A stretch of 64,000 nt of DNA from Arthrobacter burdickii (GTDB lineage Bacteria > Actinomycetota > Actinomycetes > Actinomycetales > Micrococcaceae), in assembly GCF_030433645.1 (NCBI RefSeq), contig NZ_JAROCG010000001.1, positions 2,170,001 to 2,234,000 of the forward strand. Reading direction: 5' to 3'. Position numbers and translations under genes: made by a program. The number at the start of each line of letters is the position of its first letter. Position 1 is the first letter of the stretch. Positions 1-64,000 of the stretch are shown piece after piece. The notes beneath the pieces are model-generated. The model saw only the letters and a program-made list of their open reading frames with translations. It had not been told where the DNA came from and made no database searches.

Positions 1-219
1 GCGGCCATCGCCGATATCGTCGCCGATCCCGAGTGGGGGCGCGAACTCGGCGACAACGGCTACCGCCGCGTCAAGGCCCGCTACTCCTGGAGCCGCATCG
101 CGGCCGACACCGAGAAGGCCTACCAGACGGCACTGGGCGCGGTAGCGCCCGCACAACCGGCAACAGCGCGGCGCAGTGCCGCGCGTCGACTCGAAAGCAC
201 GGGAGGCAGGGCACTGTGA
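1..219 (+). CDS. Glycosyltransferase (GT4-type), C-terminal fragment
   Basis: An open frame runs in from the left edge and stops at 217-219, giving the last 72 residues of a protein whose start lies outside the window. The segment ending in ARYSWSRIAADTEKAY is the typical C-terminal helix of GT4/GT1 glycosyltransferases, which transfer a nucleotide-sugar moiety to an acceptor. The next gene starts at GTG 216, overlapping the stop by 4 bases, so the two are very likely cotranscribed. The catalytic domain cannot be seen, so donor and acceptor are unknown; the heptose-type enzymes downstream suggest work on an exported glycan. Confidence 0.6.
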   Translation, partial: AAIADIVADPEWGRELGDNGYRRVKARYSWSRIAADTEKAYQTALGAVAPAQPATARRSAARRLESTGGRAL

Positions 220-929
220 CCACGCATTTCTCCGACGTATTCCCGGATACGCGCACCGCGGCACCGACCGCCCCGACAATCGCACCGACAGCTACGGCCC
301 TCGATCCGGGCAGCCCGGACGTCAGGGCCGACCAGGTGCGGGCCGACTCGCACCGGATCGTCCTGGAACACCTGCACGCTGTCGCACCGGCGGTGGAGTC
401 CCTCCTCGGCAGCACCGCCACCCTGGCGGCCTGGGGCGTGGAGATGGCGGACCGCCTCCTGGCCGGCCAGCGCCTCCTCGCAGCGGGCAACGGTGGCTCG
501 GCCGCCGAGGCGCAGCACCTGACCGCCGAGCTCGTGGGCAGGTTCGACGGAGAACGCGAGCCGTTCTCCGCGATCTCGCTCCACGCGGAGAGCTCCGCGG
601 TGACGGCGATCGCCAACGACTACGGCTTCGACCGGATGTTCGCCCGCCAGGTGAGCGCCCACGGCCGTCCGGGGGACATCCTGATGCTCCTGAGCACGAG
701 CGGCAAGAGCCCCAACCTGCTCCATGCGGTGGAGGCCGCGCGTGCGGCCGGTATCACCACCTGGGCGCTCACCGGTGTGGGCCCCAATCCGCTGACCGAG
801 TGCGTGGACGACTACGTGGCGGTCGACGCGACGTCCGCCAATGCCCAGGAGGGCCATCTGATAGCCCTCCATGCCATCTGCCGTGCCTTCGACGCAGAGG
901 TGCGCCGCCGGCGGGAGGAGCAGCGATGA
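216..929 (+). CDS. gmhA: Phosphoheptose isomerase (GmhA-like SIS protein)
   Basis: The predicted protein has 237 residues and starts at a GTG that overlaps the upstream stop by 4 bases. It is a SIS-domain sugar isomerase of the GmhA type, which converts sedoheptulose 7-phosphate to D-glycero-D-manno-heptose 7-phosphate. The GmhA signature GNGGSAAEAQH is at residues 91-101, followed by AELVGRF, a LSTSGKSPN phosphate-binding loop and a C-terminal EGHLIALHAICRAF segment that carries the usual catalytic His. About 40 extra Thr/Ala/Pro-rich residues precede the domain compared with the roughly 190-residue E. coli enzyme. The stop overlaps the start of the first HldE-like gene (ATGA at 926-929), supporting a shared pathway. 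DiaA-like SIS proteins are the alternative, but the neighbours favour GmhA. Confidence 0.85.
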   Translation: MTTHFSDVFPDTRTAAPTAPTIAPTATALDPGSPDVRADQVRADSHRIVLEHLHAVAPAVESLLGSTATLAAWGVEMADRLLAGQRLLAAGNGGSAAEAQHLTAELVGRFDGEREPFSAISLHAESSAVTAIANDYGFDRMFARQVSAHGRPGDILMLLSTSGKSPNLLHAVEAARAAGITTWALTGVGPNPLTECVDDYVAVDATSANAQEGHLIALHAICRAFDAEVRRRREEQR

Positions 930-2293
930 GGATCGTGGTGGTCGGAGACGTACTGCTCGACACGGACCTGTCCGGTGATGCCGGGCGGCTCTCGCCCGAC
1001 GCCCCCGTGCCCGTGGTCGACGTCGATGCGATCCAGCGGCGGGCGGGGGGAGCAGGCCTCGTGGCCCGCATGCTGCAGGCCGACGGGCACGACGCCGTCC
1101 TGGTCACCGTCCTCGGTGAGGACGACGCCGCCGGGCTGCTGCGCACCGAACTCGACGGGATCACCGTCGTCGCCGGCCCCTCGGGAGCACCCACGCCCGT
1201 GAAGACCCGCGTGCGCGCCTCGGGGCAGCCCGTGGTGCGCTTCGACGAGGGGTGCGCGACGCCGCCCGTCCCGGGCTGCACCGGGACCATGCTCGCGGCC
1301 CTCGAGGGAGCCGACGCGATCATCGCGGCCGACTACGGCCGTGGTCTGCTTGCGAATGACGACCTGCGCGCCCGCCTCGAGGCGCTCTCCGCCTCGATCC
1401 CTGTGGTCTGGGACCCCCATCCCGCCGGAGCGCAGCCCGTCCCGGGTGTCGCTGCCGTGACCCCGAACATCGGCGAGGCCCTCCGTTTCGCCGACGTCCA
1501 GGGGTCGGGGACGCAGGCGGCCGCCGCGGCTGCGGAGGTGCTGATCGCCGCCTGGCGGAGCAAGGCCGTCCTCGTCACGATGGGGGAGCACGGAGCGCTC
1601 GTCGCCGCAGCCGGCCTCCTGCCCCAGGTGGTGCCGGCGCCCCGCGTGAGCGCCTCGGACCCCTGCGGGGCCGGTGACCGCTTCGCCTCCGCGCTCGCCG
1701 TCGGGCTGGCGCAGGGAGCCCCGATCGACGCCGCCGCGCAGCAGGCGACGGAAGCCGCCGCGCACTTCCTGGCGTCCGGAGGCGTGGGCGCCATGGGCAG
1801 AAGCCGCGAGGAGACGCCCGAGCAGTTGCCCGTCGACGGCCTCGACGCCCTCAACGTCGTCCGCCGGACACGGGAATCAGGCGGGACGGTGGTGGCGACC
1901 GGCGGGTGCTTCGACCTCCTGCACGCGGGCCACGCCCGCACGCTCGCTGCCGCCCGGCGCCTCGGCGACTGCCTCATCGTGTGCCTCAACTCCGACGAGT
2001 CGGTGCGCGGGCTGAAGGGCGAGGACCGCCCGATCATCCGGCAGGAGGACCGCGCCGAGCTGCTGTCCGCCCTCGAATGCGTCGACGCGGTGCTCATCTT
2101 CAGCGAGTCCACCCCCGAGAACGCCATCTCGCGCCTGCAGCCCGACATCTGGGTCAAGGGCGGCGACTACGCCGCCGAGGACCTCCCCGAGGCCGCCCTC
2201 GTCAGCAGCTGGGGCGGCAGGACGGTCACCGTCCCCTACATTCCGGCCCGCTCCACCACGAAACTTGCAGCCGCGCTCGCCCGCGTCGGCTGA
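926..2293 (+). CDS. HldE-like bifunctional heptose kinase/nucleotidyltransferase, copy 1 (diverged kinase)
   Basis: This is a 455-residue fusion of an N-terminal PfkB/ribokinase domain and a C-terminal cytidylyltransferase-like domain, the architecture of HldE (RfaE), which phosphorylates heptose 7-phosphate at O1 and later activates heptose 1-phosphate with ATP. The kinase catalytic loop reads GAGDRF around residues 248-253 instead of the usual GAGDTF, and the N-terminal sugar-binding stretch reads GGAGLVA rather than GGAANxAxN. The transferase half looks intact, with GCFDLLHAGH near residues 327-336 and WVKGGDY further on. The ATGA overlap with gmhA places it in the same operon. The kinase half may have a changed sugar preference or be weakly active; that is inference. 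A second, more canonical copy lies at 5896. Confidence 0.8.
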   Translation: MRIVVVGDVLLDTDLSGDAGRLSPDAPVPVVDVDAIQRRAGGAGLVARMLQADGHDAVLVTVLGEDDAAGLLRTELDGITVVAGPSGAPTPVKTRVRASGQPVVRFDEGCATPPVPGCTGTMLAALEGADAIIAADYGRGLLANDDLRARLEALSASIPVVWDPHPAGAQPVPGVAAVTPNIGEALRFADVQGSGTQAAAAAAEVLIAAWRSKAVLVTMGEHGALVAAAGLLPQVVPAPRVSASDPCGAGDRFASALAVGLAQGAPIDAAAQQATEAAAHFLASGGVGAMGRSREETPEQLPVDGLDALNVVRRTRESGGTVVATGGCFDLLHAGHARTLAAARRLGDCLIVCLNSDESVRGLKGEDRPIIRQEDRAELLSALECVDAVLIFSESTPENAISRLQPDIWVKGGDYAAEDLPEAALVSSWGGRTVTVPYIPARSTTKLAAALARVG

Positions 2294-2354
2294 CGGGCTG
2301 CAGACCCGCGCCCGGTCCATGTCGTCGGCCGGCGCACGCAACGAAAGGAACAGC

Positions 2355-3104
2355 ATGACTGAGAATGCATCAACCACCGCAGGAACTGCCGCCGGAACTC
2401 CCTCGACAGGCACGGGCTTCAACCCCGGACGCGTCCTGGTGACCGGCGGAGGCTCGGGCCTCGGCGCGGCCATCGTGCAGGGCGTCATCGCCGCGGGAGG
2501 CACCCCCGTGGTGCTCGACCGCGACATCAGCCGCGTGACGGGCGTCAAGGCCTTCGAGGTCGACGTCGCGGACCGCGAGGCCGTCGAGGCGGCCGTCCGG
2601 GAGGCCGCGGAGATGATGGACGGCCTGGACGCCGTCGTCACCGCGGCCGGCATCGACCGGTGCGGCGCCCTGGACACGGTGCCCGCCGACCAGTGGGAGA
2701 AGGTGATCGGAGTGAACCTGCTGGGTACCGCCTCGACCGCCCGCGCAGCCCTGCCGTACCTCAAGAAGACCCACGGCCGCGTGGTCACGATCGCCTCGAC
2801 GCTGGGCATCAAGGCCGTCGGCGACGCGACGGCCTACTGCGCCTCCAAGTTCGGCGTCATGGGGTTCTCCCAGGCACTGGCCGCGGAGACCGCCGGCCAG
2901 ATCGGCGTCACGACGATCATCCCCGGCGGCATGAAGACCCGCTTCTTCGACGACCGCGACGAGCAGTACAAGCCGCAGGACGATTCACGGCTGAACGACC
3001 CGGAGCGCGTCGCCGAGGCGATCCTGTTCGCGCTCTCGCAGCCCAAGAGCTGCGAGATCCGTGAGATGGTCATCGCCCACGCAGAAGAAGGCTCGTGGCC
3101 CTGA
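2355..3104 (+). CDS. Short-chain dehydrogenase/reductase (SDR)
   Basis: The protein has 249 residues. The start at 2355 was chosen because GAAAGGAA-like sequence lies just upstream, although the frame is open further left. It is a classical SDR oxidoreductase using NAD(P)H: the Rossmann motif TGGGSGLG is at residues 30-37 and the catalytic YCASK at 161-165. The first 20 or so residues are Thr/Gly-rich and look disordered. It follows the HldE-like gene by 61 bp in the same direction, so a role in modifying a sugar intermediate is plausible. It is a short, classical SDR and not the extended HldD epimerase type, so it should not be called ADP-heptose epimerase. Its 3' end overlaps the convergent GT9 gene by 35 bp. 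Confidence 0.8.
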   Translation: MTENASTTAGTAAGTPSTGTGFNPGRVLVTGGGSGLGAAIVQGVIAAGGTPVVLDRDISRVTGVKAFEVDVADREAVEAAVREAAEMMDGLDAVVTAAGIDRCGALDTVPADQWEKVIGVNLLGTASTARAALPYLKKTHGRVVTIASTLGIKAVGDATAYCASKFGVMGFSQALAAETAGQIGVTTIIPGGMKTRFFDDRDEQYKPQDDSRLNDPERVAEAILFALSQPKSCEIREMVIAHAEEGSWP

Positions 3105-4224
3105 GTTCCGCCACGTCCGCGTAGACGGCGTCGGGCTGGACGGTCGCAACGAACGAGTCATCGTGCTCGCAGCGTTCGGCCGTCCAGCCCACCTGCGTGA
3201 CGTCCACCCCGCACACGGGGCACGAGGACACCCAGGAGAAATGCACGCGGTGGAGCGATCGTCCCATCGCCCCCGCGTTGATCACATTGCCGATCCAGTA
3301 GACGCCCACGGTCGGCGTGCCGACCGCCTGGGCCAGGTGCCGCGGCCCGCTGTCATTGCCGACCATGACCGCGCTGCGGTCGAGCACCCCGGCCAGCTCG
3401 CCCAGCGTCAGCCGTCCGGCGAGCGAGCGGACGTTCGCCGTCGGGTCGCGGTCGAGCGCCAGGCGCACGATCTCCTCCGCCGTCGGGACATCCGTGGCAT
3501 CCCCGACCACCAGCACCTCGCAGCCATCGGCCGCCGCCCTCACGGCGACGTCCGCGAAGGACGACGACGGCCACCTCCGGCGCGGGTCCGTGGCTCCGGG
3601 ATGCAGCGCTATCACCGCACCGCCGCCCGTCAGCCCGGCCGCGCTCTCGGACTCCTCCGGCAGGACCTGGACCCGCGGCTCCAGGTCGACGGGTGTCGCG
3701 CCGGCCAGGCCCACCACCTCGAGGGCGCGGAACACCTCGTGCTGGTAGTACACGTAGGGAATGGTCCGTTCGAGTCCGGCGGCGTCGGGCGTGCGTGTCC
3801 CGATCGTGTGCCGGGCTTCCAGGCGCAGCAGGAAGGGATTCGAATTGCGCCCGCCGCCGTGGAGCTGGACGGCGAGATCGAAGGACCCGCGGATCCCGTC
3901 GAAGAACCGGTCGACGGCACCGGGGTCCTCGTCTCCCGGCCGCACGCCGGGAGAGAACGGGAGCTCCAGGACGGCGGACACGGGCCCCGGCCTGCCCTCG
4001 AGCAGGGCGGCGTGGCCGGGCATGCCGAGGAGCGTGATCTCGGCGTCCGGGTACCGGTCCTTGAGGGCCGCGATGGCCGGCATCGCGAACATGAGGTCGC
4101 CGAGTCCGCCTCCACGCAGGACGGCGATCCGCCGGATGTCCGCGAACGGGGCGAGCACGGGCCCGACGGATCGCGCCGTGTCCTGCCGCCCGCCGAAGTC
4201 CGCCGTCGTGTCCTGCTGTGTCAC
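3070..4224 (-). CDS. Glycosyltransferase family 9 (heptosyltransferase-like)
   Basis: A 384-residue protein of the ADP-heptose:LPS heptosyltransferase family (GT9). The N-terminal half carries LRGGGLGDLMFAMPAIAAL, the typical nucleotide-sugar enzyme opening; the C-terminal half has HPGATDPRRRWP and VGNDSGPRHLAQAVGTPTV, the donor-binding signature of the family. The start is placed at GTG 4224 because the family motif begins about 30 residues later and a GGGGAT stretch lies just upstream; an open frame extends 43 codons further but reads as low-complexity. The gene is convergent with the SDR and its last 35 bp lie inside the SDR 3' end. In an LPS-free Gram-positive the acceptor must be something else, such as a cell-wall glycan or glycolipid; that is inference. 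Confidence 0.85.
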   Translation of the reverse strand: MTQQDTTADFGGRQDTARSVGPVLAPFADIRRIAVLRGGGLGDLMFAMPAIAALKDRYPDAEITLLGMPGHAALLEGRPGPVSAVLELPFSPGVRPGDEDPGAVDRFFDGIRGSFDLAVQLHGGGRNSNPFLLRLEARHTIGTRTPDAAGLERTIPYVYYQHEVFRALEVVGLAGATPVDLEPRVQVLPEESESAAGLTGGGAVIALHPGATDPRRRWPSSSFADVAVRAAADGCEVLVVGDATDVPTAEEIVRLALDRDPTANVRSLAGRLTLGELAGVLDRSAVMVGNDSGPRHLAQAVGTPTVGVYWIGNVINAGAMGRSLHRVHFSWVSSCPVCGVDVTQVGWTAERCEHDDSFVATVQPDAVYADVAELRATSLLLRGR

Positions 4225-4486
4225 GTGTATCCCCGTTCCTGTGCCTGCTCGCCTGATGTGCCTGGTGTGCTCCTCCACCTCTACACAGGGCTGCTGCTGC
4301 TGTCCATGCCTTGTCCGGGAGCGGTGAAGCAGCCGCCCCTCCTCCTGCCACATTATGCTAAGCGTGCTGATGGATGCGGGTGCAGAAATCGGCCGGTGGC
4401 GTGTGTGAACGCACGGTAGGTGGGTACGGGACCACTAGCCGTGCGGTGGAACCATGCCGCGGCGGTACACGACATCAAGGAGAGCA

Positions 4487-5896
4487 ATGTCCATCAACTC
4501 CCAGGCACACTCCCCGCTTGATGTGCAGGAGGACGAGTCGATCACCATCTCCGATCCCCGGGACGGCAGCGAGGTCGGGACCCTTCCCAGCGCTGCCCGC
4601 GAACAGGTGGCACTGGCGGTCTCACTGGCACGGACGGTGCAGCCCGAGTGGGCGGCCACGAGCCCCGCAGACCGGGGCGCCGCGCTCCGGCGGGCCGCAG
4701 GTGCGCTCCGCGCCGGCGCCCGTGAACTCGCCGAACTCAACACGCGGGAGACCGGCAAGCCCCTCGAGGATGCGCTCGGCGGCATCGAAGCCGGGATCTC
4801 CACGCTGGAGCAGTACGCGGAACTCGGCCCCGTCCACCGTGGGCTCAGCCTGCGGGGAGCCGTCACCGCCACCGACTACACCGTGGCCGAGCCGCGGGGA
4901 GTCGCCGTGCTCCTGACCCCCTGGAACGACCCGGTGGCCGTCGCCGCCGGACTCATCGGTGCAGCCCTCGTCACGGGCAACACCGTCATCCACAAGCCGA
5001 GCGAACGGTGCCCGCACGTGGGCGAACTGCTCGGACGACTGCTGCAGCCGGCCTTCCCGGACGGTGTCCTCACCACACTCACCGGTGGCGCCGGGGTGGG
5101 CCAGATGCTCACGATGCAGACCGGCGTCGATGTCTTCGCCCACGTCGGTTCGAGCGCCACCGGGGCCCGGATCGCACGCGCGGCGTCCCTCACCGGCGCG
5201 CACGTAATCCGCGAGAACGGCGGGAACGACCCCCTGATCATCGACGCCGACGTCGACCCCGTGTGGGCAGCGGGCCAGGCGGCCCTCGGTGCCTTCGCCA
5301 ACGCGGGCCAGATCTGCACGTCGGTGGAGCGTATCTACGTCCACCGGGCCATCGCCGAACCGTTCCTGGCCGCTCTCACCGAGGAGGCACGCAGCCGGAA
5401 CGCGAGCGGGACGTTCCCCCCGCTGGTGGATCGCCGCATGCGGGACGCCGTCGATGCCCAGGTCCGCGAAGCCGTCCAGCTCGGCGCCGACCCTCTCGAG
5501 GGCGGCAGCGTGCCCGAGGGCCCCGGCGCCCGTTACCCGGCCACGGTCCTGGCGGGCTGCACGGAGGCCATGACGGTCATGACGGAGGAGACCTTCGGGC
5601 CCATCGCGCCCGTGACCGTGGTCGACAGCTTCGACGACGGCCTCCGCCTCGCTGCCGCCGGCCCCTACGGCCTGGCCGCGTCCGTACTCACCGGCAGCAT
5701 CGCGCACGCCCAGCGTGCCATCGCCGGATTGGCCGTCGGCACCGTCAAGGTGAACGCGGTCTTCGGCGGCGCGCCGGGCGGTTCTGCCCAGCCCCGCGGC
5801 ATCAGCGGGGCCGGCTTCGGCTACGGACCCGAACTGCTCGACGAGTTCGCCCTGGTGAAGGTCGTCCACATCAGCGCACCGCCGGAGGGTGCCTGA
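4487..5896 (+). CDS. Aldehyde dehydrogenase family protein
   Basis: The protein has 469 residues; the ATG at 4487 has an AAGGAGA Shine-Dalgarno six bases upstream, so an earlier ATG at 4454 is less likely. It is an NAD(P)-dependent aldehyde dehydrogenase: the catalytic Cys lies in NAGQICTS (about residue 277), the general-base Glu in RENGGND (about 243), and LTPWNDPVAVA forms the cofactor-binding region. It resembles the succinate-semialdehyde or benzaldehyde-type branch, but substrate cannot be set from sequence. The stop overlaps the start of the second HldE-like gene by one base (TGATG), so it is translationally coupled to sugar-activation genes and may oxidise or reduce a sugar-derived aldehyde. 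It is divergent from the GT9 gene across 262 bp. Confidence 0.85.
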   Translation: MSINSQAHSPLDVQEDESITISDPRDGSEVGTLPSAAREQVALAVSLARTVQPEWAATSPADRGAALRRAAGALRAGARELAELNTRETGKPLEDALGGIEAGISTLEQYAELGPVHRGLSLRGAVTATDYTVAEPRGVAVLLTPWNDPVAVAAGLIGAALVTGNTVIHKPSERCPHVGELLGRLLQPAFPDGVLTTLTGGAGVGQMLTMQTGVDVFAHVGSSATGARIARAASLTGAHVIRENGGNDPLIIDADVDPVWAAGQAALGAFANAGQICTSVERIYVHRAIAEPFLAALTEEARSRNASGTFPPLVDRRMRDAVDAQVREAVQLGADPLEGGSVPEGPGARYPATVLAGCTEAMTVMTEETFGPIAPVTVVDSFDDGLRLAAAGPYGLAASVLTGSIAHAQRAIAGLAVGTVKVNAVFGGAPGGSAQPRGISGAGFGYGPELLDEFALVKVVHISAPPEGA

Positions 5897-7446
5897 TGGA
5901 CGACGCACTGCAGGACTGCGCCGGGAACACGACGCCGGACGACGCGGGGGACCTCTCCGAGGTCCGCGGGCTCGCGGCCTGGGTCCCGGCGGCCATCGCC
6001 GACCGCGCACCCCGCATCACGGTGGTGGGCGATGCCATGCTCGACGGATGGTGGAGCGGGACGATCGAGCGCTTCTGCCGTGAGGCTCCGGCGCCCGTCG
6101 TCGACATCACCCGGCGCGACTACGCCGCCGGCGGTGCGGCGAACACGGCCATGAACCTCGCCGCCCTCGGCGCGCGGGTGCGGATGTGCGGACTCATCGG
6201 GACGGACGACGCCGGTCGCCGCCTGCACGCGATCCTCGAGGACGCGGGGGTGGACACGACGGACCTCGTGCAGGACGACCGCGTGGGCACCACCACGAAG
6301 TACCGGATCCTCGGCGGGGACCAGGTCATGCTCCGGCTCGACGACACGCACGACCAGCTACCCCCGGAGGCCGTCACCGCGCTCGCCGCCCGGATCCCGC
6401 GTGCCGTCGCGGGCGCCGACGCCGTCGTCGTCTGCGACTACGGCTCGGGTGCCCTCGGGGACGAGGTCCGGTCCGCCCTCGGGCGCGCCTCGGCGATCGG
6501 CCCGGAGACGCTCGTCGTCGTCGACGCCCACGACACCGCGGCCTGGTCCGTGCTGGGACCCGACATCGTCACCCCCAACGCGCAGGAGGCCGCCCAGGTC
6601 CTCGCGATGCGGCTCGACCCGCGGTCGGACCGCGCCGCGACGGTGACCGAACGGCGGAGCGAGCTCCTCGCAGCCACGAACGCCGCCGCCGTCGTCGTGA
6701 CCCTCGACCGCGACGGCACCGTGCTGCTCGGCCAGGACGGCGAGGAACACCGCACGTGGGCCAAGCCCGCCACCGAGAAGCAGGCGTCCGGCGCGGGCGA
6801 CACCTTCGTCGCCAGCCTCACCGCCGCGCGCGCAGCGGGCCTGCCGCTCACGACGAGCCTCGACCTCGCCCAGGCGGCCGCCGACGTCGTCGTCCATCGG
6901 CCCGGCACCTCCGTCTGCACGACGGCGGACCTGACGGGCCACCTGCAGCAGTTCGCGGACACCGCGCTGTCGACGGCGGACCTGCTCCGGAAGGTGGAGG
7001 CCGACCGCGCGGCGGGACGCCGCATCGTCCTGACCAACGGCTGCTTCGACGTGCTGCACCGCGGCCACACCCGCTACCTCAACCAGGCGAAGCAGCTCGG
7101 CGACGTCCTCGTGGTGGCCCTGAACGACGACGACGGCGTGCGCAGGCTGAAGGGCCCCGACCGTCCCATCAATCCGATCGCGGACCGCGCGGGCGTCATC
7201 GCCTCGCTCAGTTGCGTCGACTACGTCACCGTCTTCGGCTCCGACACGCTCGTCCCGCTGATCGAACTGCTGAAGCCCGACGTGTATGCCAAGGGCGGTG
7301 ACTACACGGCGCAGATGCTCGAGGAGGCTCCCGCCGTCGAGGCCTGCGGCGGCCGGGTCAGCATCCTCGACTACGTCCCGGAACACTCGACCGCGGCGGT
7401 GGTGCGCCGGATCCGCTCGAGCCCGCTGGCAGGAGACCTGCCGTGA
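5896..7446 (+). CDS. hldE: HldE-like bifunctional heptose 7-phosphate kinase/heptose 1-phosphate adenylyltransferase, copy 2
   Basis: A 516-residue PfkB kinase plus cytidylyltransferase-like fusion. About 40 extra residues precede the kinase. The kinase half is canonical, with AGGAANTAMNLAALG for sugar binding and ASGAGDTF near residues 297-304 for catalysis; the transferase half has TNGCFDVLHRGH ending near residue 391 and YAKGGDY. By family it makes D-glycero-D-manno-heptose 1,7-bisphosphate and then nucleotide-activates the 1-phosphate. A separate GmhB phosphatase and an HldD epimerase would be needed for the full route and are not in the window. The start overlaps the aldehyde dehydrogenase stop by one base and the stop overlaps the GT2 start by four (GTGA), so the three form a tight operon. 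Confidence 0.85.
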   Translation: MDDALQDCAGNTTPDDAGDLSEVRGLAAWVPAAIADRAPRITVVGDAMLDGWWSGTIERFCREAPAPVVDITRRDYAAGGAANTAMNLAALGARVRMCGLIGTDDAGRRLHAILEDAGVDTTDLVQDDRVGTTTKYRILGGDQVMLRLDDTHDQLPPEAVTALAARIPRAVAGADAVVVCDYGSGALGDEVRSALGRASAIGPETLVVVDAHDTAAWSVLGPDIVTPNAQEAAQVLAMRLDPRSDRAATVTERRSELLAATNAAAVVVTLDRDGTVLLGQDGEEHRTWAKPATEKQASGAGDTFVASLTAARAAGLPLTTSLDLAQAAADVVVHRPGTSVCTTADLTGHLQQFADTALSTADLLRKVEADRAAGRRIVLTNGCFDVLHRGHTRYLNQAKQLGDVLVVALNDDDGVRRLKGPDRPINPIADRAGVIASLSCVDYVTVFGSDTLVPLIELLKPDVYAKGGDYTAQMLEEAPAVEACGGRVSILDYVPEHSTAAVVRRIRSSPLAGDLP

Positions 7447-8306
7447 CCCGCCGCTGGTCGGGGGAGTGGGCCCTGGACACGCCGGCGGACGAGCCCGCCG
7501 TCGATGTGCTGATCCCGTCCTTCGGCCGCCCCGCCGAACTCGCCGTGACGCTCTCCGGGCTCGCGGCCCAGGACGGCGTGCCGTTCCGGGTGATCGTGAG
7601 CGACCAGACCGAGGGGGAGGACGCGTCCTTCGAGCAGCCCGCCGTCCGCGCGATGGTGCGGGTCCTCGAAGCCCAGGGCCGCCCGGTGCGGCTCGAACGC
7701 CACCTGCCGCGCCGGGGGCTGGCGGAACACCGCAGTTACCTGCTGGACCTGGCGAGCGCCCCGCTCGTCCTGTTCCTCGACAACGACGTCTGGCTGGAAC
7801 CCGGTTCGCTGGACCGCATGACGAGGGCGATCCGGGCGGCCCGGTGCGGATTCATCGGATCCGCCGTCCAGGGCCTGTCCTACCTCGAGGACCGCAGGCC
7901 GCACGAGCGGGCGGAGCTCGCGCTGTGGCCGGACGACGAGGTGACGCCGGAGCGGATCCGCCCCGGGTCGGAGGGCTTCGCCCGCTGGCCGCTCCACAAC
8001 GCGGCGAACCTCGCCCATGCCGCCGCCGAACTGGCGATCCCGCCCGGGGGCTGGCGGCTGTACCGCGTGGCGTGGGTGGGCGGGTGCGTGCTGTTCGACC
8101 GCGAGGCCCTCGTGGAGTGCGGCGGGTTCGACTTCTGGGACAAGCTCCCGCCCGAGCACGCCGGCGAGGACGTCGCCGCCCAGTGGCGCGTCATGGAACG
8201 CCACGGCGGGGCGGGCATCATCCCCTCCGGAGCCGTACACCTCGAGGCGCCCACCACGGTGGTCGACCGCGCGATAGACGCTGCCCACGTGATCCTGGGC
8301 CAGTGA
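7443..8306 (+). CDS. Glycosyltransferase family 2 protein
   Basis: A 287-residue GT-A fold enzyme. It opens with VDVLIPSFGRPAELAVTLSG, the usual GT2 nucleotide-binding strand, and has the metal-binding acidic motif in LFLDNDVW and an acceptor/catalytic region around GGFDFWDKL and HAGEDVAAQW. No membrane segments are seen, so it acts on the cytoplasmic side. GTG at 7443 overlaps the previous stop by four bases. Sitting directly after the HldE-like gene, it is a candidate for transferring the activated sugar. Donor and linkage cannot be read from the sequence. Confidence 0.8.
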   Translation: MTRRWSGEWALDTPADEPAVDVLIPSFGRPAELAVTLSGLAAQDGVPFRVIVSDQTEGEDASFEQPAVRAMVRVLEAQGRPVRLERHLPRRGLAEHRSYLLDLASAPLVLFLDNDVWLEPGSLDRMTRAIRAARCGFIGSAVQGLSYLEDRRPHERAELALWPDDEVTPERIRPGSEGFARWPLHNAANLAHAAAELAIPPGGWRLYRVAWVGGCVLFDREALVECGGFDFWDKLPPEHAGEDVAAQWRVMERHGGAGIIPSGAVHLEAPTTVVDRAIDAAHVILGQ

Positions 8307-8359
8307 CGGTGCCCGTATCCGGAGCACCGTGGAAGAGAACCGACACGAAGGAGCACCTC

Positions 8360-8548
8360 ATGGCAGATCCGAGTCCGATCGACATCCAGAAAGCACTGGG
8401 CGGCATGAACTACCCGGCCTCCAAGGAGGACCTCGTCAAGCACGCCCAGGACAAGGGCGCTGACGACACCGTCCTCGAGACGCTCAACAACCTTCCCGAC
8501 CGCGAGTTCGACTCGCCGACGGATGTGAACAAGGAAGCGTCGAAGTAG
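8360..8548 (+). CDS. Small DUF2795 protein
   Basis: A 62-residue soluble acidic protein with GAAGGAG Shine-Dalgarno seven bases before the ATG. The sequence PIDIQKALGGMNYPASKEDL and the later DTVLETLNNLPDREF match the DUF2795 family, short proteins of unknown function common in actinobacteria. It lies 53 bp after the GT2 gene and is followed by a strong GC-rich hairpin, so it probably ends that transcript or is expressed alone. No function is claimed. Confidence 0.75.
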   Translation: MADPSPIDIQKALGGMNYPASKEDLVKHAQDKGADDTVLETLNNLPDREFDSPTDVNKEASK

Positions 8549-8554
8549 CAGGGT

Positions 8555-8592
8555 GCGGGCGGCGGCGGGCGGTGGCACCCGCCGCCGCCCGC
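8555..8592 (+). terminator. GC-rich hairpin downstream of the DUF2795 gene
   Basis: A perfect 15-bp inverted repeat (8555-8569 and 8578-8592) with an 8-base loop starts 6 bases after the DUF2795 stop. There is no T tract, which is common for actinobacterial hairpin terminators. It may also influence expression of the cation efflux gene that starts 22 bases later. Confidence 0.5.
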
Positions 8593-8614
8593 GGAGGCAT
8601 TCCGGAAGGACGGC

Positions 8615-9643
8615 ATGAAGAACCAGGTATCGCAGGCGGAGGATCGGGCCCGGCCGGACGACGACGGGCAGGGCGACGAAGCGCAAGCGAACCGGTCATC
8701 GGGCGGTGAGGGCGTGCTGACCGTCATCATCGCCTTCGTGGCCAACTTCCTGGTCGCAGGCGCCAAGACGGTTGCCGCGCTCATCACGGGCTCGGCCTCG
8801 ATGACAGCGGAGGCAGCCCACTCGTGGGCGGACACCGGCAACCAGATCTTCCTGCTCATCGCGGAGCGCAAATCGCGGCGCCGCAGGGACCGGGCGCACC
8901 CGATGGGCTACGGGCGCGAAGCGTACGTCTGGTCCATGTTCGCGGCCTTCGGGCTGTTCACCGCCGGAGCCGTGGTCTCGATCTGGCATGGCGTCCAGCA
9001 ACTGCTCGAACCCGAACCCGGCGGGGATTTCGGCATCGCGTACGCGGTCCTCGCTGTCGCATTCGTCCTCGAGGGGATCTCCTTCGCCCAGGCCTTCCGG
9101 CAGGCGCGGAAGGCCGGACGTGAAAGGGGTACCACCACGCTGCAGAGCGTGTCCACGACCTCGAACCCGACGCTGCGCGCGGTGTTCGCGGAGGACTCCG
9201 CCGCGCTGATCGGCCTCGTCCTCGCGTTCCTCGGGATCCTGCTGCACCAGCTGACCGGCTCTCCCGTCCCCGACGCGGTCGGCTCGATCCTGGTGGGCGT
9301 GCTGCTCGGGGTGATCGCCGTGATCCTGATCGACCGCAACCGGCGGTTCCTCGTCGGCCAGGCGGTGTCCCCGGCCCTGCTCGAATCGGTCGCCCAGCGG
9401 TTGGGGGCACACGACAGCATCGAGCGCGTGACGTACCTGCACCTCGAGTACGTGGGCCCCGAGCGCCTGTACCTGGTGGCGGCGGTGGACCTCGTGGGAG
9501 ACCGGCGGGAGCACGACGTCGCCATCGCCCTCCGCGCCGTCGAGCGGGACATCGAGGAGCACGAGCGCATCGAGGAGGCCGTGCTCACGCTCTCCACCCC
9601 GGATGAGCCGACACTCACCTTCGAAGCGGGCGCGCGCGCCTGA
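8615..9643 (+). CDS. Cation diffusion facilitator (CDF) family transporter
   Basis: A 342-residue inner-membrane metal/proton antiporter. After a charged N-terminal tail of about 35 residues it has transmembrane segments near VLTVIIAFVANFLVAGAKTV, MFAAFGLFTAGAVVSIW, IAYAVLAVAFVLEG, ALIGLVLAFLGILLH and VGSILVGVLLGVIAVILI. Metal-site residues are visible in AEAAHSWADTGN and FAEDSAALIG, and a C-terminal cytoplasmic domain follows. The family exports divalent cations such as Zn or Fe; the metal cannot be assigned. A GGAAGGA site precedes the ATG. Confidence 0.85.
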   Translation: MKNQVSQAEDRARPDDDGQGDEAQANRSSGGEGVLTVIIAFVANFLVAGAKTVAALITGSASMTAEAAHSWADTGNQIFLLIAERKSRRRRDRAHPMGYGREAYVWSMFAAFGLFTAGAVVSIWHGVQQLLEPEPGGDFGIAYAVLAVAFVLEGISFAQAFRQARKAGRERGTTTLQSVSTTSNPTLRAVFAEDSAALIGLVLAFLGILLHQLTGSPVPDAVGSILVGVLLGVIAVILIDRNRRFLVGQAVSPALLESVAQRLGAHDSIERVTYLHLEYVGPERLYLVAAVDLVGDRREHDVAIALRAVERDIEEHERIEEAVLTLSTPDEPTLTFEAGARA

Positions 9644-9697
9644 CGTCGTCGAGTCCAGGCACGCCCGACGCCAGGCCAGAGCGAACGGCGCGGGGCG

Positions 9698-10186
9698 TCA
9701 GACGCCGACGGCGTCGCCCGGAGCGTCTGCCGGGGTCGGCGCAGCGGCGGCCGCAGGGGCCTCCTGCCCGGCCGCGGGAGCCCCGGCGATGTTCACCATC
9801 CAGGTGACGCCGAAGCGGTCGATGCACATGCCGAAGCTGTCGCCCCAGGGTGACTGCGCGAGGGGCACGATCTCGCTGCCGCTGCCGGCGAGTGCGTCCC
9901 AGTATCCGCGGAGCTCCGCCTCGTCGTCACCGCTGACCGAGAGCGAATGCCCGGCCGGGGCCGTGTACTCCATGCTGTTGGGCGTATCAGCCGCCATCAG
10001 GACCTGCCCCGACGGTGTGGTCAGCATGGAATGCATGATCTTGTCCTGCTCCGCAGGGTCCTCGCTCACCTGGAACTCCGCGAACGTACTGCGCTGGAGC
10101 TCGCCGCCGAAGACGGACTGGTAGAAGTCCATCGCCTGCGCTGCCGTGTCCCGGAAGCTGAGGTAGGAATTGATCGTCGCCGCCAT
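9698..10186 (-). CDS. VOC family (glyoxalase/PhnB-like) protein
   Basis: A 162-residue protein whose first 130 residues form a PhnB-like vicinal oxygen chelate fold: SYLSFRDTAAQAMDFYQSVFGGEL, the mid-segment MLTTPSGQVLMAADTP, and the closing WGDSFGMCIDRFGVTWMVNI typical of this subgroup. Such proteins are usually annotated as glyoxalase or demethylubiquinone methyltransferase-like, but most have no tested activity. The last 30 residues are an Ala/Pro-rich tail and probably disordered. The gene is convergent with the CDF gene. Confidence 0.8.
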   Translation of the reverse strand: MAATINSYLSFRDTAAQAMDFYQSVFGGELQRSTFAEFQVSEDPAEQDKIMHSMLTTPSGQVLMAADTPNSMEYTAPAGHSLSVSGDDEAELRGYWDALAGSGSEIVPLAQSPWGDSFGMCIDRFGVTWMVNIAGAPAAGQEAPAAAAAPTPADAPGDAVGV

Positions 10187-10278
10187 GGTGTCCGCCTTCT
10201 GCCGGTGGCTCCCGCCACGCCGTCTGTGTGTAAGCGATTATTGTTCAGCCGCGGCGCGCAGGGAAGGGAACCGCCGCA

Positions 10279-10986
10279 TCAGGACGGGGAGGGCTCGGAA
10301 CGCGGGCCGATCGCCCCGGCGACCTTCTCCTCCAGCGAGGTGATGGTGGCATCCGGCAGGACGATCAGGCCGTCCAGCTCCCGGCGGGCCCGGCGGTAGG
10401 CCGTCTGGCGTTCCGCTGCCGTCGCCGCGTCGTCCACGGCCACCGTGACGAGCTTGCGGGCGGTCGAGAGCCGTTGCCGTTCCTCCGCGCTGAACCCGCT
10501 CGCCCTGACGCGCCGCGCCTCGGTCTCCGCCACCTGGAAGGCGACGTCGTACGACGTGACGGCGGACCGGTAGGCGGCGAGGTCTTCCGCGGACACCCCC
10601 GAGGGTTCCTCCGGCCGCAGCGAATCCGCTTCGCGCTTGGCCCTGAGGAAAGCGACGGTGAGCGGCTCCCGCACGTCGGTCATCGTGGGGTAATCGATCA
10701 GCTTCGCCGCGTCGAGCTCATACGACAGCCACTTCCTGTCGACCTCGTCGTGCATGCGCTCGACGTGCAGGACATCCCGTTCCAGCCGGGGTGCCTGCTG
10801 CGGGACCTGTTCGGCGGAGTGCGCGCCGTGGAGGACGCCGGGGTGCTTGAGGCGGTAGAGCTCCATCCTGCGCTGGTGGCGCCGTTCGCCCGCCTCCGAC
10901 CACTGCCGTCCCCACACCGCGAACACCCCCGACAGCGGGAAGACCAGCCACCAGTAGTTCCCTGCGAAGGACAGGATCTCGTTCAC
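10279..10986 (-). CDS. Membrane-anchored protein of unknown function
   Basis: A 235-residue protein with one N-terminal membrane segment (NYWWLVFPLSGVFAVWG) followed by a basic stretch and a long charged, largely helical cytoplasmic domain rich in Arg, Glu and Ala. No known catalytic motif is visible. It is 43 bp downstream of another small membrane protein on the same strand, suggesting a two-gene unit. I do not recognise a family. Confidence 0.6.
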   Translation of the reverse strand: MNEILSFAGNYWWLVFPLSGVFAVWGRQWSEAGERRHQRRMELYRLKHPGVLHGAHSAEQVPQQAPRLERDVLHVERMHDEVDRKWLSYELDAAKLIDYPTMTDVREPLTVAFLRAKREADSLRPEEPSGVSAEDLAAYRSAVTSYDVAFQVAETEARRVRASGFSAEERQRLSTARKLVTVAVDDAATAAERQTAYRRARRELDGLIVLPDATITSLEEKVAGAIGPRSEPSPS

Positions 10987-11029
10987 CCGTCCATCGTAGG
11001 CCCGGCAGCCGGAAGGCGCCGGGGACCGG

Positions 11030-11272
11030 TCAGTCCTTCGCGTCCTCGCGCCCGGGGTGCCGCTTCCGGGTGCGCCGCAGGAGCGACACGAGGACCAGCG
11101 CGCTGACGAGGAGGTGGAGGAACGAGAGGGAGGGGAGCACCGTCAGCAGCAGGATCGTCACGAGGCCGAGCAGGACGCCGGCCTGCAGGACCGAGAGGTA
11201 GTGTGCCGGGACCGGGCGCGGCCACGGGTGGAAGTCGATGATGGGCGGTTCATCCGCCGCGTTCCTGAACAT
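11030..11272 (-). CDS. Small membrane protein, unknown function
   Basis: An 80-residue protein; ATG at 11272 is preceded by GGAGG six bases upstream, so the longer open frame to 11377 is not the real start. It has an aromatic/Pro N terminus, a hydrophobic hairpin (VLQAGVLLGLVTILLLTVLP and LHLLVSALVLVSLL) and a positively charged C-terminal tail RRTRKRH. No family recognised. It lies upstream of the membrane-anchored gene at 10279-10986. Confidence 0.6.
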   Translation of the reverse strand: MFRNAADEPPIIDFHPWPRPVPAHYLSVLQAGVLLGLVTILLLTVLPSLSFLHLLVSALVLVSLLRRTRKRHPGREDAKD

Positions 11273-11503
11273 GGTGGTCCTCCGGAAGTGGGATACCAGC
11301 CATCGTGCAGGAATCCGGAAAGCCGGTGCAATGCACCGGAGGGCTGGGGTGGGGCCTTGACTGTCCGGCCGCGGCATGGCGACGTTCCGGGGTGGACATC
11401 ACTGCAGTGGCGGGGACCGATACATCATGATGCCCCGGCCGGCTACCGGGAGCCCTGACACAGCTACGAGGGGTGCCGCGGTGACGCTGCTCCATCTGCC
11501 ACA

Positions 11504-12577
11504 TCAATTCAATGGCAGGCCGAACGCGGAGTAGGTGTAGGGAGCGTCGATCGGATCGTCGCAATTCCCGGTGATCGCCGAGCAGACCGACAGGCCGGGG
11601 CCGATCATCGTCAGTTCCTCCGGGCCCGTCCAGCCGTAACGTCCGTCGAAACCATGCTCGAGCCGGACCTCTTTGCCGGTCGAAGTCTCGACCACCAAGC
11701 CGTACGCCGGCGCGAACCAGAACCGGCCGCCCGGGCTCAACCCACCACCGAAGTATGTGCGGTCCCCGTACGAGGCGTCGACCGATGACAGAACGGATCC
11801 GTCAGTGCGCTCGAAGCTGATGCGGCTCCCTCCAGCCACCGCCCAGGTATCTCCGCTGACATCCAGCACCGCGACGCCGCGCCGGCCGAGGTGCGGATCC
11901 TCGCCGGACGCCCACTGCCACACCCAGATGTTCTCGTTCGCCCCACTACCGCCCGGGTCGGTGCCAGTCGCATAGTGGACCGCATGGTCGTCCACCGAGG
12001 CGAAAACCACGGGTTGCTCCGGCGACGCCTCGATGGGCGTGCGGGCGAGCACCCGCCCGGTACTCGGTTGCACCACGACGATATCCCCGCGCTGCCCGTC
12101 CGTCGTCTCGACCCAGGAGACGACGTCGGACTCCGGGTTTCCCACGATGTCGCGGAACTCACCCCACATCCGGCCCACCGGGGTTGCGCCCGCGTTTCGC
12201 CAGGGCTGCCGGCCGATCTCCTTCGTGTCGTGCTCCCAGCTCTCCCAGACGATCTTCGACGAGTCCGCATCGACATACACGACACCCGTCTTCGCCTCCG
12301 TGAACGATGCGACCCGAACAGGCGAGGGCCATGTGCTCTCTCCCACATACGGGATGCCGTTGTTCGTGTAGTACGGGGAACCGGGGCCCCACGCCTCGGG
12401 CTTCGAAGCGGAGAACCCGGGTTCTGAGGACGAGGTGGGGGTCGGCTGCTCCACAGGCGACGTCTCATAGGTGCATGCGCCCAGCAGGAACGTCATCACG
12501 GCGCCGACGGCGAGCGCCGCGGCGCGCTGACGTCCACGCCCGGTATCCGCACACGCCACCCAGCTGTCCAGATCCAC
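11504..12577 (-). CDS. Putative lipoprotein with beta-propeller-like body
   Basis: A 357-residue protein starting at GTG 12577, with AGGAGG seven bases upstream. The N-terminal signal ends in a lipobox LLGAC with Cys35 as the predicted lipidation site, followed by a Pro/Ser/Thr-rich linker. The body has repeated strands with Trp/Gly pairs (VVSWVETTDGQ, NIWVWQWASGE, DVSGDTWAVAGG), suggesting a propeller-like sensor or binding domain, but no catalytic motif is seen. It should be anchored outside the membrane. Function unknown. Confidence 0.65.
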   Translation of the reverse strand: MDLDSWVACADTGRGRQRAAALAVGAVMTFLLGACTYETSPVEQPTPTSSSEPGFSASKPEAWGPGSPYYTNNGIPYVGESTWPSPVRVASFTEAKTGVVYVDADSSKIVWESWEHDTKEIGRQPWRNAGATPVGRMWGEFRDIVGNPESDVVSWVETTDGQRGDIVVVQPSTGRVLARTPIEASPEQPVVFASVDDHAVHYATGTDPGGSGANENIWVWQWASGEDPHLGRRGVAVLDVSGDTWAVAGGSRISFERTDGSVLSSVDASYGDRTYFGGGLSPGGRFWFAPAYGLVVETSTGKEVRLEHGFDGRYGWTGPEELTMIGPGLSVCSAITGNCDDPIDAPYTYSAFGLPLN

Positions 12578-12728
12578 GAGGGCCTCCTACGTGGGGGTGA
12601 TTCTCCCACCGGGTGGGCTCCGGGTCGAGGCGTCAGGGGAACGTGGGCAGGCACGATCCCCGGGCGAGGAGAACTTCGACTGCACGTGGAGGACCTCGAC
12701 GTGGAGGAAGCCGGTATCAGGGCAAGAC

Positions 12729-12770
12729 AAAACCCCGCGTCCCAGGCGGCGAGACCTGGAACACGGGGTT
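12729..12770 (-). terminator. Terminator of tRNA-Lys
   Basis: On the minus strand, just past the tRNA 3' end, AACCCCG...CCAGG pairs with CCTGG...CGGGGTTTT, a stem of about 16 bp with one or two mismatches ending in four T. This fits an intrinsic terminator for the tRNA transcript. Confidence 0.65.
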
Positions 12771-12776
12771 CTGTTG

Positions 12777-12849
12777 TGCACCCCCCGGGACTTGAACCCG
12801 GAACCCATTGATTAAGAGTCAATTGCTCTGCCAATTGAGCTAGAGGTGC
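12777..12849 (-). tRNA. tRNA-Lys (CTT)
   Basis: Read on the minus strand, 73 nt fold as a cloverleaf: acceptor GCACCTC pairs with GGGGTGC, the D arm has AGCTCAATTGGCAGAGC, the anticodon loop is CTCTTAA giving anticodon CTT (codon AAG), and the T arm contains GGTTCAAGTCC. The discriminator is A; CCA is not encoded. Confidence 0.95.
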
Positions 12850-12967
12850 GTGCCGTTTTGCCTCCCGATTTCACCCGGTTGGCTCATCCGCAACAGCATG
12901 AAACTCTACCAGCACTTCGCCCGAAACATGAAACCGGCTCCCCGACCTCCGCTCGGGACCCCTTTTC

Positions 12968-13016
12968 CGCACCTCGTCCGCATCTCGTCCGCATCTCGTC
13001 CGCATCTCGTCCGCAC
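12968..13016 (+). repeat. 11-bp tandem repeat
   Basis: Four copies of an 11-bp unit CGCATCTCGTC (the first with one change) plus a 5-base partial copy lie between the tRNA gene and the hydroxyacid dehydrogenase. No coding or regulatory role is evident; such arrays vary in copy number by slippage. Confidence 0.8.
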
Positions 13017-13051
13017 CGCCCGGCGAGGCCGATTCCGCCGTATCCCCGCAC

Positions 13052-13057
13052 TAGGCT
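13052..13057 (+). promoter_or_regulatory. -10 box of a probably leaderless transcript
   Basis: TAGGCT lies exactly six bases before the ATG of the hydroxyacid dehydrogenase and no Shine-Dalgarno is present. With the usual -10 to start-site spacing, transcription would begin at or next to the start codon. Confidence 0.55.
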
Positions 13058-13063
13058 GGCGCC

Positions 13064-14035
13064 ATGACGATTCCTGCACCCAGCTCCGATGCCCCGACCG
13101 TCCGTACCCTGAGCGTCCCCACCGCCGAGCTGCGGGATGCGCTGGCCGGAGTGTCCCCGGCCGTCGACGTCGTGCTCTGGGACTTCCAGGGGGCACCGGA
13201 GGGGCTCGACCCCGCCGACCTCGATGCTGCGGTGCTGCCGTACACGGGCCGCGCCCACCTCGACGGGGCGCTCGACGCCGCGCGGAACCTCAGGCTCGTC
13301 CAGACGCAGTCCACGGGATACGACGGCGTCCCGGACCTCGTGGGACCCGAGGTGGCCATCGCGACGGCTGCGGGAGTGCATGCAGCGGCCACCGCCGAAC
13401 TCGCCGTCGGGCTCGCCCTGGCCTCGCTGCGCGGGATCGACGACGCCGTCCGCCAGCAGGCCGAAGGCCGGTGGCACAGCGCCCGCTATCCCGGGCTCGC
13501 GGACCGCCGCGTCCTCCTCGTGGGTGTCGGCGGCATCGGCGAGGAGATCCGCAGGCGCCTGGACACCTTCGAGGCGCAGGTCACGCGCGTCGGCAGCGCC
13601 GCACGCGACGACGCCCTCGGTCACGTCCACGGCAGCGACGAACTGGTGGACCTCGCCCCGCACCACGACGTCGTCGTGGTGATTACCCCGCTCACCGACG
13701 CCACGCGCGGACTCATCGGGAAGGACGTGCTCGCGGCCCTGCCCGACGGCGCGCTCGTCGTCAACGTCGCCCGGGGGGCCGTGGTGGACACCGAGGCCCT
13801 CACCCGCGAAGTCGTGGCAGGCCGCCTGAAGGCGGCGCTCGACGTCGTCGACCCCGAACCGCTGCCCGAGGGCCACCCGCTGTGGAACGCTCCCGGCGTC
13901 ATCATCACGCCGCACGTCGGGGGCAACACCGGTGCCTTCCCGCCCCGGATCCTCGCGCTGCTGAAACGCCAGGTCGAACTGCTCGGCCGCGGACAGGAGC
14001 CCGCCAACCTCGTGCGGCGCGGACCCTGGGGCTAG
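13064..14035 (+). CDS. D-isomer specific 2-hydroxyacid dehydrogenase
   Basis: A 323-residue NAD-dependent dehydrogenase. The Rossmann motif is VLLVGVGGIGEEI, the conserved RGAVVDTEAL carries the family's substrate-site Arg region, and EPLPEGHPLWNAPGVIITPH supplies the catalytic Glu and His. It reduces a 2-keto acid to the D-hydroxy acid or the reverse; the substrate is not evident. The stop codon TAG at 14033-14035 lies inside the 6-bp target duplication of the adjoining IS element, so the reading frame survived the insertion intact. Confidence 0.85.
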   Translation: MTIPAPSSDAPTVRTLSVPTAELRDALAGVSPAVDVVLWDFQGAPEGLDPADLDAAVLPYTGRAHLDGALDAARNLRLVQTQSTGYDGVPDLVGPEVAIATAAGVHAAATAELAVGLALASLRGIDDAVRQQAEGRWHSARYPGLADRRVLLVGVGGIGEEIRRRLDTFEAQVTRVGSAARDDALGHVHGSDELVDLAPHHDVVVVITPLTDATRGLIGKDVLAALPDGALVVNVARGAVVDTEALTREVVAGRLKAALDVVDPEPLPEGHPLWNAPGVIITPHVGGNTGAFPPRILALLKRQVELLGRGQEPANLVRRGPWG

Positions 14036-14036
14036 G
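14031..14036 (+). repeat. Left target-site duplication of the IS element
   Basis: GCTAGG here is repeated at 15107-15112 directly after the right end of the insertion sequence. It contains the TAG stop of the hydroxyacid dehydrogenase. Confidence 0.85.
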
Positions 14037-15106
14037 TGTACTGGGTCATGAGGTGGGTGACAGTCGGTTGATGGGTGTGGTTCCGATGCCTGTGTGGATG
14101 CGTTCAGTGTTGTAGTGGGTGAGGAACCGGTCAAGGGCTTCGGTGCGGGCTGTGTTCGAGGTGTAGGGCCGGCGGTAGGCCCATTCGGTTTGCAGGGTCC
14201 GGTTGAAGCGCTCGACTTTCCCGTTGGTCCAGGGGCAGTGGGGTTTGATGAAACGCTGCTCGGCGCCGATGGCTGTTACGGCTGCTTTGAACGCGTGTCC
14301 GCGCCGGTAGGCCAGGGCGTTGTCGGTGATGATCCGTTCGATGCGGGGAATCCCGTTCGTGGCGAAGAAGTCCCGGGCGCGCAGCAGGAACCCTGCGGCG
14401 GTGTCGGAGCGTTCGTCGGGATGGACTTCGGCGTACGCGAGCCGGGAGTGGTCATCAATAGCCGCGTGGACGTAGTCGTAACCGATGCCGTAACCCCGAA
14501 CCTCTTCGGAGCGGCCGTGGGCACGCCAGCCGCCGCCGTCGGGGATCCGGCCGAGTTTCTTCACATCCAGGTGCACGAGCTCGCCCGGGCGGGCTCGTTC
14601 GTACCGGGCCTTGGTCGCCCTCGAGGCGCGGATCAGCTGCCCGGTGACCGGGTCGCACCAGGCAAGCCGGGGAACCTGGTGCCGGGACAGGATCCGGGAG
14701 ACCGTCCGGGCCGGTACCCCGGTGGCGGCCGCGATGCGTAACGGTCCGGCCCGTAACTGCGTGCGGGCGGCAAGAACCACGTGCTCGGTCTCACGGCTGG
14801 TCCTGGTCGGGAAGGTCCTCGGGCGGCTGGAGCGGTCCTGCAGCCCGTCGATTCCTTCGGCCCGGTAGCGGCGCACCCACCGGTAGGCGGTCTGCCGGGA
14901 CACGCCGAGTTCCTTGGCCACGTGCGCGACGGGCCGGCCTGCTAAAACGCGTTCAATGATGATTGATCGACCAAACGGGCTCAAACGAGGGATAACGTTG
15001 GACACGAGGACCTCCGGGAGGGTGCGGGAACTAGACAGCTCCACTAAGCCCGGAGGTCCTCCTCATTTTCAAGCCCTACCTGTCACCAACGTCCCGGCCC
15101 AGTACA
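14037..15106. mobile_element. Complete IS481-family insertion sequence
   Basis: The 1070-bp element has 27-bp terminal inverted repeats (14037-14063 and 15080-15106) that match at 22 positions, both starting TGTACTGGG and ending GGTGACAG inward. It contains one full-length transposase on the minus strand and is flanked by a 6-bp direct repeat GCTAGG (14031-14036 and 15107-15112). Intact ends, intact gene and exact duplication suggest a fairly recent, possibly still mobile insertion. Confidence 0.93.
14046..15044 (-). CDS. IS481-family transposase
   Basis: A 332-residue transposase. The N terminus has a helix-turn-helix (VAHVAKELGVSRQTAYRWVRRY) for end binding; the catalytic core is an RNase H-like DDE domain with Asp in YVHAAIDDHSRLAYAE, Asp in ERIITDNALAYR, and Glu in WTNGKVERFNRTL. 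The C terminus LTHYNTERIHTGIGTTPINRL is typical of the family. The stop lies inside the left inverted repeat. No frameshift or internal stop is seen. Confidence 0.93.
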   Translation of the reverse strand: MELSSSRTLPEVLVSNVIPRLSPFGRSIIIERVLAGRPVAHVAKELGVSRQTAYRWVRRYRAEGIDGLQDRSSRPRTFPTRTSRETEHVVLAARTQLRAGPLRIAAATGVPARTVSRILSRHQVPRLAWCDPVTGQLIRASRATKARYERARPGELVHLDVKKLGRIPDGGGWRAHGRSEEVRGYGIGYDYVHAAIDDHSRLAYAEVHPDERSDTAAGFLLRARDFFATNGIPRIERIITDNALAYRRGHAFKAAVTAIGAEQRFIKPHCPWTNGKVERFNRTLQTEWAYRRPYTSNTARTEALDRFLTHYNTERIHTGIGTTPINRLSPTS

Positions 15107-15112
15107 GCTAGG
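15107..15112 (+). repeat. Right target-site duplication of the IS element
   Basis: GCTAGG follows the right inverted repeat and matches the six bases just before the left one. Confidence 0.85.
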
Positions 15113-15152
15113 CGGCCCGGACGCGGACGCTGGGAATGGGCGCGGCCCGGGC

Positions 15153-15719
15153 TCAGGCCATGGCGATGAAGGCATCCATGAAGGAGTCGAAGTCGACGAG
15201 GTCGTCGTCCTGGGTCAGCCTCATCGGGGTGCCGGGACCGACGTCGAGGACCGGGTCCGCGCTGACGCCGAAGCGGAAGACCCGGCCGGTGCTCGTGCCC
15301 ACCTCGTAGCTGCCGTCCTCGACCCACTGCAGGGCGTGCGCGAGATTGGTCATGTTGATCTCGACGGGAACGCCCGCGCCCCTGATGGCCGCGAGGTCCA
15401 CCGGCGCGATCATCAGCTCGGCGGGCTTCCAGCGGTAACCCACCACGTAGCCGATCGGATAGGTTGGGCCCTCGGAGCCGCGGGCGTACGGCGCTGCGAA
15501 GACGAGGTTGTAGTCGCCGTAGTTCGGGATCTGCCCGTCGAACACGCGGCGGAGGGCGTTCTTCAGTCCCTGCCCGCCAGGGAGCGGTCGGCCGGTTCCG
15601 GAGGGATCATCGGGAGTCATATCATGCCGTTGCGGTAGGAGGCTGTCGGACTGGTCCCCGGAGGGATTGTTCGCGGTGCGCGCGGCCGGCGGGCCGGAAG
15701 ATTCGCCCGCGAAATCCAC
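15153..15719 (-). CDS. Hypothetical protein
   Basis: The longest reading is 188 residues from GTG 15719; an ATG at 15620 would give 155 residues and removes a low-complexity Ser/Pro/Asn-rich lead. Neither start has a clear ribosome site, so the 5' end is uncertain. The body is a compact alpha/beta sequence (NYNLVFAAP-like opening at NYGDYNLVFAAPYARG, then YPIGYVVGYRWKPAELMIAPVDL) ending in an acidic DDDLVDFDSFMDAF helix. No known motif or membrane segment is seen. It is divergent from ilvD and downstream of the IS element. Confidence 0.6.
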   Translation of the reverse strand: MDFAGESSGPPAARTANNPSGDQSDSLLPQRHDMTPDDPSGTGRPLPGGQGLKNALRRVFDGQIPNYGDYNLVFAAPYARGSEGPTYPIGYVVGYRWKPAELMIAPVDLAAIRGAGVPVEINMTNLAHALQWVEDGSYEVGTSTGRVFRFGVSADPVLDVGPGTPMRLTQDDDLVDFDSFMDAFIAMA

Positions 15720-15796
15720 ACTGTACCGGAGCGGGGAGCCGCCGCACGAGGACCCGGGCGGAGAGGCGCGGCCCTTCCATCCGGCGCAGAGGCAGC

Positions 15797-15835
15797 TGTA
15801 ACAGGCGGGTCACATGGCGAAACCCGCCTGTTACA
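15797..15835. promoter_or_regulatory. Perfect inverted repeat overlapping the ilvD promoter region
   Basis: TGTAACAGGCGGGT (15797-15810) is repeated exactly in inverse orientation at 15822-15835 with an 11-base spacer. It lies 18 bp before the ilvD start. Because ilvD appears leaderless, this dyad would be at about -19 to -57 and is more likely an operator than an mRNA hairpin. The cognate regulator is unknown. Confidence 0.5.
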
Positions 15836-15841
15836 CGGGCC

Positions 15842-15847
15842 TAGACT
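15842..15847 (+). promoter_or_regulatory. -10 box of ilvD, probably leaderless
   Basis: TAGACT ends six bases before the ilvD ATG and there is no Shine-Dalgarno, so the mRNA probably starts at or beside the A of the start codon. Confidence 0.5.
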
Positions 15848-15853
15848 TCTAAC

Positions 15854-17557
15854 ATGACCGTGGAAACAAAGCCAGACATCAAGCCAAGAAGCCGCGTCGT
15901 CACCGACGGCATCCATGCGGCACCGTCCCGCGGGATGTTGCGAGCCGTGGGTATGGGTGACGAGGACTTCGCGAAGCCGCAGGTCGGCGTCGCGAGCTCC
16001 TGGAACGAGATCACTCCCTGCAACCTGTCCCTCAACCGCCTCGCCCAGGGAGCGAAGGAGGGTGTGCGTGACGGGGGAGGGTTCCCCATGCAGTTCGGCA
16101 CCATCTCCGTCTCCGACGGCATCTCGATGGGCCACGAGGGCATGCACTTCTCGCTCGTCTCCCGTGAGGTCATCGCGGACTCGGTGGAGACGGTGATGCA
16201 GGCCGAACGCATCGACGGTTCCGTGCTCCTCGCCGGCTGCGACAAGTCCCTTCCGGGCATGCTCATGGCGGCGGCCCGCCTCGACCTCGCCTCGGTGTTC
16301 CTGTACGCAGGAACGATCATGCCGGGATTCGCGAAGCTCGAGGACGGCACCGAGAAGGAAGTCACCCTCATCGACGCCTTCGAGGCCGTCGGCGCCTGCG
16401 CTGCCGGCAAGATGAGCCACAAGGACCTCGACAGCATCGAACGCGCCGTCTGCCCCGGTGAGGGTGCCTGCGGCGGTATGTACACCGCGAACACGATGGC
16501 CTGCATCGGCGAGGCCCTCGGGATGTCCCTGCCCGGCTCGGCAGCTCCGCCCTCGGCCGACCGCCGCCGCGACATGTACGCGCGGAAGTCCGGCGAGGCG
16601 GTCGTGAACCTGCTGCGCCTCGGCATCACGGCCCGCGACATCATGACGAAGAAGGCGTTCGAGAATGCCATCGCGGTCACCATGGCCTTCGGCGGCTCGA
16701 CCAACGCCGTCCTCCACCTGCTGGCGATCGCCCGTGAGGCCGAGGTCGACCTGACGCTCGACGACTTCACGCGCATCGGCGACCGGATCCCGCACCTCGG
16801 CGACCTCAAGCCCTTCGGCCGCTACGTCATGTTCGACGTCGACAAGGTGGGCGGCGTGCCGGTCATCATGAAGGCGCTGCTCGACGCCGGCCTGCTGCAC
16901 GGCGACTGCCTGACGGTGACCGGCAAGACCCTCGCCGAGAACCTCGCGGAGATCGACCCGCCGGACCTCGACGGCAAGATCCTCCGCGCGCTCGACAACC
17001 CGCTGCACAAGACCGGTGGCATCACCATCCTGCACGGCTCCCTGGCCCCCGAGGGCGCCGTGGTGAAGAGCGCCGGCTTCGACGCCGACGTCTTCGAGGG
17101 CACCGCCCGCGTGTTCGAGCGTGAGCAGGGCGCCCTCGATGCGCTCGATGCCGGCGAGATCCAGGCCGGTGACGTCGTCGTCATCCGCTACGAGGGACCC
17201 AAGGGCGGCCCCGGCATGCGCGAGATGCTCGCCATCACCGGCGCCATCAAGGGAGCCGGTCTGGGCAAGGACGTCCTCCTGCTCACGGACGGCCGCTTCT
17301 CCGGAGGCACCACGGGTCTGTGTATCGGCCACGTGGCGCCGGAAGCCGTCGACGGCGGCCCCATCGCCTTCGTGCACAACGGCGACCGCATCCGCGTCGA
17401 CATCGCGGCGAAGAGCTTCGACCTCCTCGTCGACGAGGCGGAACTCGAGCAGCGCAAGGTGGGATGGGAGCCGCTCCCGGCCCGCTACACGAAGGGCGTG
17501 CTGGCGAAATACGCAAAGCTCGTGCACTCCGCCTCCAAGGGTGCGGTCACGGGCTAG
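15854..17557 (+). CDS. ilvD: Dihydroxy-acid dehydratase
   Basis: A 567-residue iron-sulfur enzyme that dehydrates 2,3-dihydroxyisovalerate and 2,3-dihydroxy-3-methylvalerate to the keto acids of valine and isoleucine. The cluster-binding cysteines are in CDKSLPGML and [14 protein letters not shown], and the conserved [14 protein letters not shown] follows; length is standard for the shorter actinobacterial/eukaryotic-type enzyme. It precedes the ilvBNC attenuator by 156 bp but seems to have its own promoter. Confidence 0.97.
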
Positions 17558-17677
17558 GGACGTCGCCGTCGCTGCCCGGGACGGGATGTCCTCCCGTTCC
17601 GGGCAGTGCCGACACCAGGGGTGGTGGTCCACTCACTGGACGCCCGCGTCCACGATGTGAGACAAGCAGGGGTGCGG

Positions 17678-17707
17678 TTGACACTCTTTCGCGGGGGCGT
17701 GGAAACT
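17678..17707 (+). promoter_or_regulatory. Promoter of the ilvBNC leader
   Basis: TTGACA (17678-17683) and a weak -10 GAAACT (17702-17707) are 18 bp apart. The -10 ends six bases before the leader-peptide ATG, so the leader may be translated without a 5' leader. A TGAGACA half-site (17658-17664), like the right arm of the leuCD palindrome, lies 13 bp upstream. Confidence 0.5.
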
Positions 17708-17713
17708 ACAGGT

Positions 17714-17761
17714 ATGCAGCCCGAACCAGTAGTCGTCGTCCTTACCCAGCGCGTGGCCTGA
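17714..17761 (+). CDS. ilvBNC leader peptide
   Basis: A 15-codon open frame reads MQPEPVVVVLTQRVA. Four consecutive Val codons and one Leu codon (17729-17743) are the stall site expected of a branched-chain amino acid leader peptide. It is followed by a base-paired region and an intrinsic terminator before ilvB, as in the known transcription-attenuation leaders of enterobacterial and corynebacterial ilv operons. Low charged valyl- or leucyl-tRNA would stall the ribosome here and favour read-through. Confidence 0.85.
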   Translation: MQPEPVVVVLTQRVA

Positions 17762-17832
17762 AGCCCGTCCGGTAGACGACTACAGTCACGCGCAACCCCT
17801 CGCAGAGCCCGACAAGGCTGAGGGGTTTTTTT
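17729..17832 (+). promoter_or_regulatory. Transcription attenuator of ilvBNC
   Basis: Three pairings are visible. The Val codons GTAGTCGTC (17729-17737) can pair perfectly with GACGACTAC (17775-17783). GCGCGTG (17749-17755) can pair with CACGCGC (17787-17793). AACCCCTC (17794-17801) pairs with GAGGGGTT (17820-17827), followed by seven T. The first two pairings interleave, so they exclude each other in a simple fold. A ribosome stalled on the Val codons would remove the first and allow the second, which abuts the terminator stem. This switching order is inference; the pairings themselves are read directly. Confidence 0.75.
17794..17832 (+). terminator. Intrinsic terminator in the ilvB leader
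   Basis: An 8-bp perfect stem AACCCCTC/GAGGGGTT with an inner AGCC/GGCT extension and a run of seven T (17826-17832) lies between the leader peptide and ilvB, 95 bases before the ilvB ATG. Confidence 0.85.
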
Positions 17833-17926
17833 GTTGACACACCTTGTTGGCACAGAAGAAGCGCGCGGAAGTCAATCCGCAGTCATAGCTGCAGCAGTGC
17901 AGCAAACGTTCCAAAGGAAGCCGAAG

Positions 17927-19807
17927 ATGTCCAAGGGATCGCCCATCAGCCCAGCGCTGCTGGCAGCAAGGCCAGCACCTCCCGCAGCACCCGCGCGTGA
18001 GACAGCCCCCGTCGTCCCGGCGAGCGCCGTCCGTGGCCCCAACAATGTCGTGGGCCCCACCGAGATGCTCGGTTCCGCGGCGATCGTCCGGTCCCTCGAG
18101 GAACTCGGCGTCGACGACGTCTTCGGTCTTCCCGGGGGAGCGATCCTTCCGACGTACGACCCCCTTCTGGCGTCCACCAAGCTCCGGCACGTCCTCGTGC
18201 GGCACGAGCAGGGCGCGGGCCATGCGGCGCAGGGCTACGCCATGGTGACCGGCAGGCCCGGTGTCTGCATCGTCACCTCGGGTCCGGGCGCCACCAACCT
18301 CGTGACGGCCATCGCCGACGCCCACATGGACTCGGTGCCCATGGTGGCCATCACGGGCCAGGTCTCCAGTGCCTTCATCGGCTCGGACGCGTTCCAGGAA
18401 GCCGACATCGTCGGCATCACGATGCCCATCACCAAGCACTCCTACCTGGTGACGAAGGCGCAGGACATCCCCCGCGTCCTCGCCGAGGCCTTCCACATCG
18501 CGACCACGGGGCGTCCCGGGCCCGTGCTGGTCGACATCGCCAAGGACGCCCAGCAGTCCAGCATGACATTCTCCTGGCCGCCCAAGGTGGACATCCCGGG
18601 CTACCGGCCCGTGGTGCGCGGCCACTCAAAGCAGGTCCGCGAGGCAGCCCGCCTCATCAACAACGCGCAGCGCCCCGTCTTCTACGTGGGCGGCGGCGTC
18701 GTCAAGGCCCATGCCTCCGTGGAGCTGAAGGAGCTGGCCGAGCTCGTCGGCGCCCCCGTCGTCACCACCCTCATGGCCCGCGGAGTCTTCCCCGACTCCC
18801 ACGACCAGCACGTGGGAATGCCCGGCATGCACGGTTCCGTCTCCGCCGTCACGGCGCTGCAGCAGGCAGACCTCCTGATCACCCTCGGCGCGCGGTTCGA
18901 CGACCGCGTCACGGGAGTCCTCTCCAGCTTCGCCCCGAACGCGAAGGTCATCCACGCGGACATCGATCCCGCCGAGATCTCCAAGAACCGCGCCGCGGAC
19001 GTGCCCATCGTCGGGTCCGTCAAGGAGATCATCCCCGAGCTGACCGCCGCCGTCCGAGACTCGTTCGAGACGCAGGAACGGCCGGACCTCTCCGCCTGGT
19101 GGAAGACCCTCAACCACCTGCGCGAGACCTACCCGGTCGGCTTCACGCAGCCCGACGACGGCCTGTCGGCACCGCAGCAGGTCATCAAGCGCATCGGTGA
19201 GCTGACCGGTCCCGAGGGCGTCTTCGTCTCGGGCGTGGGACAGCACCAGATGTGGGCGGCGCAGTTCATCCAGTACGAGCGCCCGCACGCCTGGCTCAAC
19301 TCCGGCGGCCTCGGCACCATGGGTTACTCCGTGCCGGCCGCGATGGGAGCCAAGGTGGGCGACCCGGACCGCGTGGTCTGGGCGATCGACGGCGACGGCT
19401 GCTTCCAGATGACCAACCAGGAACTGGCCACGTGCGTCATCAACAACATCCCCATCAAGGTCGCGGTCATCAACAACTCCTCTCTGGGGATGGTGCGGCA
19501 GTGGCAGACCCTCTTCTACGAGGGCCGCTACTCGAACACGGACCTCAACACGGGCCACGACACCGTGCGCGTCCCGGACTTCGTGAAGCTCGCCGACGCC
19601 TACGGCTGCGTGGGCCTGCGCTGCGAGCGGGACGAGGACATCGACGCGACCATCGAGCAGGCGCTGGCGATCAACGACCGCCCCGTCGTCATCGACTTCG
19701 TGGTCAGCCGCGACTCCATGGTCTGGCCGATGGTGCCCTCGGGCGTCAGCAACGACCTCATCCAGATTGCCCGCAACATGACCCCGACATGGGAACAGGA
19801 GGACTGA
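17927..19807 (+). CDS. ilvB: Acetolactate synthase large subunit
   Basis: A 626-residue thiamine-diphosphate enzyme that condenses pyruvate with pyruvate or 2-oxobutyrate. Start 17927 has AAAGGAAG six bases upstream; the frame is open to 17831 but that stretch is leader RNA. The catalytic Glu lies in [14 protein letters not shown], and the ThDP motif is [19 protein letters not shown]. The first 45 residues are Pro/Ala-rich, ahead of the folded core. It is followed after 2 bases by ilvN and then by ilvC, and is controlled by the attenuator upstream. Confidence 0.97.
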
Positions 19808-19809
19808 TC

Positions 19810-20322
19810 ATGGCACGACACACCCTTTCCGTGCTCGTCGAGGACGTGCCCGGCGTCCTCACCCGCGTCGCGAGCCTGTTCGCGCGGCGTGCGTTCAACA
19901 TCAACTCACTTGCGGTCGGACCGACCGAGGTCGCGGGCATGTCCCGCATCACCGTTGTGGTGGAAGCCGAGGGGGATCTCCTCGAGCAGGTCACCAAGCA
20001 GCTGAACAAGCTCATCAACGTCATCAAGATCGTCGAACTGACGACCGAGCAGTCGGTGCAGCGCGACCACGTCCTGATCAAGGTCCGGGCAGACGCGGCG
20101 ACGCGCCTGCAGGTGACCCAGGCCGCGGACCTGTTCCGTGCGTCGGTCGTCGACGTGGCGATCGACTCGCTCATCATCGAGGCGACGGGAACGCCGGAGA
20201 AGCTCTCGGCGCTCCTGTCCGTCCTCGAGCCGTTCGGCGTCCGCGAGATCGTGCAGTCCGGCACGCTCGCGATCAGCCGTGGCGCCAAGTCGATGAGCGA
20301 TCGCGCCCTGCGCAGCGCCTGA
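19810..20322 (+). CDS. ilvN: Acetolactate synthase small (regulatory) subunit
   Basis: A 170-residue partner of IlvB. The N-terminal ACT domain starts HTLSVLVEDVPGVLTRVASLF with the FNINSLAVGPTE strand that binds valine and gives feedback control; the C-terminal half is the usual IlvN/IlvH extension. The start is two bases after the ilvB stop. Length is typical of the long small-subunit form. Confidence 0.96.
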   Translation: MARHTLSVLVEDVPGVLTRVASLFARRAFNINSLAVGPTEVAGMSRITVVVEAEGDLLEQVTKQLNKLINVIKIVELTTEQSVQRDHVLIKVRADAATRLQVTQAADLFRASVVDVAIDSLIIEATGTPEKLSALLSVLEPFGVREIVQSGTLAISRGAKSMSDRALRSA

Positions 20323-21399
<1,077 letters not shown>

Positions 21400-21411
21400 C
21401 GCCCCCCACTG

Positions 21412-21460
21412 CCGGCAGGACACGTGTTCAACGCTCAGCGACGAGCAGGTGTCCTGCCGG
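21412..21460 (+). terminator. Hairpin downstream of ilvC
   Basis: CCGGCAGGACAC (21412-21423) and its exact inverse (21449-21460) enclose a 25-base loop 12 bases after the ilvC stop. No T tract follows. It probably ends or trims the ilvBNC transcript before serA. Confidence 0.55.
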
Positions 21461-21550
21461 ACCTGTGCCCGGGTCCGCTTCCTCCCGTCCTGACCGTGCC
21501 CGGCTGATCCCGTCCTGATCCCGCAAGTCCACCGCAGAAGGAATTCTCCC

Positions 21551-23143
21551 GTGACCACCAAGCCCGTCGTCCTCCTCGCCGAAGAACTCTCACCCGCCAC
21601 CGTCGAAGCACTGGGACCCGACTTCGAGGTGCGCAGCACCGACGGCGCCGACCGCGCCCAGCTCCTCGCCGCGCTCGCCGACGTCGACGCCGTGCTGGTC
21701 CGCTCCGCGACGCAGATGGACGAGGAAGCCATCCAGGCCGCGCCCAAACTGAAGGTCATCGCCCGCGCGGGAGTCGGTCTCGACAACGTCGACATCAAGG
21801 CCGCGACGAGGGCCGGCGTCATGGTCGTCAACGCCCCGACGTCGAACATCATCTCCGCCGCCGAACTCACGGTCGGCCACATCCTGAGCCTCGCCCGCAA
21901 CATCCCCCAGGCCAGCGCGGCCCTGAAGGCGGGGGAGTGGAAGCGCTCCAAGTACTCCGGCACGGAGCTGTACGAGAAGAACATCGGCATCATCGGGCTC
22001 GGCCGCATCGGCGCGCTCGTCGCGGCGCGCCTCCAGGGCTTCGGCACGCAGATCCTCGCCTACGACCCCTACGTGACCTCGGCCCGGGCGGCCCAGCTCG
22101 GCGTGCGGCTCGTGTCCCTCGACGAACTGCTGCGCGAATCCGACTTCGTGACCATCCACATGCCGAAGACCCCTGAGACGGTCGGGATGCTCGGCGCCGA
22201 CGCCTTCGCACTCATGAAGGACACCGCCTACGTCGTCAACGTGGCACGGGGTGGCCTCGTGGACGAGGCTGCGCTGCACGCCGCACTCGAGCAGGGACAG
22301 ATCGCCGGCGCCGGCGTCGACGTCTTCGTCCGGGAGCCCAGCACCGACCTCCCGTTCTTCGCCCACGACAGCGTCGTGGTGACACCGCACCTCGGGGCGT
22401 CGACCGAGGAGGCCCAGGAGAAGGCCGGCATCTCCGTCGCGAAGTCGGTCCGGCTCGCCCTGGCCGGCGAACTCGTCCCCGACGCCGTCAACGTGGCCGG
22501 CGGCGTCATCGACCCGGCCGTCCGTCCCGGCATCCCGCTCATGGAGAAGCTCGGGCGGATCTTCACCGCGCTGACGCACGCCTCCCTGACCCAGATCGAC
22601 ATCGAGGTCGCCGGTGAGATCGCCGCCCTCGACGTCAAGGCCCTCGAGCTCGCCGCGCTCAAGGGCGTCTTCACCGACGTCGTCTCCGAGAAGGTCTCCT
22701 ACGTGAACGCGCCGATCCTCGCCGAACAGCGTGGCATCACGTCCCGGCTGGTCACCACCCCCGAGTCCGAGGAGTACCGCAACGTGCTCCGCCTCCGTGG
22801 GGCGCTCTCCGACGGCACGCAGATCTCCGTGGCGGGGACCCTGACGGGGCCGAAGCAGGTGGAGAAGCTCGTCGGTGTCAACGGCTACGACCTCGAGATC
22901 CCGATCAGCGACCACCTCCTGGTGCTGCTCTACACCGACCGACCCGGCGTGATCGGCGCGCTCGGCCGCCTCCTCGGCGAACGGGACATAAACATCGCGG
23001 GCATGCAGGTGGCACGGAATACCGAAGGCGGCCAGGCGCTCTCCCTCCTCACTGTGGACAGCTCCGTGCCCCAGGACGTCCTCGACGCCATCCGTTCCGA
23101 GATCGGTGCGTCGGTTGCCCGCGAAGTGGACCTCCAGGACTGA
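21551..23143 (+). CDS. serA: D-3-phosphoglycerate dehydrogenase
   Basis: A 530-residue enzyme for the first step of serine synthesis. The NAD site is IIGLGRIGALVAARLQGFG, the active-site region NVARGGLVDEAAL and HLGASTEEAQ follow, then an intervening domain and a C-terminal ACT domain (LVLLYTDRPGVIGALGRLLG) that binds serine. This long type-1 form is the one found in mycobacteria. GTG start with GAAGGAA upstream. It lies 151 bp after ilvC. Confidence 0.96.
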   Translation: MTTKPVVLLAEELSPATVEALGPDFEVRSTDGADRAQLLAALADVDAVLVRSATQMDEEAIQAAPKLKVIARAGVGLDNVDIKAATRAGVMVVNAPTSNIISAAELTVGHILSLARNIPQASAALKAGEWKRSKYSGTELYEKNIGIIGLGRIGALVAARLQGFGTQILAYDPYVTSARAAQLGVRLVSLDELLRESDFVTIHMPKTPETVGMLGADAFALMKDTAYVVNVARGGLVDEAALHAALEQGQIAGAGVDVFVREPSTDLPFFAHDSVVVTPHLGASTEEAQEKAGISVAKSVRLALAGELVPDAVNVAGGVIDPAVRPGIPLMEKLGRIFTALTHASLTQIDIEVAGEIAALDVKALELAALKGVFTDVVSEKVSYVNAPILAEQRGITSRLVTTPESEEYRNVLRLRGALSDGTQISVAGTLTGPKQVEKLVGVNGYDLEIPISDHLLVLLYTDRPGVIGALGRLLGERDINIAGMQVARNTEGGQALSLLTVDSSVPQDVLDAIRSEIGASVAREVDLQD

Positions 23144-23175
23144 CCGGGACCGACCAGGATCAGCGAGGGGGACCG

Positions 23176-24120
23176 ATGGCTCTGCACCGGCTACCGGCCG
23201 AGCCGGCGACGGCGACGCAGGTCCTGTCCCGGGACACCCCGCCGGTCCTGCGGATCGAGCCGGGGGACCGGGTCGTCGTCGAGTCCCTCGACGCCTGGGG
23301 CCACCTCGAGCGGCAGGCGACGCCGGGCGCGGTGACGCCCTACCGGTTCCCCCACCGGCGCGGGCACGCCCTCACCGGACCCATCGAGGTCGCCGGGGCC
23401 GTCCCGGGCGACGTGCTGGCCGTCCGGTTCGAGTCCTTCGAGCCCGCGGACTGGGGCTGGACCCGCGCCGGACGCCCGGATGACGCCTTCACGCGCAGCC
23501 TGGGCCTCGAGGGCACGGAGCCCGCGTGGCTGCTGTGGGATCTCGACGGCGCCGCCGCCACCGGCACCAACCAGTACGGGCATGTCGTCCGCCTCGCCCC
23601 GTTCCTCGGCGTGGTGGGGCTGCCACCCGCAGAGCCGGGGGAGCACTCGACGACGCCGCCGCGCTCGGCGGGCGGCGGCAACATCGACTGCCGGGAGCTG
23701 ACGGCGGGCTCCACGCTCTTCCTCCCGGTGACCGTTCCCGGCGCGCAGCTGCACCTCGGGGACGGGCATGCCGCGCAGGGCGACGGGGAGGTCGGCGGTA
23801 CGGCCATCGAGTGCGGCATGACGTCGACCCTCACGGTCGATCTCGTCCGGGACGCGCCGCTCGACACCATCCACGCCGTCACGCCCACCGCGCGCATCAC
23901 GTTCGGGTTCGACGCGGACCTCAACCGCGCGACGGCGGAGGCCCTCGGCGCCATGCTCACCTGGCTCCAGCAGCTCCACGGCCTGGAGCGGGCGACCGCG
24001 TTGGCCCTGGCCGGCTCCGTCGTCGACCTCCGGGTCACGCAGATCGCCAACCAGACGTGGGGCGTCCACGCCGTGCTCGCGCTCGACGCCGTCGGCACGG
24101 CAGCCGCCACGCTTGGGTAA
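23176..24120 (+). CDS. Acetamidase/formamidase family protein
   Basis: A 314-residue protein of the FmdA/AmdA amidase family, which hydrolyses short amides to ammonia and the acid. Family features include IEPGDRVVVESLDAWG near the N terminus, the central Gly-rich GGNIDCREL, TLFLPVTVPGAQLHLGDGHAAQGDGE with likely metal-binding His/Asp residues, and ASTVDLR-like C-terminal strand SVVDLRVTQIAN. AGGGGGA precedes the ATG. Substrate is not certain. Confidence 0.85.
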   Translation: MALHRLPAEPATATQVLSRDTPPVLRIEPGDRVVVESLDAWGHLERQATPGAVTPYRFPHRRGHALTGPIEVAGAVPGDVLAVRFESFEPADWGWTRAGRPDDAFTRSLGLEGTEPAWLLWDLDGAAATGTNQYGHVVRLAPFLGVVGLPPAEPGEHSTTPPRSAGGGNIDCRELTAGSTLFLPVTVPGAQLHLGDGHAAQGDGEVGGTAIECGMTSTLTVDLVRDAPLDTIHAVTPTARITFGFDADLNRATAEALGAMLTWLQQLHGLERATALALAGSVVDLRVTQIANQTWGVHAVLALDAVGTAAATLG

Positions 24121-24137
24121 ATCGGGGAGTGCCGGGG

Positions 24138-24143
24138 TAATTT
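24138..24143 (+). promoter_or_regulatory. -10 box of metG, probably leaderless
   Basis: TAATTT is exactly six bases before the GTG start of metG, and no Shine-Dalgarno is present. Confidence 0.5.
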
Positions 24144-24149
24144 CATAGG

Positions 24150-25724
24150 GTGACCTCCCCAGCTGACGCAAAGCCCTCGTTCTACATCACCACGGCCATC
24201 TCCTACCCCAACGGCGTGCCGCACATCGGGCACGCCTACGAGACCATCGCCGTGGACGCCATGGCGCGCTTCAAGCGCCTCGACGGCTTCGACGTCATGT
24301 ACCTCACGGGCACCGACGAGCACGGCCTCAAGATGCAGCAGGCCGCGGACCGGGAGGGCATCCCCGTCCGGGACCTCGCCACGCGCAACGCGCAGGCGTT
24401 CCGGGACATGAACGACGTCGTCGGCACCTCCTACGACCGCTTCATCCGCACCACGGACGCGGACCACTACGCCGCGGCCGCTGAGATCTGGAAGCGGATG
24501 GAGGCGAACGGGGACATCTACCTCGACAAGTACGCCGGGTGGTATTCCGTGCGGGACGAGTCCTTCTGGGCGGAGGACGACACCGAGGTCCGCGAGGACG
24601 GCGTGCGGTACTCGAAGGAGACCGACACCGAGGTCACCTGGACCGAGGAGGAGAGCTACTTCTTCCGGCTCTCGGCCTACCAGCAGAAGCTGCTCGACCT
24701 CTACGAGTCGCAGCCGGAGTTCGGTGCGCCGCAGTCGCGCTTCAACGAGGTCATCTCGTTCGTACGGCGCGGGCTCGAGGACCTGTCCATCAGCCGCACG
24801 ACGTTCGACTGGGGCGTCCCGGTCCCGGGTGACGACCGGCATGTCATGTACGTCTGGGTGGACGCCCTGACCAACTACCTCACCGGTGTCGGCTTTCCCG
24901 ACACCGACTCGGAACGGTTCCGCATGTACTGGCCCGCCGACGTCCACGTGATCGGCAAGGACATCTCACGCTTCCACGCCATCTACTGGCCCGCCTTCCT
25001 CATGTCCGCGGGCCTCGAGTTGCCGAAGCGCGTCATGATCCACGGCTTCCTGCACAACCGCGGCGTGAAGATGTCGAAGTCGCTCGGCAACACCGTGGCG
25101 CCGGCGGACTGGGTGGACCAGTACGGCCTCGACTCCGTGCGCTTCTTCCTCCTCCGCGAGGTCCCGTTCGGAGCCGACGGCTCCTACAGCCACGAGGCCG
25201 TCGTCGGGCGGATGAACTCCGACCTCGCCAACAACTTCGGCAACCTGGCCCAGCGGTCGCTGTCCATGGTCGCCAAGAACTGCGGCGGCGCGGTGCCGCA
25301 GCCGGGGGAATTCGCTCCCGCTGACACGGAGATCCTCGACCAGGCCCATGCACTGCTGGAGGCCAGCCGCGCCGCGTACGACCGGCAGGAGTTCTCCCGC
25401 GCCCTCGAAGCCGTGTGGGCAGTCCTCGGCGACACGAACGCCTACTTCGCCGACCAGCAGCCCTGGGTCCTGCGGAAGACCGATCCCGAGCGCATGAGCA
25501 CGGTCCTGTACGTGACCCTGGAGGTCCTCCGGGTGGTTGCCGTCCTCGCCCAGCCCGTCATGCCGGGCAGCGCAGGGCAGATCCTCACGGCGCTCGGCCA
25601 GGGCACGGAGGCCGACGACGCCCGGCGTCTCTTCAGTGCGCTCGGCCGGCGCATCGAGCCGGGGACCGCCCTGCCCGCACCGTCGCCGGTGTTCCCCAAG
25701 TACGAGGAGCCCGTGGCGTCCTGA
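24150..25724 (+). CDS. metG: Methionine--tRNA ligase
   Basis: A 524-residue class I synthetase. The HIGH-type motif is in [13 protein letters not shown] and the KMSKS loop in [10 protein letters not shown]. The zinc-binding Cys knuckles of the E. coli-type enzyme are absent and no C-terminal tRNA-binding domain is present, as in the short mycobacterial-type enzymes. The GTG start was chosen because the family motif begins about a dozen residues later and a -10 box sits at leaderless distance. Convergent with the next gene. Confidence 0.97.
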
Positions 25725-25740
25725 CCGTGCGGCCCTGCGT

Positions 25741-25772
25741 CGCTTCCTGCGGTCTCAGCGCCGCAGGAAGCG
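25741..25772. terminator. Bidirectional hairpin between metG and the convergent gene
   Basis: CGCTTCCTGCGG (25741-25752) and its exact inverse (25761-25772) form a 12-bp stem with an 8-base loop. It begins 16 bases after the metG stop and includes the end of the minus-strand gene, so it can serve both transcripts. Confidence 0.65.
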
Positions 25773-26294
25773 GTCCGCCGCCGTCTGCGTCATGACACGG
25801 GCGACGGTCTCCTGCTGGCGCTTCGACGCGTCGAGCAGCTGCTCCAGGACGGGGCGGTTGAGCACCGCGTCGCCCGTGGACGCCGAGGCATCGGCGGACA
25901 GCGCGAGGAGCGTGGACCAGAGTGCCTCCTTGCCCTTGAGCAGGGACTGGAGGGCCTCGAGTTCCAGTTGGGCGCCGGCGTTCGCCCTGCGCCTCATCGG
26001 GTTGAGCGGGTCCAGTTCCGCGACGACGGACAGGGCGCGTGCCATCGCCATCTTCAGCAGGCTCGGCCGGTGGCCGAGAGCCTTGATCAGCCGCTTGAGG
26101 AAGGCGCGCTCCTGGCCGATCTCGCGGCGGAGCCGGGCGAAATCCTCCTCGTAGGGAGTCCCGGCCCAGGAGACCCGCGCCGCACCGAAGAGGCGCACTC
26201 CGTTGGTCGCGCCGACGAGGTGCAGGTCGAGGTAGGGCAGCAGCGTCCCGAGGTCCAGCTGGCGTACCGGGATGCCGTTCGCGGCGCGGGTCAT
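25755..26294 (-). CDS. Hypothetical protein
   Basis: A 179-residue soluble, helix-rich protein with no recognised domain. The N-terminal third (GIPVRQLDLGTLLPYLDLHL) looks like a small folded unit; the rest is amphipathic helix with repeated Leu/Ala and charged residues, ending RVMTQTAADRFLRR. It is 31 bp downstream of the histidine kinase on the same strand and may be cotranscribed with it. Confidence 0.6.
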   Translation of the reverse strand: MTRAANGIPVRQLDLGTLLPYLDLHLVGATNGVRLFGAARVSWAGTPYEEDFARLRREIGQERAFLKRLIKALGHRPSLLKMAMARALSVVAELDPLNPMRRRANAGAQLELEALQSLLKGKEALWSTLLALSADASASTGDAVLNRPVLEQLLDASKRQQETVARVMTQTAADRFLRR

Positions 26295-26325
26295 GGGGAA
26301 GTCCTTCCGTGATTCGTTCAGCTCT

Positions 26326-28014
26326 TCACCCTACGGGAGCGTGGTTCAGCAGCGGTAGCGTGATGGCGACGGCGGTGCCGACGCCGAGGCTCGACTCGAT
26401 CGTGATAGTCCCGCGGTGCGCCTCGAAGGTCTTCTTCGCGATGGACAGGCCGAGCCCGACTCCCGGCAGGACCTGGTTCGCGTTGGCCGCCCGGTGGAAG
26501 GACTCGAACAGTCGGGGCAGGTCGTCCGGGGGGATGCCGATGCCGGTATCGCGCACGACGACGACCACGTGTCCCTCGTCGGGTTCATGCGTGAGTCCGA
26601 CGAAGACCGTGCCGTCCTCCGGCGTGAACTTGATGGCGTTGGACAGCACGATGGCCAGGGCTGCGGAGAGCTGCTCGCGGTCGCCGGAGACCGTCACGGC
26701 GTGGTCCGGCAGCGCGGAGTCCAGCGTGATGCCGCCGGCCGAGGCCTGCAGCACGGCGCGGCCCGTCAGCTGCGAGACGAGGTGGACGAGATCGACGGGG
26801 CCGTGCTCGGATGCGTCCGTGTCCCGCGAGGAGACCGCCGAGATGTGCTCGATGAGCTCGCTCAGCTTCGCGGTGTTGCGCTCGACGGCCTGGAGCATGG
26901 TGCTGGCTTCCGGCGGCAGCTCGCCGCCGACGCCGTCGAGGATCATCTCGAGATACCCGGCGATCGATGCCAGCGGGGTCCTCAGCTCGTGGTTCACGGT
27001 CCCCACGAAGTCGCTCTTCGCCTGGTTGAGGGCGCTCAGTTTGCGGACGGCCTGCTGCTGCCGGGAGATGAGCTGCGCCTGGATCAGTCCGTGGGCGAGG
27101 TTGCCGAGGACATGCTGCGTCAGCGCGCTCTCCACGCCGGACCAGGCGAGCGGCGTCTCCTCGCTGATGATCCAGAGCAGGCCGAACGGGGTGTCCCCCT
27201 CACCGAGCGCTGCGACGACTCCGCTGACCGTGCTGCCGTTGCCCGCGCGGTCGCACAGCCACGCGGGAGCCTCGACGTCCCGCACTGCGGGGACGGCTAC
27301 ACCGGTGCTGAACCTCGCACTCGAGGACTCCTCCCAGAGCCTCAGCGCGAGGGCGAGGGAGGCGTCCTGGTGGACGCGCAGCGGGGCGGCGAGGGGCGGA
27401 CGTCTGTCGCTGGTCCAGGTGCTGCTCCGGGCGGCGACGCGCTCGTCATCGAAGATCTGCAGCACGAGGTGGTGTGCGCCGAGCGCCCGTCCGACGGCCG
27501 GGAGGAACTGGTCCACCATCGCCGCCGGATCGTTCGTCGCCCGGATCCTGGCGGAGATCCGCCTCATCTCCTCGCGCAGGCGGGCCGAGGACGTCCTCTG
27601 CTGCTGGTGGCGCTGCTGCCGGGCGACCGCTGCGTGCGTGCGGTGCAGCAGTTCGGCGGGAGTGACCGGGCGGAAGACGACGTCCGCCACGTACGGTGTC
27701 ACCGCGTCCGGCAGGGCGTGGGTACCGGCTTCGGGCAGCAGGAGGATCACGGGCAGGCGGGCGAGCTGGGGGTGCTCCGCGACGAGGTCGGCCAGCGACC
27801 CTGCGTAGGCGAGCGCCGTCTCCAGGTCCACGAGCAGCACATCCGGTCGCGCCGCGAGCACCTCGTCGAGCAGCGCCTCCGGCGTGGTGGCGGCCCTGGA
27901 GGGATAGCCGCCGGCGGCGAGGATACGCTGCAGCCCGGCGCAGTCCTCCGCGGACGGGGAAGCGACGACGGCAGATGCCTCACCGCGAACCCCTGCTCTT
28001 GCCTCCTGCGCCAC
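26326..28014 (-). CDS. Hybrid-type sensor histidine kinase with degenerate N-terminal receiver
   Basis: A 562-residue cytoplasmic kinase with no membrane segment. Residues 1-135 resemble a receiver domain: the phospho-acceptor position (DVLLVDLE) is kept, but the acidic pair near the N terminus is replaced (VVASPSAED) and the conserved Lys is Arg (FRPVTP). A GAF-like region follows, then a HisKA dimer domain with NHELRTPLAS (His about 342), and an HATPase domain with N box VLSNAIKFTPEDG, G1 VVVRDTGIGIPP and G2 GVGLGLSIAKK. No response regulator lies next to it. Confidence 0.85.
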   Translation of the reverse strand: MAQEARAGVRGEASAVVASPSAEDCAGLQRILAAGGYPSRAATTPEALLDEVLAARPDVLLVDLETALAYAGSLADLVAEHPQLARLPVILLLPEAGTHALPDAVTPYVADVVFRPVTPAELLHRTHAAVARQQRHQQQRTSSARLREEMRRISARIRATNDPAAMVDQFLPAVGRALGAHHLVLQIFDDERVAARSSTWTSDRRPPLAAPLRVHQDASLALALRLWEESSSARFSTGVAVPAVRDVEAPAWLCDRAGNGSTVSGVVAALGEGDTPFGLLWIISEETPLAWSGVESALTQHVLGNLAHGLIQAQLISRQQQAVRKLSALNQAKSDFVGTVNHELRTPLASIAGYLEMILDGVGGELPPEASTMLQAVERNTAKLSELIEHISAVSSRDTDASEHGPVDLVHLVSQLTGRAVLQASAGGITLDSALPDHAVTVSGDREQLSAALAIVLSNAIKFTPEDGTVFVGLTHEPDEGHVVVVVRDTGIGIPPDDLPRLFESFHRAANANQVLPGVGLGLSIAKKTFEAHRGTITIESSLGVGTAVAITLPLLNHAPVG

Positions 28015-28095
28015 GGCGTCCTCTCCGACCTCTGCTGCGTTCTCCCTAATATATGCCGCCCGGAGCGGGAACCGAGGACGCCGTGCGCTGGAGGG

Positions 28096-30654
28096 TCAGT
28101 CCATCGCGAGTCCGGCGACGGGCGAGAGTCGTGCTGCCCGGCGGGCGGGGAGCACGGAGGCCAGCAGCCCCGCGGCGACCGCCACGGCGAGGACCGCCCC
28201 GATCTGGCCGATCGGTACCGACGGGCTGACCGACGCGATCCCGCCCAGCGCCGACTGTGCTCCGAGCCAGCCGTAGAGGACGCCGAGGCCGGACCCCAGG
28301 AGCGCCGCGACTCCCGCGACGAGCACCGCCTCGACCGCCAGCATCCCGCGCAGCTGGACCCGCGTGAGGCCGAGGGCACGGAGGAGCGAGTTCTCCCGGC
28401 GCCGCTCCAGCACGGACAGGGACAGCGTGTTGGCGACCCCGATGAGTGCGATCAGGACGGCGACGGCGAGCAGCGCCGTCACGATCAGCAGCAGTACATC
28501 GATGATCTGGCTGTAGGCCGCACGCTCCACCGCTGCTCCGGTGACCTGGTACTCGGAGACCCCGGTGGCTGCGACGATCCGCGACTGGATGTCCGCCACC
28601 GTCCCGGCGTCCCGTGCGTCATCGAGCCCGAGCCAGAACGTCGTGCCGACGTAGCTGGCCAGGGACCCCTGCACCTCCGCCGGGTCCGGGATCCCACCGG
28701 CTCCCACGTAGGCGGCCAGGGCGCCGTCCGGGGTGCCGCCGAGCGACTCCGCGGTCGCGGGGGTGATGAGCGGCAGGAAGAAGGTGGCATCGGTGGGGGT
28801 GACGGGAAGGGTCGAGGGGCCATTCGCGGCCTCCACGATCACTTCGCCCTGGTTCCAGTCCTGGGGCGCCAGGACCATCCCGTCGGTCAGTGCGACTCCC
28901 TGCGCCCTGAGCACGTCGGCGATCGCTGCCGGATCGGCGGCATAGACGAGGGACCCGCCCTCCTCAGCGCTCGTGAGCAGGACCGGGGTCAGTTCGACGA
29001 CGGTCCGGACGCCGTCGACCTGCAGCAGCGTGGCCGCGTCCACGCGCGTACCGGGCGCCCCGGCTGCAGTCCCGAGCCCCGAGACCTCGAGGTCGACGGC
29101 GTAGTTCTCGTCCAGCTCGCGGTCGAAGGACGTCCGGGCGGTCTGCGCGCCGACCATCATCATGGTGACGAGGGTGACGCCGACCATCAGCGCCGCCGAC
29201 GAGGCGGTGGTGCGCGCCGGATTGCGGACGGCGTTGACGGACGCGAGGGTGCCGGGGACCCCGAGCGGGCGGGCCATCCTCCCGACGGCGGCCACGCTCA
29301 CCGGGACGAAGAAGGGGGCGAGGAGGAGGATGCCGAGGAAGGACACCGCGCCGCCTGCCACGGCCGGCAGGATCGCGACCGACACGGCGCCGAGCAGGAG
29401 GAGCGCAGCCCCGCCGCACACCGCCACGAGGCCGATGAGGAGGCGGACGCGGCCGCTCGCGCTCCCGGTGGTCGGCGGCTCCGACGGACGGAGCGCGGCC
29501 AGGGGCGCGACCCGGGTAGCTGCCCGCGCGGGCACGAGCGCCGCGAGCAGGGTCATCAGGACTCCGACACCGACGCCGATCACTGCGGCCGACGGCGGAA
29601 CGGCCAGGACGGCGAAGGACCCGAAGCCCGTCCGGCGGGCGAGCCCCACGAGGGCGGCCATGACTCCGACGGCGAGCAGGACGCCGAGCACCGATGACAC
29701 CAGTCCCACGACGGCGCCCTCGGCCAGCACCGAGGCCCGGACCTGACGCCGCTCGGCGCCGATGCAGCGCAACAGGGCCAGTTCACGCGTACGCTGCGCC
29801 ACCAGGACCGAGAACGTGTTCGAGATGACGAGTCCGGCGACGAGGACGGCCACGGCTGCGAAGGCGAGGAGGATCCCCGTGAGCGCGTCACCGCCGTCCG
29901 AGAGGGCCGCGACATCCGTGACGGTCTGTTCGGCGGCGGTCCTCACCACCAGCTCCGAGGCCCCATCGGTGCGCGACGCGGCAAGGGAAGCGGTGACGGC
30001 CGAGGCGACCGCCGCCGGGTCGGCGACGGGCGACAGCGCGAGCTGGATGTTGCGGTAGGTCGTCCCACCCTCATTCACCTCGTGCACCACGGAGGAAGGG
30101 GCGAGGACCTGAGCCGCCCCGGAGAGCATGGGATCGGCACTCGGCGCGGTGAGCCCGGTGACGGTGAGTGCATGGACCGGGGAGGTGGGAGCGGCTCCGG
30201 AGTCGACGGCGAGGGTGTCCCCGGGGACGACGCCCAGGCGCACGGCTGATGCCTCGTCCAGCGCCACGTCGCCCGGTCCCGAAGGATAGGAGCCCTTCGT
30301 CACCCTCGTGGTCTCGAGCCGGTCCGGTGCCACCGCGGTGAGGACGGCGAGCGCGGTGGCAGACCCCGTCGTGACGCGGGTGTAGGCGCGCTCGAGCCCG
30401 TGGACGACGTCCACGCCGGGGACCGATGCGAGCTCCCCGGCGATCTCGGCGGGCACCTCCGGGCCCTCCTGCCCCGTCACCACGAGGTCGGCCTTGGCGT
30501 AGGAGGCGCCGATGCTCTCGCCGAGACTGGCCCTCGTGGTCGCACCGACCATGAGCGTCGCGGAGAGGAAGGCCACGCCGAGCATCACGGCGAGGCCGAC
30601 GGCGAGGAAGCGCCGTGCATGGACACGGACCTGCGCGAGGGCTACCTGCAGCAC
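28096..30654 (-). CDS. ABC transporter permease (FtsX/MacB-type)
   Basis: An 852-residue permease with two copies of the FtsX module, each with large extracellular segments. The start is set at GTG 30654, one base after the stop of the ATPase gene, because the reading frame upstream of it lies inside the ATPase gene. Membrane helices are visible near FLAVGLAVMLGVAFLSATLM, ILLAFAAVAVLVAGLVI, VLLAVGVMAALVGLA, LLIVTALLAVAVLIALIG and near the C terminus. It ends PARRAARLSPVAGLAMD, the usual family tail. With the ATPase it should form a lipoprotein-type or peptide/drug exporter. Confidence 0.88.
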   Translation of the reverse strand: MLQVALAQVRVHARRFLAVGLAVMLGVAFLSATLMVGATTRASLGESIGASYAKADLVVTGQEGPEVPAEIAGELASVPGVDVVHGLERAYTRVTTGSATALAVLTAVAPDRLETTRVTKGSYPSGPGDVALDEASAVRLGVVPGDTLAVDSGAAPTSPVHALTVTGLTAPSADPMLSGAAQVLAPSSVVHEVNEGGTTYRNIQLALSPVADPAAVASAVTASLAASRTDGASELVVRTAAEQTVTDVAALSDGGDALTGILLAFAAVAVLVAGLVISNTFSVLVAQRTRELALLRCIGAERRQVRASVLAEGAVVGLVSSVLGVLLAVGVMAALVGLARRTGFGSFAVLAVPPSAAVIGVGVGVLMTLLAALVPARAATRVAPLAALRPSEPPTTGSASGRVRLLIGLVAVCGGAALLLLGAVSVAILPAVAGGAVSFLGILLLAPFFVPVSVAAVGRMARPLGVPGTLASVNAVRNPARTTASSAALMVGVTLVTMMMVGAQTARTSFDRELDENYAVDLEVSGLGTAAGAPGTRVDAATLLQVDGVRTVVELTPVLLTSAEEGGSLVYAADPAAIADVLRAQGVALTDGMVLAPQDWNQGEVIVEAANGPSTLPVTPTDATFFLPLITPATAESLGGTPDGALAAYVGAGGIPDPAEVQGSLASYVGTTFWLGLDDARDAGTVADIQSRIVAATGVSEYQVTGAAVERAAYSQIIDVLLLIVTALLAVAVLIALIGVANTLSLSVLERRRENSLLRALGLTRVQLRGMLAVEAVLVAGVAALLGSGLGVLYGWLGAQSALGGIASVSPSVPIGQIGAVLAVAVAAGLLASVLPARRAARLSPVAGLAMD

Positions 30655-30655
30655 G

Positions 30656-31441
30656 CTATGCCCCCAGCTTCGCGAGTGCACCGAGGATGGCCTCGGGTGT
30701 GGACTGCTCGAGTTCGCCGACGAGCGCACCGTCCTCGAGGAGGACCACCCGGTCGGCGTAGGAGGCCGCGACCGGGTCGTGGGTGACCATGATGATGCTC
30801 TGGCCCATCTCGCGGCAACTCCGCCGCAGGAGGGACAGCACCTCCGCACCCGTGGTCGAGTCGAGATTGCCCGTGGGCTCGTCGCCGAAGATCACGTCCG
30901 GCCTCGTCAGGAGGGCGCGGGCGACGGCGACCCTCTGCTGCTGTCCGCCGGAGAGCTCGTGGGGGCGGTGGGACAACCGGTCGGTCAGTCCCAGGGAGGA
31001 CGAGATCTGCTGCAGCCAGTCGGTGTCCACGCTGCCACCGGCGAGGGCCACCGGCAGGGTGATGTTCTGCTCCGCCGTCAGGGTCGGCACGAGATTGAAG
31101 GCCTGGAACACGAACCCGACGCGCTCGCGGCGCAGTCGGGTCAGTGCGGTATCGGGCAGCCCGGTGATGTCGGTCCCGCCGATCCAGAGCCGTCCGGCAT
31201 CGATGCTGTCGAGGCCGGCGAGGCAGTGCATGAGTGTCGATTTGCCGGAGCCGGACGGACCCATGATGGCTGTGAAACGTCCCCGGTCGAAGTCGAGTGA
31301 GACGTCGCGGAGGGCGTGGACGGCGGTCTCGCCGCGCCCGTAGCTCTTGGAGACGCCCCTGGCGGAGACAGCGGCTGTCGGAGCGGGGGAGCCGTCCGCG
31401 GGGATCGCCGTCGGGACGGCTGGATGCATGGAAGTAGACAT
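30656..31441 (-). CDS. ABC transporter ATP-binding protein (MacB/LolD-type)
   Basis: A 261-residue ATPase with Walker A GPSGSGKST, Q loop FVFQAFNLVP, signature LSGGQQQRVAVARALL, Walker B VIFGDEPTGNLDS and switch His in VTHDP. The first 25 residues are a disordered lead. It is immediately followed by the permease. A NarL-type two-component pair lies upstream on the same strand, a common regulatory partner for such exporters. Confidence 0.92.
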   Translation of the reverse strand: MSTSMHPAVPTAIPADGSPAPTAAVSARGVSKSYGRGETAVHALRDVSLDFDRGRFTAIMGPSGSGKSTLMHCLAGLDSIDAGRLWIGGTDITGLPDTALTRLRRERVGFVFQAFNLVPTLTAEQNITLPVALAGGSVDTDWLQQISSSLGLTDRLSHRPHELSGGQQQRVAVARALLTRPDVIFGDEPTGNLDSTTGAEVLSLLRRSCREMGQSIIMVTHDPVAASYADRVVLLEDGALVGELEQSTPEAILGALAKLGA

Positions 31442-31602
31442 GCCTCCACGCTATGGACCCTCTGGTCCCGACGGATCGGCGCCAGGTCCGGGGTTGTGGC
31501 GCAGCTCGTCATACCGGGGGATGAGCTGCGAGGGCGGGGGACTACGACCGGCCGCCGGTATCGTCCGGCGGCACGGGAGGCACCCTCCCGTCCGGTGCGG
31601 TG

Positions 31603-32415
31603 TCAGGGGCGGACGATCCCCGTCTCGTAGGCCATGACCACGGCCTGGACGCGGTCCCGTGCCTCGAGCTTTGCGAGGATGTGGCTCACGTGCGTCTTCA
31701 CCGTGGCCTCGGAGAGGAACAGCTTCAGGGCGATCTCCGGATTCGAGAGCCCCTGGGCGATGAGTTCGAACACCTCGCGCTCGCGGGCCGTCAGCCGCGC
31801 CACCGCGGCGGCATGCGCGTCCTGGGTGGCCGAGGGCCGGCGCAGGAGCGGCGCCACGTGGTCGAGCAGCCGGCGCGTGGTGGACGGCGCGATGACGGCG
31901 TCCCCCCGATGGACGGTCCGGACCGCCTCGAGCAGTTCCTCGGGTGGGGCGTCCTTGAGCAGGAAGCCACTCGCCCCGGCGTGGATGGCGGACAGGGCGT
32001 ACTCGTCGAGGTCGAAGGTCGTCAGGACCACGATGCGCGGTCCTGCATCCCCGCCGGACGTGGCGGGCGCGCGGCCCGCGTAATCGGCGAGGATACGGTG
32101 CGTGGCCTCGATGCCGTCCATGCCCGGCATGCGCACATCCATCAGGACGACGTCGGCCCGCGTGGTCGCGAGGGCCCTCACCGCTTCCTCGCCGTTCGCG
32201 GCCTCGGCGACCACCTCGAGGTCGGGCTGCGAATTGATCAGCATGGCGAAACCGCTCCGCACCAGGTGCTGGTCGTCCACGATCGCGATGCGGATCGGAG
32301 GCGGGGCGTCGACGGCCGACGGGATGCCGGTCGGGGCGGTGCTGCTGACGGTGCTGTCCACGGTTGTGTCGCTCTCCTGTGCTGTCCTAGATGTGCCGCT
32401 GAGCGGTACACCCAC
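31603..32415 (-). CDS. NarL/LuxR-family response regulator
   Basis: A 270-residue regulator. After about 38 variable residues the receiver domain begins (RIAIVDDQHLVRSGF) with the phospho-acceptor Asp in VVLMDVRMPGMDG and the Lys in FLLKDAPPEELL. A LuxR-type HTH follows (LTAREREVFELIAQGLSN, EATVKTHVSHILAKL). It starts one base after the kinase stop region and forms a two-component pair with it. The ABC exporter downstream is the likely target; that is inference from position. Confidence 0.92.
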   Translation of the reverse strand: MGVPLSGTSRTAQESDTTVDSTVSSTAPTGIPSAVDAPPPIRIAIVDDQHLVRSGFAMLINSQPDLEVVAEAANGEEAVRALATTRADVVLMDVRMPGMDGIEATHRILADYAGRAPATSGGDAGPRIVVLTTFDLDEYALSAIHAGASGFLLKDAPPEELLEAVRTVHRGDAVIAPSTTRRLLDHVAPLLRRPSATQDAHAAAVARLTAREREVFELIAQGLSNPEIALKLFLSEATVKTHVSHILAKLEARDRVQAVVMAYETGIVRP

Positions 32416-32416
32416 C

Positions 32417-33622
32417 CTAGGCCTGCGTGTACGGGATGAACGCCTCCACGCGGTAGCCGCCCCCGGAGCGCGGCGCGGCCGAGACCGTGCCGTCGTACAG
32501 CCGGACCCGTTCGGTCATGCCGATGATGCCCTGGCCCGCGCCCGCCGTGGCAGGATCCGGAGCGGCCCCGCGCCCGTCGTCGTCCACCGTGATGGTGAGT
32601 CCCCGCGGGCCGTATTCGAGCGACACCTCCGTGGACGTGGCCGATCCCGCGTGCTTGAGCACGTTCGTGAGCGACTCCTGCACCACGCGGTACGCCGTGA
32701 GTTCCGCTCCGAGCGGCAGGTGCCTGCGCGGCGTGCCGACGCGGCGGCAGTCGATCCGCACACCGGATCTGCGGACCGACTGGACGAGGGAGTCGATGTC
32801 GTCGAGCGTGGGGAGCGGTCGGGTTGACGCGCTCTCGTCACCGCGGAGGACGCCGAGCAGCCGCCGCATCTCGCGCAGCGATCCCCGCCCGGTGTCGGCG
32901 ATGGTACCCAGCGTCCGCACGGCGAGTTCGGGCGCCTGTGCGCTCGCATACCGCGCGCCGTCGGCCTGCGTGATGATTACCGACAGGGAATGCGCCACGA
33001 TGTCGTGCATCTCCCGGGCGATATGGCTGCGCTCGTCCGCCGCGGCGAGGTCGCGCTCCTGCTGCCGCTCGACCTCCAGCCGCCGGTTCCGGTCCTCGAG
33101 TGCACGGTAGGTGAGCCGCCGCGACCGGGCGAGGTCGCCCATGGTCCAGGCGAGAAGCGCGAGGGACTCCACGAAGAACAGCAGGATCAGGAACAGGGGC
33201 ACCGTGGTCAGTACGGGGTTGCCTCCGCTCACACCCAGCATGTCGCCGTACCGCACAAGCCCGATCGCGGCCCCCGCGATGGCGAGACCGAGGCCTCCGA
33301 GGCTCGCCCACCGGGGGCCGAAGGCGGCCAGGGTGTAGATCGTGATGAGGATGACGAACTGGGCCGGAACCGGTTGGATGCCGGTGATGAGCTGCAGCAC
33401 GGAGACGCCCGCGACGGCCATGGCCGAGGGCACCACGCGCGAACGACGCCATGCGAGGGGGAGCACCAGGGCCACGGACACGACGACGGTCGGGCCGGTC
33501 CCCTCCACGCGGCTCGCCGCGAACGGCAGGACGAGGAGGACGAAGATCCCCAGCGCGAGCCATGCATCGATCGTCCCGGGGTGCGCGCGGACCCAGCGCG
33601 CCAGCCGCAGGTGGATGTCCAT
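32417..33622 (-). CDS. NarX-type (HisKA_3) sensor histidine kinase
   Basis: A 401-residue membrane kinase. Several N-terminal helices ([76 protein letters not shown]) form a sensor without a large outer loop. The HisKA_3 His is in [14 protein letters not shown] and the ATPase domain has [13 protein letters not shown] and [14 protein letters not shown] 33622 was preferred over TTG 33631 because TAGAGT lies eight bases before it. Paired with the response regulator after one intervening base. Confidence 0.9.
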
Positions 33623-33674
33623 GGGGACCAACTCTAGGTGGGCCCCCGCCGTCGCACATCCAACCAGGGGTGGA

Positions 33675-33683
33675 GCCGTCTCA
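33675..33683 (+). promoter_or_regulatory. Possible LtbR half-site upstream of leuB
   Basis: GCCGTCTCA is identical to the left arm of the palindrome between the IclR-type regulator and leuC (49367-49375). It is 14 bp upstream of the likely -35. Only the left half is conserved. Confidence 0.35.
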
Positions 33684-33696
33684 CCCTGCGGACGGA

Positions 33697-33726
33697 TTGT
33701 TGCCCGTGCTGCTGCTTTCCTACGCT
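33697..33726 (+). promoter_or_regulatory. Promoter of leuB, probably leaderless
   Basis: TTGTTG (33697-33702) and TACGCT (33721-33726) are 18 bp apart, and the -10 ends six bases before the ATG. No Shine-Dalgarno is seen. Confidence 0.5.
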
Positions 33727-33732
33727 GGAACC

Positions 33733-34785
33733 ATGACTGATGCCCCGCACCGTATCGACCTCGCCGTCATCCCCGGAGACGGAATCGGCCCGGAAGTGAC
33801 CGCGGAGGCGGTCAAGGTGCTGCGTGCGGCGGTCGGCGACGACGTCGAGCTCTCGCTCACCGACTACGAACTGGGGGCGGAGCACTGGCTGGCCACGGGG
33901 GAGACCCTGCCCGACGCGACCCTGGAGCAGCTGCGGCGCCACGACGCGATCCTCTTCGGTGCCGTCGGGGCCGCCCCCGGTGACACCCGCATCCCCTCAG
34001 GGCTGATCGAGCGGGAGTTTTTGCTGAAGCTCCGCTTCTCGCTGGACCACTTCGTGAACCTGCGGCCCTCGAAGCTGTACCCCGGCGTGGCCAGTCCGCT
34101 GGCGGATCCCGGCGTCATCGACTTCGTCGTCGTGCGGGAGGGAACGGAGGGGCCGTACACCGGCAACGGGGGAACGCTGCGCGGTGGGACGCCGCACGAG
34201 GTGGCCACGGAGGTCTCCCTCAACACCGCTCATGGCGTGGAGCGGGTGGTGCGCGACGCCTTCGCGCGCGCGTCGGGGCGCCGGAAGAAGCTGACACTCG
34301 TGCACAAGCACAACGTCCTCGTCTACGCGGGACACCTGTGGAAGCGCACCGTCGAGGCCGTCGCCGCCGAGTTCCCCGACGTGCACCACGACTACCTGCA
34401 CGTGGACGCCGCGATGATCTTCCTCGTCACCGACCCCTCGCGCTTCGACGTCATCGTCACGGACAACCTGTTCGGTGACATCGTCACGGACCTGGCGGCA
34501 GCGGTCTCGGGCGGGATCGGCCTCGCGGCCTCCGCGAACCTCAACATGGACCGCACCGCCCCCTCGATGTTCGAGCCGGTGCACGGGTCGGCCCCGGACA
34601 TCGCCGGCCAGCAGGTCGCGGACCCGACGGCCGCGATCCTGTCCGGAGCGCTTCTGCTCCGCCACCTCGGCCTCGATGCCCACGCCCAGCGGATCGAGCA
34701 GGCCGTCGAGCAGGACATCGCATCGCGTTCCGGTGCCCGCAGGACCTCGGCCATCGGCGATGCTATTGCCGCTGCCGTGTCCTAA
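33733..34785 (+). CDS. leuB: 3-isopropylmalate dehydrogenase
   Basis: A 350-residue NAD-dependent decarboxylating dehydrogenase of leucine synthesis. [18 protein letters not shown] opens the family fold, [12 protein letters not shown] carries the substrate Arg/Tyr region, and [20 protein letters not shown] binds Mg2+/NAD. Start 33733 fits the family N terminus and the -10 box at leaderless spacing; the open frame continues upstream only as a shadow. It is followed 95 bp later by ilvE. Confidence 0.96.
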
Positions 34786-34880
34786 GGTGGTTACACATTA
34801 TTAACCCAGTGCCGGAGCACTGACCACCGACGGGCGACGACGGCCATGCCGCGTGTAGTCCGTTCCAGCGCGGAGGAACC

Positions 34881-35987
34881 ATGACAGCCACCGATACCCA
34901 GTTCGCCCAGCACCTGTCGACGCAGCGGAAGTCGGCCGAGGAGCGGGAGGCGGTGCTGGCGAACCCGGGCTTCGGCAACTTCTTCACCGACCACACGGCT
35001 GTCGTCGACTTCAGCGTCGACGCATCCGGCGTCGGCGGCTGGCACGATGCGCGGCTCGAACCCTACGGGCCCATCGCACTGGATCCGGCAGCCGCCGTCC
35101 TGCACTACGGCCAGGAGATCTTCGAGGGCATGAAGGCCTACCGGCACGCCGACGGTTCCGTGTGGACCTTCCGGGCCGACGCGAATGCGGCCCGCCTGAA
35201 CCGCTCCGCAGCCCGCCTCGCCCTGCCCCAGCTGCCCGAGGAACTGTTCCTCGAGTCCCTGCGCCAGCTCGTCTCGGCCGACTCCGACTGGATCCCCTCC
35301 GGCGACGGGGAGAGCCTCTACCTTCGGCCCTTCATGATCGCCACCGAGGCGTTCCTCGGCGTCCGGCCCGCCCGCGAGGTCTCCTACCGGGTGATCGCAT
35401 CGCCCGCGGGCAACTACTTCGGCGGCGAGGTGAAGCCCGTGGACATCTGGGTCTCCCGCAACTACGCCCGCGCGGGACGCGGTGGTACCGGAGCTGCGAA
35501 GGCGGGCGGCAACTACGCTTCATCGCTCGCCGCGCAGCTCGAGGCCGAAGCGCACGGCTGCAAGCAGGTGCTGTTCCTCGACCAGTTCAACGACAACGCG
35601 GTCGAGGAACTCGGCGGCATGAACGTCTTCTTCGTGTTCCGCGACGGTTCCCTCGTCACTCCTGCACTCTCCGGCACCATCCTCGAGGGCGTCACCCGGT
35701 CCTCGATCATCCAGCTCGGCAGGGACCGGGGGCTCCAGGTGAGCGAACGCAAGATCACGCTGGACGAATGGCGCGACGGCGTCGCCAGCGGCGATATCGC
35801 CGAGGTCTTCGCCTGCGGTACGGCCGCTGTCATCACGCCCATCGGCCAGCTGCGTGACGGCGACGAGTTCATCGGCTCGGCGGGTGCACCGGCCGGCGAG
35901 GTGACCATGTCGATCCGGAGCCAGCTGCTGGGGATCCAGACCGGCGTCGTGGAGGACACGCACGGCTGGCTGACGCGCCTGGTCTGA
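34881..35987 (+). CDS. ilvE: Branched-chain amino acid aminotransferase
   Basis: A 368-residue fold-IV PLP enzyme that makes valine, leucine and isoleucine from their keto acids. The PLP Lys is in GTGAAKAGGNYASSL, and LHYGQEIFEGMKAYR and LFLDQFNDNAVEELGGMN are family signatures. GGAGGAA precedes the ATG. Length fits the longer mycobacterial/eukaryotic-type BCAT. It follows leuB in the same direction. Confidence 0.96.
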   Translation: MTATDTQFAQHLSTQRKSAEEREAVLANPGFGNFFTDHTAVVDFSVDASGVGGWHDARLEPYGPIALDPAAAVLHYGQEIFEGMKAYRHADGSVWTFRADANAARLNRSAARLALPQLPEELFLESLRQLVSADSDWIPSGDGESLYLRPFMIATEAFLGVRPAREVSYRVIASPAGNYFGGEVKPVDIWVSRNYARAGRGGTGAAKAGGNYASSLAAQLEAEAHGCKQVLFLDQFNDNAVEELGGMNVFFVFRDGSLVTPALSGTILEGVTRSSIIQLGRDRGLQVSERKITLDEWRDGVASGDIAEVFACGTAAVITPIGQLRDGDEFIGSAGAPAGEVTMSIRSQLLGIQTGVVEDTHGWLTRLV

Positions 35988-36070
35988 TACCGATCGCTGT
36001 GGACGGCGTCTGGCGGTTCCGTAAGGGCTCCGACAGGCGCCGTTCGCATCGGCCCTAGTTGCCCGGCCGG

Positions 36071-37645
36071 TCAGCGGGAGGGCGCGATCTCCGAACCGTC
36101 GATGCCCTCACCGGCACGGAGGTAACGCGTGGTTGCGAGAAGTGCTGATGCGTCGTCGGCGGGCAGGGGTCGGCTGAAGTAGTACCCCTGGCCGCTGGCG
36201 CAGCCGAGCGCCCGCAACTGGTCCGCCTGCTCCCGCGTCTCGATGCCCTCGAAGACCGCTTCGAGTCCGGCCGCCCGGATGAGCTGCAGGATCGCCGCGA
36301 CGAACTCGAGCTGGCCGGTCCTCGTGTTCAGCTCGACCAGGAGGGAGCGGTCCACCTTGACCATGCTGACAGGCAGTTCGCGGAGGTAGCTGATGGAGGA
36401 ATAGCCCGTTCCGAAGTCGTCGATCTCGATGCCGACCCCGAGCTGCTGCAGGCTCAGCAGCGAGTACATCTCCACCTCACCCCGCGTCACGATCGCCGTT
36501 TCGGTGATCTCGATCACGAGGCTGTGCGCCGGCAGATGCAGTGCCCGGAGCAGGGACCGGACGTGGTCGACGAGGTCGAGCTGCTTGAGTTCGACGGCGG
36601 ACAGATTGACCCTCAGCTGGAAGTCGTCGTCGAGCGCGAAGTCCTTCCGCCACTCTGCGAGCTGCCTCAGCGAGTTGGACATGACCCAGCGGTCCAGGTC
36701 GTGGATGACCCCGATCTCCTCGGCCAACGGGATGAAGGTGTCCGGGGGAATCAGTCCGCGCAGGGGGTGCTGCCACCGTACGAGGACCTCGACGCCCAGG
36801 ATCCGGTTCGTGGCCAGCTCCACCACCGGCTGGTAATGGAGGATCAACTCATCGGAACTGATGGCGCCGCGCAACTCGGCGGCCATCTGGCTCCGCAGCT
36901 GCCGCGAGTAGAGCATCACCGGTTCGAAGATCTTGATGATGCTGCGCCCCTCGCGCTTCGCCGCGTACATGGCCGTGTCCGCATCCAGCAGGAGGTCGTC
37001 GGCCGTCTGGCCGGGAGCGCCCAGGCGGACACCGATGCTCGCCTTCGCGGTGACGTGGAGCGAATCCAGCTGGATCTGTTCGCCCAGGACTTCGAGGGCG
37101 CGGCGCGCTACCTGTGTGGCGACTTCCTTTGAGGCGGCAGGAAGTAGGATCGCGAACTCGTCGCCGCCGAGGCGCGCCACGAGGTCGCTCTCGCGTACGA
37201 CGCTGTTGAGCCGAGCGGCGACTTCCTGGAGGACGCGATCGCCGGCATCGTGGCCGAAGCGGTCGTTCACGTTCTTGAAGCTGTCCAGGTCGAGGAGCAG
37301 AAGGGCCGGAGGCGCTGCGCCGTTCGCGGCCTGGCCGAGTGCTTCCTCGATCCCCTCCATCAGCGCGACGCGGTTGGCGAGGCCGGTCAGGGCGTCGGAC
37401 ATCGCCATCTTCATCATGTCCAGGTGTGCCTGGCGAAGCATGGCGGTACGGCTCTCGACGCGCTTCTCGAACTGCTCGTAGACCTGCTCGAGTTCCTCGG
37501 CGAGCAGGTTCACGCCGGTGATGACGGCGTCCACCTCGTCCCTCGCGGTCGAGGGTTCGATGCGGCTGCTCAGTTCTCCTCGGGAGAGCCGGACGATGCT
37601 CTCGACCAGCATCGCGAGCCGGGGGTCCTTGTTGTCAGCGCTCAT
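36071..37645 (-). CDS. Diguanylate cyclase/phosphodiesterase (GGDEF-EAL)
   Basis: A 524-residue cytoplasmic protein. A short helical region (to about residue 85, coiled-coil-like ELEQVYEQFEKRVESR) precedes a GGDEF domain with intact RLGGDEF, then an EAL domain with EVLVRWQHP in place of EALxRW, IEITETAI, EIDDFGTGYSS and KVDRSLL. The catalytic acidic residues and Lys are all present, so both activities are possible. ATG 37645 was preferred because TACGCT lies seven bases upstream. It is downstream of the TPR gene on the same strand after a 516-bp gap. Confidence 0.9.
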   Translation of the reverse strand: MSADNKDPRLAMLVESIVRLSRGELSSRIEPSTARDEVDAVITGVNLLAEELEQVYEQFEKRVESRTAMLRQAHLDMMKMAMSDALTGLANRVALMEGIEEALGQAANGAAPPALLLLDLDSFKNVNDRFGHDAGDRVLQEVAARLNSVVRESDLVARLGGDEFAILLPAASKEVATQVARRALEVLGEQIQLDSLHVTAKASIGVRLGAPGQTADDLLLDADTAMYAAKREGRSIIKIFEPVMLYSRQLRSQMAAELRGAISSDELILHYQPVVELATNRILGVEVLVRWQHPLRGLIPPDTFIPLAEEIGVIHDLDRWVMSNSLRQLAEWRKDFALDDDFQLRVNLSAVELKQLDLVDHVRSLLRALHLPAHSLVIEITETAIVTRGEVEMYSLLSLQQLGVGIEIDDFGTGYSSISYLRELPVSMVKVDRSLLVELNTRTGQLEFVAAILQLIRAAGLEAVFEGIETREQADQLRALGCASGQGYYFSRPLPADDASALLATTRYLRAGEGIDGSEIAPSR

Positions 37646-38161
37646 CGGTCCAAGCGTACGTTCCAGAGGAAGGTCGCGCCGCACGACGACCGGCGGGAAC
37701 CGGTTCGGCTGCTTTGCTGGAACAGGGCTGCGTGCTGCGGACGATGACCGTCGTCATGGCGCTACCCCCGAGTTGTCCCCGCCGAACAAGGAATGGAGCG
37801 CATCGGCCTCTGCCGTCGCGCAGGTCCTGCAGCAGGCGGCGCGATCATGCTTCCGCACTACCTGACGGGGGCAAGATTAGCATTCCTCGCCCCGGATCCT
37901 GCGGACCCTCCGGGTCCGTCCGCACTGCGCTGCCCCTGGGGTCGGTGCTGGCATGAATCCGGGCATGAAGAAGCCCCGGCCAGGGTGGGAGTAATGGGGG
38001 AAAACGCCCGGCCCGACCGGGGCCCGCTGATGACTCTATGCCAGATCCATCCGCTGGCGCACCCCGATGCAAACATACGTTCTACGGGTTTTTCGCTTGA
38101 CTTCCCCCAGCTGGTCAGGGCGTGGAACCGATCCGGCTCCTCCGCGCCAGCACCGCACCGT
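37646..38161. other. 516-bp gene-free region
   Basis: No convincing gene on either strand. The region holds the end of the TPR transcript and the promoter of the GGDEF-EAL gene (minus-strand TACGCT at 37653-37658). An inverted repeat GCCCCGG (37973-37979) and CCGGGGC (38017-38023) surrounds a G-rich stretch and could be a weak terminator. Short open frames here have no ribosome sites and overlap one another. Confidence 0.5.
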
Positions 38162-39196
38162 TCACTGGCCCTGAATGCTCACGATCAGTGCCCGCGCACT
38201 GGAGGCGCGGTCCTCGGCTCCGGACTGCAGGAACAGATCCTCGCTCAGCTCGAGATCCGCAATGGCATCGGCAGCGCTTCCACGGCCCGACTGCGCCTGA
38301 CCTAGAAGGAAGTGCGCCTGAGCGGCCACGTGTGATGCCAGGAGGTGCTTGCGGGCGGTGATCTCGGCGAGGTTTTCGACGGCGGCTTCGAACTGCCCTG
38401 TGAGAACGAGCCACTGCGCTCGAATCAATTTCAATTCGAGGCGGTCGCGTTCGGTGCCGCCGACGATGGAGCTTGCGAGCTCCGCCCGCTCGATGCACTC
38501 GAGAGTCTCGGGCTCGATCACACCGGCCGCGAGGCGGAAATCCGCCGACCCCCGATTGAACCGGGCCCACAAGTCGAGGTCATTCGTCGGTGACAAGGTC
38601 TTCGCCGCAAGCTCGTGGTAAGAAACGCCCTCGGTGATGTTCTTGAGGAGGAAGGCCACGTTGCCGATCGCCCAGTAGGACTGACCCGAATAGGTGTTCT
38701 CCGGGTCTTTGTCGAGAAGGTCCGCAAGGATTCGGCACTCGCTCCATGCGCTCTCAAGTAGACCGCTTTCAGCCAAGACGGCGATGAGCGCGTTCTGAGC
38801 CTCTATGGCGATGGTGTTGTGAATCGGCTCGAGCAGTGCCTCGGATACGGCCCGACGTGCTGCTTCTACGGCTGTGGCGAGATCACCGGTGCCCTGCAAA
38901 GCGAAAGCCCGCAGGGTGAAGATTCGCGCTTGCAATGCCACCGACTGCTGAGTCAGGGGGTGGTTCGCCAGTTCATCCGCCACTTCCAACGACTCGTTCA
39001 TCAGGTCCTGCTTGCGGAGGCACTCCGCCACCAGGAATGAGGCGTTCCACCAGCTCTCCTCTTCGTGGTTCGCCGACGACATCGCGGCCCATTGCTCGGC
39101 AAGCTTCTGCGCGGCCGCATAATTCCGCTGGTTCCATGCATCCCGGGCTTGGAATTCGAGCAGCATGCGTTCGCCAGGATCGTGCTGATGGGACAT
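38162..39196 (-). CDS. TPR-like helical-repeat protein, candidate peptide receptor
   Basis: A 344-residue protein made almost wholly of paired amphipathic helices: for example NYAAAQKLAEQWAAM, QARIFTLRAFALQGTGDL, AIEAQNALIAVLAESGLL, GQFEAAVENLAEIT and AHFLLGQAQSGRGSAADAI. There is no signal peptide, membrane segment, helix-turn-helix or enzyme motif. It is divergent from a small secreted-peptide gene across 204 bp. Size and layout recall Rap/RRNPP receptors, but sequence kinship cannot be shown from here. Base composition is visibly less G+C-rich than neighbouring genes, suggesting transfer or relaxed selection. Function is inference. Confidence 0.7.
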   Translation of the reverse strand: MSHQHDPGERMLLEFQARDAWNQRNYAAAQKLAEQWAAMSSANHEEESWWNASFLVAECLRKQDLMNESLEVADELANHPLTQQSVALQARIFTLRAFALQGTGDLATAVEAARRAVSEALLEPIHNTIAIEAQNALIAVLAESGLLESAWSECRILADLLDKDPENTYSGQSYWAIGNVAFLLKNITEGVSYHELAAKTLSPTNDLDLWARFNRGSADFRLAAGVIEPETLECIERAELASSIVGGTERDRLELKLIRAQWLVLTGQFEAAVENLAEITARKHLLASHVAAQAHFLLGQAQSGRGSAADAIADLELSEDLFLQSGAEDRASSARALIVSIQGQ

Positions 39197-39300
39197 GCGT
39201 ACCTACGACTTCCGGTTGACGGCTGACTCATACCATTCTCGGGTCCGAAGGCTCGGGGGACAATCCTGCGGAAATAGTACAAAATAACTTCGGGAAAAGT

Positions 39301-39330
39301 GTTACAGAAGTGACTGGTGTGGCTTACGAT
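39301..39330 (+). promoter_or_regulatory. Promoter of the secreted-peptide gene
   Basis: GTTACA (39301-39306) and TACGAT (39325-39330) are separated by 18 bp, giving a start near 39337 and a 5' leader of about 64 bases. The surrounding 204-bp divergent region is clearly AT-richer than the rest of the window. Confidence 0.45.
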
Positions 39331-39400
39331 AAATAGTGAGCACCCCGTGGTAGTTAAGCGGGACTCCAACCACTGTCGATCAAGCCAAAGGACGTACACC

Positions 39401-39541
39401 ATGAAGCGCTTCACCTCCGCCCTCCTGCTCGCAACCCTCCTCGTCAGCGGCGGCGCCGCAGCAGCGAACGCTGCTCCCGCCAAGGCCGGCTCCGATACCA
39501 CTGTCTCCTCGACGGACCGTGTTGGTTCGTGGCCCTTCTAG
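39401..39541 (+). CDS. Small secreted peptide precursor
   Basis: A 46-residue protein with AAAGGA eight bases before the ATG. Residues 1-24 are a classical Sec signal: KRF, a hydrophobic core ALLLATLLV and an AxA-type site (AANA before APAK). The remaining 22 residues are hydrophilic, Ser/Thr-rich, and end in DRVGSWPF. No Cys, lipobox or antimicrobial motif is seen. It is divergent from the TPR gene and has its own promoter and hairpin. A signalling propeptide whose C-terminal piece is sensed by the TPR protein is the leading hypothesis; a cell-wall peptide or toxin is possible. Confidence 0.75.
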   Translation: MKRFTSALLLATLLVSGGAAAANAAPAKAGSDTTVSSTDRVGSWPF

Positions 39542-39605
39542 GCAACTCGGCAGACACCTGACGTCTCATCAGGTATCTGAGCAATCCGGCTTGATCCGCA
39601 GCACT

Positions 39606-39652
39606 GATACCGCGGGCACCCTCGTCTCTGGGGAGGGAGTGCCCGCGGTATC
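39606..39652 (+). terminator. Terminator after the secreted-peptide gene
   Basis: GATACCGCGGGCAC (39606-39619) and its perfect inverse (39639-39652) form a 14-bp stem with a 19-base loop, followed by TCTTTG. A smaller hairpin ACCTGA/TCAGGT lies between it and the stop codon. Confidence 0.75.
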
Positions 39653-39731
39653 TCTTTGAGCCCAGGTGCGAGTTAACCCCCTGGTGTGAGCAAAGCACAT
39701 CCGGGCACGCTCCGCGGGCAACACCTCACGT

Positions 39732-39737
39732 TAGGCT
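39732..39737 (+). promoter_or_regulatory. -10 box of a probably leaderless transcript
   Basis: TAGGCT lies six bases before the ATG of the fumarylacetoacetate-hydrolase-family gene; the same arrangement precedes the gene at 13064. Confidence 0.5.
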
Positions 39738-39743
39738 GGCGCT

Positions 39744-40517
39744 ATGCGAATTGCACGCTTTGTCGTAAATGATGACCCAACGTTCGGAGTCGTGGAGGGA
39801 GCCCCCGGCAGCGAGGAAGTCGCCGTCATCCAGGGCGATCCCTTCTACGCCGGCGTCCAGCTCACCGGCGTGCGCCACGCCCTGGAGGACGTCCGGCTCC
39901 TGGCCCCCGTCATACCACGCAGCAAGGTCGTGGGCGTCGGCCGGAACTATGCCGATCACATCCAGGAGATGGGCAGCGAGACTCCGGCCGCACCGCTGAT
40001 GTTCCTCAAGCCGAACACCTCCGTCGTCGGTCCCGGCGACCCCGTCATGCTGCCCTCCTTCTCCGACCAGATCTCCTACGAGGCAGAACTGGCCGTCGTC
40101 ATCGGGCGCATCTGCAAGGACGTCCCGCTGGAGCGCGTGGACGACGTGATCTTCGGCTATACCTGCGCCAACGACCTGACGGCGCGGGACGTCCAGAAGA
40201 CCGACGACCAGTGGGCCCGCGCGAAGGGCTTCGACACCTCCTGCCCGATCGGGCCCTGGATCGAGACCGACCTCGACCCCGAGAACCTCAGCATCCGCGG
40301 CACACTGGATGGCGAACTCCGCCAGGACGGCTCCACGAGCGACATGATCTGGGGAGCACGCGAGCTGGTGGCCTACGTGTCGCAGGCCTTCACCCTGCTG
40401 CCGGGTGACATCATCCTCACCGGAACACCGGCCGGGGTCGGCATGATCACCGACGGCCAGCGGTACGACGTCGACATCGAAGGCATCGGACGCCTGTCCA
40501 ACCCGGCACGCCGCTGA
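39744..40517 (+). CDS. Fumarylacetoacetate hydrolase family protein
   Basis: A 257-residue member of the FAH/HpaG fold used for hydrolysis, decarboxylation or isomerisation of oxo-dicarboxylates. Family features are KVVGVGRNYADHIQEMG, MFLKPNTSVVGPGD, the metal site YEAELAVVIG and DLTARDVQ, and the closing GDIILTGTPAGVG. The reaction cannot be fixed; oxaloacetate decarboxylase-like and acylpyruvase activities occur in this subgroup. It precedes gltX by 187 bp, an order often seen in actinobacteria. Confidence 0.87.
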   Translation: MRIARFVVNDDPTFGVVEGAPGSEEVAVIQGDPFYAGVQLTGVRHALEDVRLLAPVIPRSKVVGVGRNYADHIQEMGSETPAAPLMFLKPNTSVVGPGDPVMLPSFSDQISYEAELAVVIGRICKDVPLERVDDVIFGYTCANDLTARDVQKTDDQWARAKGFDTSCPIGPWIETDLDPENLSIRGTLDGELRQDGSTSDMIWGARELVAYVSQAFTLLPGDIILTGTPAGVGMITDGQRYDVDIEGIGRLSNPARR

Positions 40518-40704
40518 CAGGCACGGCGGCGTCGGGCCGCTGGACGATGGCGCCCGACTGCGCCTCGGTGACCCGAAGGCGCCCGAAGGGTCTCGAAAGT
40601 GCTCGAAGGCGCCTGACGGCGCATCGGCGGCACCGAGTTCCGGGCTCTCGGCGCGGGTGCTGCACGAGGGCGGGCGCGGTGGTCGCACTTAGACTGGGAC
40701 CATC

Positions 40705-42213
40705 ATGACTACTGCCGCAGATATCCCCACCGTCACCGATGCCACACCCGTCCGGGTCCGATTCTGTCCGTCGCCGACGGGCACCCCGCATGTCGGGCTG
40801 ATCCGCACGGCCCTGTTCAACTGGGCCTACGCACGCCACACCGGGGGGAAGCTCGTCTTCCGCATCGAGGACACCGACGCCGCCCGTGACAGCGAGGAGA
40901 GCTACCACCAGCTCCTGGAGGCCATGACCTGGCTGGGCATCGACTGGGACGAGGGCGTCGAGGTCGGGGGGCCGCACGCGCCCTACCGCCAGTCGCAGCG
41001 CGGCGAGTTGTACCAGGACGTGATCGGACGCCTCGTCCAGGCCGGCCACCTCTACGAGTCCTTCTCCACTCCCGAGGAGGTGGAGGAGCGCCACCGGGCA
41101 GCAGGACGCGACGTCAAGCTCGGCTACGACAACTACGACCGCACCCTGACCGAGGAGCAGAAGGAAGCCTTCCGGTCCTCCGGGCGGCCGGCAGTCCTGC
41201 GCCTGCGGATGCCGGACGAGGACATCACCTTCACCGACCTCGTCCGCGGCGAGATCACTTTCCGTGCCGGCAGCGTGCCCGACTTCGCCGTCGTGCGGGC
41301 CAACGGGGCGCCACTGTACACGCTCGTCAACCCCGTCGACGATGCCCTCATGGGAATCACGCACGTCCTCCGCGGGGAGGACCTGCTGTCCTCCACGCCT
41401 CGCCAGGTCGCGCTGTACCGGGCGCTGATCGACATCGGAGTCGCCCGCTACATGCCGCTGTTCGGCCACCTGCCGTACGTCATGGGCCAGGGCAACAAGA
41501 AGCTGTCCAAGCGGGATCCCGAGTCCAACCTGTTCCTGCACCGGGAGCGCGGCTTCATCCGCGAGGGACTCCTCAACTACCTGTCGCTGCTCGGCTGGAG
41601 CCTTTCGGCGGACGAGGACATCTTCTCGGTGGAGCAGCTCATCGAGAAGTTCGACGTGCGCGACGTCCTCGCCAACCCGGCGCGCTTCGACCTCAAAAAG
41701 GCCGAGGCGATCAACGGGACGCACGTGAGGTTGCTCGACCCGGCCGAGTTCCGCTCACGGCTCCTGCCCTACCTCGCCGCCGCCGGGCTCATCGGCGTCG
41801 ACCCCACGGAGGAGGAGCTGCGGATCGTCGCGGAAGCGGCCCCGCTCATCCAGGAGCGCATCACCCTCCTCGGCGAGGCGCCGGAGATGCTGGGTTTCCT
41901 GTTCAAGGCCGACGACGCCATCGACATCGCCGACGACGCCCGCAAGGGCCTCCCCGACAACCTGGGTGAGGTCCTCGAGGCGACGCTGGAGGCCCTCGAG
42001 GGGGTCGGGTCGTGGGACGCGGAGTCCCTGCAGGGCGCTCTCCGGTCCGCGCTGGTGGACACGCTGGGGCTGAAGCCCCGCCTGGCGTTCGGGCCGGTGC
42101 GTACCGCCGTCTCGGGCCGCAGGATCTCACCGCCGCTCTTCGAGTCGATGGTGATCCTCGGGCGGGACTCCTCGCTCGCCCGGGTCCGTGCGCTCCGCGC
42201 CACGGTGGGCTGA
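40705..42213 (+). CDS. gltX: Glutamate--tRNA ligase
   Basis: A 502-residue class I synthetase. The HIGH-equivalent is in [16 protein letters not shown] and the KMSKS equivalent is [10 protein letters not shown]. The alpha-helical anticodon domain follows. TAGACT lies nine bases upstream of the ATG, so the leader is very short. tRNA-Gln and tRNA-Glu genes follow within 1.2 kb; actinobacterial GluRS is normally non-discriminating and charges both, after which GatCAB amidates Glu-tRNA-Gln. Confidence 0.97.
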
Positions 42214-42216
42214 GGC

Positions 42217-43062
42217 GTGCCGGTTCCGATGGCAGGGGCGGGGAAGGCGGCCGGGGGAAGCCCGGGCGTCGACGGCGTGCTGTTCGACATCGACGAGACG
42301 CTCGTCGACCTGGAGCAGGCCATGGGGCGGACGCTCCAGTCCATCCCGGATCCTGCGCTCGACCACCTCAGCGACGACGACTGGGTCCGGTACAAGGCCC
42401 TGTACACGGGGGACCCGCAGAGGCACTACGACCGCTTCCTCGCCGGCGAGCTCACCTTCGAGGAGCAGCGCGTGCACCGGGTCCGCCATGCACGGGCGGG
42501 CTTTACCCGTGAACCCTTCCTCGGCCACACGGCGGATGCTTGGGTCCGGGCGTACGAGCAGATGCTTCCCCTGCATTTCCGGGCGTACGACGACGTCGTG
42601 CCGCTGCTCGACGAACTCGACGCGCGGGGCATCCCCTACGGAGCCGTGAGCAACAACGTGCACGACTACCAGAGGGCCAAGCTGGATCGGGCGGGCCTGA
42701 ACCGCATCGCCGTCCTCGTCGGCATCGACGCGGTCGGCGTCGCGAAGCCTGATCCCGCCATCTACCTGGAGGGCGCGAGGCTCATCGGCACGGCTCCCGC
42801 GCGCACCCTGTACGTGGGGGACAACCGCCTGATCGATGCCGTCGGGGCCCATGCGGCAGGACTCGTCGGCGTCTGGCTCGACCGCACGGGGATGCGCGGG
42901 GAACCCGTTACGGCACCGGCCCCGAATCCCTCGGGGGACCCGGTGGGACTGTCGGAAGGGGCGGGAAATCCGGAGGGACCCGGTTCCGCCGAGGACGCCC
43001 TCGAGGTGCCGCGCATCACCGATCTGGCGGCCGTTTTGCAGTTCCTGCCCTCTGTCCGGTAA
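42217..43062 (+). CDS. HAD-superfamily hydrolase
   Basis: A 281-residue phosphatase-like protein beginning at GTG 42217, three bases after the gltX stop. Motif I is LFDIDETLVD (DxDxT), motif II YGAVSNN, and motif III/IV KPDPAIYLEGA and YVGDNRLIDAVGA, with a helical cap between. Residues about 225-265 are a Pro/Gly/Glu-rich insertion near the C terminus. Substrate unknown. Coupling to gltX suggests cotranscription. Confidence 0.85.
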   Translation: MPVPMAGAGKAAGGSPGVDGVLFDIDETLVDLEQAMGRTLQSIPDPALDHLSDDDWVRYKALYTGDPQRHYDRFLAGELTFEEQRVHRVRHARAGFTREPFLGHTADAWVRAYEQMLPLHFRAYDDVVPLLDELDARGIPYGAVSNNVHDYQRAKLDRAGLNRIAVLVGIDAVGVAKPDPAIYLEGARLIGTAPARTLYVGDNRLIDAVGAHAAGLVGVWLDRTGMRGEPVTAPAPNPSGDPVGLSEGAGNPEGPGSAEDALEVPRITDLAAVLQFLPSVR

Positions 43063-43132
43063 AGTTGTTTCTCGGCGCGGAGCGGTTACGCGGTCGAGAA
43101 TCCAGCACGATCGGGTCTTCGAAAAGTGCCAT

Positions 43133-43204
43133 TGGGGTATGGTGTAATTGGCAACACACTGGTTTCTGGTACCAACATTCTAGGTTCGAGTCCTGGTACC
43201 CCAG
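43133..43204 (+). tRNA. tRNA-Gln (CTG)
   Basis: 72 nt fold as a cloverleaf with acceptor TGGGGTA/TACCCCA, anticodon loop TTCTGGT giving CTG, and T arm GGTTCGAGTCC. The discriminator is G; CCA is not encoded. Confidence 0.95.
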
Positions 43205-43272
43205 CGCACTCCGGTCCTCACGGACAGGATGGCAAAAAGCAGTAAAAGCAAGTAGTAGGATGGAAAAGTACT

Positions 43273-43345
43273 GGCCCCATCGTATAGCGGCCTAGTACGC
43301 TGCCCTCTCACGGCGGTAACGCGGGTTCGAATCCCGCTGGGGTCA
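43273..43345 (+). tRNA. tRNA-Glu (CTC)
   Basis: 73 nt with acceptor GGCCCCA/TGGGGTC (one G-T pair), anticodon loop CTCTCAC giving CTC, and T arm GGGTTCGAATCCC. The discriminator is A. It lies 68 bp after tRNA-Gln. Confidence 0.95.
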
Positions 43346-43384
43346 CAGCAGCCTGAACAGGCGCTCGTCCGCAAGGACAACGGG

Positions 43385-43417
43385 AAATCCCGGACATCGG
43401 CCGATGTCCGGGATTTT
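43385..43417 (+). terminator. Terminator of the tRNA-Gln/tRNA-Glu unit
   Basis: A perfect 32-base palindrome made of two 16-base arms (43385-43400 and 43401-43416, AAATCCCGGACATCGG and its inverse) ends in TTTT. In RNA it would form a hairpin with a small loop after losing central pairs. Confidence 0.85.
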
Positions 43418-43507
43418 CTGCGTTTCGGAAGGATATCGGAAGGGTAAGTCCGGGACGTGCTGGCGTGGAGCCCCGAACGCAGGGGGAGGGGCTGGCATGA
43501 TGGAGCC

Positions 43508-45322
43508 ATGAGCGCACCGTCGACCGCCAGCGAAGCCCGGGGGCTACCCCCGCTGTTGCGGGACGTGCGAGGCGCGCTCGAGAACCTCGCGTTCCCCCTG
43601 GCCCTGCCGAGCTCGGTTGATGCTAGGGAATCCGCGGCAGCTGCCCGTGCGCAGCTGAACGACTACATCCTTCCCAGGTTGGCCAGCCTCGACGCGCCTC
43701 TGATCGCCGTCGTCGGCGGTTCGACGGGTGCCGGAAAGTCCACCCTCGTGAACGCCCTCGTGGGGCGTCCCGTGTCCGGAACGGGCGCCGTCAGGCCCAC
43801 CACGCGCCAGCCGCTCCTGCTCCACCACCCCGACGACGCAGGCTGGTTCGACGACGCCCGCGTGCTGCCGACGCTCAGCCGGGTCCGGCTGGCGGGGGAC
43901 GACGGCGCGGAGGACGCTCCCGCACATCTCCCGGACCCCGTGACGACGCCGAACGCGTCCGGAGAGCGGGGGCACGCCTCCGGGGCGGACACCCTGCTCC
44001 TCCGGCCCACCCGGGCACTTCCGGCCGGCCTCGCACTGCTCGACGCCCCCGACGTCGATTCCATCGCGGACGAGAACCGCAAGCTCGCCGGACAGTTGCT
44101 GGCGGCAGCGGATCTCTGGATCTTCGTGACGACGGCCAACCGCTACGCCGACGCCGTGCCGTGGAAGCTGCTGGCCGAGGCCGGGCGGCGCGACGTCCTG
44201 GTAGCGGTCGTCCTTGATCGCGTCCCGCCCGGCGTGGAGGAGGAGATCAGGGGTGACCTCCTGAACCTGCTGTCCGCCGAGAACCTCGGACACGCTCCCA
44301 TCTTCGTCGTCCCGGAACTTCCCCTCGGCCCCTCGCGCATGCTGCCCGCGGACGCGGTGGTGCCGATCGGCCGGTGGCTGCAGGCCCTTGCCGCCGACGC
44401 CGAGGGGCGCCGGGACATCGCGCGGCGGACCGTGCAGGGCGCCATGCGCGCGCTCGCAGGGCGCATCGATTCGATCGCCGAGGCGGCCACGCAGGAGCAG
44501 GCGGTCGGTGACGCACTGCGCAGCGCGGTCGACGGCGCCTACCGCGACGCGCTGACGGACGTCCTCGCCGCCACCGAGGACGGCAGGCTGCTGCGCGGCG
44601 AAGTGCTGGCCCGCTGGCAGGACTTCGTCGGCACGGGTGAATTCATGCGCGGCCTCGAGTCGAGGATCGGCTGGGCACGGGACCGGGTCAGCGCCTTCTT
44701 CACAGGCCGGCCCGCTCCTTCCGCGACGGTGGCGGACGCCATCGGGAGCGGCCTGCAGACCGTCATCGTGGAGCAGGCGGCGCGCGCGGACGAAGCGACC
44801 CGCAGGCGCTGGCGGGCAGAGCAGGCCGGCAGGGTGCTGCTCGAGGGGGTACCCCCCTGGCGTGCCGAGGACTTCTCCTCCAGCGTGGCCCGCGAGATCC
44901 GGGCCTGGCAGCAGGACCTCCTGCAGCTGGTCCAGGCCGAGGGGGCCGACAAACGGTTCACGGCGCGGATGCTCTCCTTCGGCGTCAACGGGGTCGCGGT
45001 GGCACTGATGGTGGTGGTGTTCGCCTCCACCGGTGGGCTGACCGGTGGTGAGATCGGCATCGCCGGCGCGTCGGCGATCGCGGGCCAGAAACTCCTGGAA
45101 GCGGTGTTCGGCGATGATGCCGTGCGGCGCCTCACGGCGATCGCGCGGAAGAACCTGTCGCAGCGGGTCGACGGCCTGTTCCGCCACGAGCGCGAGGACT
45201 TCGACCGCTGCCTGGAGCCGATGGCCCACCAGACACCGGCGGAGTCGCTACGCGTCCTGGCCCAGCATCTGCGCACGGCGGTTCCGACCGGACTGCCGGC
45301 AGCCGCGGAGGACGAGGCATGA
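43508..45322 (+). CDS. Dynamin-like membrane GTPase, first of a tandem pair
   Basis: A 604-residue protein with a GTPase domain near the N terminus: P-loop GGSTGAGKST at residues 70-79, switch RPTTRQ, and G3-like LLDAPDVDS. Long helical regions follow, then a hydrophobic segment near residues 495-525 (VNGVAVALMVVVFASTGGLTGG) and a helical tail. This is the layout of bacterial dynamin-like proteins such as Streptomyces DynA/DynB and mycobacterial IniA/IniC, which act in pairs at membranes. The start is preceded at six bases by CATGAT, another leaderless-like arrangement. The stop overlaps the next gene by four bases. Confidence 0.85.
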   Translation: MSAPSTASEARGLPPLLRDVRGALENLAFPLALPSSVDARESAAAARAQLNDYILPRLASLDAPLIAVVGGSTGAGKSTLVNALVGRPVSGTGAVRPTTRQPLLLHHPDDAGWFDDARVLPTLSRVRLAGDDGAEDAPAHLPDPVTTPNASGERGHASGADTLLLRPTRALPAGLALLDAPDVDSIADENRKLAGQLLAAADLWIFVTTANRYADAVPWKLLAEAGRRDVLVAVVLDRVPPGVEEEIRGDLLNLLSAENLGHAPIFVVPELPLGPSRMLPADAVVPIGRWLQALAADAEGRRDIARRTVQGAMRALAGRIDSIAEAATQEQAVGDALRSAVDGAYRDALTDVLAATEDGRLLRGEVLARWQDFVGTGEFMRGLESRIGWARDRVSAFFTGRPAPSATVADAIGSGLQTVIVEQAARADEATRRRWRAEQAGRVLLEGVPPWRAEDFSSSVAREIRAWQQDLLQLVQAEGADKRFTARMLSFGVNGVAVALMVVVFASTGGLTGGEIGIAGASAIAGQKLLEAVFGDDAVRRLTAIARKNLSQRVDGLFRHEREDFDRCLEPMAHQTPAESLRVLAQHLRTAVPTGLPAAAEDEA

Positions 45323-47247
45323 GCCGAGACACCGGAGCGGCGGCGGACGCGCTGCTCGCGACCTCCCTCCTGGACGCTCTCGACCGTCTCCAGGAGGCGT
45401 ACGACCTCGGGACGGACCGGCTGCCGCAGGACGAGCTCGAGCGCCTCCACGGCATGCTGGATCGCGCCGGCGCGCGGCGGTCCCTGTCCGCCGACCACAC
45501 GGTCGTGGGTGTGTTCGGACCCACCGGCAGCGGGAAGTCCTCCCTCGTGAACGCCCTGAGCGGTACGGATGCCGCGCGGGTGGCCGCACGGCGTCCGACG
45601 ACGTCGGAACCCCTCGCCCTGGTCTGGGGTCGACGGGGGAGCGATGAGCTGCTCGATTGGCTCGGGGTCAGCCAGCGTGTCCAACTGCCGGAGGGCGCCC
45701 CCCTCGTGACCGGATCCCCCGCCCTGGCATCGCAGGGAAGTACCGCTGCGCTCCGGTCCGCGGGCGCGGCCGTCCTCGTCCTCGACGGGCACGAGGCTCA
45801 CGAGGGTCATGACCGGCACGAGGGGCACGAGGAGCAGGACGGGCGCGACGCACAGGGCGGGCGCGACGCGCAGGGCACCGGCGGGCCGACCGCCGGCCCG
45901 GCTCGGGATGCGTTGACGGGCCTCCGCGGTTTGTTCCGGCGGCGGCGCCGTCCCAAGGCTCCCGCCGTGCCCCAGGTCGCGGCAGCTGTGCGGACGGTCG
46001 CGGCGGACGACGCCCCCGGGCTGATCCTCCTCGACCTCCCCGACTTCGATTCGACCACGCTCGCCCATCGCGAGATCGTTCAGCGACTGGCCGGGCAGGT
46101 CGACGTCCTCCTCTGGGTGGTCGATCCGCAGAAGTACGCCGATGCGGCCCTCCACCACGGATTCCTGCGCGGGCTGGCGACCCACGAGGCTGTGACCGTC
46201 GTGGCACTCAACCAGGCGGACCGCCTGGGCCCCCAGGACCTCGAGGCCGTCACGTCGTCGCTGAGGGGCATCCTGGCCGGTGAGGGACTGTCCGACGTCG
46301 TCGTCCTTCCGGTGTCCGCACGCACCGGCGACGGTGTCACAGGGCTCGCCGACGCCATCCGGACCCTCGCCGAGAGCCGCGCAGCAGCCACTCGGAGGAT
46401 GGCGGCGGACGCTGCGCTCGCGGCTGCGGACCTCCTCCCGTACGCCGGGGAGCAGCCGGTGGCCGGGCCGTCCGGGCAAGCGACGACGGCCCTGTCCGAT
46501 GAACTGGGATCCGCGGCGGGAGTACCGGTGGTGGTCGACGCAGTGCGCAGTGCCTACCGCCGGGATGCGCACGCCGTGGCGGGCTGGCCGGTCACGCGCT
46601 GGCTGGCGGGGCTCCGCCCGGATCCGCTCCGCCGGCTGAACCTCCGGCGGCAGGATATCGCCCCCGACATGCGCCGGTCCTCGCTGCCGCAGGGCCAGCC
46701 GGCACAACGGGCGAAGGTGGACCACGCCCTGCGCGTCTTCGGGGATGCGTCGGCCGCTGGAGCCGTCGAGCCCTGGCACACCTCCATCCGGGACGCCGCG
46801 CGCGGTACGGCTGCCGACCTCACCGATGCCCTCGACTCGGCCGTCACCGGCACCGACCTCGAGACCGGCCGGCGGGCATGGTGGGGGATCTTCGGTCTCC
46901 TGCAGTGGGTCGCCTTCGCCGCGCTCGCGGGGGGACTGGCCTGGCTCGGCGTCCTGGCCGTTCTCGGATTCCTGCAGCTCCCCGCGATCGACGTCCCGCG
47001 GGTGGAGGGGTTCCCGCTTCCCACGCTCCTGATCCTCGGCGGCGTGGTGACCGGCATCCTGCTGGGGGTCATCGCGGCGCTGCTGGCGCGGTGGGGAGCG
47101 GCGCGCCGGGCGTCCCGGGTGCGACGGCGGCTCCTGGCCTCCTGTGCGCGGGTCGCCCAGGAGGTCGTCATGCGGCCCGTGGAGGACGAAGTGGAACGGT
47201 GCAACAGCTTCCGCACCGCGGTCCTGGCGGCGCTTCGGCGCCCCTGA
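45319..47247 (+). CDS. Dynamin-like membrane GTPase, second of a tandem pair
   Basis: A 642-residue protein coupled to the first by ATGA. P-loop GPTGSGKSS is at residues 67-75, switch RRPTTSEP, G3 LLDLPDFDST and G4 VALNQADRLG. An insertion at about 155-205 is rich in His/Glu/Gly/Gln, likely a flexible loop. Two membrane helices near the C terminus (GLLQWVAFAALAGGLAWLGV and LLILGGVVTGILLGVIAALL) end in a basic helical tail. Paired dynamins in Streptomyces support septum stability in sporulation; this organism's role is unknown. Convergent with the metallo-hydrolase gene. Confidence 0.85.
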   Translation: MSRDTGAAADALLATSLLDALDRLQEAYDLGTDRLPQDELERLHGMLDRAGARRSLSADHTVVGVFGPTGSGKSSLVNALSGTDAARVAARRPTTSEPLALVWGRRGSDELLDWLGVSQRVQLPEGAPLVTGSPALASQGSTAALRSAGAAVLVLDGHEAHEGHDRHEGHEEQDGRDAQGGRDAQGTGGPTAGPARDALTGLRGLFRRRRRPKAPAVPQVAAAVRTVAADDAPGLILLDLPDFDSTTLAHREIVQRLAGQVDVLLWVVDPQKYADAALHHGFLRGLATHEAVTVVALNQADRLGPQDLEAVTSSLRGILAGEGLSDVVVLPVSARTGDGVTGLADAIRTLAESRAAATRRMAADAALAAADLLPYAGEQPVAGPSGQATTALSDELGSAAGVPVVVDAVRSAYRRDAHAVAGWPVTRWLAGLRPDPLRRLNLRRQDIAPDMRRSSLPQGQPAQRAKVDHALRVFGDASAAGAVEPWHTSIRDAARGTAADLTDALDSAVTGTDLETGRRAWWGIFGLLQWVAFAALAGGLAWLGVLAVLGFLQLPAIDVPRVEGFPLPTLLILGGVVTGILLGVIAALLARWGAARRASRVRRRLLASCARVAQEVVMRPVEDEVERCNSFRTAVLAALRRP

Positions 47248-47281
47248 ACTCCGGCCGGCGGGCGAGCTGCCCGCGCCGTCG

Positions 47282-47929
47282 TCAGGAGTCCCGGACCGCC
47301 GCGCGGGCGATCGCGTTGTGGCCCGAGCAGATCCAGTCCACGGTTCCCGAGCCGATGCGCTCCGCGAGCACCCCGACGGAACGCGACGCGACCTGCGTGT
47401 CGTTGTTCAGCACGGCGTAGAAGGTCCGGACGCGTCCGTCCTTGGAGACCCGGGCGGCGTCCCCGCTGAACAGCACGCTACGCCACTGGTACGCGTAGTG
47501 GCCGGGAGTGTGGCCCGGGGTGGGGAGATACTCCAGCCCCGGGAAGATCTCGCCGGAGCCGCTCAGCTCCCGGGCGCCGTCGGGGAACGGGACGCGGGCC
47601 ACCCTCTGCAGCACCTTCCGGAAGAGCGTCTTCGGCTTCGTGCGGCCGCGGAGGACATCGGCGTCCTCGCCCCCGATCCACACCGTCGCACCGAGGACCT
47701 CCTGGAGCCGCCGCGCCGCCTGTGCGTGGTCGGCGTCGTAGTGCGTGAGGACGATGTCGGTGACCGGGCCCGTTGTCGCCTCGTTGGCGCGGAGTTCGGC
47801 GATGACGCCGTCGAAACCGGAGGACATGCCCGGGTCGATCACCGCGGTGCGTCCGGCGCCCGAGACCACGAAGCCGTGCGAGCCCTTCTGCTGCTCGAGT
47901 TCGTAGCAATCATCGGCGATGAGGCGCAT
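47282..47929 (-). CDS. Metallo-beta-lactamase fold hydrolase
   Basis: A 215-residue protein. The ATG at 47929 is used because the open frame above it reads as low-complexity and overlaps the next gene. The zinc motif is THYDADHA (HxHxDH with Tyr in place of the second His), with PTPGHTPGHYAY and LFSGDAA supplying further ligands and SGHNAI the last. It belongs to the glyoxalase II-like group. The Tyr in the first motif is unusual and could change the metal site. Substrate unknown. Confidence 0.8.
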   Translation of the reverse strand: MRLIADDCYELEQQKGSHGFVVSGAGRTAVIDPGMSSGFDGVIAELRANEATTGPVTDIVLTHYDADHAQAARRLQEVLGATVWIGGEDADVLRGRTKPKTLFRKVLQRVARVPFPDGARELSGSGEIFPGLEYLPTPGHTPGHYAYQWRSVLFSGDAARVSKDGRVRTFYAVLNNDTQVASRSVGVLAERIGSGTVDWICSGHNAIARAAVRDS

Positions 47930-47979
47930 GGCTGTCCTTGGGCTGATCCGGGGAAGAGGTTGGTCGAACACTACCAACG

Positions 47980-48027
47980 CGACAGCGCTGCCGACAGCAC
48001 TGCCGACAGAGCCTCCGACAGTGCTGC
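47980..48027. repeat. 12-bp tandem repeat upstream of the metallo-hydrolase
   Basis: Four adjacent 12-bp units of the form CGACAGnnCTGC-like (47980-47991, 47992-48003, 48004-48015, 48016-48027) lie in the 119-bp gap between the DUF1697 gene and the hydrolase gene. The third is the most diverged. The array is in the likely leader of the hydrolase transcript. Confidence 0.7.
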
Positions 48028-48048
48028 CGGGTTCCCGGGCCTCCGGGA

Positions 48049-48639
48049 TCAGGCGAGGAGGCGCACGACCTTGTCCACCGTGTTGACGTTCCGCGTGGTG
48101 GACGTCGCCGCGTAGCGTGCCTTCGCGAGCAGCTTCGCGAGCGGGACCTCGGTGGACTGCCCCTTGGGGGAGAACCACCCGATGGCGCTTCCGCCCGCCA
48201 GCACCTCGGGCCGTTCGGCGAGTGCATCGGCGTCGGCGAGGAAGGCCTCGAGGTCCGCGGGAGCCTTGAACAGGGTGACGTAGGTGTGCACGTCGTCCGC
48301 ACCCGCCGGGGGCTGGGGAACCGACGCGGCAATCGCGACGAGTTCGGCCCGGCCGACGACGATGACCCACGCAAGGTAGCCGAAGCGGCGCCGCAGTGCT
48401 TCCTCCACGCACTCGGTGAGCTCGGCAGCGCCGAGCCGGGACGAGCACGTGACGTTGCCGCTGGCGAGCACCGTGGCCACATCGGTGACCGGAAGGGTGG
48501 CGAGCTCCTCGCGGAGCTCCGCCATCCGGACCGTGATCCCGCCGACGTTCACTCCACGCAGGAAGATGGCGTACCGCTGGGTGGCGTCGGGGCCGGCGTC
48601 GGGATCGGCTGTGGACCCGGTGCCGGTGCGGGCGGGCAT
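48049..48639 (-). CDS. DUF1697 family protein
   Basis: A 196-residue protein starting at ATG 48639, one base overlapping the regulator stop (TGATG). After a short disordered lead the DUF1697 opening AIFLRGVNVGGITVRMAELRE and the later VLASGNVTCSS are clear, with FSPKGQSTEVPLAKLL near the end. Function is not known in the family. Translational coupling to the IclR-type regulator suggests one transcript. Confidence 0.85.
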   Translation of the reverse strand: MPARTGTGSTADPDAGPDATQRYAIFLRGVNVGGITVRMAELREELATLPVTDVATVLASGNVTCSSRLGAAELTECVEEALRRRFGYLAWVIVVGRAELVAIAASVPQPPAGADDVHTYVTLFKAPADLEAFLADADALAERPEVLAGGSAIGWFSPKGQSTEVPLAKLLAKARYAATSTTRNVNTVDKVVRLLA

Positions 48640-49355
48640 CACTCCGCCTTGCCGACGGCGAGGGTCAGCTGGCGGGCGGCGTCGGACACCACCTCCGCAT
48701 GGATCCGCCCCGGTTGGCGGGTGAGGCGTTCCATCGGTCCGGAGATCGAGACGGCGGCGATCACGCGCCCCGAAGGACCGCGTACAGGAGCCGATACCGA
48801 GGCCACCCCCGCCTCCCGCTCGCCGAGGCTCTGGGCCCAGCCCCGCCGCCGGACGCCGGCGAGGACGGTGGGCGTGAAGCGCGCGCTCTGCAGTCCCTTG
48901 AGCAGGCGGTCGTGGTCTTCCCATGCGAGGAGGCACTGCGCGGCGGACCCCGCCTTCATGGAGAGCTGCGTCCCGACCGGAATGGTGTCCCGCAGTCCGA
49001 CGGGACGCTCGGCGGAGGCGACGCAGACGCGCCAGTCGCCCTGGCGGCGGAAGAGCTGGGCGCTCTCTCCGGTGGCGTCGCGCAGGCTGAGGAGCACGGG
49101 GCCCGCCGCCGCGATCAGACGGTCCTCGCCGGCGGCGGAGGCGAGCTCCACGATCCTGCTGCCCAGGACGAAGCGCCCCTGGATGTCCCGGCCGACCAGG
49201 CGGTGGTGCGCCAGGGCGAGGGCCAGACGGTGGACGGTGGGCCGGGCGAGGCCCGTCGACGCGACGAGCTGCGCCAGGGTGGTGGGTCCGGCCTCGAGGG
49301 CGTCGAGTACGAGGGCGGCCTTGTCGATGACTCCGACGCCGCTAGAATTGTCCAT
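48639..49355 (-). CDS. ltbR: IclR-family regulator, LtbR/NdgR-like
   Basis: A 238-residue regulator with an N-terminal winged HTH (LAQLVASTGLARPTVHRLALAL) and an IclR effector domain (VGTQLSMKAGSAAQCLLAW, GWAQSLGEREAGVASVSAPV). Its position divergent from leuCD is that of LtbR in Corynebacterium and NdgR in Streptomyces, which control leucine (and other amino acid) genes. ATG 49355 was chosen over 49376 since the family N terminus begins there. A perfect palindrome lies 14 bases upstream. The symbol rests on context plus family. Confidence 0.82.
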   Translation of the reverse strand: MDNSSGVGVIDKAALVLDALEAGPTTLAQLVASTGLARPTVHRLALALAHHRLVGRDIQGRFVLGSRIVELASAAGEDRLIAAAGPVLLSLRDATGESAQLFRRQGDWRVCVASAERPVGLRDTIPVGTQLSMKAGSAAQCLLAWEDHDRLLKGLQSARFTPTVLAGVRRRGWAQSLGEREAGVASVSAPVRGPSGRVIAAVSISGPMERLTRQPGRIHAEVVSDAARQLTLAVGKAE

Positions 49356-49368
49356 AGGATGATATTGC

Positions 49369-49387
49369 CGTCTCATTATCTGAGACG
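49369..49387. promoter_or_regulatory. Palindromic operator candidate between ltbR and leuC
   Basis: CGTCTCA-5 bases-TGAGACG is a perfect 7-bp dyad located 13 bp from the regulator start and about 115 bp before leuC. Divergent placement next to an IclR regulator makes it a likely autoregulatory and leuCD operator. A matching left arm appears before leuB, and a right-arm-like TGAGACA before the ilvB leader. Confidence 0.6.
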
Positions 49388-49501
49388 CAAGCTATGCGGC
49401 TGGCACTCGCCGCACAGCACTGGTTGAGTTGTAGGACCATCAGTCCCGGCAGCGGCCGCCCCACCGGGTCCCGGCCCGCCGGACAGAAAAGGATGATCGT
49501 C

Positions 49502-50971
49502 ATGGGCAAGACACTGGCAGAGAAGGTCTGGGACGCGCACGTGGTCCGCAAGGGCGACGTCGTCGGCGCGGAGGCGCAACCCGACCTCCTCTACATCGAC
49601 CTGCACCTGATCCACGAGGTGACCTCCCCGCAGGCCTTCGAGGGTCTTCGCCTGGCCAACCGGCCCCTCCGGCGTCCTGACCTCACGATCGCGACCGAGG
49701 ACCACAACACGCCGACGATCGACATCGACAAGCCGATCGCCGACCTGACCAGCCGCACGCAGATCGAGACACTGCGTGCCAACTGCAGGGAGTTCGGCGT
49801 CCGCCTGCACTCGCTCGGCGACGCTGAACAGGGCATCGTCCACGTGGTCGGCCCCCAGCTCGGCCTGACGCAGCCGGGACTGACCGTCGTCTGCGGCGAC
49901 TCCCACACCTCTACGCACGGCGCGTTCGGAGCGCTCGCCATGGGCATCGGCACGTCCGAGGTGGAGCACGTCATGGCGACGCAGACCCTCTCCCTGAAGC
50001 CGTTCCGGACCATGGGCATCACGGTGGAGGGGACGCTGAAGCCCGGCGTCACGTCGAAGGACATCATCCTCGCCGTCATCGCCAAGATCGGGACCGGCGG
50101 GGGACAGGGATACGTCCTCGAGTACCGCGGGTCGGCCATCCGCTCGCTGTCGATGGAAGCCCGCATGACCATCTGCAACATGTCCATCGAGGCAGGAGCG
50201 CGTGCCGGCATGGTCGCGCCCGACGACACCACCTTCGAGTACCTGAAGGGCCGGCCGCACGCGCCCCAGGGCGCCGACTGGGACGCCGCCGTCGCCGACT
50301 GGCGCGAGCTGCGCACCGACGACGACGCCGTGTTTGATGCCGAGGTCTTCCTCGACGCGGACGAGCTCGAGCCCTTCGTGACCTGGGGTACCAACCCCGG
50401 GCAGGGCGTCTCCCTCTCGCAGGCCGTCCCCTCGCCCGACGACTTCGCGGACGAGAACGACAAGGCCGCATGCAACCGGGCGCTGGACTACATGGCGCTC
50501 GAGCCGGGTACCCCCATGAAGGACATCCGGGTGGACACCGTCTTCCTCGGTTCCTGCACCAACAGCCGCATCGAGGACCTGCGCATCGCCGCGGACATCA
50601 TCCGGGGCAGGGAGAAGGATCCCGCGATCCGCATGATGGTCGTCCCCGGATCGGCCCGCGTGCGCCTGCAGGCCGAGGCCGAGGGCCTGGACCGCGTGTT
50701 CAAGGACTTCGGTGCGGAGTGGCGGTTCGCCGGCTGCTCCATGTGCCTCGGCATGAACCCGGACCAGCTGGCACCGGGGGAGCGCTGCGCCTCGACCTCG
50801 AACCGCAACTTCGAGGGACGGCAGGGCAAGGGCGGACGCACGCACCTCGTCTCGCCCGTGGTCGCTGCCGCGACAGCCGTCCGTGGCACCCTCAGCTCGC
50901 CGTCGGACCTGGCGCCCCTTCTCCTCGGCACCGGCGCCCATGCCGCCGAGCCCACGATCCCAGCAGCCTAG
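49502..50971 (+). CDS. leuC: 3-isopropylmalate dehydratase large subunit
   Basis: A 489-residue aconitase-type enzyme. The [4Fe-4S] cysteines are in [13 protein letters not shown] and [21 protein letters not shown] and [14 protein letters not shown] are substrate-site signatures. ATG 49502 has AAAAGG nine bases upstream, so the earlier in-frame ATG at 49493 is less likely. Pairs with LeuD, nine bases downstream, to isomerise 2- to 3-isopropylmalate. Confidence 0.97.
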
Positions 50972-50980
50972 GAGAACGCC

Positions 50981-51580
50981 ATGGAGAAGATCACCACCCA
51001 CACCGGCATCGGCGTCCCCCTGCGCCAGAGCAACATCGACACGGACCAGATCATCCCGGCCGTCTATTTGAAGCGGATCACGCGGACGGGCTTCGAGGAC
51101 GCGCTCTTCGCCGGATGGCGGAAGGAAGAGGACTTCATCCTCAACCGCGAGCCCTACTCCCGCGGCTCGGTCCTCGTCGCGGGGCCGGACTTCGGGACCG
51201 GCTCGTCCCGGGAACACGCCGTCTGGGCACTGAAGGACTACGGCTTCAAGGCCGTCCTGTCCTCGCGCTTCGCCGACATCTTCCGCGGCAATTCCGGCAA
51301 ACAGGGGCTCGTCGCCGCCCAGGTGGCGCAGGACGACATCGAGCTCATCTGGAAGATCCTCGAGAACGAGCCGGGCACCACGGTCACGGTGGACCTCGAG
51401 TCGCGGACGGTGCAGTGCGGTCCGGTCAGCGCCCCCTTCCAGATCGACGACTACACGCGCTGGCGCCTGCTCGAGGGACTGGACGACATCGGCCTGACGC
51501 TGCGGCAGGAAGAGCACATCACGGCCTTCGAGGCGAGCCGCCCGTCCTACAAGCCGACCACGCTACCCGTCCGCACCTGA
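50981..51580 (+). CDS. leuD: 3-isopropylmalate dehydratase small subunit
   Basis: A 199-residue partner of Leu[17 protein letters not shown] and the [14 protein letters not shown] substrate loop are characteristic, with [13 protein letters not shown] following. AGGAGAAC lies just before the ATG. Length is typical. The leuCD transcript ends at the hairpin that follows. Confidence 0.97.
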
Positions 51581-51616
51581 GGCGGTACCCGCACCGTGGC
51601 GCCGCATGGGCGCCGC

Positions 51617-51646
51617 AGCCCGTGACAGTAATGCATGTCACGGGCT
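51617..51646 (+). terminator. Terminator after leuD
   Basis: AGCCCGTGACA (51617-51627) and its exact inverse (51636-51646) form an 11-bp stem with an 8-base loop, 36 bases after the leuD stop. No T run follows. Confidence 0.65.
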
Positions 51647-51812
51647 CCGAGGGCGCCTGCGAGGAATGGCGGCGCATCCGGACGGGTTGCTAACAGCAAA
51701 CAGGGGATGCTCGCAGTACCCTTGTATTTCTGTCTGCTCCGCAGTGCTTCTATGCTTGGAACGAGCATTTTGGCGTCCGCGGGGTTTCAACATAGAAGGA
51801 AAATAGGTATTC

Positions 51813-53162
51813 ATGGGTAGCGTTCTGACCATTCGCGGCGGACTTCCGTTGGCCGGCAAGGTATCCGTCCGCGGTGCGAAGAACCTGGTTCCGAAGGCAA
51901 TGGTCGCCTCATTGCTGGGGAACACGCCCTCGGTCCTGCGCAACGTCCCGGAGATCAAGGACGTCGACGTCGTCACCAGCCTGCTACAGCTGCACGGCGT
52001 CAGGGTGACCAAGGACCCGGTCACCGGCGACCTCACGATGGACCCGAGCGAAGCCAAGATGGCCCGCTTCAAGGACATCGACGCCCACGCCGGCGACTCG
52101 CGCATCCCGATCCTCCTCTGTGGACCCCTGATGCACAGCATCGGTGAGGCCTTCATCCCCGACCTCGGCGGCTGCAAGATCGGCGACCGCCCGATCGACT
52201 ACCACCTCGAGGTCCTCCGCAACTTCGGCGCGGTGGTCGACAAGCGGCCCGGCGGCATCTCCATCTCCGCCCCGAAGGGCCTGCACGGCGCGAAGCTCAC
52301 CCTTCCGTACCCGAGCGTCGGAGCCACCGAGCAGGTGCTCCTCACCGCCATCCGCGCGGAAGGCATCACCGAGCTCTCGGGTGCCGCCGTCGAGCCCGAG
52401 ATCATGGACCTCATCGCCGTCCTGCAGAAGATGGGCGCCATCATCACGGTGCAGACGGACCGCGTCATCCGCATCGAGGGCGTCAAGACCCTCACCGGCT
52501 ACAACCACAAGGCCATCTCCGACCGCAATGAGACGGCGTCCTGGGCCTCGGCGGCGCTGGTGACCAAGGGCGACATCTACGTGGAGGGCGCCCGGCAGCT
52601 CGACCTCACGGCCTTCCTCAACACCTACCGGAAGATCGGGGGCGCCTTCGACGTCGACGACGAGGGCATCCGCTTCTACCACCCGGGCGGCCTCCTGAAG
52701 CCGCTCGTCCTCGAGACCGACGTCCACCCCGGCTTCATGACCGACTGGCAGCAGCCCCTCGTCGTCGCCCTCACACAGGCGTCGGGCGTATCGATCGTCC
52801 ACGAGACCGTCTACGAGAACCGTTTCGGCTTCACCGAAGCCCTGATCCGCATGGGTGCCAACATCCAGGTGCACCGCGAGTGCCTCGGCAGCGTGCCCTG
52901 CCGCTTCGGGCAGCGCAACTTCCTGCACTCGGCCGTCATCTCCGGCCCGACGCAGCTGCGCGGCGCGGACATCGACATCCCCGACCTGCGCGGCGGCTTC
53001 AGCCACCTGATCGCGGCACTCGCTGCGGACGGCGTCTCGCGCGTCACCGGGATCGAGCTGATCAACCGTGGCTACGAGCGCTTCCAGGACAAGCTCGAGG
53101 GCCTGGGCGCCGACTTCGACATCACGGAGGACGCCCCGGCTGCCGCCGTGGCACTCTCCTAG
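51813..53162 (+). CDS. murA: UDP-N-acetylglucosamine 1-carboxyvinyltransferase
   Basis: A 449-residue enzyme for the first committed step of peptidoglycan synthesis. The PEP-site Lys is in GAKNLVPKA (about 23). The catalytic loop reads GGCKIGDRPID with Cys121, the residue attacked by fosfomycin, in place of the Asp found in mycobacteria. GAAGGAAAATAGG precedes the ATG. It heads the run murA-plsC-gpsA-ddl. Confidence 0.96.
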   Translation: MGSVLTIRGGLPLAGKVSVRGAKNLVPKAMVASLLGNTPSVLRNVPEIKDVDVVTSLLQLHGVRVTKDPVTGDLTMDPSEAKMARFKDIDAHAGDSRIPILLCGPLMHSIGEAFIPDLGGCKIGDRPIDYHLEVLRNFGAVVDKRPGGISISAPKGLHGAKLTLPYPSVGATEQVLLTAIRAEGITELSGAAVEPEIMDLIAVLQKMGAIITVQTDRVIRIEGVKTLTGYNHKAISDRNETASWASAALVTKGDIYVEGARQLDLTAFLNTYRKIGGAFDVDDEGIRFYHPGGLLKPLVLETDVHPGFMTDWQQPLVVALTQASGVSIVHETVYENRFGFTEALIRMGANIQVHRECLGSVPCRFGQRNFLHSAVISGPTQLRGADIDIPDLRGGFSHLIAALAADGVSRVTGIELINRGYERFQDKLEGLGADFDITEDAPAAAVALS

Positions 53163-53174
53163 GCGGTCCGGCAC

Positions 53175-53963
53175 ATGGGCGAGTCACGGGACTCACGCGC
53201 CATGTTCACGTTCCTCGCCCTCTGGGTGAGGCCTGTGATGAACGGCCTGATGGGCAAGGAGTGGCACGGGCAGGAGAAGCTGCCCGTGGGAACGGGCATG
53301 ATCGTCTGCCCCAACCACGTCACCGAGATCGATCCGGTCGTGGTCGGGCACTTCCTGTACAACCAGGGCGTCATGCCGCATTTCCTCGCGAAGGCATCGC
53401 TGTTCAAGGTGCCGGTGGTCGGCTGGATCCTGCGCACCATCAAGCAGGTGCCCGTCGAGCGCACCTCGGCCGGAGCGAACCGCTCGCTCGAAGCTGCCCG
53501 CGAGGCCCTCGCGGACGGCGGCGGCATCATCATCTACCCCGAGGGCACCCTCACCCGTGACCCCGACATGTGGCCCATGAAGGGCCGTACCGGCGCCGCC
53601 CGCCTCGCACTGCAGACCGGCGCGCCGGTGGTGCCGATGGCGCAGTGGGGTGCCCACGAGCTCTTCCCGCGCTATGCCAAGCGCTTTTACCTCTTCCCGC
53701 GCAAGCGCTCCCGGGTGCTCGTCGGGGATCCCGTGGACCTCAGCGAGTTCAGGGATGCGCCACTGACGAGGACCACGCTCGACGCCGCGACCGATCGCAT
53801 CCTCGACGCCATCACGGAACTGCTGGCGGAGCTGAGGGGCGAGGAACCTCCCGCCGAGCGGTGGGACCCTGCGGACAAGCAGCAGAAGCGGATGGGCCGC
53901 AACGTCGGGGCGCAGGACGACGACAAGAATCCTGGTGAACCACTGACCGGAGGAGAACCGTGA
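53175..53963 (+). CDS. 1-acyl-sn-glycerol-3-phosphate acyltransferase (PlsC-like)
   Basis: A 262-residue membrane-associated acyltransferase. The catalytic HX4D motif is PNHVTEIDP and the glycerol-phosphate site YPEGTLTRD; a hydrophobic N terminus FTFLALWVRPVMNGL should bind the membrane. An alternative ATG at 53202 would remove nine residues. The C-terminal 40 residues are charged and disordered. It overlaps gpsA by four bases, linking acyl transfer with glycerol-3-phosphate supply. Confidence 0.88.
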   Translation: MGESRDSRAMFTFLALWVRPVMNGLMGKEWHGQEKLPVGTGMIVCPNHVTEIDPVVVGHFLYNQGVMPHFLAKASLFKVPVVGWILRTIKQVPVERTSAGANRSLEAAREALADGGGIIIYPEGTLTRDPDMWPMKGRTGAARLALQTGAPVVPMAQWGAHELFPRYAKRFYLFPRKRSRVLVGDPVDLSEFRDAPLTRTTLDAATDRILDAITELLAELRGEEPPAERWDPADKQQKRMGRNVGAQDDDKNPGEPLTGGEP

Positions 53964-55003
53964 CAGCGGGGCCGCGCGCTGCGCAGCCCGCGAAGATCGC
54001 CGTCCTCGGGTCCGGGAGCTGGGGCACCACGTTCGCGAAGGTGCTCGCCGATGCCTCCGCCGATACGGCGGTCATGCTCTGGTCGCGACGCCCCGAGGTG
54101 GCGGCCGAGATCACGGCGGACCACAGGAACTCCCCGTACCTCGGCGATACCCGTCTTCCGGGAAACGTGAGCGCCTCCGCCGACGTCCGGGAGGTCCTGG
54201 CCGGAAGCGACCTGGTGGTCCTCGCCGTGCCGGCCCAGACGCTGCGCGCCCAGCTCCCGGCCTGGCGGCCCTTCCTGCCGGCCGACGCCGTCGTCGTCTC
54301 CCTCATGAAGGGACTCGAGGTCGGCACCGACGCCCGCATGAGCGAGGTGATCGCGGAGGAGCTCGCGCTGCCGGCCGACCGCATCGCCGTCGTCTCGGGG
54401 CCCAACCTGGCGATGGAGATCGCACGCGAGGAGCCGACGGCGTCCGTCGTCGCGTGTCCCGACCATGGGACGGCGACCTGGATCGCGGCGGCGTGCACGT
54501 CCTCCTACTTCCGCCCCTACACCTCCACCGATGTCATCGGCGTGGAGATCGGCGGCATCGTGAAGAACGTGATCGCCCTGGCGGTCGGCATCTGCGAGGG
54601 GCGCCGCATGGGGGACAACACGAAGGCGTCGGTCATCACCCGCGGCCTGGCCGAGACGACCCGCCTCGCCGTGGCGCTGGGCGGCAGGCCCGAGACCATG
54701 GCGGGCCTGGCCGGCATGGGCGACCTGATCGCCACCTGCTCCTCCGCGCTCTCGCGCAACCACACGGCGGGCCACCTGCTGGGGCAGGGCCTGACCCTCG
54801 ACCAGGTGACGGTGAGGATGAACCAGACGGCGGAGGGCATCAAATCGGCCCAGGCCGTCCTCGATTCCGCCATGAAACTCGGCGTCGACATGCCCATCAC
54901 CGAAAGCGTCGTGGCCGTCCTCCAGGGCCGCCTGTCCGTCAATGACCTGGGGCCGCGCCTGCTGGCCCGCAACCTCAAGCCGGAAGGCGATTCCGCTCCG
55001 TGA
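53960..55003 (+). CDS. gpsA: Glycerol-3-phosphate dehydrogenase [NAD(P)+]
   Basis: A 347-residue enzyme making sn-glycerol 3-phosphate for phospholipids. The NAD motif is VLGSGSWGTTFAKVLAD, and GVEIGGIVKNVIALAVG carries the catalytic Lys. The C-terminal AGLAGMGDLIATCSS is a family hallmark. GTG start overlaps the plsC-like stop by four bases and the stop overlaps ddl by four. Confidence 0.96.
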   Translation: MTAGPRAAQPAKIAVLGSGSWGTTFAKVLADASADTAVMLWSRRPEVAAEITADHRNSPYLGDTRLPGNVSASADVREVLAGSDLVVLAVPAQTLRAQLPAWRPFLPADAVVVSLMKGLEVGTDARMSEVIAEELALPADRIAVVSGPNLAMEIAREEPTASVVACPDHGTATWIAAACTSSYFRPYTSTDVIGVEIGGIVKNVIALAVGICEGRRMGDNTKASVITRGLAETTRLAVALGGRPETMAGLAGMGDLIATCSSALSRNHTAGHLLGQGLTLDQVTVRMNQTAEGIKSAQAVLDSAMKLGVDMPITESVVAVLQGRLSVNDLGPRLLARNLKPEGDSAP

Positions 55004-56142
55004 CCACCGATTCTCCTGTCCGCTCCCGCAAACCCCGCGTCCTCGTCCTGTTCGGCGGCCGGTCCAGCGAGCACTCCGTGAGCTGCGTGACCGCGGCGGG
55101 CGTCCTCGAGGCGATCGACCGCAGCCGGTACGAGGTCGTCCCGGTGGGCATCACCAAGTCCGGCCAGTGGTCCCTCGTCTCCGCCGACCCGTCCTCGTGG
55201 TCCCTGCGGGCCGACGTGCTGCCCGAGGTCACCGCGACCGAGCAGGCCGTGGTGATGGGCACTGCCGCCGACGGCAGCGAGGGGCAGGAACTGCTCGTCG
55301 CCGCTCCCGGGTCCGTTCCCGAGAGCCTGGGCGGCGTCGACGTCGTGCTGCCGCTGCTGCACGGACCGTTCGGCGAGGACGGCACACTGCAGGGCATGCT
55401 GGAGCTGGCCGACATGCGCTACGTCGGGGCCGGGGTCCTGGCGTCCGCGGTCGGGATGGACAAGCACTTCATGAAGGTGGTCTTCGCCGCGGCGGGCCTC
55501 GAGGTCGGCCCCTACGTGGTGGTGACGGATCGGCAGTGGCGGACGGACGCCGGGGAGAGCATCCGGCGCGCCGCAGCGCTCGGGTTCCCGCTGTTCGTCA
55601 AGCCGGCCCGCGCCGGGTCCTCCATGGGGATCAGCCGGGTCGAGGATGCGGACGGCATCCGGGCCGCGGTCGAGGCCGCGCGCGTGTTCGATCCCAAGGT
55701 GGTCATCGAGGCCGGGATCCTCGGACGCGAGATCGAGGTGGCGGTCCTGCAGGGCCGGGGCCTCGACGGCCCGCGCACGTCGCTGCCCGGCGAGATCGCC
55801 ATCCAGCCCGGGGAGCACGCCTGGTACGACTTCGAGGCGAAGTACGTCGACGGCGCCGCCGCCGAGCTGTCCTGCCCGGCGGACCTCCCGCAGGACGTGA
55901 TCGACCGCGTCCGCAGGCTCGCGGGCGAGGCCTTCGACGCGATCGGCGGCGAGGGATTGTCCCGCGTCGACTTCTTCTACACGCCCGACGGCCGCCTGGT
56001 CATCAACGAGATCAACACCATGCCCGGCTTCACGCCGATCAGCATGTACCCGCAGATGTGGGCGAAGTCAGGCCTCGGCTACACCGAGCTCATCGACGAA
56101 CTGATCGGGCTGGCGCTCGACCGCGGTACCGGCCTGCGCTGA
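55000..56142 (+). CDS. ddl: D-alanine--D-alanine ligase
   Basis: A 380-residue ATP-grasp ligase of peptidoglycan precursor synthesis. VLFGGRSSEHSVSC opens the fold; LLHGPFGEDGTLQGMLEL and the MDKHFMK region follow, and EINTMPGFTPISMYPQMW binds Mg2+ and substrate. GTG start is coupled to gpsA by a four-base overlap. Length fits the actinobacterial enzyme. Confidence 0.96.
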   Translation: MTTDSPVRSRKPRVLVLFGGRSSEHSVSCVTAAGVLEAIDRSRYEVVPVGITKSGQWSLVSADPSSWSLRADVLPEVTATEQAVVMGTAADGSEGQELLVAAPGSVPESLGGVDVVLPLLHGPFGEDGTLQGMLELADMRYVGAGVLASAVGMDKHFMKVVFAAAGLEVGPYVVVTDRQWRTDAGESIRRAAALGFPLFVKPARAGSSMGISRVEDADGIRAAVEAARVFDPKVVIEAGILGREIEVAVLQGRGLDGPRTSLPGEIAIQPGEHAWYDFEAKYVDGAAAELSCPADLPQDVIDRVRRLAGEAFDAIGGEGLSRVDFFYTPDGRLVINEINTMPGFTPISMYPQMWAKSGLGYTELIDELIGLALDRGTGLR

Positions 56143-56149
56143 CCGGGAG

Positions 56150-56184
56150 GTCCTTGCCGGGCCCGGTCAGGACCCGGCAAGGAC
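56150..56184. terminator. Bidirectional terminator between ddl and the convergent monooxygenase
   Basis: GTCCTTGCCGGG (56150-56161) and its exact inverse (56173-56184) make a 12-bp stem with an 11-base loop between two convergent genes. Confidence 0.75.
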
Positions 56185-56199
56185 GCAGACCGCTCCGGG

Positions 56200-57285
56200 T
56201 CACCCCGCGGCCGTGACGGCGCCGACCCTGCGCGGAGTGTGCACCGGCTTGTCGGGGACATGGGCGGGCCGTCGCCTGGCGAATTCTGCCCGTAGTTCCG
56301 GAAGCACGAGTTCGCCGAAGAGGTCGAGCTGGTTCAGCACGGTCTTCAGCGGCAGGCCGGCGTGATCGATGAGGAACAGCTGGCGCTGGTAGTCGCCGAA
56401 GAACTCCTGGAAGGAGAGGGTCTTCTCGATGACTTCCTGGGGGCTGCCGACCGTCAGCGGCGTCTGGGCCATGAAGCTCTCCATCGTCGGCCCGTGGCCG
56501 TAGACAGGGGCGTTGTCGAAGAACGGACGGAACTCCTTCACCGCATCCTGTGACTTCCGCGCCATGTAGAACTGTCCGCCCAGTCCTACGATCGCCTGGT
56601 CCTCGGTGCCGTGGCCGTAGTGGGCGTAGCGTTCCCGGTAGAGGCCGATGAGCTGCTGGTAGTGCTCCTTCGGCCAGAAGATGTTGTTGGCGAAGAATCC
56701 GTCGCCGAAGTAGGCGGCGATCTCCGCGACCTCCGGCGTGCGGATGGAGCCGTGCCAGACGAACGGTGCGACGCCGTTGAGCGGGCGTGGGGTGGAGGTG
56801 AAGTTGCGCAGCGGTGTGCGGTACTTGCCTTCCCAGTTCACGACGTCGTTGTCCCACAGCTGGCGCAGCAGGTTGTAGTTCTCGACGGTCAGTTCGACGC
56901 TGTCCTGCTGGTTCTTGCCGAACCAGGGGTAGACGGGCCCGGTGTTGCCGCGGCCGAGGATCAGGTCCACGCGACCGTCGGCGAGGTGCTGCAGCGTGGC
57001 GAAGTCCTCCGCGATCTTGACCGGGTCGTTGGTGGTGATCAGGGTGGTGCTGGTGGACAGCGTAATGCGCTCGGTCTGGGCGGCGATGTAGCCGAGGAGG
57101 GTGGTCGGGGAGCTGGCGTAGAAGGGCGGGTTGTGGTGCTCGCCGGTCGCGTAGACGTCCATGCCGATCTCTTCGACCTTTTTGGCGATGGCGACGGCGG
57201 CCTTGATGCGCTCACCCTCGGTGGGTGTCTCACCGGTGAGGGGGTTCCGGGTGACGTCACTGACTGTGAAAACGCCGATTTCCAT
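56200..57285 (-). CDS. FMN-dependent luciferase-like monooxygenase (CE1758-type)
   Basis: A 361-residue TIM-barrel flavin monooxygenase. It opens MEIGVFTVSDV, has the YATGEHHNPPFYASSP active-site strand, LILGRGNTGPVYPWFG and PFVWHGSIRTPEVAEIAA flavin-site loops. GGAGAAG precedes the ATG. The FMN reductase 52 bp upstream on the same strand probably supplies reduced flavin, the same pairing as the corynebacterial CE1758/CE1759 families. The organic substrate is unknown. Confidence 0.88.
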   Translation of the reverse strand: MEIGVFTVSDVTRNPLTGETPTEGERIKAAVAIAKKVEEIGMDVYATGEHHNPPFYASSPTTLLGYIAAQTERITLSTSTTLITTNDPVKIAEDFATLQHLADGRVDLILGRGNTGPVYPWFGKNQQDSVELTVENYNLLRQLWDNDVVNWEGKYRTPLRNFTSTPRPLNGVAPFVWHGSIRTPEVAEIAAYFGDGFFANNIFWPKEHYQQLIGLYRERYAHYGHGTEDQAIVGLGGQFYMARKSQDAVKEFRPFFDNAPVYGHGPTMESFMAQTPLTVGSPQEVIEKTLSFQEFFGDYQRQLFLIDHAGLPLKTVLNQLDLFGELVLPELRAEFARRRPAHVPDKPVHTPRRVGAVTAAG

Positions 57286-57337
57286 GATTCTTCTCCAAAG
57301 CGGTTATAGGGGTTGCGAAAGGCGGGAGCCCGGGGGC

Positions 57338-57964
57338 TCAGGACGTCGGTGCCTGGATCCTTGCCAGGAGGTCCTCGAACGGCGCGGACGGTTCGATCTG
57401 GTGGGAAGGGCGTGCCGGGGGCCGCCCGTCGAGCATTCCGGCCAGTTCCCGTGCGGCACGGCGTGACCTCTGTGCCAACGCGGGTTCATCGTCGGCGCCG
57501 GCTCCCCAGTCCTGGGGCGCCGCATAGACGGCGGTGGGAGCTACCCGCGCCCGCAGGTAGCTGAAGAGGGGCCGCATGGCGTGGTCGAGAACCAGGGCAT
57601 GACGCGCGCTGCCGCCCGTCGCCCCCAGGAGAACGGGCATGCCCTCCAGCGCGGTGTTGTCGATGACGTCGAAGAAGGATTTGAACAGTCCGCTGTAGGA
57701 CCCTGAGAAGACGGGACTGACGACGATGAGTGCGTCCGCATCCGTGACGCTCCGGATGGCGGCGGCCAGGGCAGGGGGCGCGAACCCGCTCACCAGGTGG
57801 TGCGCGATGTCCACTGCGTAGTCGCGGAGCTCGAGGACATCGACGGTGACGTCGGAGCCCGAAAGGGACAGCTCACCCTTCACGGCGTCCGACAACACAT
57901 CGGCAAGCATTCGACTGGACGACGGGACGCCGAGTCCCGCTGTGACAACTGCGACTTTCATCAT
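57338..57964 (-). CDS. NAD(P)H-dependent FMN reductase (CE1759-type)
   Basis: A 208-residue flavodoxin-like reductase. VAVVTAGLGVPSSSRMLAD binds the FMN phosphate and VVSPVFSGSYSGLFKSFFDV the isoalloxazine ring. Start at ATG 57964 or 57961 is favoured by GAGGG nine bases before; a further in-frame ATG lies at 57973. The long open frame beyond that belongs to no gene. It should feed FMNH2 to the luciferase-like enzyme next to it. Confidence 0.87.
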   Translation of the reverse strand: MMKVAVVTAGLGVPSSSRMLADVLSDAVKGELSLSGSDVTVDVLELRDYAVDIAHHLVSGFAPPALAAAIRSVTDADALIVVSPVFSGSYSGLFKSFFDVIDNTALEGMPVLLGATGGSARHALVLDHAMRPLFSYLRARVAPTAVYAAPQDWGAGADDEPALAQRSRRAARELAGMLDGRPPARPSHQIEPSAPFEDLLARIQAPTS

Positions 57965-57983
57965 GGCTTCCATCCCTCTAGTA

Positions 57984-57997
57984 GATGCATATGCATC
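57984..57997. promoter_or_regulatory. Palindrome upstream of the FMN reductase
   Basis: GATGCATATGCATC is a perfect 14-bp palindrome 20 bases before the FMN reductase start and 140 bases after the pirin gene. Its AT-rich centre stands out. It may be an operator for the flavin pair. Confidence 0.45.
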
Positions 57998-58136
57998 GAC
58001 CTCTTCAACGCGCCGATGCGCCGAGTCATTCCCGGCCGTCGTCGTCGGGGACATCGCGGTGCCGATCATCGGGCACCGTCGCTTCCGGAGCGACATCCGC
58101 CGCGCGAATGACGTTGCTGTGCAGGAGGTCTGCCGG

Positions 58137-59174
58137 TCAGGCGCGGGGGCGCAGGCGGGCGTTCGGCAGCGCCGGGGCGGGCAGGGGGTCGGGATAGCCT
58201 TCCGGGTAGGGACCGAAGCGGGGGTACGGCGCGCAGTCCGGGTACATGCCGTCGCGGGGAGGGTCGGCCGCTTCGGCGTCGATCTCCGCCTGCCAGGCGG
58301 CACGGTAGGCGACCACCTCCTCGTGGGTGCGCCCCACGAAGTTCCACCACATGACGATCCGTTCCCCCAGAGGCTCTCCGCCGAGGACCAGCACCCGGGC
58401 AGGTGTCTGTCCGGCCTGCAGGACCATCCTGCCGCGGCCGGTCCGCAGGTAGTGGAGGTGGTCGACGGCAAGGGGTACGCCGTCGAGGGAGATCTCCCCG
58501 GTGTCGACCAGGATGCCGTGCTCGAAGGACGGGTCCAGGTCCAGTTCGAGGCGCGCGCCGTCCCTGAGCAGCGCCTCGGCCCCCAGCAGCGGCGGGGTGC
58601 GGGTGGCCACGGGGGAGACCGATCCGGCCAGTGAGCCGATGAAGACCCGCAGTGCGGTGCCGCCGCCGAGGACGGGGTCCGGAGCGTAGTGTTCGAAGGT
58701 CGGAGGCATGTTCCGGGTCGTATCGGGCAGGGCGTACCAGAGCTGGGCGCCGTGGAGGATGCGCGTGTCCGGGGTGGAGAACTCCTGGTGGGAGATTCCC
58801 CGTCCGGCGATCATGAGGTTGACCTCCCCGGGCCGGACGATCGCCTCGTAGCCGGCGGAGTCGCGGTGCGCGATCTTGCCGGTGAACAGCCAACTCACCG
58901 TGGCAAGGCCGGTGTGGGGGTGGCGGGGGACCCGCATACCTCCCGATTCCGGGACGAGGTCGGGGCCGTAGTGGTCCAGGAAGCACCACGCCCCGATGAG
59001 GCTGCGCTGCTTCTGGGGCAGGGTGCGCCGGACCGGCATGGCGCGCGGGCCGCCCAGGGGCACCTCCCGTGGAACCAGGACCTCGACCCCGTCCGCATCG
59101 GTGCCCGGGAAGGTGCCTGGGAAGGTGCCCGGGAAGGTGCCCGGAGGGATGTCCGGGAGAACCGAGTCGACCAT
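58137..59174 (-). CDS. Pirin family protein
   Basis: A 345-residue bicupin. The N-terminal cupin has DHYGPDLVP and PRHPHTGLATVSWLFTG with metal-binding His residues, and GRGISHQEFS is typical of pirins. The C-terminal cupin is degenerate, and a Pro-rich tail DCAPYPRFGPYPEGYPDPLP follows. Near the start is a PGTF repeat encoded by a 12-bp tandem array. Pirins may act as quercetinases or redox cofactors; no role can be fixed here. Confidence 0.88.
   Translation of the reverse strand: MVDSVLPDIPPGTFPGTFPGTFPGTDADGVEVLVPREVPLGGPRAMPVRRTLPQKQRSLIGAWCFLDHYGPDLVPESGGMRVPRHPHTGLATVSWLFTGKIAHRDSAGYEAIVRPGEVNLMIAGRGISHQEFSTPDTRILHGAQLWYALPDTTRNMPPTFEHYAPDPVLGGGTALRVFIGSLAGSVSPVATRTPPLLGAEALLRDGARLELDLDPSFEHGILVDTGEISLDGVPLAVDHLHYLRTGRGRMVLQAGQTPARVLVLGGEPLGERIVMWWNFVGRTHEEVVAYRAAWQAEIDAEAADPPRDGMYPDCAPYPRFGPYPEGYPDPLPAPALPNARLRPRA
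59101..59148. repeat. 12-bp tandem repeat inside the pirin gene
   Basis: Four 12-bp units (59101-59112, 59113-59124, 59125-59136, 59137-59148), nearly identical, encode four PGTF-like blocks near the pirin N terminus. The array keeps the frame when units are gained or lost. Confidence 0.85.
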
Positions 59175-59243
59175 GACACTCCCTCGCTACGGCACGACGC
59201 TGACGACGGGCGTGGCGTCCGGCCCTGCCGGTCACGACAGATT

Positions 59244-60284
59244 TTAGCCCAGGACGACCACGCCGAGCAGTGAGACTCCCGCCAGCAGCAGCGTGGACGC
59301 GGCTCCGACCACGGCGAACCGTCCACCCGTGCGCAGGAGGCGCCGGACGTCGATCCCCGCGCCCAGTCCGAACATGCCGGCGGCCAGCAGGACGGTCGCC
59401 ACGGTGCGGCCGGCCTCCAGGACCGGCGGAGGCAGGATGCCGAGCGACCGCAGGACGACCAGGGCCAGAAAGCCCAGGACGAACAGGGGCACGAGGGGTG
59501 CGGCCGCCCGCCCGTTCCCGTCCGCAGTGGTCGTCGTGCCGTGCCGGCGCGAGCGTCGTCGTTCCCCGAGGCCCGCTGCCGCCGCGACCGGCGCCAGCAT
59601 CAGGACCCGTCCCAGCTTGACGACCGTCGCCGATGCGAGCGCCGTCGCCCCGGCCGTGCTGGCGACGGCCACCACCTGTGCCACCTCGTGGACGGCGAGG
59701 CCCGACCACACGCCGAACTCCGTCGGCTCGAGGCCGAGGAGCGTGTTCAGCAGGGGCAGGGCGATGATCATGAGGGACCCGTAGAGCGTGACCATGGCGA
59801 CGGCGGAGGCCACCTCGTCGTCGTCCGCGTCCGCGATGCCCTGCATCCCGGCGACAGCGGACGCGCCGCAGATCGAGAAGCCCGCTGCCATCAGGAGCGC
59901 CCCGGCCCGGCTCAGCCCGAGGCGCTGGCCGAGCCAGAGCGTGGCGTAGAAGCTTCCGGCGACACACGCGAGGATGAGCAGGAGGACCTGCGGGCCCAGG
60001 GCGAGGATATCCGGCAGGGCGAGCTGGAGCCCGAGCAGGACGACGCCGGCGCGCAGCAGGCGCTTCGTCCCACCGCCGATGCCCGTGCGGAGCGTCGCCG
60101 TGTAGAGGCCGGAATTGCCTAGCAGGATCCCGAGGATCAGGGCGATCACGAGGGCCCCGAGGACCGTCTGGAGGCCGGCCAGAACCATGGCACCGGCGAC
60201 GCCGGCCGCCAGCACCAGAAGACCCGGGATCCACGCTCGGAGCTGGGGATCCCGGGTCTTCGGGGTGGTGCTGCGGTTGTTCAT
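59244..60284 (-). CDS. YeiH/UPF0324-family membrane protein (putative sulfate exporter family)
   Basis: A 346-residue integral membrane protein with about ten helices, including WIPGLLVLAAGVAGAMVLAG, VLGALVIALILGILLGN, VLLLILACVAGSFYATLW and the conserved AAGFSICGASAVAGMQGI. A charged cytoplasmic loop GERRRSRRHGTT lies before the last helices. The family is often named putative sulfate exporter, but the substrate is not proven. Confidence 0.87.
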   Translation of the reverse strand: MNNRSTTPKTRDPQLRAWIPGLLVLAAGVAGAMVLAGLQTVLGALVIALILGILLGNSGLYTATLRTGIGGGTKRLLRAGVVLLGLQLALPDILALGPQVLLLILACVAGSFYATLWLGQRLGLSRAGALLMAAGFSICGASAVAGMQGIADADDDEVASAVAMVTLYGSLMIIALPLLNTLLGLEPTEFGVWSGLAVHEVAQVVAVASTAGATALASATVVKLGRVLMLAPVAAAAGLGERRRSRRHGTTTTADGNGRAAAPLVPLFVLGFLALVVLRSLGILPPPVLEAGRTVATVLLAAGMFGLGAGIDVRRLLRTGGRFAVVGAASTLLLAGVSLLGVVVLG

Positions 60285-60402
60285 CGGTGGCGCGATCCTT
60301 CCGGCCGCCCGGCGGCAGCATGGTGCTCTCCGGATCGATTGTGCCAGAGGGCTGCCGTGCGTTCGGTGCCGTCCGTGTCTTCGGGCGCCGGTCGGTCCGC
60401 GG

Positions 60403-63400
60403 CTAGACGATACCCTCCGTCAGCGCATTGGGTGTGCCGAAGCGGTGCGCCGTGATGCTGATGGCCTGCTCCTGCAGGAACGGGAGCAGCTCCACCCGGC
60501 CCGATTCGGTGACGGGCTGTGCGTAGATCGCGAGGTCGGGTCGTCCGCCGGTCGCGGCTGCCAGCGCGGACAGGTCCCCGCCGATGAGCCGGACGCGCCG
60601 GACGGGAAGCGCTGCGGCCCGTGCCAGCCATGCGCCGTCGTCCTCGATGGTGACGGTCTCGGCCTGTTCCTGGACGACCGCACGGAGCGCCGCCGGGAGC
60701 TCCACGGCGCTGGAGACCGCTACCGGGGCGCCGGCCGCCTTCGCCGCGAGGAGGACACGGACGAGATCGGCGACGGAAGCGCCTTCTGCGAGGCGCACCG
60801 TCACGGGGTGGGCCATGTAGCGGAAGAGGTTGCGTTCGGCCGAGAGCGCGGAGACGTCCTTCACCTGGCCGAACTCACCGTTCCAGGCCGCGGCGTCCGA
60901 TGCCGCTGCGCGGCCCAGCCGGGCGATGTCTGCTGCGGGCAGGCCCGCCGAGTGCGCAGCGGACAGCAGCGGAGCCACGGCGGGCAGGGGCGCACCCTGG
61001 GCTGCCGATTCCCGGGGGGACCAGGTTCCGAGTCCCACGAGGTAGTTGGGGCCCCCCGCCTTGGTGCCCGCCCCGACGGCGGACTTCTTCCAGCCTCCGA
61101 AGGGCTGGCGCTGCACGATGGCGCCGGTGATGCCCCGGTTGACGTAGAGGTTGCCGGCCTGCACGCCGTCGATCCAGGTGGCGATCTCACGGCTGTCGAG
61201 GGAGTGGATACCGGAGGTGAGGCCGTAGTCGATGTCGTTCTGCAGGACGATGGCGTCCTCGAGTGTCGGCGCGGTCATGATGCCGAGGATCGGGCCGAAG
61301 TACTCGGTCAGGTGGTAGGTCGATCCACGCTTCACCCCGTCGCGCACGCCCGGGCTCCACAGGCGGCCCGAATCGTCGAGCCGCTGCGGCTCCACGAGCC
61401 AGGACTCACCGTCCCCGAGTTTCGTCAGCCCGTCGAGGAGCTTGCCCGCGGCGGGCTCGATGACGGGGCCCATCTGCGTGGAGGGGTCCGACGGGTAACC
61501 GACGGACAGCGAGGTCACCGCGTCGAGGAGCTGGTTGCGGAAGCGCTGCGACGTGCCCACGCTGCCCACGAGGATGACCAGGGAAGCTGCCGAGCACTTC
61601 TGGCCGGCGTGCCCGAAGGCGGACTGCGCGACGTCCTTCGCGGCGAGGTCGAGGTCCGCGCTCGGTGTCACGATGATCGCGTTCTTGCCGGACGTCTCGG
61701 CCAGCAGCGGCAGATCGGTGCGGAACGAGCGGAAGAGCTCCGCGGTCTCGTAGCCGCCGGTGAGGATCACGCGGTCCACCCGGGGATCGGAGATGAGCCG
61801 GCGCCCGAGGTCGCGCTCGTCGACCTGGACGAGGCGCAGGACCTCGCGCGGCACGCCCGCGGCCCAGAGTGCCTCGATCATGACGGAACCGGAGCGTCGC
61901 GCCTGCGAGGCCGGCTTGATGATCACCGACGAGCCGGCGGCGAGGGCAGCGAGGGTCGAACCCGCGGGGATCGCCACCGGGAAGTTCCACGGCGGTGTCA
62001 CCACCGTGAGGCGGACCGGGGAGAACGAGGCGCCGTCCACGTCGTCGAGCTCACGGGCGCGCTCGGCGTAGTAGTGGGCGAAGTCCACGGCTTCGGAGAT
62101 CTCGGGATCCGCCTGGTCGAGCGTCTTCCCGGTCTCGGCTGCCATGACCTCCATGAGGTCGGCGCGGCGTGCCTCGAGCGCGTCGCCCGCGCGGTGGAGG
62201 ACGGCTGCGCGCTCGGCGCCCGTGAGGGAACCCCAGGAGGATGCCGCGGCGACCGCGCCGGCGATGGTGTCCTCGAGGTCCTCGGCGCGGGTGAGCGTGG
62301 TGGCGGCGACGACGTCGTTGCCCAGCTCGGAGGTGGCCACGCGCTCGAGGATCGCCCGGCCCCAGGCCCGGTTGGCCGGGAGGGACGGGTCGGTGTCCGG
62401 GGTGTTGGTGAATCCGGACCCGGGGTGGGCCGGTTCCGGGAGCGTGCGGTCCTGCCGGCGGTTCGGGGCCGGGATGGAGGTGTCGAGCGCTGCCAGCGAC
62501 GCGAGGAAGCGGTTCTTCTCGCGCTCGAACAGCGCCTCGTTCTCGGACAGCTCGAACACCGCCGACATGAAGTTGTCCTGGCTCGCGCCCTCCTCGAGGC
62601 GGCGGATCAGATAGGCGATGGCGACGTCGAACTCGCCCGGGTGCACCACGGGTGTGTAGAGCAGCAGCGACCCGACGTCGCGCTTGACGGCCTCGGCCTG
62701 GCCCTGCGCCATCCCGAGGAGCATCTCGAACTCGATGCCGGAGCGTACGCCGCGCTCGCCGGCGAGGAGCCAGGCGAACGCGAGGTCGAAGAGGTTGTGG
62801 CCCGCGACGCCGATGCGCACGTTGTCGACGCGCCCGGGCTGCAGGGCGTAGTTGAGGACGCGCTTGTAGTGCGTGTCCGAGTCCTGCTTCGAGCCCCAGG
62901 TGGCGAGCGGCCAGTCGTGGAGGGAGGCCTCGACGTGTTCCATCGGGAGGTTGGCGCCCTTGACCACGCGGACCTTGATCCCGGCACCGCCCCTGGCGCG
63001 CCGGGCTGCCGCCCACTCCTGCAGCCGGATCATCGCTGCGAGGGAGTCGGGAAGATAGGCCTGCAGCACGATCCCGGCCTCGAGGTCCGTGAATTCGGGC
63101 CGGTCGAGGATCGCCATGAACACGGCGATCGTGAGGTCGAGGTCCTTGTATTCCTCCATGTCGAGGTTGATGAACTTCGGCTTCTCGGACCGGGCGGCGA
63201 GTGCGTAGAGGGGTGCGAGTTTCTCGGCGACGTGCTCCACGGCCTCCTCGAAGGCCCACGCGGGGTGCGGGGCGACGGTGGAGGACACCTTGATGGAGAC
63301 GTAGTCGACGTCCGGGCGCTCGAGGAGCCGGACCGTGCCTTCGAGCCGCCGTTCGGCCTCGTGTTCACCGAGGACGGCCTCGCCGAGCAGGTTCACGTTG

Positions 63401-63951
63401 AGCCGGATACCCTCGCGCCTGATCTTGCTGATGGACCGCCCGAGCCTGGCGTCGGAGGCGTCGATGATGAGGTGCCCCACCATCTCCCGGAGGACGCGGC
63501 GGGCGATGGGGATGACGACCTGCGGCAGCACGGGGGCGACGGCGGCGCCGACCTTCACGGCCGAGCGCATGTACCAGGGGAGGAAGCCGGGGACCTTCGG
63601 AGCGATGGCCCCGAGGTTGCGGGCTGCGACCGAGAGATCTTCGGGGCGGATGACGCCGTCGACGAAGCCCACCGTGAAGGCGAGCCCGTTGGGATCCTTG
63701 AGGACGCCCGCGAGCTGCTTGGCCGAGGAGTCCACCGGTACCTTCGATGCCTCGGTCAGCCAGCGCCGGACGAGGGCGACAGTGGCGTCCGGCAGTGCCG
63801 CGGGGATGTCCGTCGTCCCGCCGGGACCGGCGGAGAATTCAGGAGCGGAGAATTCGGGGGCGCGGTCCGACCCCGGGTAAGGGGTGGGGCGAGCGTCGTG
63901 GAGCGCCGGGGTGTCGGCGAGGCCCTCGAGGGGCGGGATCTGGGTTGTCAT
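60403..63951 (-). CDS. putA: Bifunctional proline dehydrogenase/L-glutamate gamma-semialdehyde dehydrogenase
   Basis: A 1182-residue enzyme that oxidises proline to glutamate in two coupled steps. The N-terminal half is an FAD-dependent barrel (DYVSIKVSST, FINLDMEEYKDL, KVRVVKGANLPMEHVEA, VAGHNLFDLAFAW). The second half is an aldehyde dehydrogenase with ETSGKNAI and the catalytic Cys in GHAGQKCSAASL (about 786). About 200 further residues form a C-terminal domain. There is no N-terminal ribbon-helix-helix DNA-binding domain, so it does not autoregulate like E. coli PutA. Upstream control lies mostly outside the window. Confidence 0.95.
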   Translation of the reverse strand: MTTQIPPLEGLADTPALHDARPTPYPGSDRAPEFSAPEFSAGPGGTTDIPAALPDATVALVRRWLTEASKVPVDSSAKQLAGVLKDPNGLAFTVGFVDGVIRPEDLSVAARNLGAIAPKVPGFLPWYMRSAVKVGAAVAPVLPQVVIPIARRVLREMVGHLIIDASDARLGRSISKIRREGIRLNVNLLGEAVLGEHEAERRLEGTVRLLERPDVDYVSIKVSSTVAPHPAWAFEEAVEHVAEKLAPLYALAARSEKPKFINLDMEEYKDLDLTIAVFMAILDRPEFTDLEAGIVLQAYLPDSLAAMIRLQEWAAARRARGGAGIKVRVVKGANLPMEHVEASLHDWPLATWGSKQDSDTHYKRVLNYALQPGRVDNVRIGVAGHNLFDLAFAWLLAGERGVRSGIEFEMLLGMAQGQAEAVKRDVGSLLLYTPVVHPGEFDVAIAYLIRRLEEGASQDNFMSAVFELSENEALFEREKNRFLASLAALDTSIPAPNRRQDRTLPEPAHPGSGFTNTPDTDPSLPANRAWGRAILERVATSELGNDVVAATTLTRAEDLEDTIAGAVAAASSWGSLTGAERAAVLHRAGDALEARRADLMEVMAAETGKTLDQADPEISEAVDFAHYYAERARELDDVDGASFSPVRLTVVTPPWNFPVAIPAGSTLAALAAGSSVIIKPASQARRSGSVMIEALWAAGVPREVLRLVQVDERDLGRRLISDPRVDRVILTGGYETAELFRSFRTDLPLLAETSGKNAIIVTPSADLDLAAKDVAQSAFGHAGQKCSAASLVILVGSVGTSQRFRNQLLDAVTSLSVGYPSDPSTQMGPVIEPAAGKLLDGLTKLGDGESWLVEPQRLDDSGRLWSPGVRDGVKRGSTYHLTEYFGPILGIMTAPTLEDAIVLQNDIDYGLTSGIHSLDSREIATWIDGVQAGNLYVNRGITGAIVQRQPFGGWKKSAVGAGTKAGGPNYLVGLGTWSPRESAAQGAPLPAVAPLLSAAHSAGLPAADIARLGRAAASDAAAWNGEFGQVKDVSALSAERNLFRYMAHPVTVRLAEGASVADLVRVLLAAKAAGAPVAVSSAVELPAALRAVVQEQAETVTIEDDGAWLARAAALPVRRVRLIGGDLSALAAATGGRPDLAIYAQPVTESGRVELLPFLQEQAISITAHRFGTPNALTEGIV

Positions 63952-64000
63952 GGCAACGGCTTTCGGTTCGACGGCTTCCGCCGGGCACAGGATGAAGCAG

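Follow-up and report, generated by a model that had tools for sequence, protein, structure and literature searches.

In Arthrobacter burdickii, the gene of a 344-residue helical-repeat protein and that of a 46-residue peptide are transcribed away from each other. Do the two form a signal and its receptor and, if so, on what does the receptor act? RRNPP-type intracellular peptide quorum sensing has so far been described mainly in relatives of Bacillus and Streptococcus (Firmicutes). We analysed the 64,000-nt stretch of DNA that holds the pair (the window) together with homologous loci in other genomes. The features discussed below are these, each with its basis in brackets:

36071..37684 (likely start ATG 37645), minus strand: HAMP-GGDEF-EAL gene, proposed output (Pfam, recurrent neighbour)
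38162..39196, minus strand: gene of the HTH-less TPR receptor, 344 aa, eight predicted TPRs and a capping helix (ORF, AlphaFold2 model, homologs)
39197..39400, unstranded: divergent intergenic region, 204 bp (51% G+C)
39302..39330, plus strand: promoter-like block TTACAG-17-TACGAT of the peptide gene (alignment of 14 loci)
39401..39541, plus strand: propeptide gene, 46 aa, predicted to be secreted (ORF, ribosome site, signal, purifying selection)
39515..39538, plus strand: C-terminal tail DRVGSWPF, proposed mature pheromone (W and P invariance, tail classes)
39606..39652, plus strand: hairpin 3′ of the peptide gene, weak T run (folding energy)

A sequence-only reading by a model had described a TPR-like gene and a peptide gene in divergent orientation, and both ORFs lie where it placed them. 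The peptide (MKRFTSALLLATLLVSGGAAAANAAPAKAGSDTTVSSTDRVGSWPF) starts at ATG 39401 and stops at 39539–39541; the listed ORF begins earlier, at GTG 39317. The gap is AT-rich, as that reading held, relative to its surroundings (51% G+C versus 70% in the window), and the Sec signal and good ribosome site that it saw are recognizable: the signal, for which charge and hydrophobicity were the only criteria, ends ANA-AP near residue 24, and AAAGGA lies 5′ of the ATG. Its two further claims, that the peptide gene has its own promoter and a strong terminator, stood only in part. The promoter-like block is recognizable in 11 of 14 loci in an alignment of capped size, but a consensus promoter scan does not list it; the hairpin is strong (−37 kcal/mol, z −4.05), but its T run is weak and a strict terminator scan found nothing 3′ of the peptide gene. 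Between 34 and 44 kb, Rfam at its gathering score gave two tRNAs only, and no known RNA near the GGDEF-EAL gene; the tRNA genes lie beyond gltX on the plus strand, at 43133–43204 and 43273–43345.

The peptide gene looks, from its sequence, like that of a pheromone precursor. Across 17 orthologs of 46 aa it is under purifying selection, with pN/pS of 0.29 in the signal, 0.31 in the linker and 0.45 in the tail, such that the tail changes no slower than the other parts; its most variable positions are 38, 42, 43 and 46. Because these orthologs were picked by the pattern DR[VI]..WP, the constancy of those letters among them is no result; W and P are invariant across 23 aligned peptides. Many related propeptides repeat the motif. 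Two to four WP motifs are present in 22 of 74 propeptides that face receptors without an HTH, as in the window, and two to eight in 73 of 77 that face receptors with one; GNWPDPM repeats occur in propeptides of Pseudarthrobacter and Sinomonas.

Could the larger protein bind such a peptide? AlphaFold2 predicts eight TPR-like helix pairs and a cap (pLDDT 94.3, pTM 0.88), a superhelix with a concave face whose repeat number lies within the five to nine TPRs that define RRNPP/RRNPPA receptors (PMC9765709; this and the sources below are cited from part of their text). The helix pairs begin at residue 7, leaving no additional N-terminal bundle of the kind formed by the three helices of Rap. Pfam gives sub-threshold matches only, mostly TPR-like, with no HTH and no enzyme, in line with the earlier description of a helical-repeat protein that lacks both. 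LGN TPR superhelices (TM ~0.7) and designed TPRs rank first in a Foldseek search with the model, and no RRNPP protein is among its best 50 matches; a sequence profile of the receptor group matched zero RRNPP chains in the PDB. For its TPR part, a sequence match to RRNPP receptors of known structure was sought and not found.

LGN binds peptides along its inner surface, and in TPR receptors Asn side chains on the inner helices hold the peptide backbone. In the receptor group, the inner A helices, assigned as inward-facing from the usual TPR arrangement rather than from coordinates, are on average more conserved than the B helices (0.74 versus 0.61), and N51, N179, N214, R221, E254 and R259 on A helices are conserved at 95% or above; the highest value for any one helix belongs to the outer B6 (0.87). 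The near-invariant inner residues would be compatible with binding of a putative pheromone in the modelled groove. The sequence-only reading had named the lack of a concave peptide groove in a predicted structure as a ground for refutation, and the high-confidence eight-TPR model, with its on average more conserved inner helices, did not refute it.

The receptor is spread through one family. Homologs are present in all 35 genomes of the genus (its own included), in none of 22 genomes that represent other families of the order and, at E ≤ 1e-15, in 116 of 245 family genomes from 17 of 32 genera; the closest among named relatives are from Arthrobacter agilis, at 79–80% identity. An order-wide search at E ≤ 1e-8 matched 26 of 396 genomes, 22 in the family and four in one other family (f17), and a class-wide search at E ≤ 1e-15 matched 6 of 394. 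The 80 loci kept from 226 relatives come under the titles Arthrobacter, Paenarthrobacter, Pseudarthrobacter, Sinomonas or Micrococcaceae, with one record mistitled. A record titled Vibrio cholerae 35D (WNZI01000017.1, locus L039) carries an Arthrobacter-type locus in full synteny and is mislabelled. A phage or plasmid origin was rejected, with zero receptor homologs in the viral_contigs, phage and plasmid collections. Receptor copies that look broken, with a split or an internal stop, occur at L157, G112 C6:312227-313233 and G270 C1:190364-191377.

The pairing of peptide gene and receptor gene is conserved. All 29 same-genus loci that have upstream DNA (L002–L024 and L026–L031, L025 being left out as a contig end) show a divergent signal-like peptide with a terminal or internal WP, in a scan for small ORFs that have a charged N terminus and a run of hydrophobic residues; it demanded neither a tail nor WP. 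The other counts use a WP requirement fixed after peptides had been seen. By it, 77 of 80 named-genome loci have a signal-like ORF whose final 30 residues include WP, the exceptions being L052 and L054, both at contig ends, and the first tandem receptor at L057. Among distinct HTH-less receptors with 520 nt or more of upstream DNA, 74 of 75 face a WP peptide, three more having too little upstream DNA for the count. The same filter passed 15 of 710 random flank segments (~2%) and 65 of 4000 window draws, in which draws near the locus were skipped yet still counted. Receptors with an HTH have an adjacent WP peptide in 78 of 107 distinct cases, including L210, where the ORF is probably a chance match, and 29 have none; when 22 peptide-less HTH loci were scanned without the WP demand, a single ORF passed (L173), and it looks spurious. 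Receptor, enzyme-linkage, pair and tail counts were deduplicated by the last 300 residues. L157, scored as HTH-less yet with a damaged HTH-like sequence upstream in the same open frame, was dropped from the pair and enzyme-linkage counts.

The adjacency in relatives that the sequence-only reading had proposed to check is thus kept, and the TPR gene without a peptide gene, which would have spoken against it, is rare (1 of 75 HTH-less loci). Receptor and tail distances are correlated (r 0.65, 0 of 999 permutations, uncorrected for shared descent). In f17, at two of seven loci (L253, L254), an HTH-TPR gene stands opposite the gene of a putatively secreted peptide in which VGGSWP occurs two or three times.

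How do the two kinds of receptor relate? Those of the sister clade have an extra 70–74 N-terminal residues with an XRE-like HTH (HTH_31, E 3.8e-11). When 105 receptors are placed on a tree, a single branch (bootstrap 100, SH-aLRT 97) separates the HTH-less ones from the rest, which takes one change, and one change also suffices in a quick tree of 185 rows in which L157 is unlabelled. Since the HTH is also carried by distant paralogs (L032, L218, L219) and by six of the seven f17 loci, as judged by eye, the HTH-less type more likely arose by loss of the domain than by gain, as far as the sequences tell. The earlier notion of a Rap-like rather than DNA-binding receptor gains strength from this HTH-bearing sister clade, which faces the same kind of peptide. 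Among 12 HTH-type loci in an alignment of capped size (for example, L113, L076 and L064), the divergent region holds CATTTTACAATG in 11, and TTGACA and TGTCAA flank the element in all 12; from its sequence, this region between receptor and peptide genes is likely to be a candidate operator and promoter region. The genome of the window itself has an HTH-TPR paralog (L032, G000 C2:306900-307856), about 30% identical to the receptor and without a convincing adjacent peptide gene; the same is true of HTH-TPR paralogs L218, L219 and L260–L262. It is possible that L032-like paralogs eavesdrop on the WP peptide or on another peptide.

Structural matches to RRNPP proteins appear with an HTH-type sister model (pLDDT 88.7). 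Its best 50 Foldseek matches include pLS20 Rap with and without Phr*, Rap-CSF, RapH-Spo0F, PlcR-PapR and PlcR-PapR-DNA, with the PlcR-PapR complexes at ranks 8 and 24 and at low TM (0.39–0.58); overall, its RRNPP matches have TM of 0.39–0.62 and an r.m.s.d. near 10 Å or more. Domain III of MalT superposes better (TM 0.60/0.68, r.m.s.d. 4.5). By sequence, the HTH group matches through its HTH only: PlcR at 8.2e-4 and ComR weakly at 0.07, with other HTH proteins closer, such as a phage immunity repressor at 1.4e-5.

The receptor gene is followed, on its own strand, by the HAMP-GGDEF-EAL gene (Pfam: GGDEF 1.4e-45, EAL 1e-72, HAMP 6.4e-6), which encodes a type of enzyme known for synthesis and breakdown of c-di-GMP. 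Its product is the one EAL protein over the cut-off in the genome, which has three GGDEF proteins. Because ~480 nt separate the two genes, an operon in the window is unproven. Across relatives, the DNA retrieved shows a same-strand GGDEF-EAL gene with 63 of 78 distinct HTH-less receptors, tandem receptors sharing one enzyme, versus 0 of 117 HTH rows with flanks of 1.5–5 kb (107 distinct, the rows not being deduplicated). Among the 63, 42 enzyme genes lie 4–700 nt downstream and 7 further downstream, 8 are extrapolated to begin within the last part of the receptor gene and 6 lie upstream, past the peptide gene. Of the 63, 55 retain an intact RxxD-5-GGDEF and 60 an intact E[AV]L[VIL]R; some of the others may be truncated where the DNA stops. 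The flanks of the other 15 receptors show no GGDEF-EAL gene, for five of them because the enzyme lies 4–5 kb further on (two copies each at L202 and L206, and L058; seen in the matching loci L059, L056 and L058). This linkage, newly described here, is to a large extent inherited rather than independent.

The enzyme might nonetheless be a merely positional neighbour, with the signal–receptor core intact and the receptor acting on an unlinked regulator, as Rap proteins do. Its absence from the HTH rows is difficult to square with that explanation, as is its persistence in different genomic settings: in the window clade, the gene has leuB-ilvE on one side and the pair on the other, with FAH-gltX beyond the pair, and six Paenarthrobacter-type loci keep TPR and GGDEF-EAL together with no leuB, ilvE, FAH or gltX within 8–11 kb. 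Linkage also persists in the six loci in which the enzyme lies past the peptide gene, and at L067 the listed receptor and enzyme frames overlap by 4 nt. An unlinked target would more readily accommodate the gap in the window, the loci L168 and L171, which have no GGDEF-EAL gene within 2.5 kb downstream, and the GGDEF-EAL homologs (≤51% identity) of G130 and G222, two of 12 genomes searched, in which only HTH-type receptors were seen. We consider an unlinked target rather doubtful, and lean towards c-di-GMP, through GGDEF-EAL, as the output of the HTH-less branch.

A second alternative is that the HTH-less protein is a sponge or competitor, which would soak up the peptide and thereby tune an HTH-TPR transcription factor, here the L032 paralog. 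That the genome has such a paralog with no peptide gene of its own, and that many same-genus genomes give distant second matches of the HTH-TPR kind, would suit a sponge, but the paralog is too dissimilar in sequence to lend it much weight, and the linkage to GGDEF-EAL would be left unexplained. HTH and HTH-less receptors that share a genome also face different peptides: G187, for example, has NWPDPM at one locus and GWWPN at another (L125 and L142). A sponge is improbable. In five of seven genomes with tandem receptors (L202–L206), each copy has its own peptide beside it, and these differ in class, LIDDWPH/MIDNWPN-type versus GNWPD/GNWPG-type; in the other two, the first copy either has a contig end close by (L060) or lacks a peptide, with 1.1 kb of upstream DNA (L057). 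Still less credible than a sponge is an antimicrobial, cell-wall or structural peptide beside a TPR protein that is an unrelated adaptor for GGDEF-EAL: small secreted peptides do have many roles, but these share a short tail motif, occur as tandem copies with spacers, have been duplicated together with the receptor and face the HTH-type sister as well.

The peptide and the TPR protein are probably, on these genomic grounds, the signal and receptor of an RRNPP-like intracellular system. The propeptide would be exported through Sec, trimmed outside the cell until only a short C-terminal piece, roughly (D)RVGSWPF, is left, and re-imported by an Opp-type importer; eight SBP_bac_5 proteins over the cut-off in the genome could serve import, none of them tied to the pair. 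The mature peptide would then sit in the inner groove of the predicted TPR superhelix. With the HTH lost, the receptor would act by protein–protein contact, the HTH-type branch presumably regulating transcription, and its most likely target would be the neighbouring HAMP-GGDEF-EAL enzyme. A receptor acting on that enzyme would let the peptide level set c-di-GMP, with a presumed sign of effect. To the full proposal, of an HTH-less, Rap-like receptor that evolved in the Micrococcaceae and directly controls a bifunctional c-di-GMP enzyme, such that a secreted WP pheromone sets c-di-GMP through the only EAL protein over the cut-off in the genome, we give an even chance. The sequence-only reading had the pairing right but understated it, overlooking the GGDEF-EAL neighbour, the multi-copy propeptides and the spread through the family.

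How far does the likeness to known systems extend? As in Rap-Phr and NprR, a TPR protein of ~340–425 aa adjoins a signal-bearing propeptide, and HTH-less and HTH branches stand side by side as Rap does beside NprR (PMC9765709). Repeated pheromones and receptors without their own peptide are likewise known from RRNPPA systems (PMC9765709, PMC11343458; the features compared here are drawn also from PMC10075063). The present system differs in being actinobacterial, from Micrococcaceae and one further family, rather than from Firmicutes, in its divergent gene order, in propeptides of up to 140 aa and in the GGDEF-EAL linkage. The window model has no Rap-type three-helix bundle; the N-terminal HTH, present in all RRNPP receptors but Rap, is missing from the window protein and present in its sister clade; and the TPR part has no sequence match to any RRNPP structure. 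PlcR-PapR combines an HTH-TPR receptor, as in the sister clade, with a short C-terminal pheromone, but the window protein lacks the HTH, and tail motif and organism differ. LGN/Pins for the window model and MalT domain III for the HTH-type sister are fold analogies only, at 11–17% identity. That the pair works like Rap/Phr is supported; that it is a Rap/Phr, RRNPP by descent, goes further than the data, because only the sister clade's HTH provides a sequence link, and an unspecific one.

For the proposed output, a precedent for TPR control of a GGDEF enzyme comes from RcbA and RcbB of Vibrio vulnificus, TPR proteins encoded beside a GGDEF domain that control c-di-GMP (PMC12282931). RcbB is a TPR fused to GGDEF, and the available text names no pheromone (PMC12282931), whereas here TPR and HAMP-GGDEF-EAL belong to two different proteins, and the TPR gene stands opposite a peptide gene.

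A survey that applied profiles of known receptors to 13,513 complete bacterial genomes found RRNPPA systems in Firmicutes, according to the part of its text available (PMC9765709). A second survey covered Firmicutes and viruses only, and its available text is silent on absence elsewhere because nothing else was examined (PMC10075063). In the accessible part of a review of actinobacteria, the entry for Arthrobacter consists only of AAA, LuxR_C-like and REC (PMC4748050). Our literature search, with preprints and most subscription papers outside its scope, returned no RRNPP-type system for Arthrobacter or its relatives, and tail motif strings occurred only in two unrelated papers. If the proposal is true, common soil actinobacteria would have a pheromone system in which receptors come in two architectures and the many related signals can be read from sequence. 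With the HTH-less branch, control of c-di-GMP by a peptide could be tested directly, and quorum sensing would be wired directly into second-messenger metabolism in an actinobacterium.
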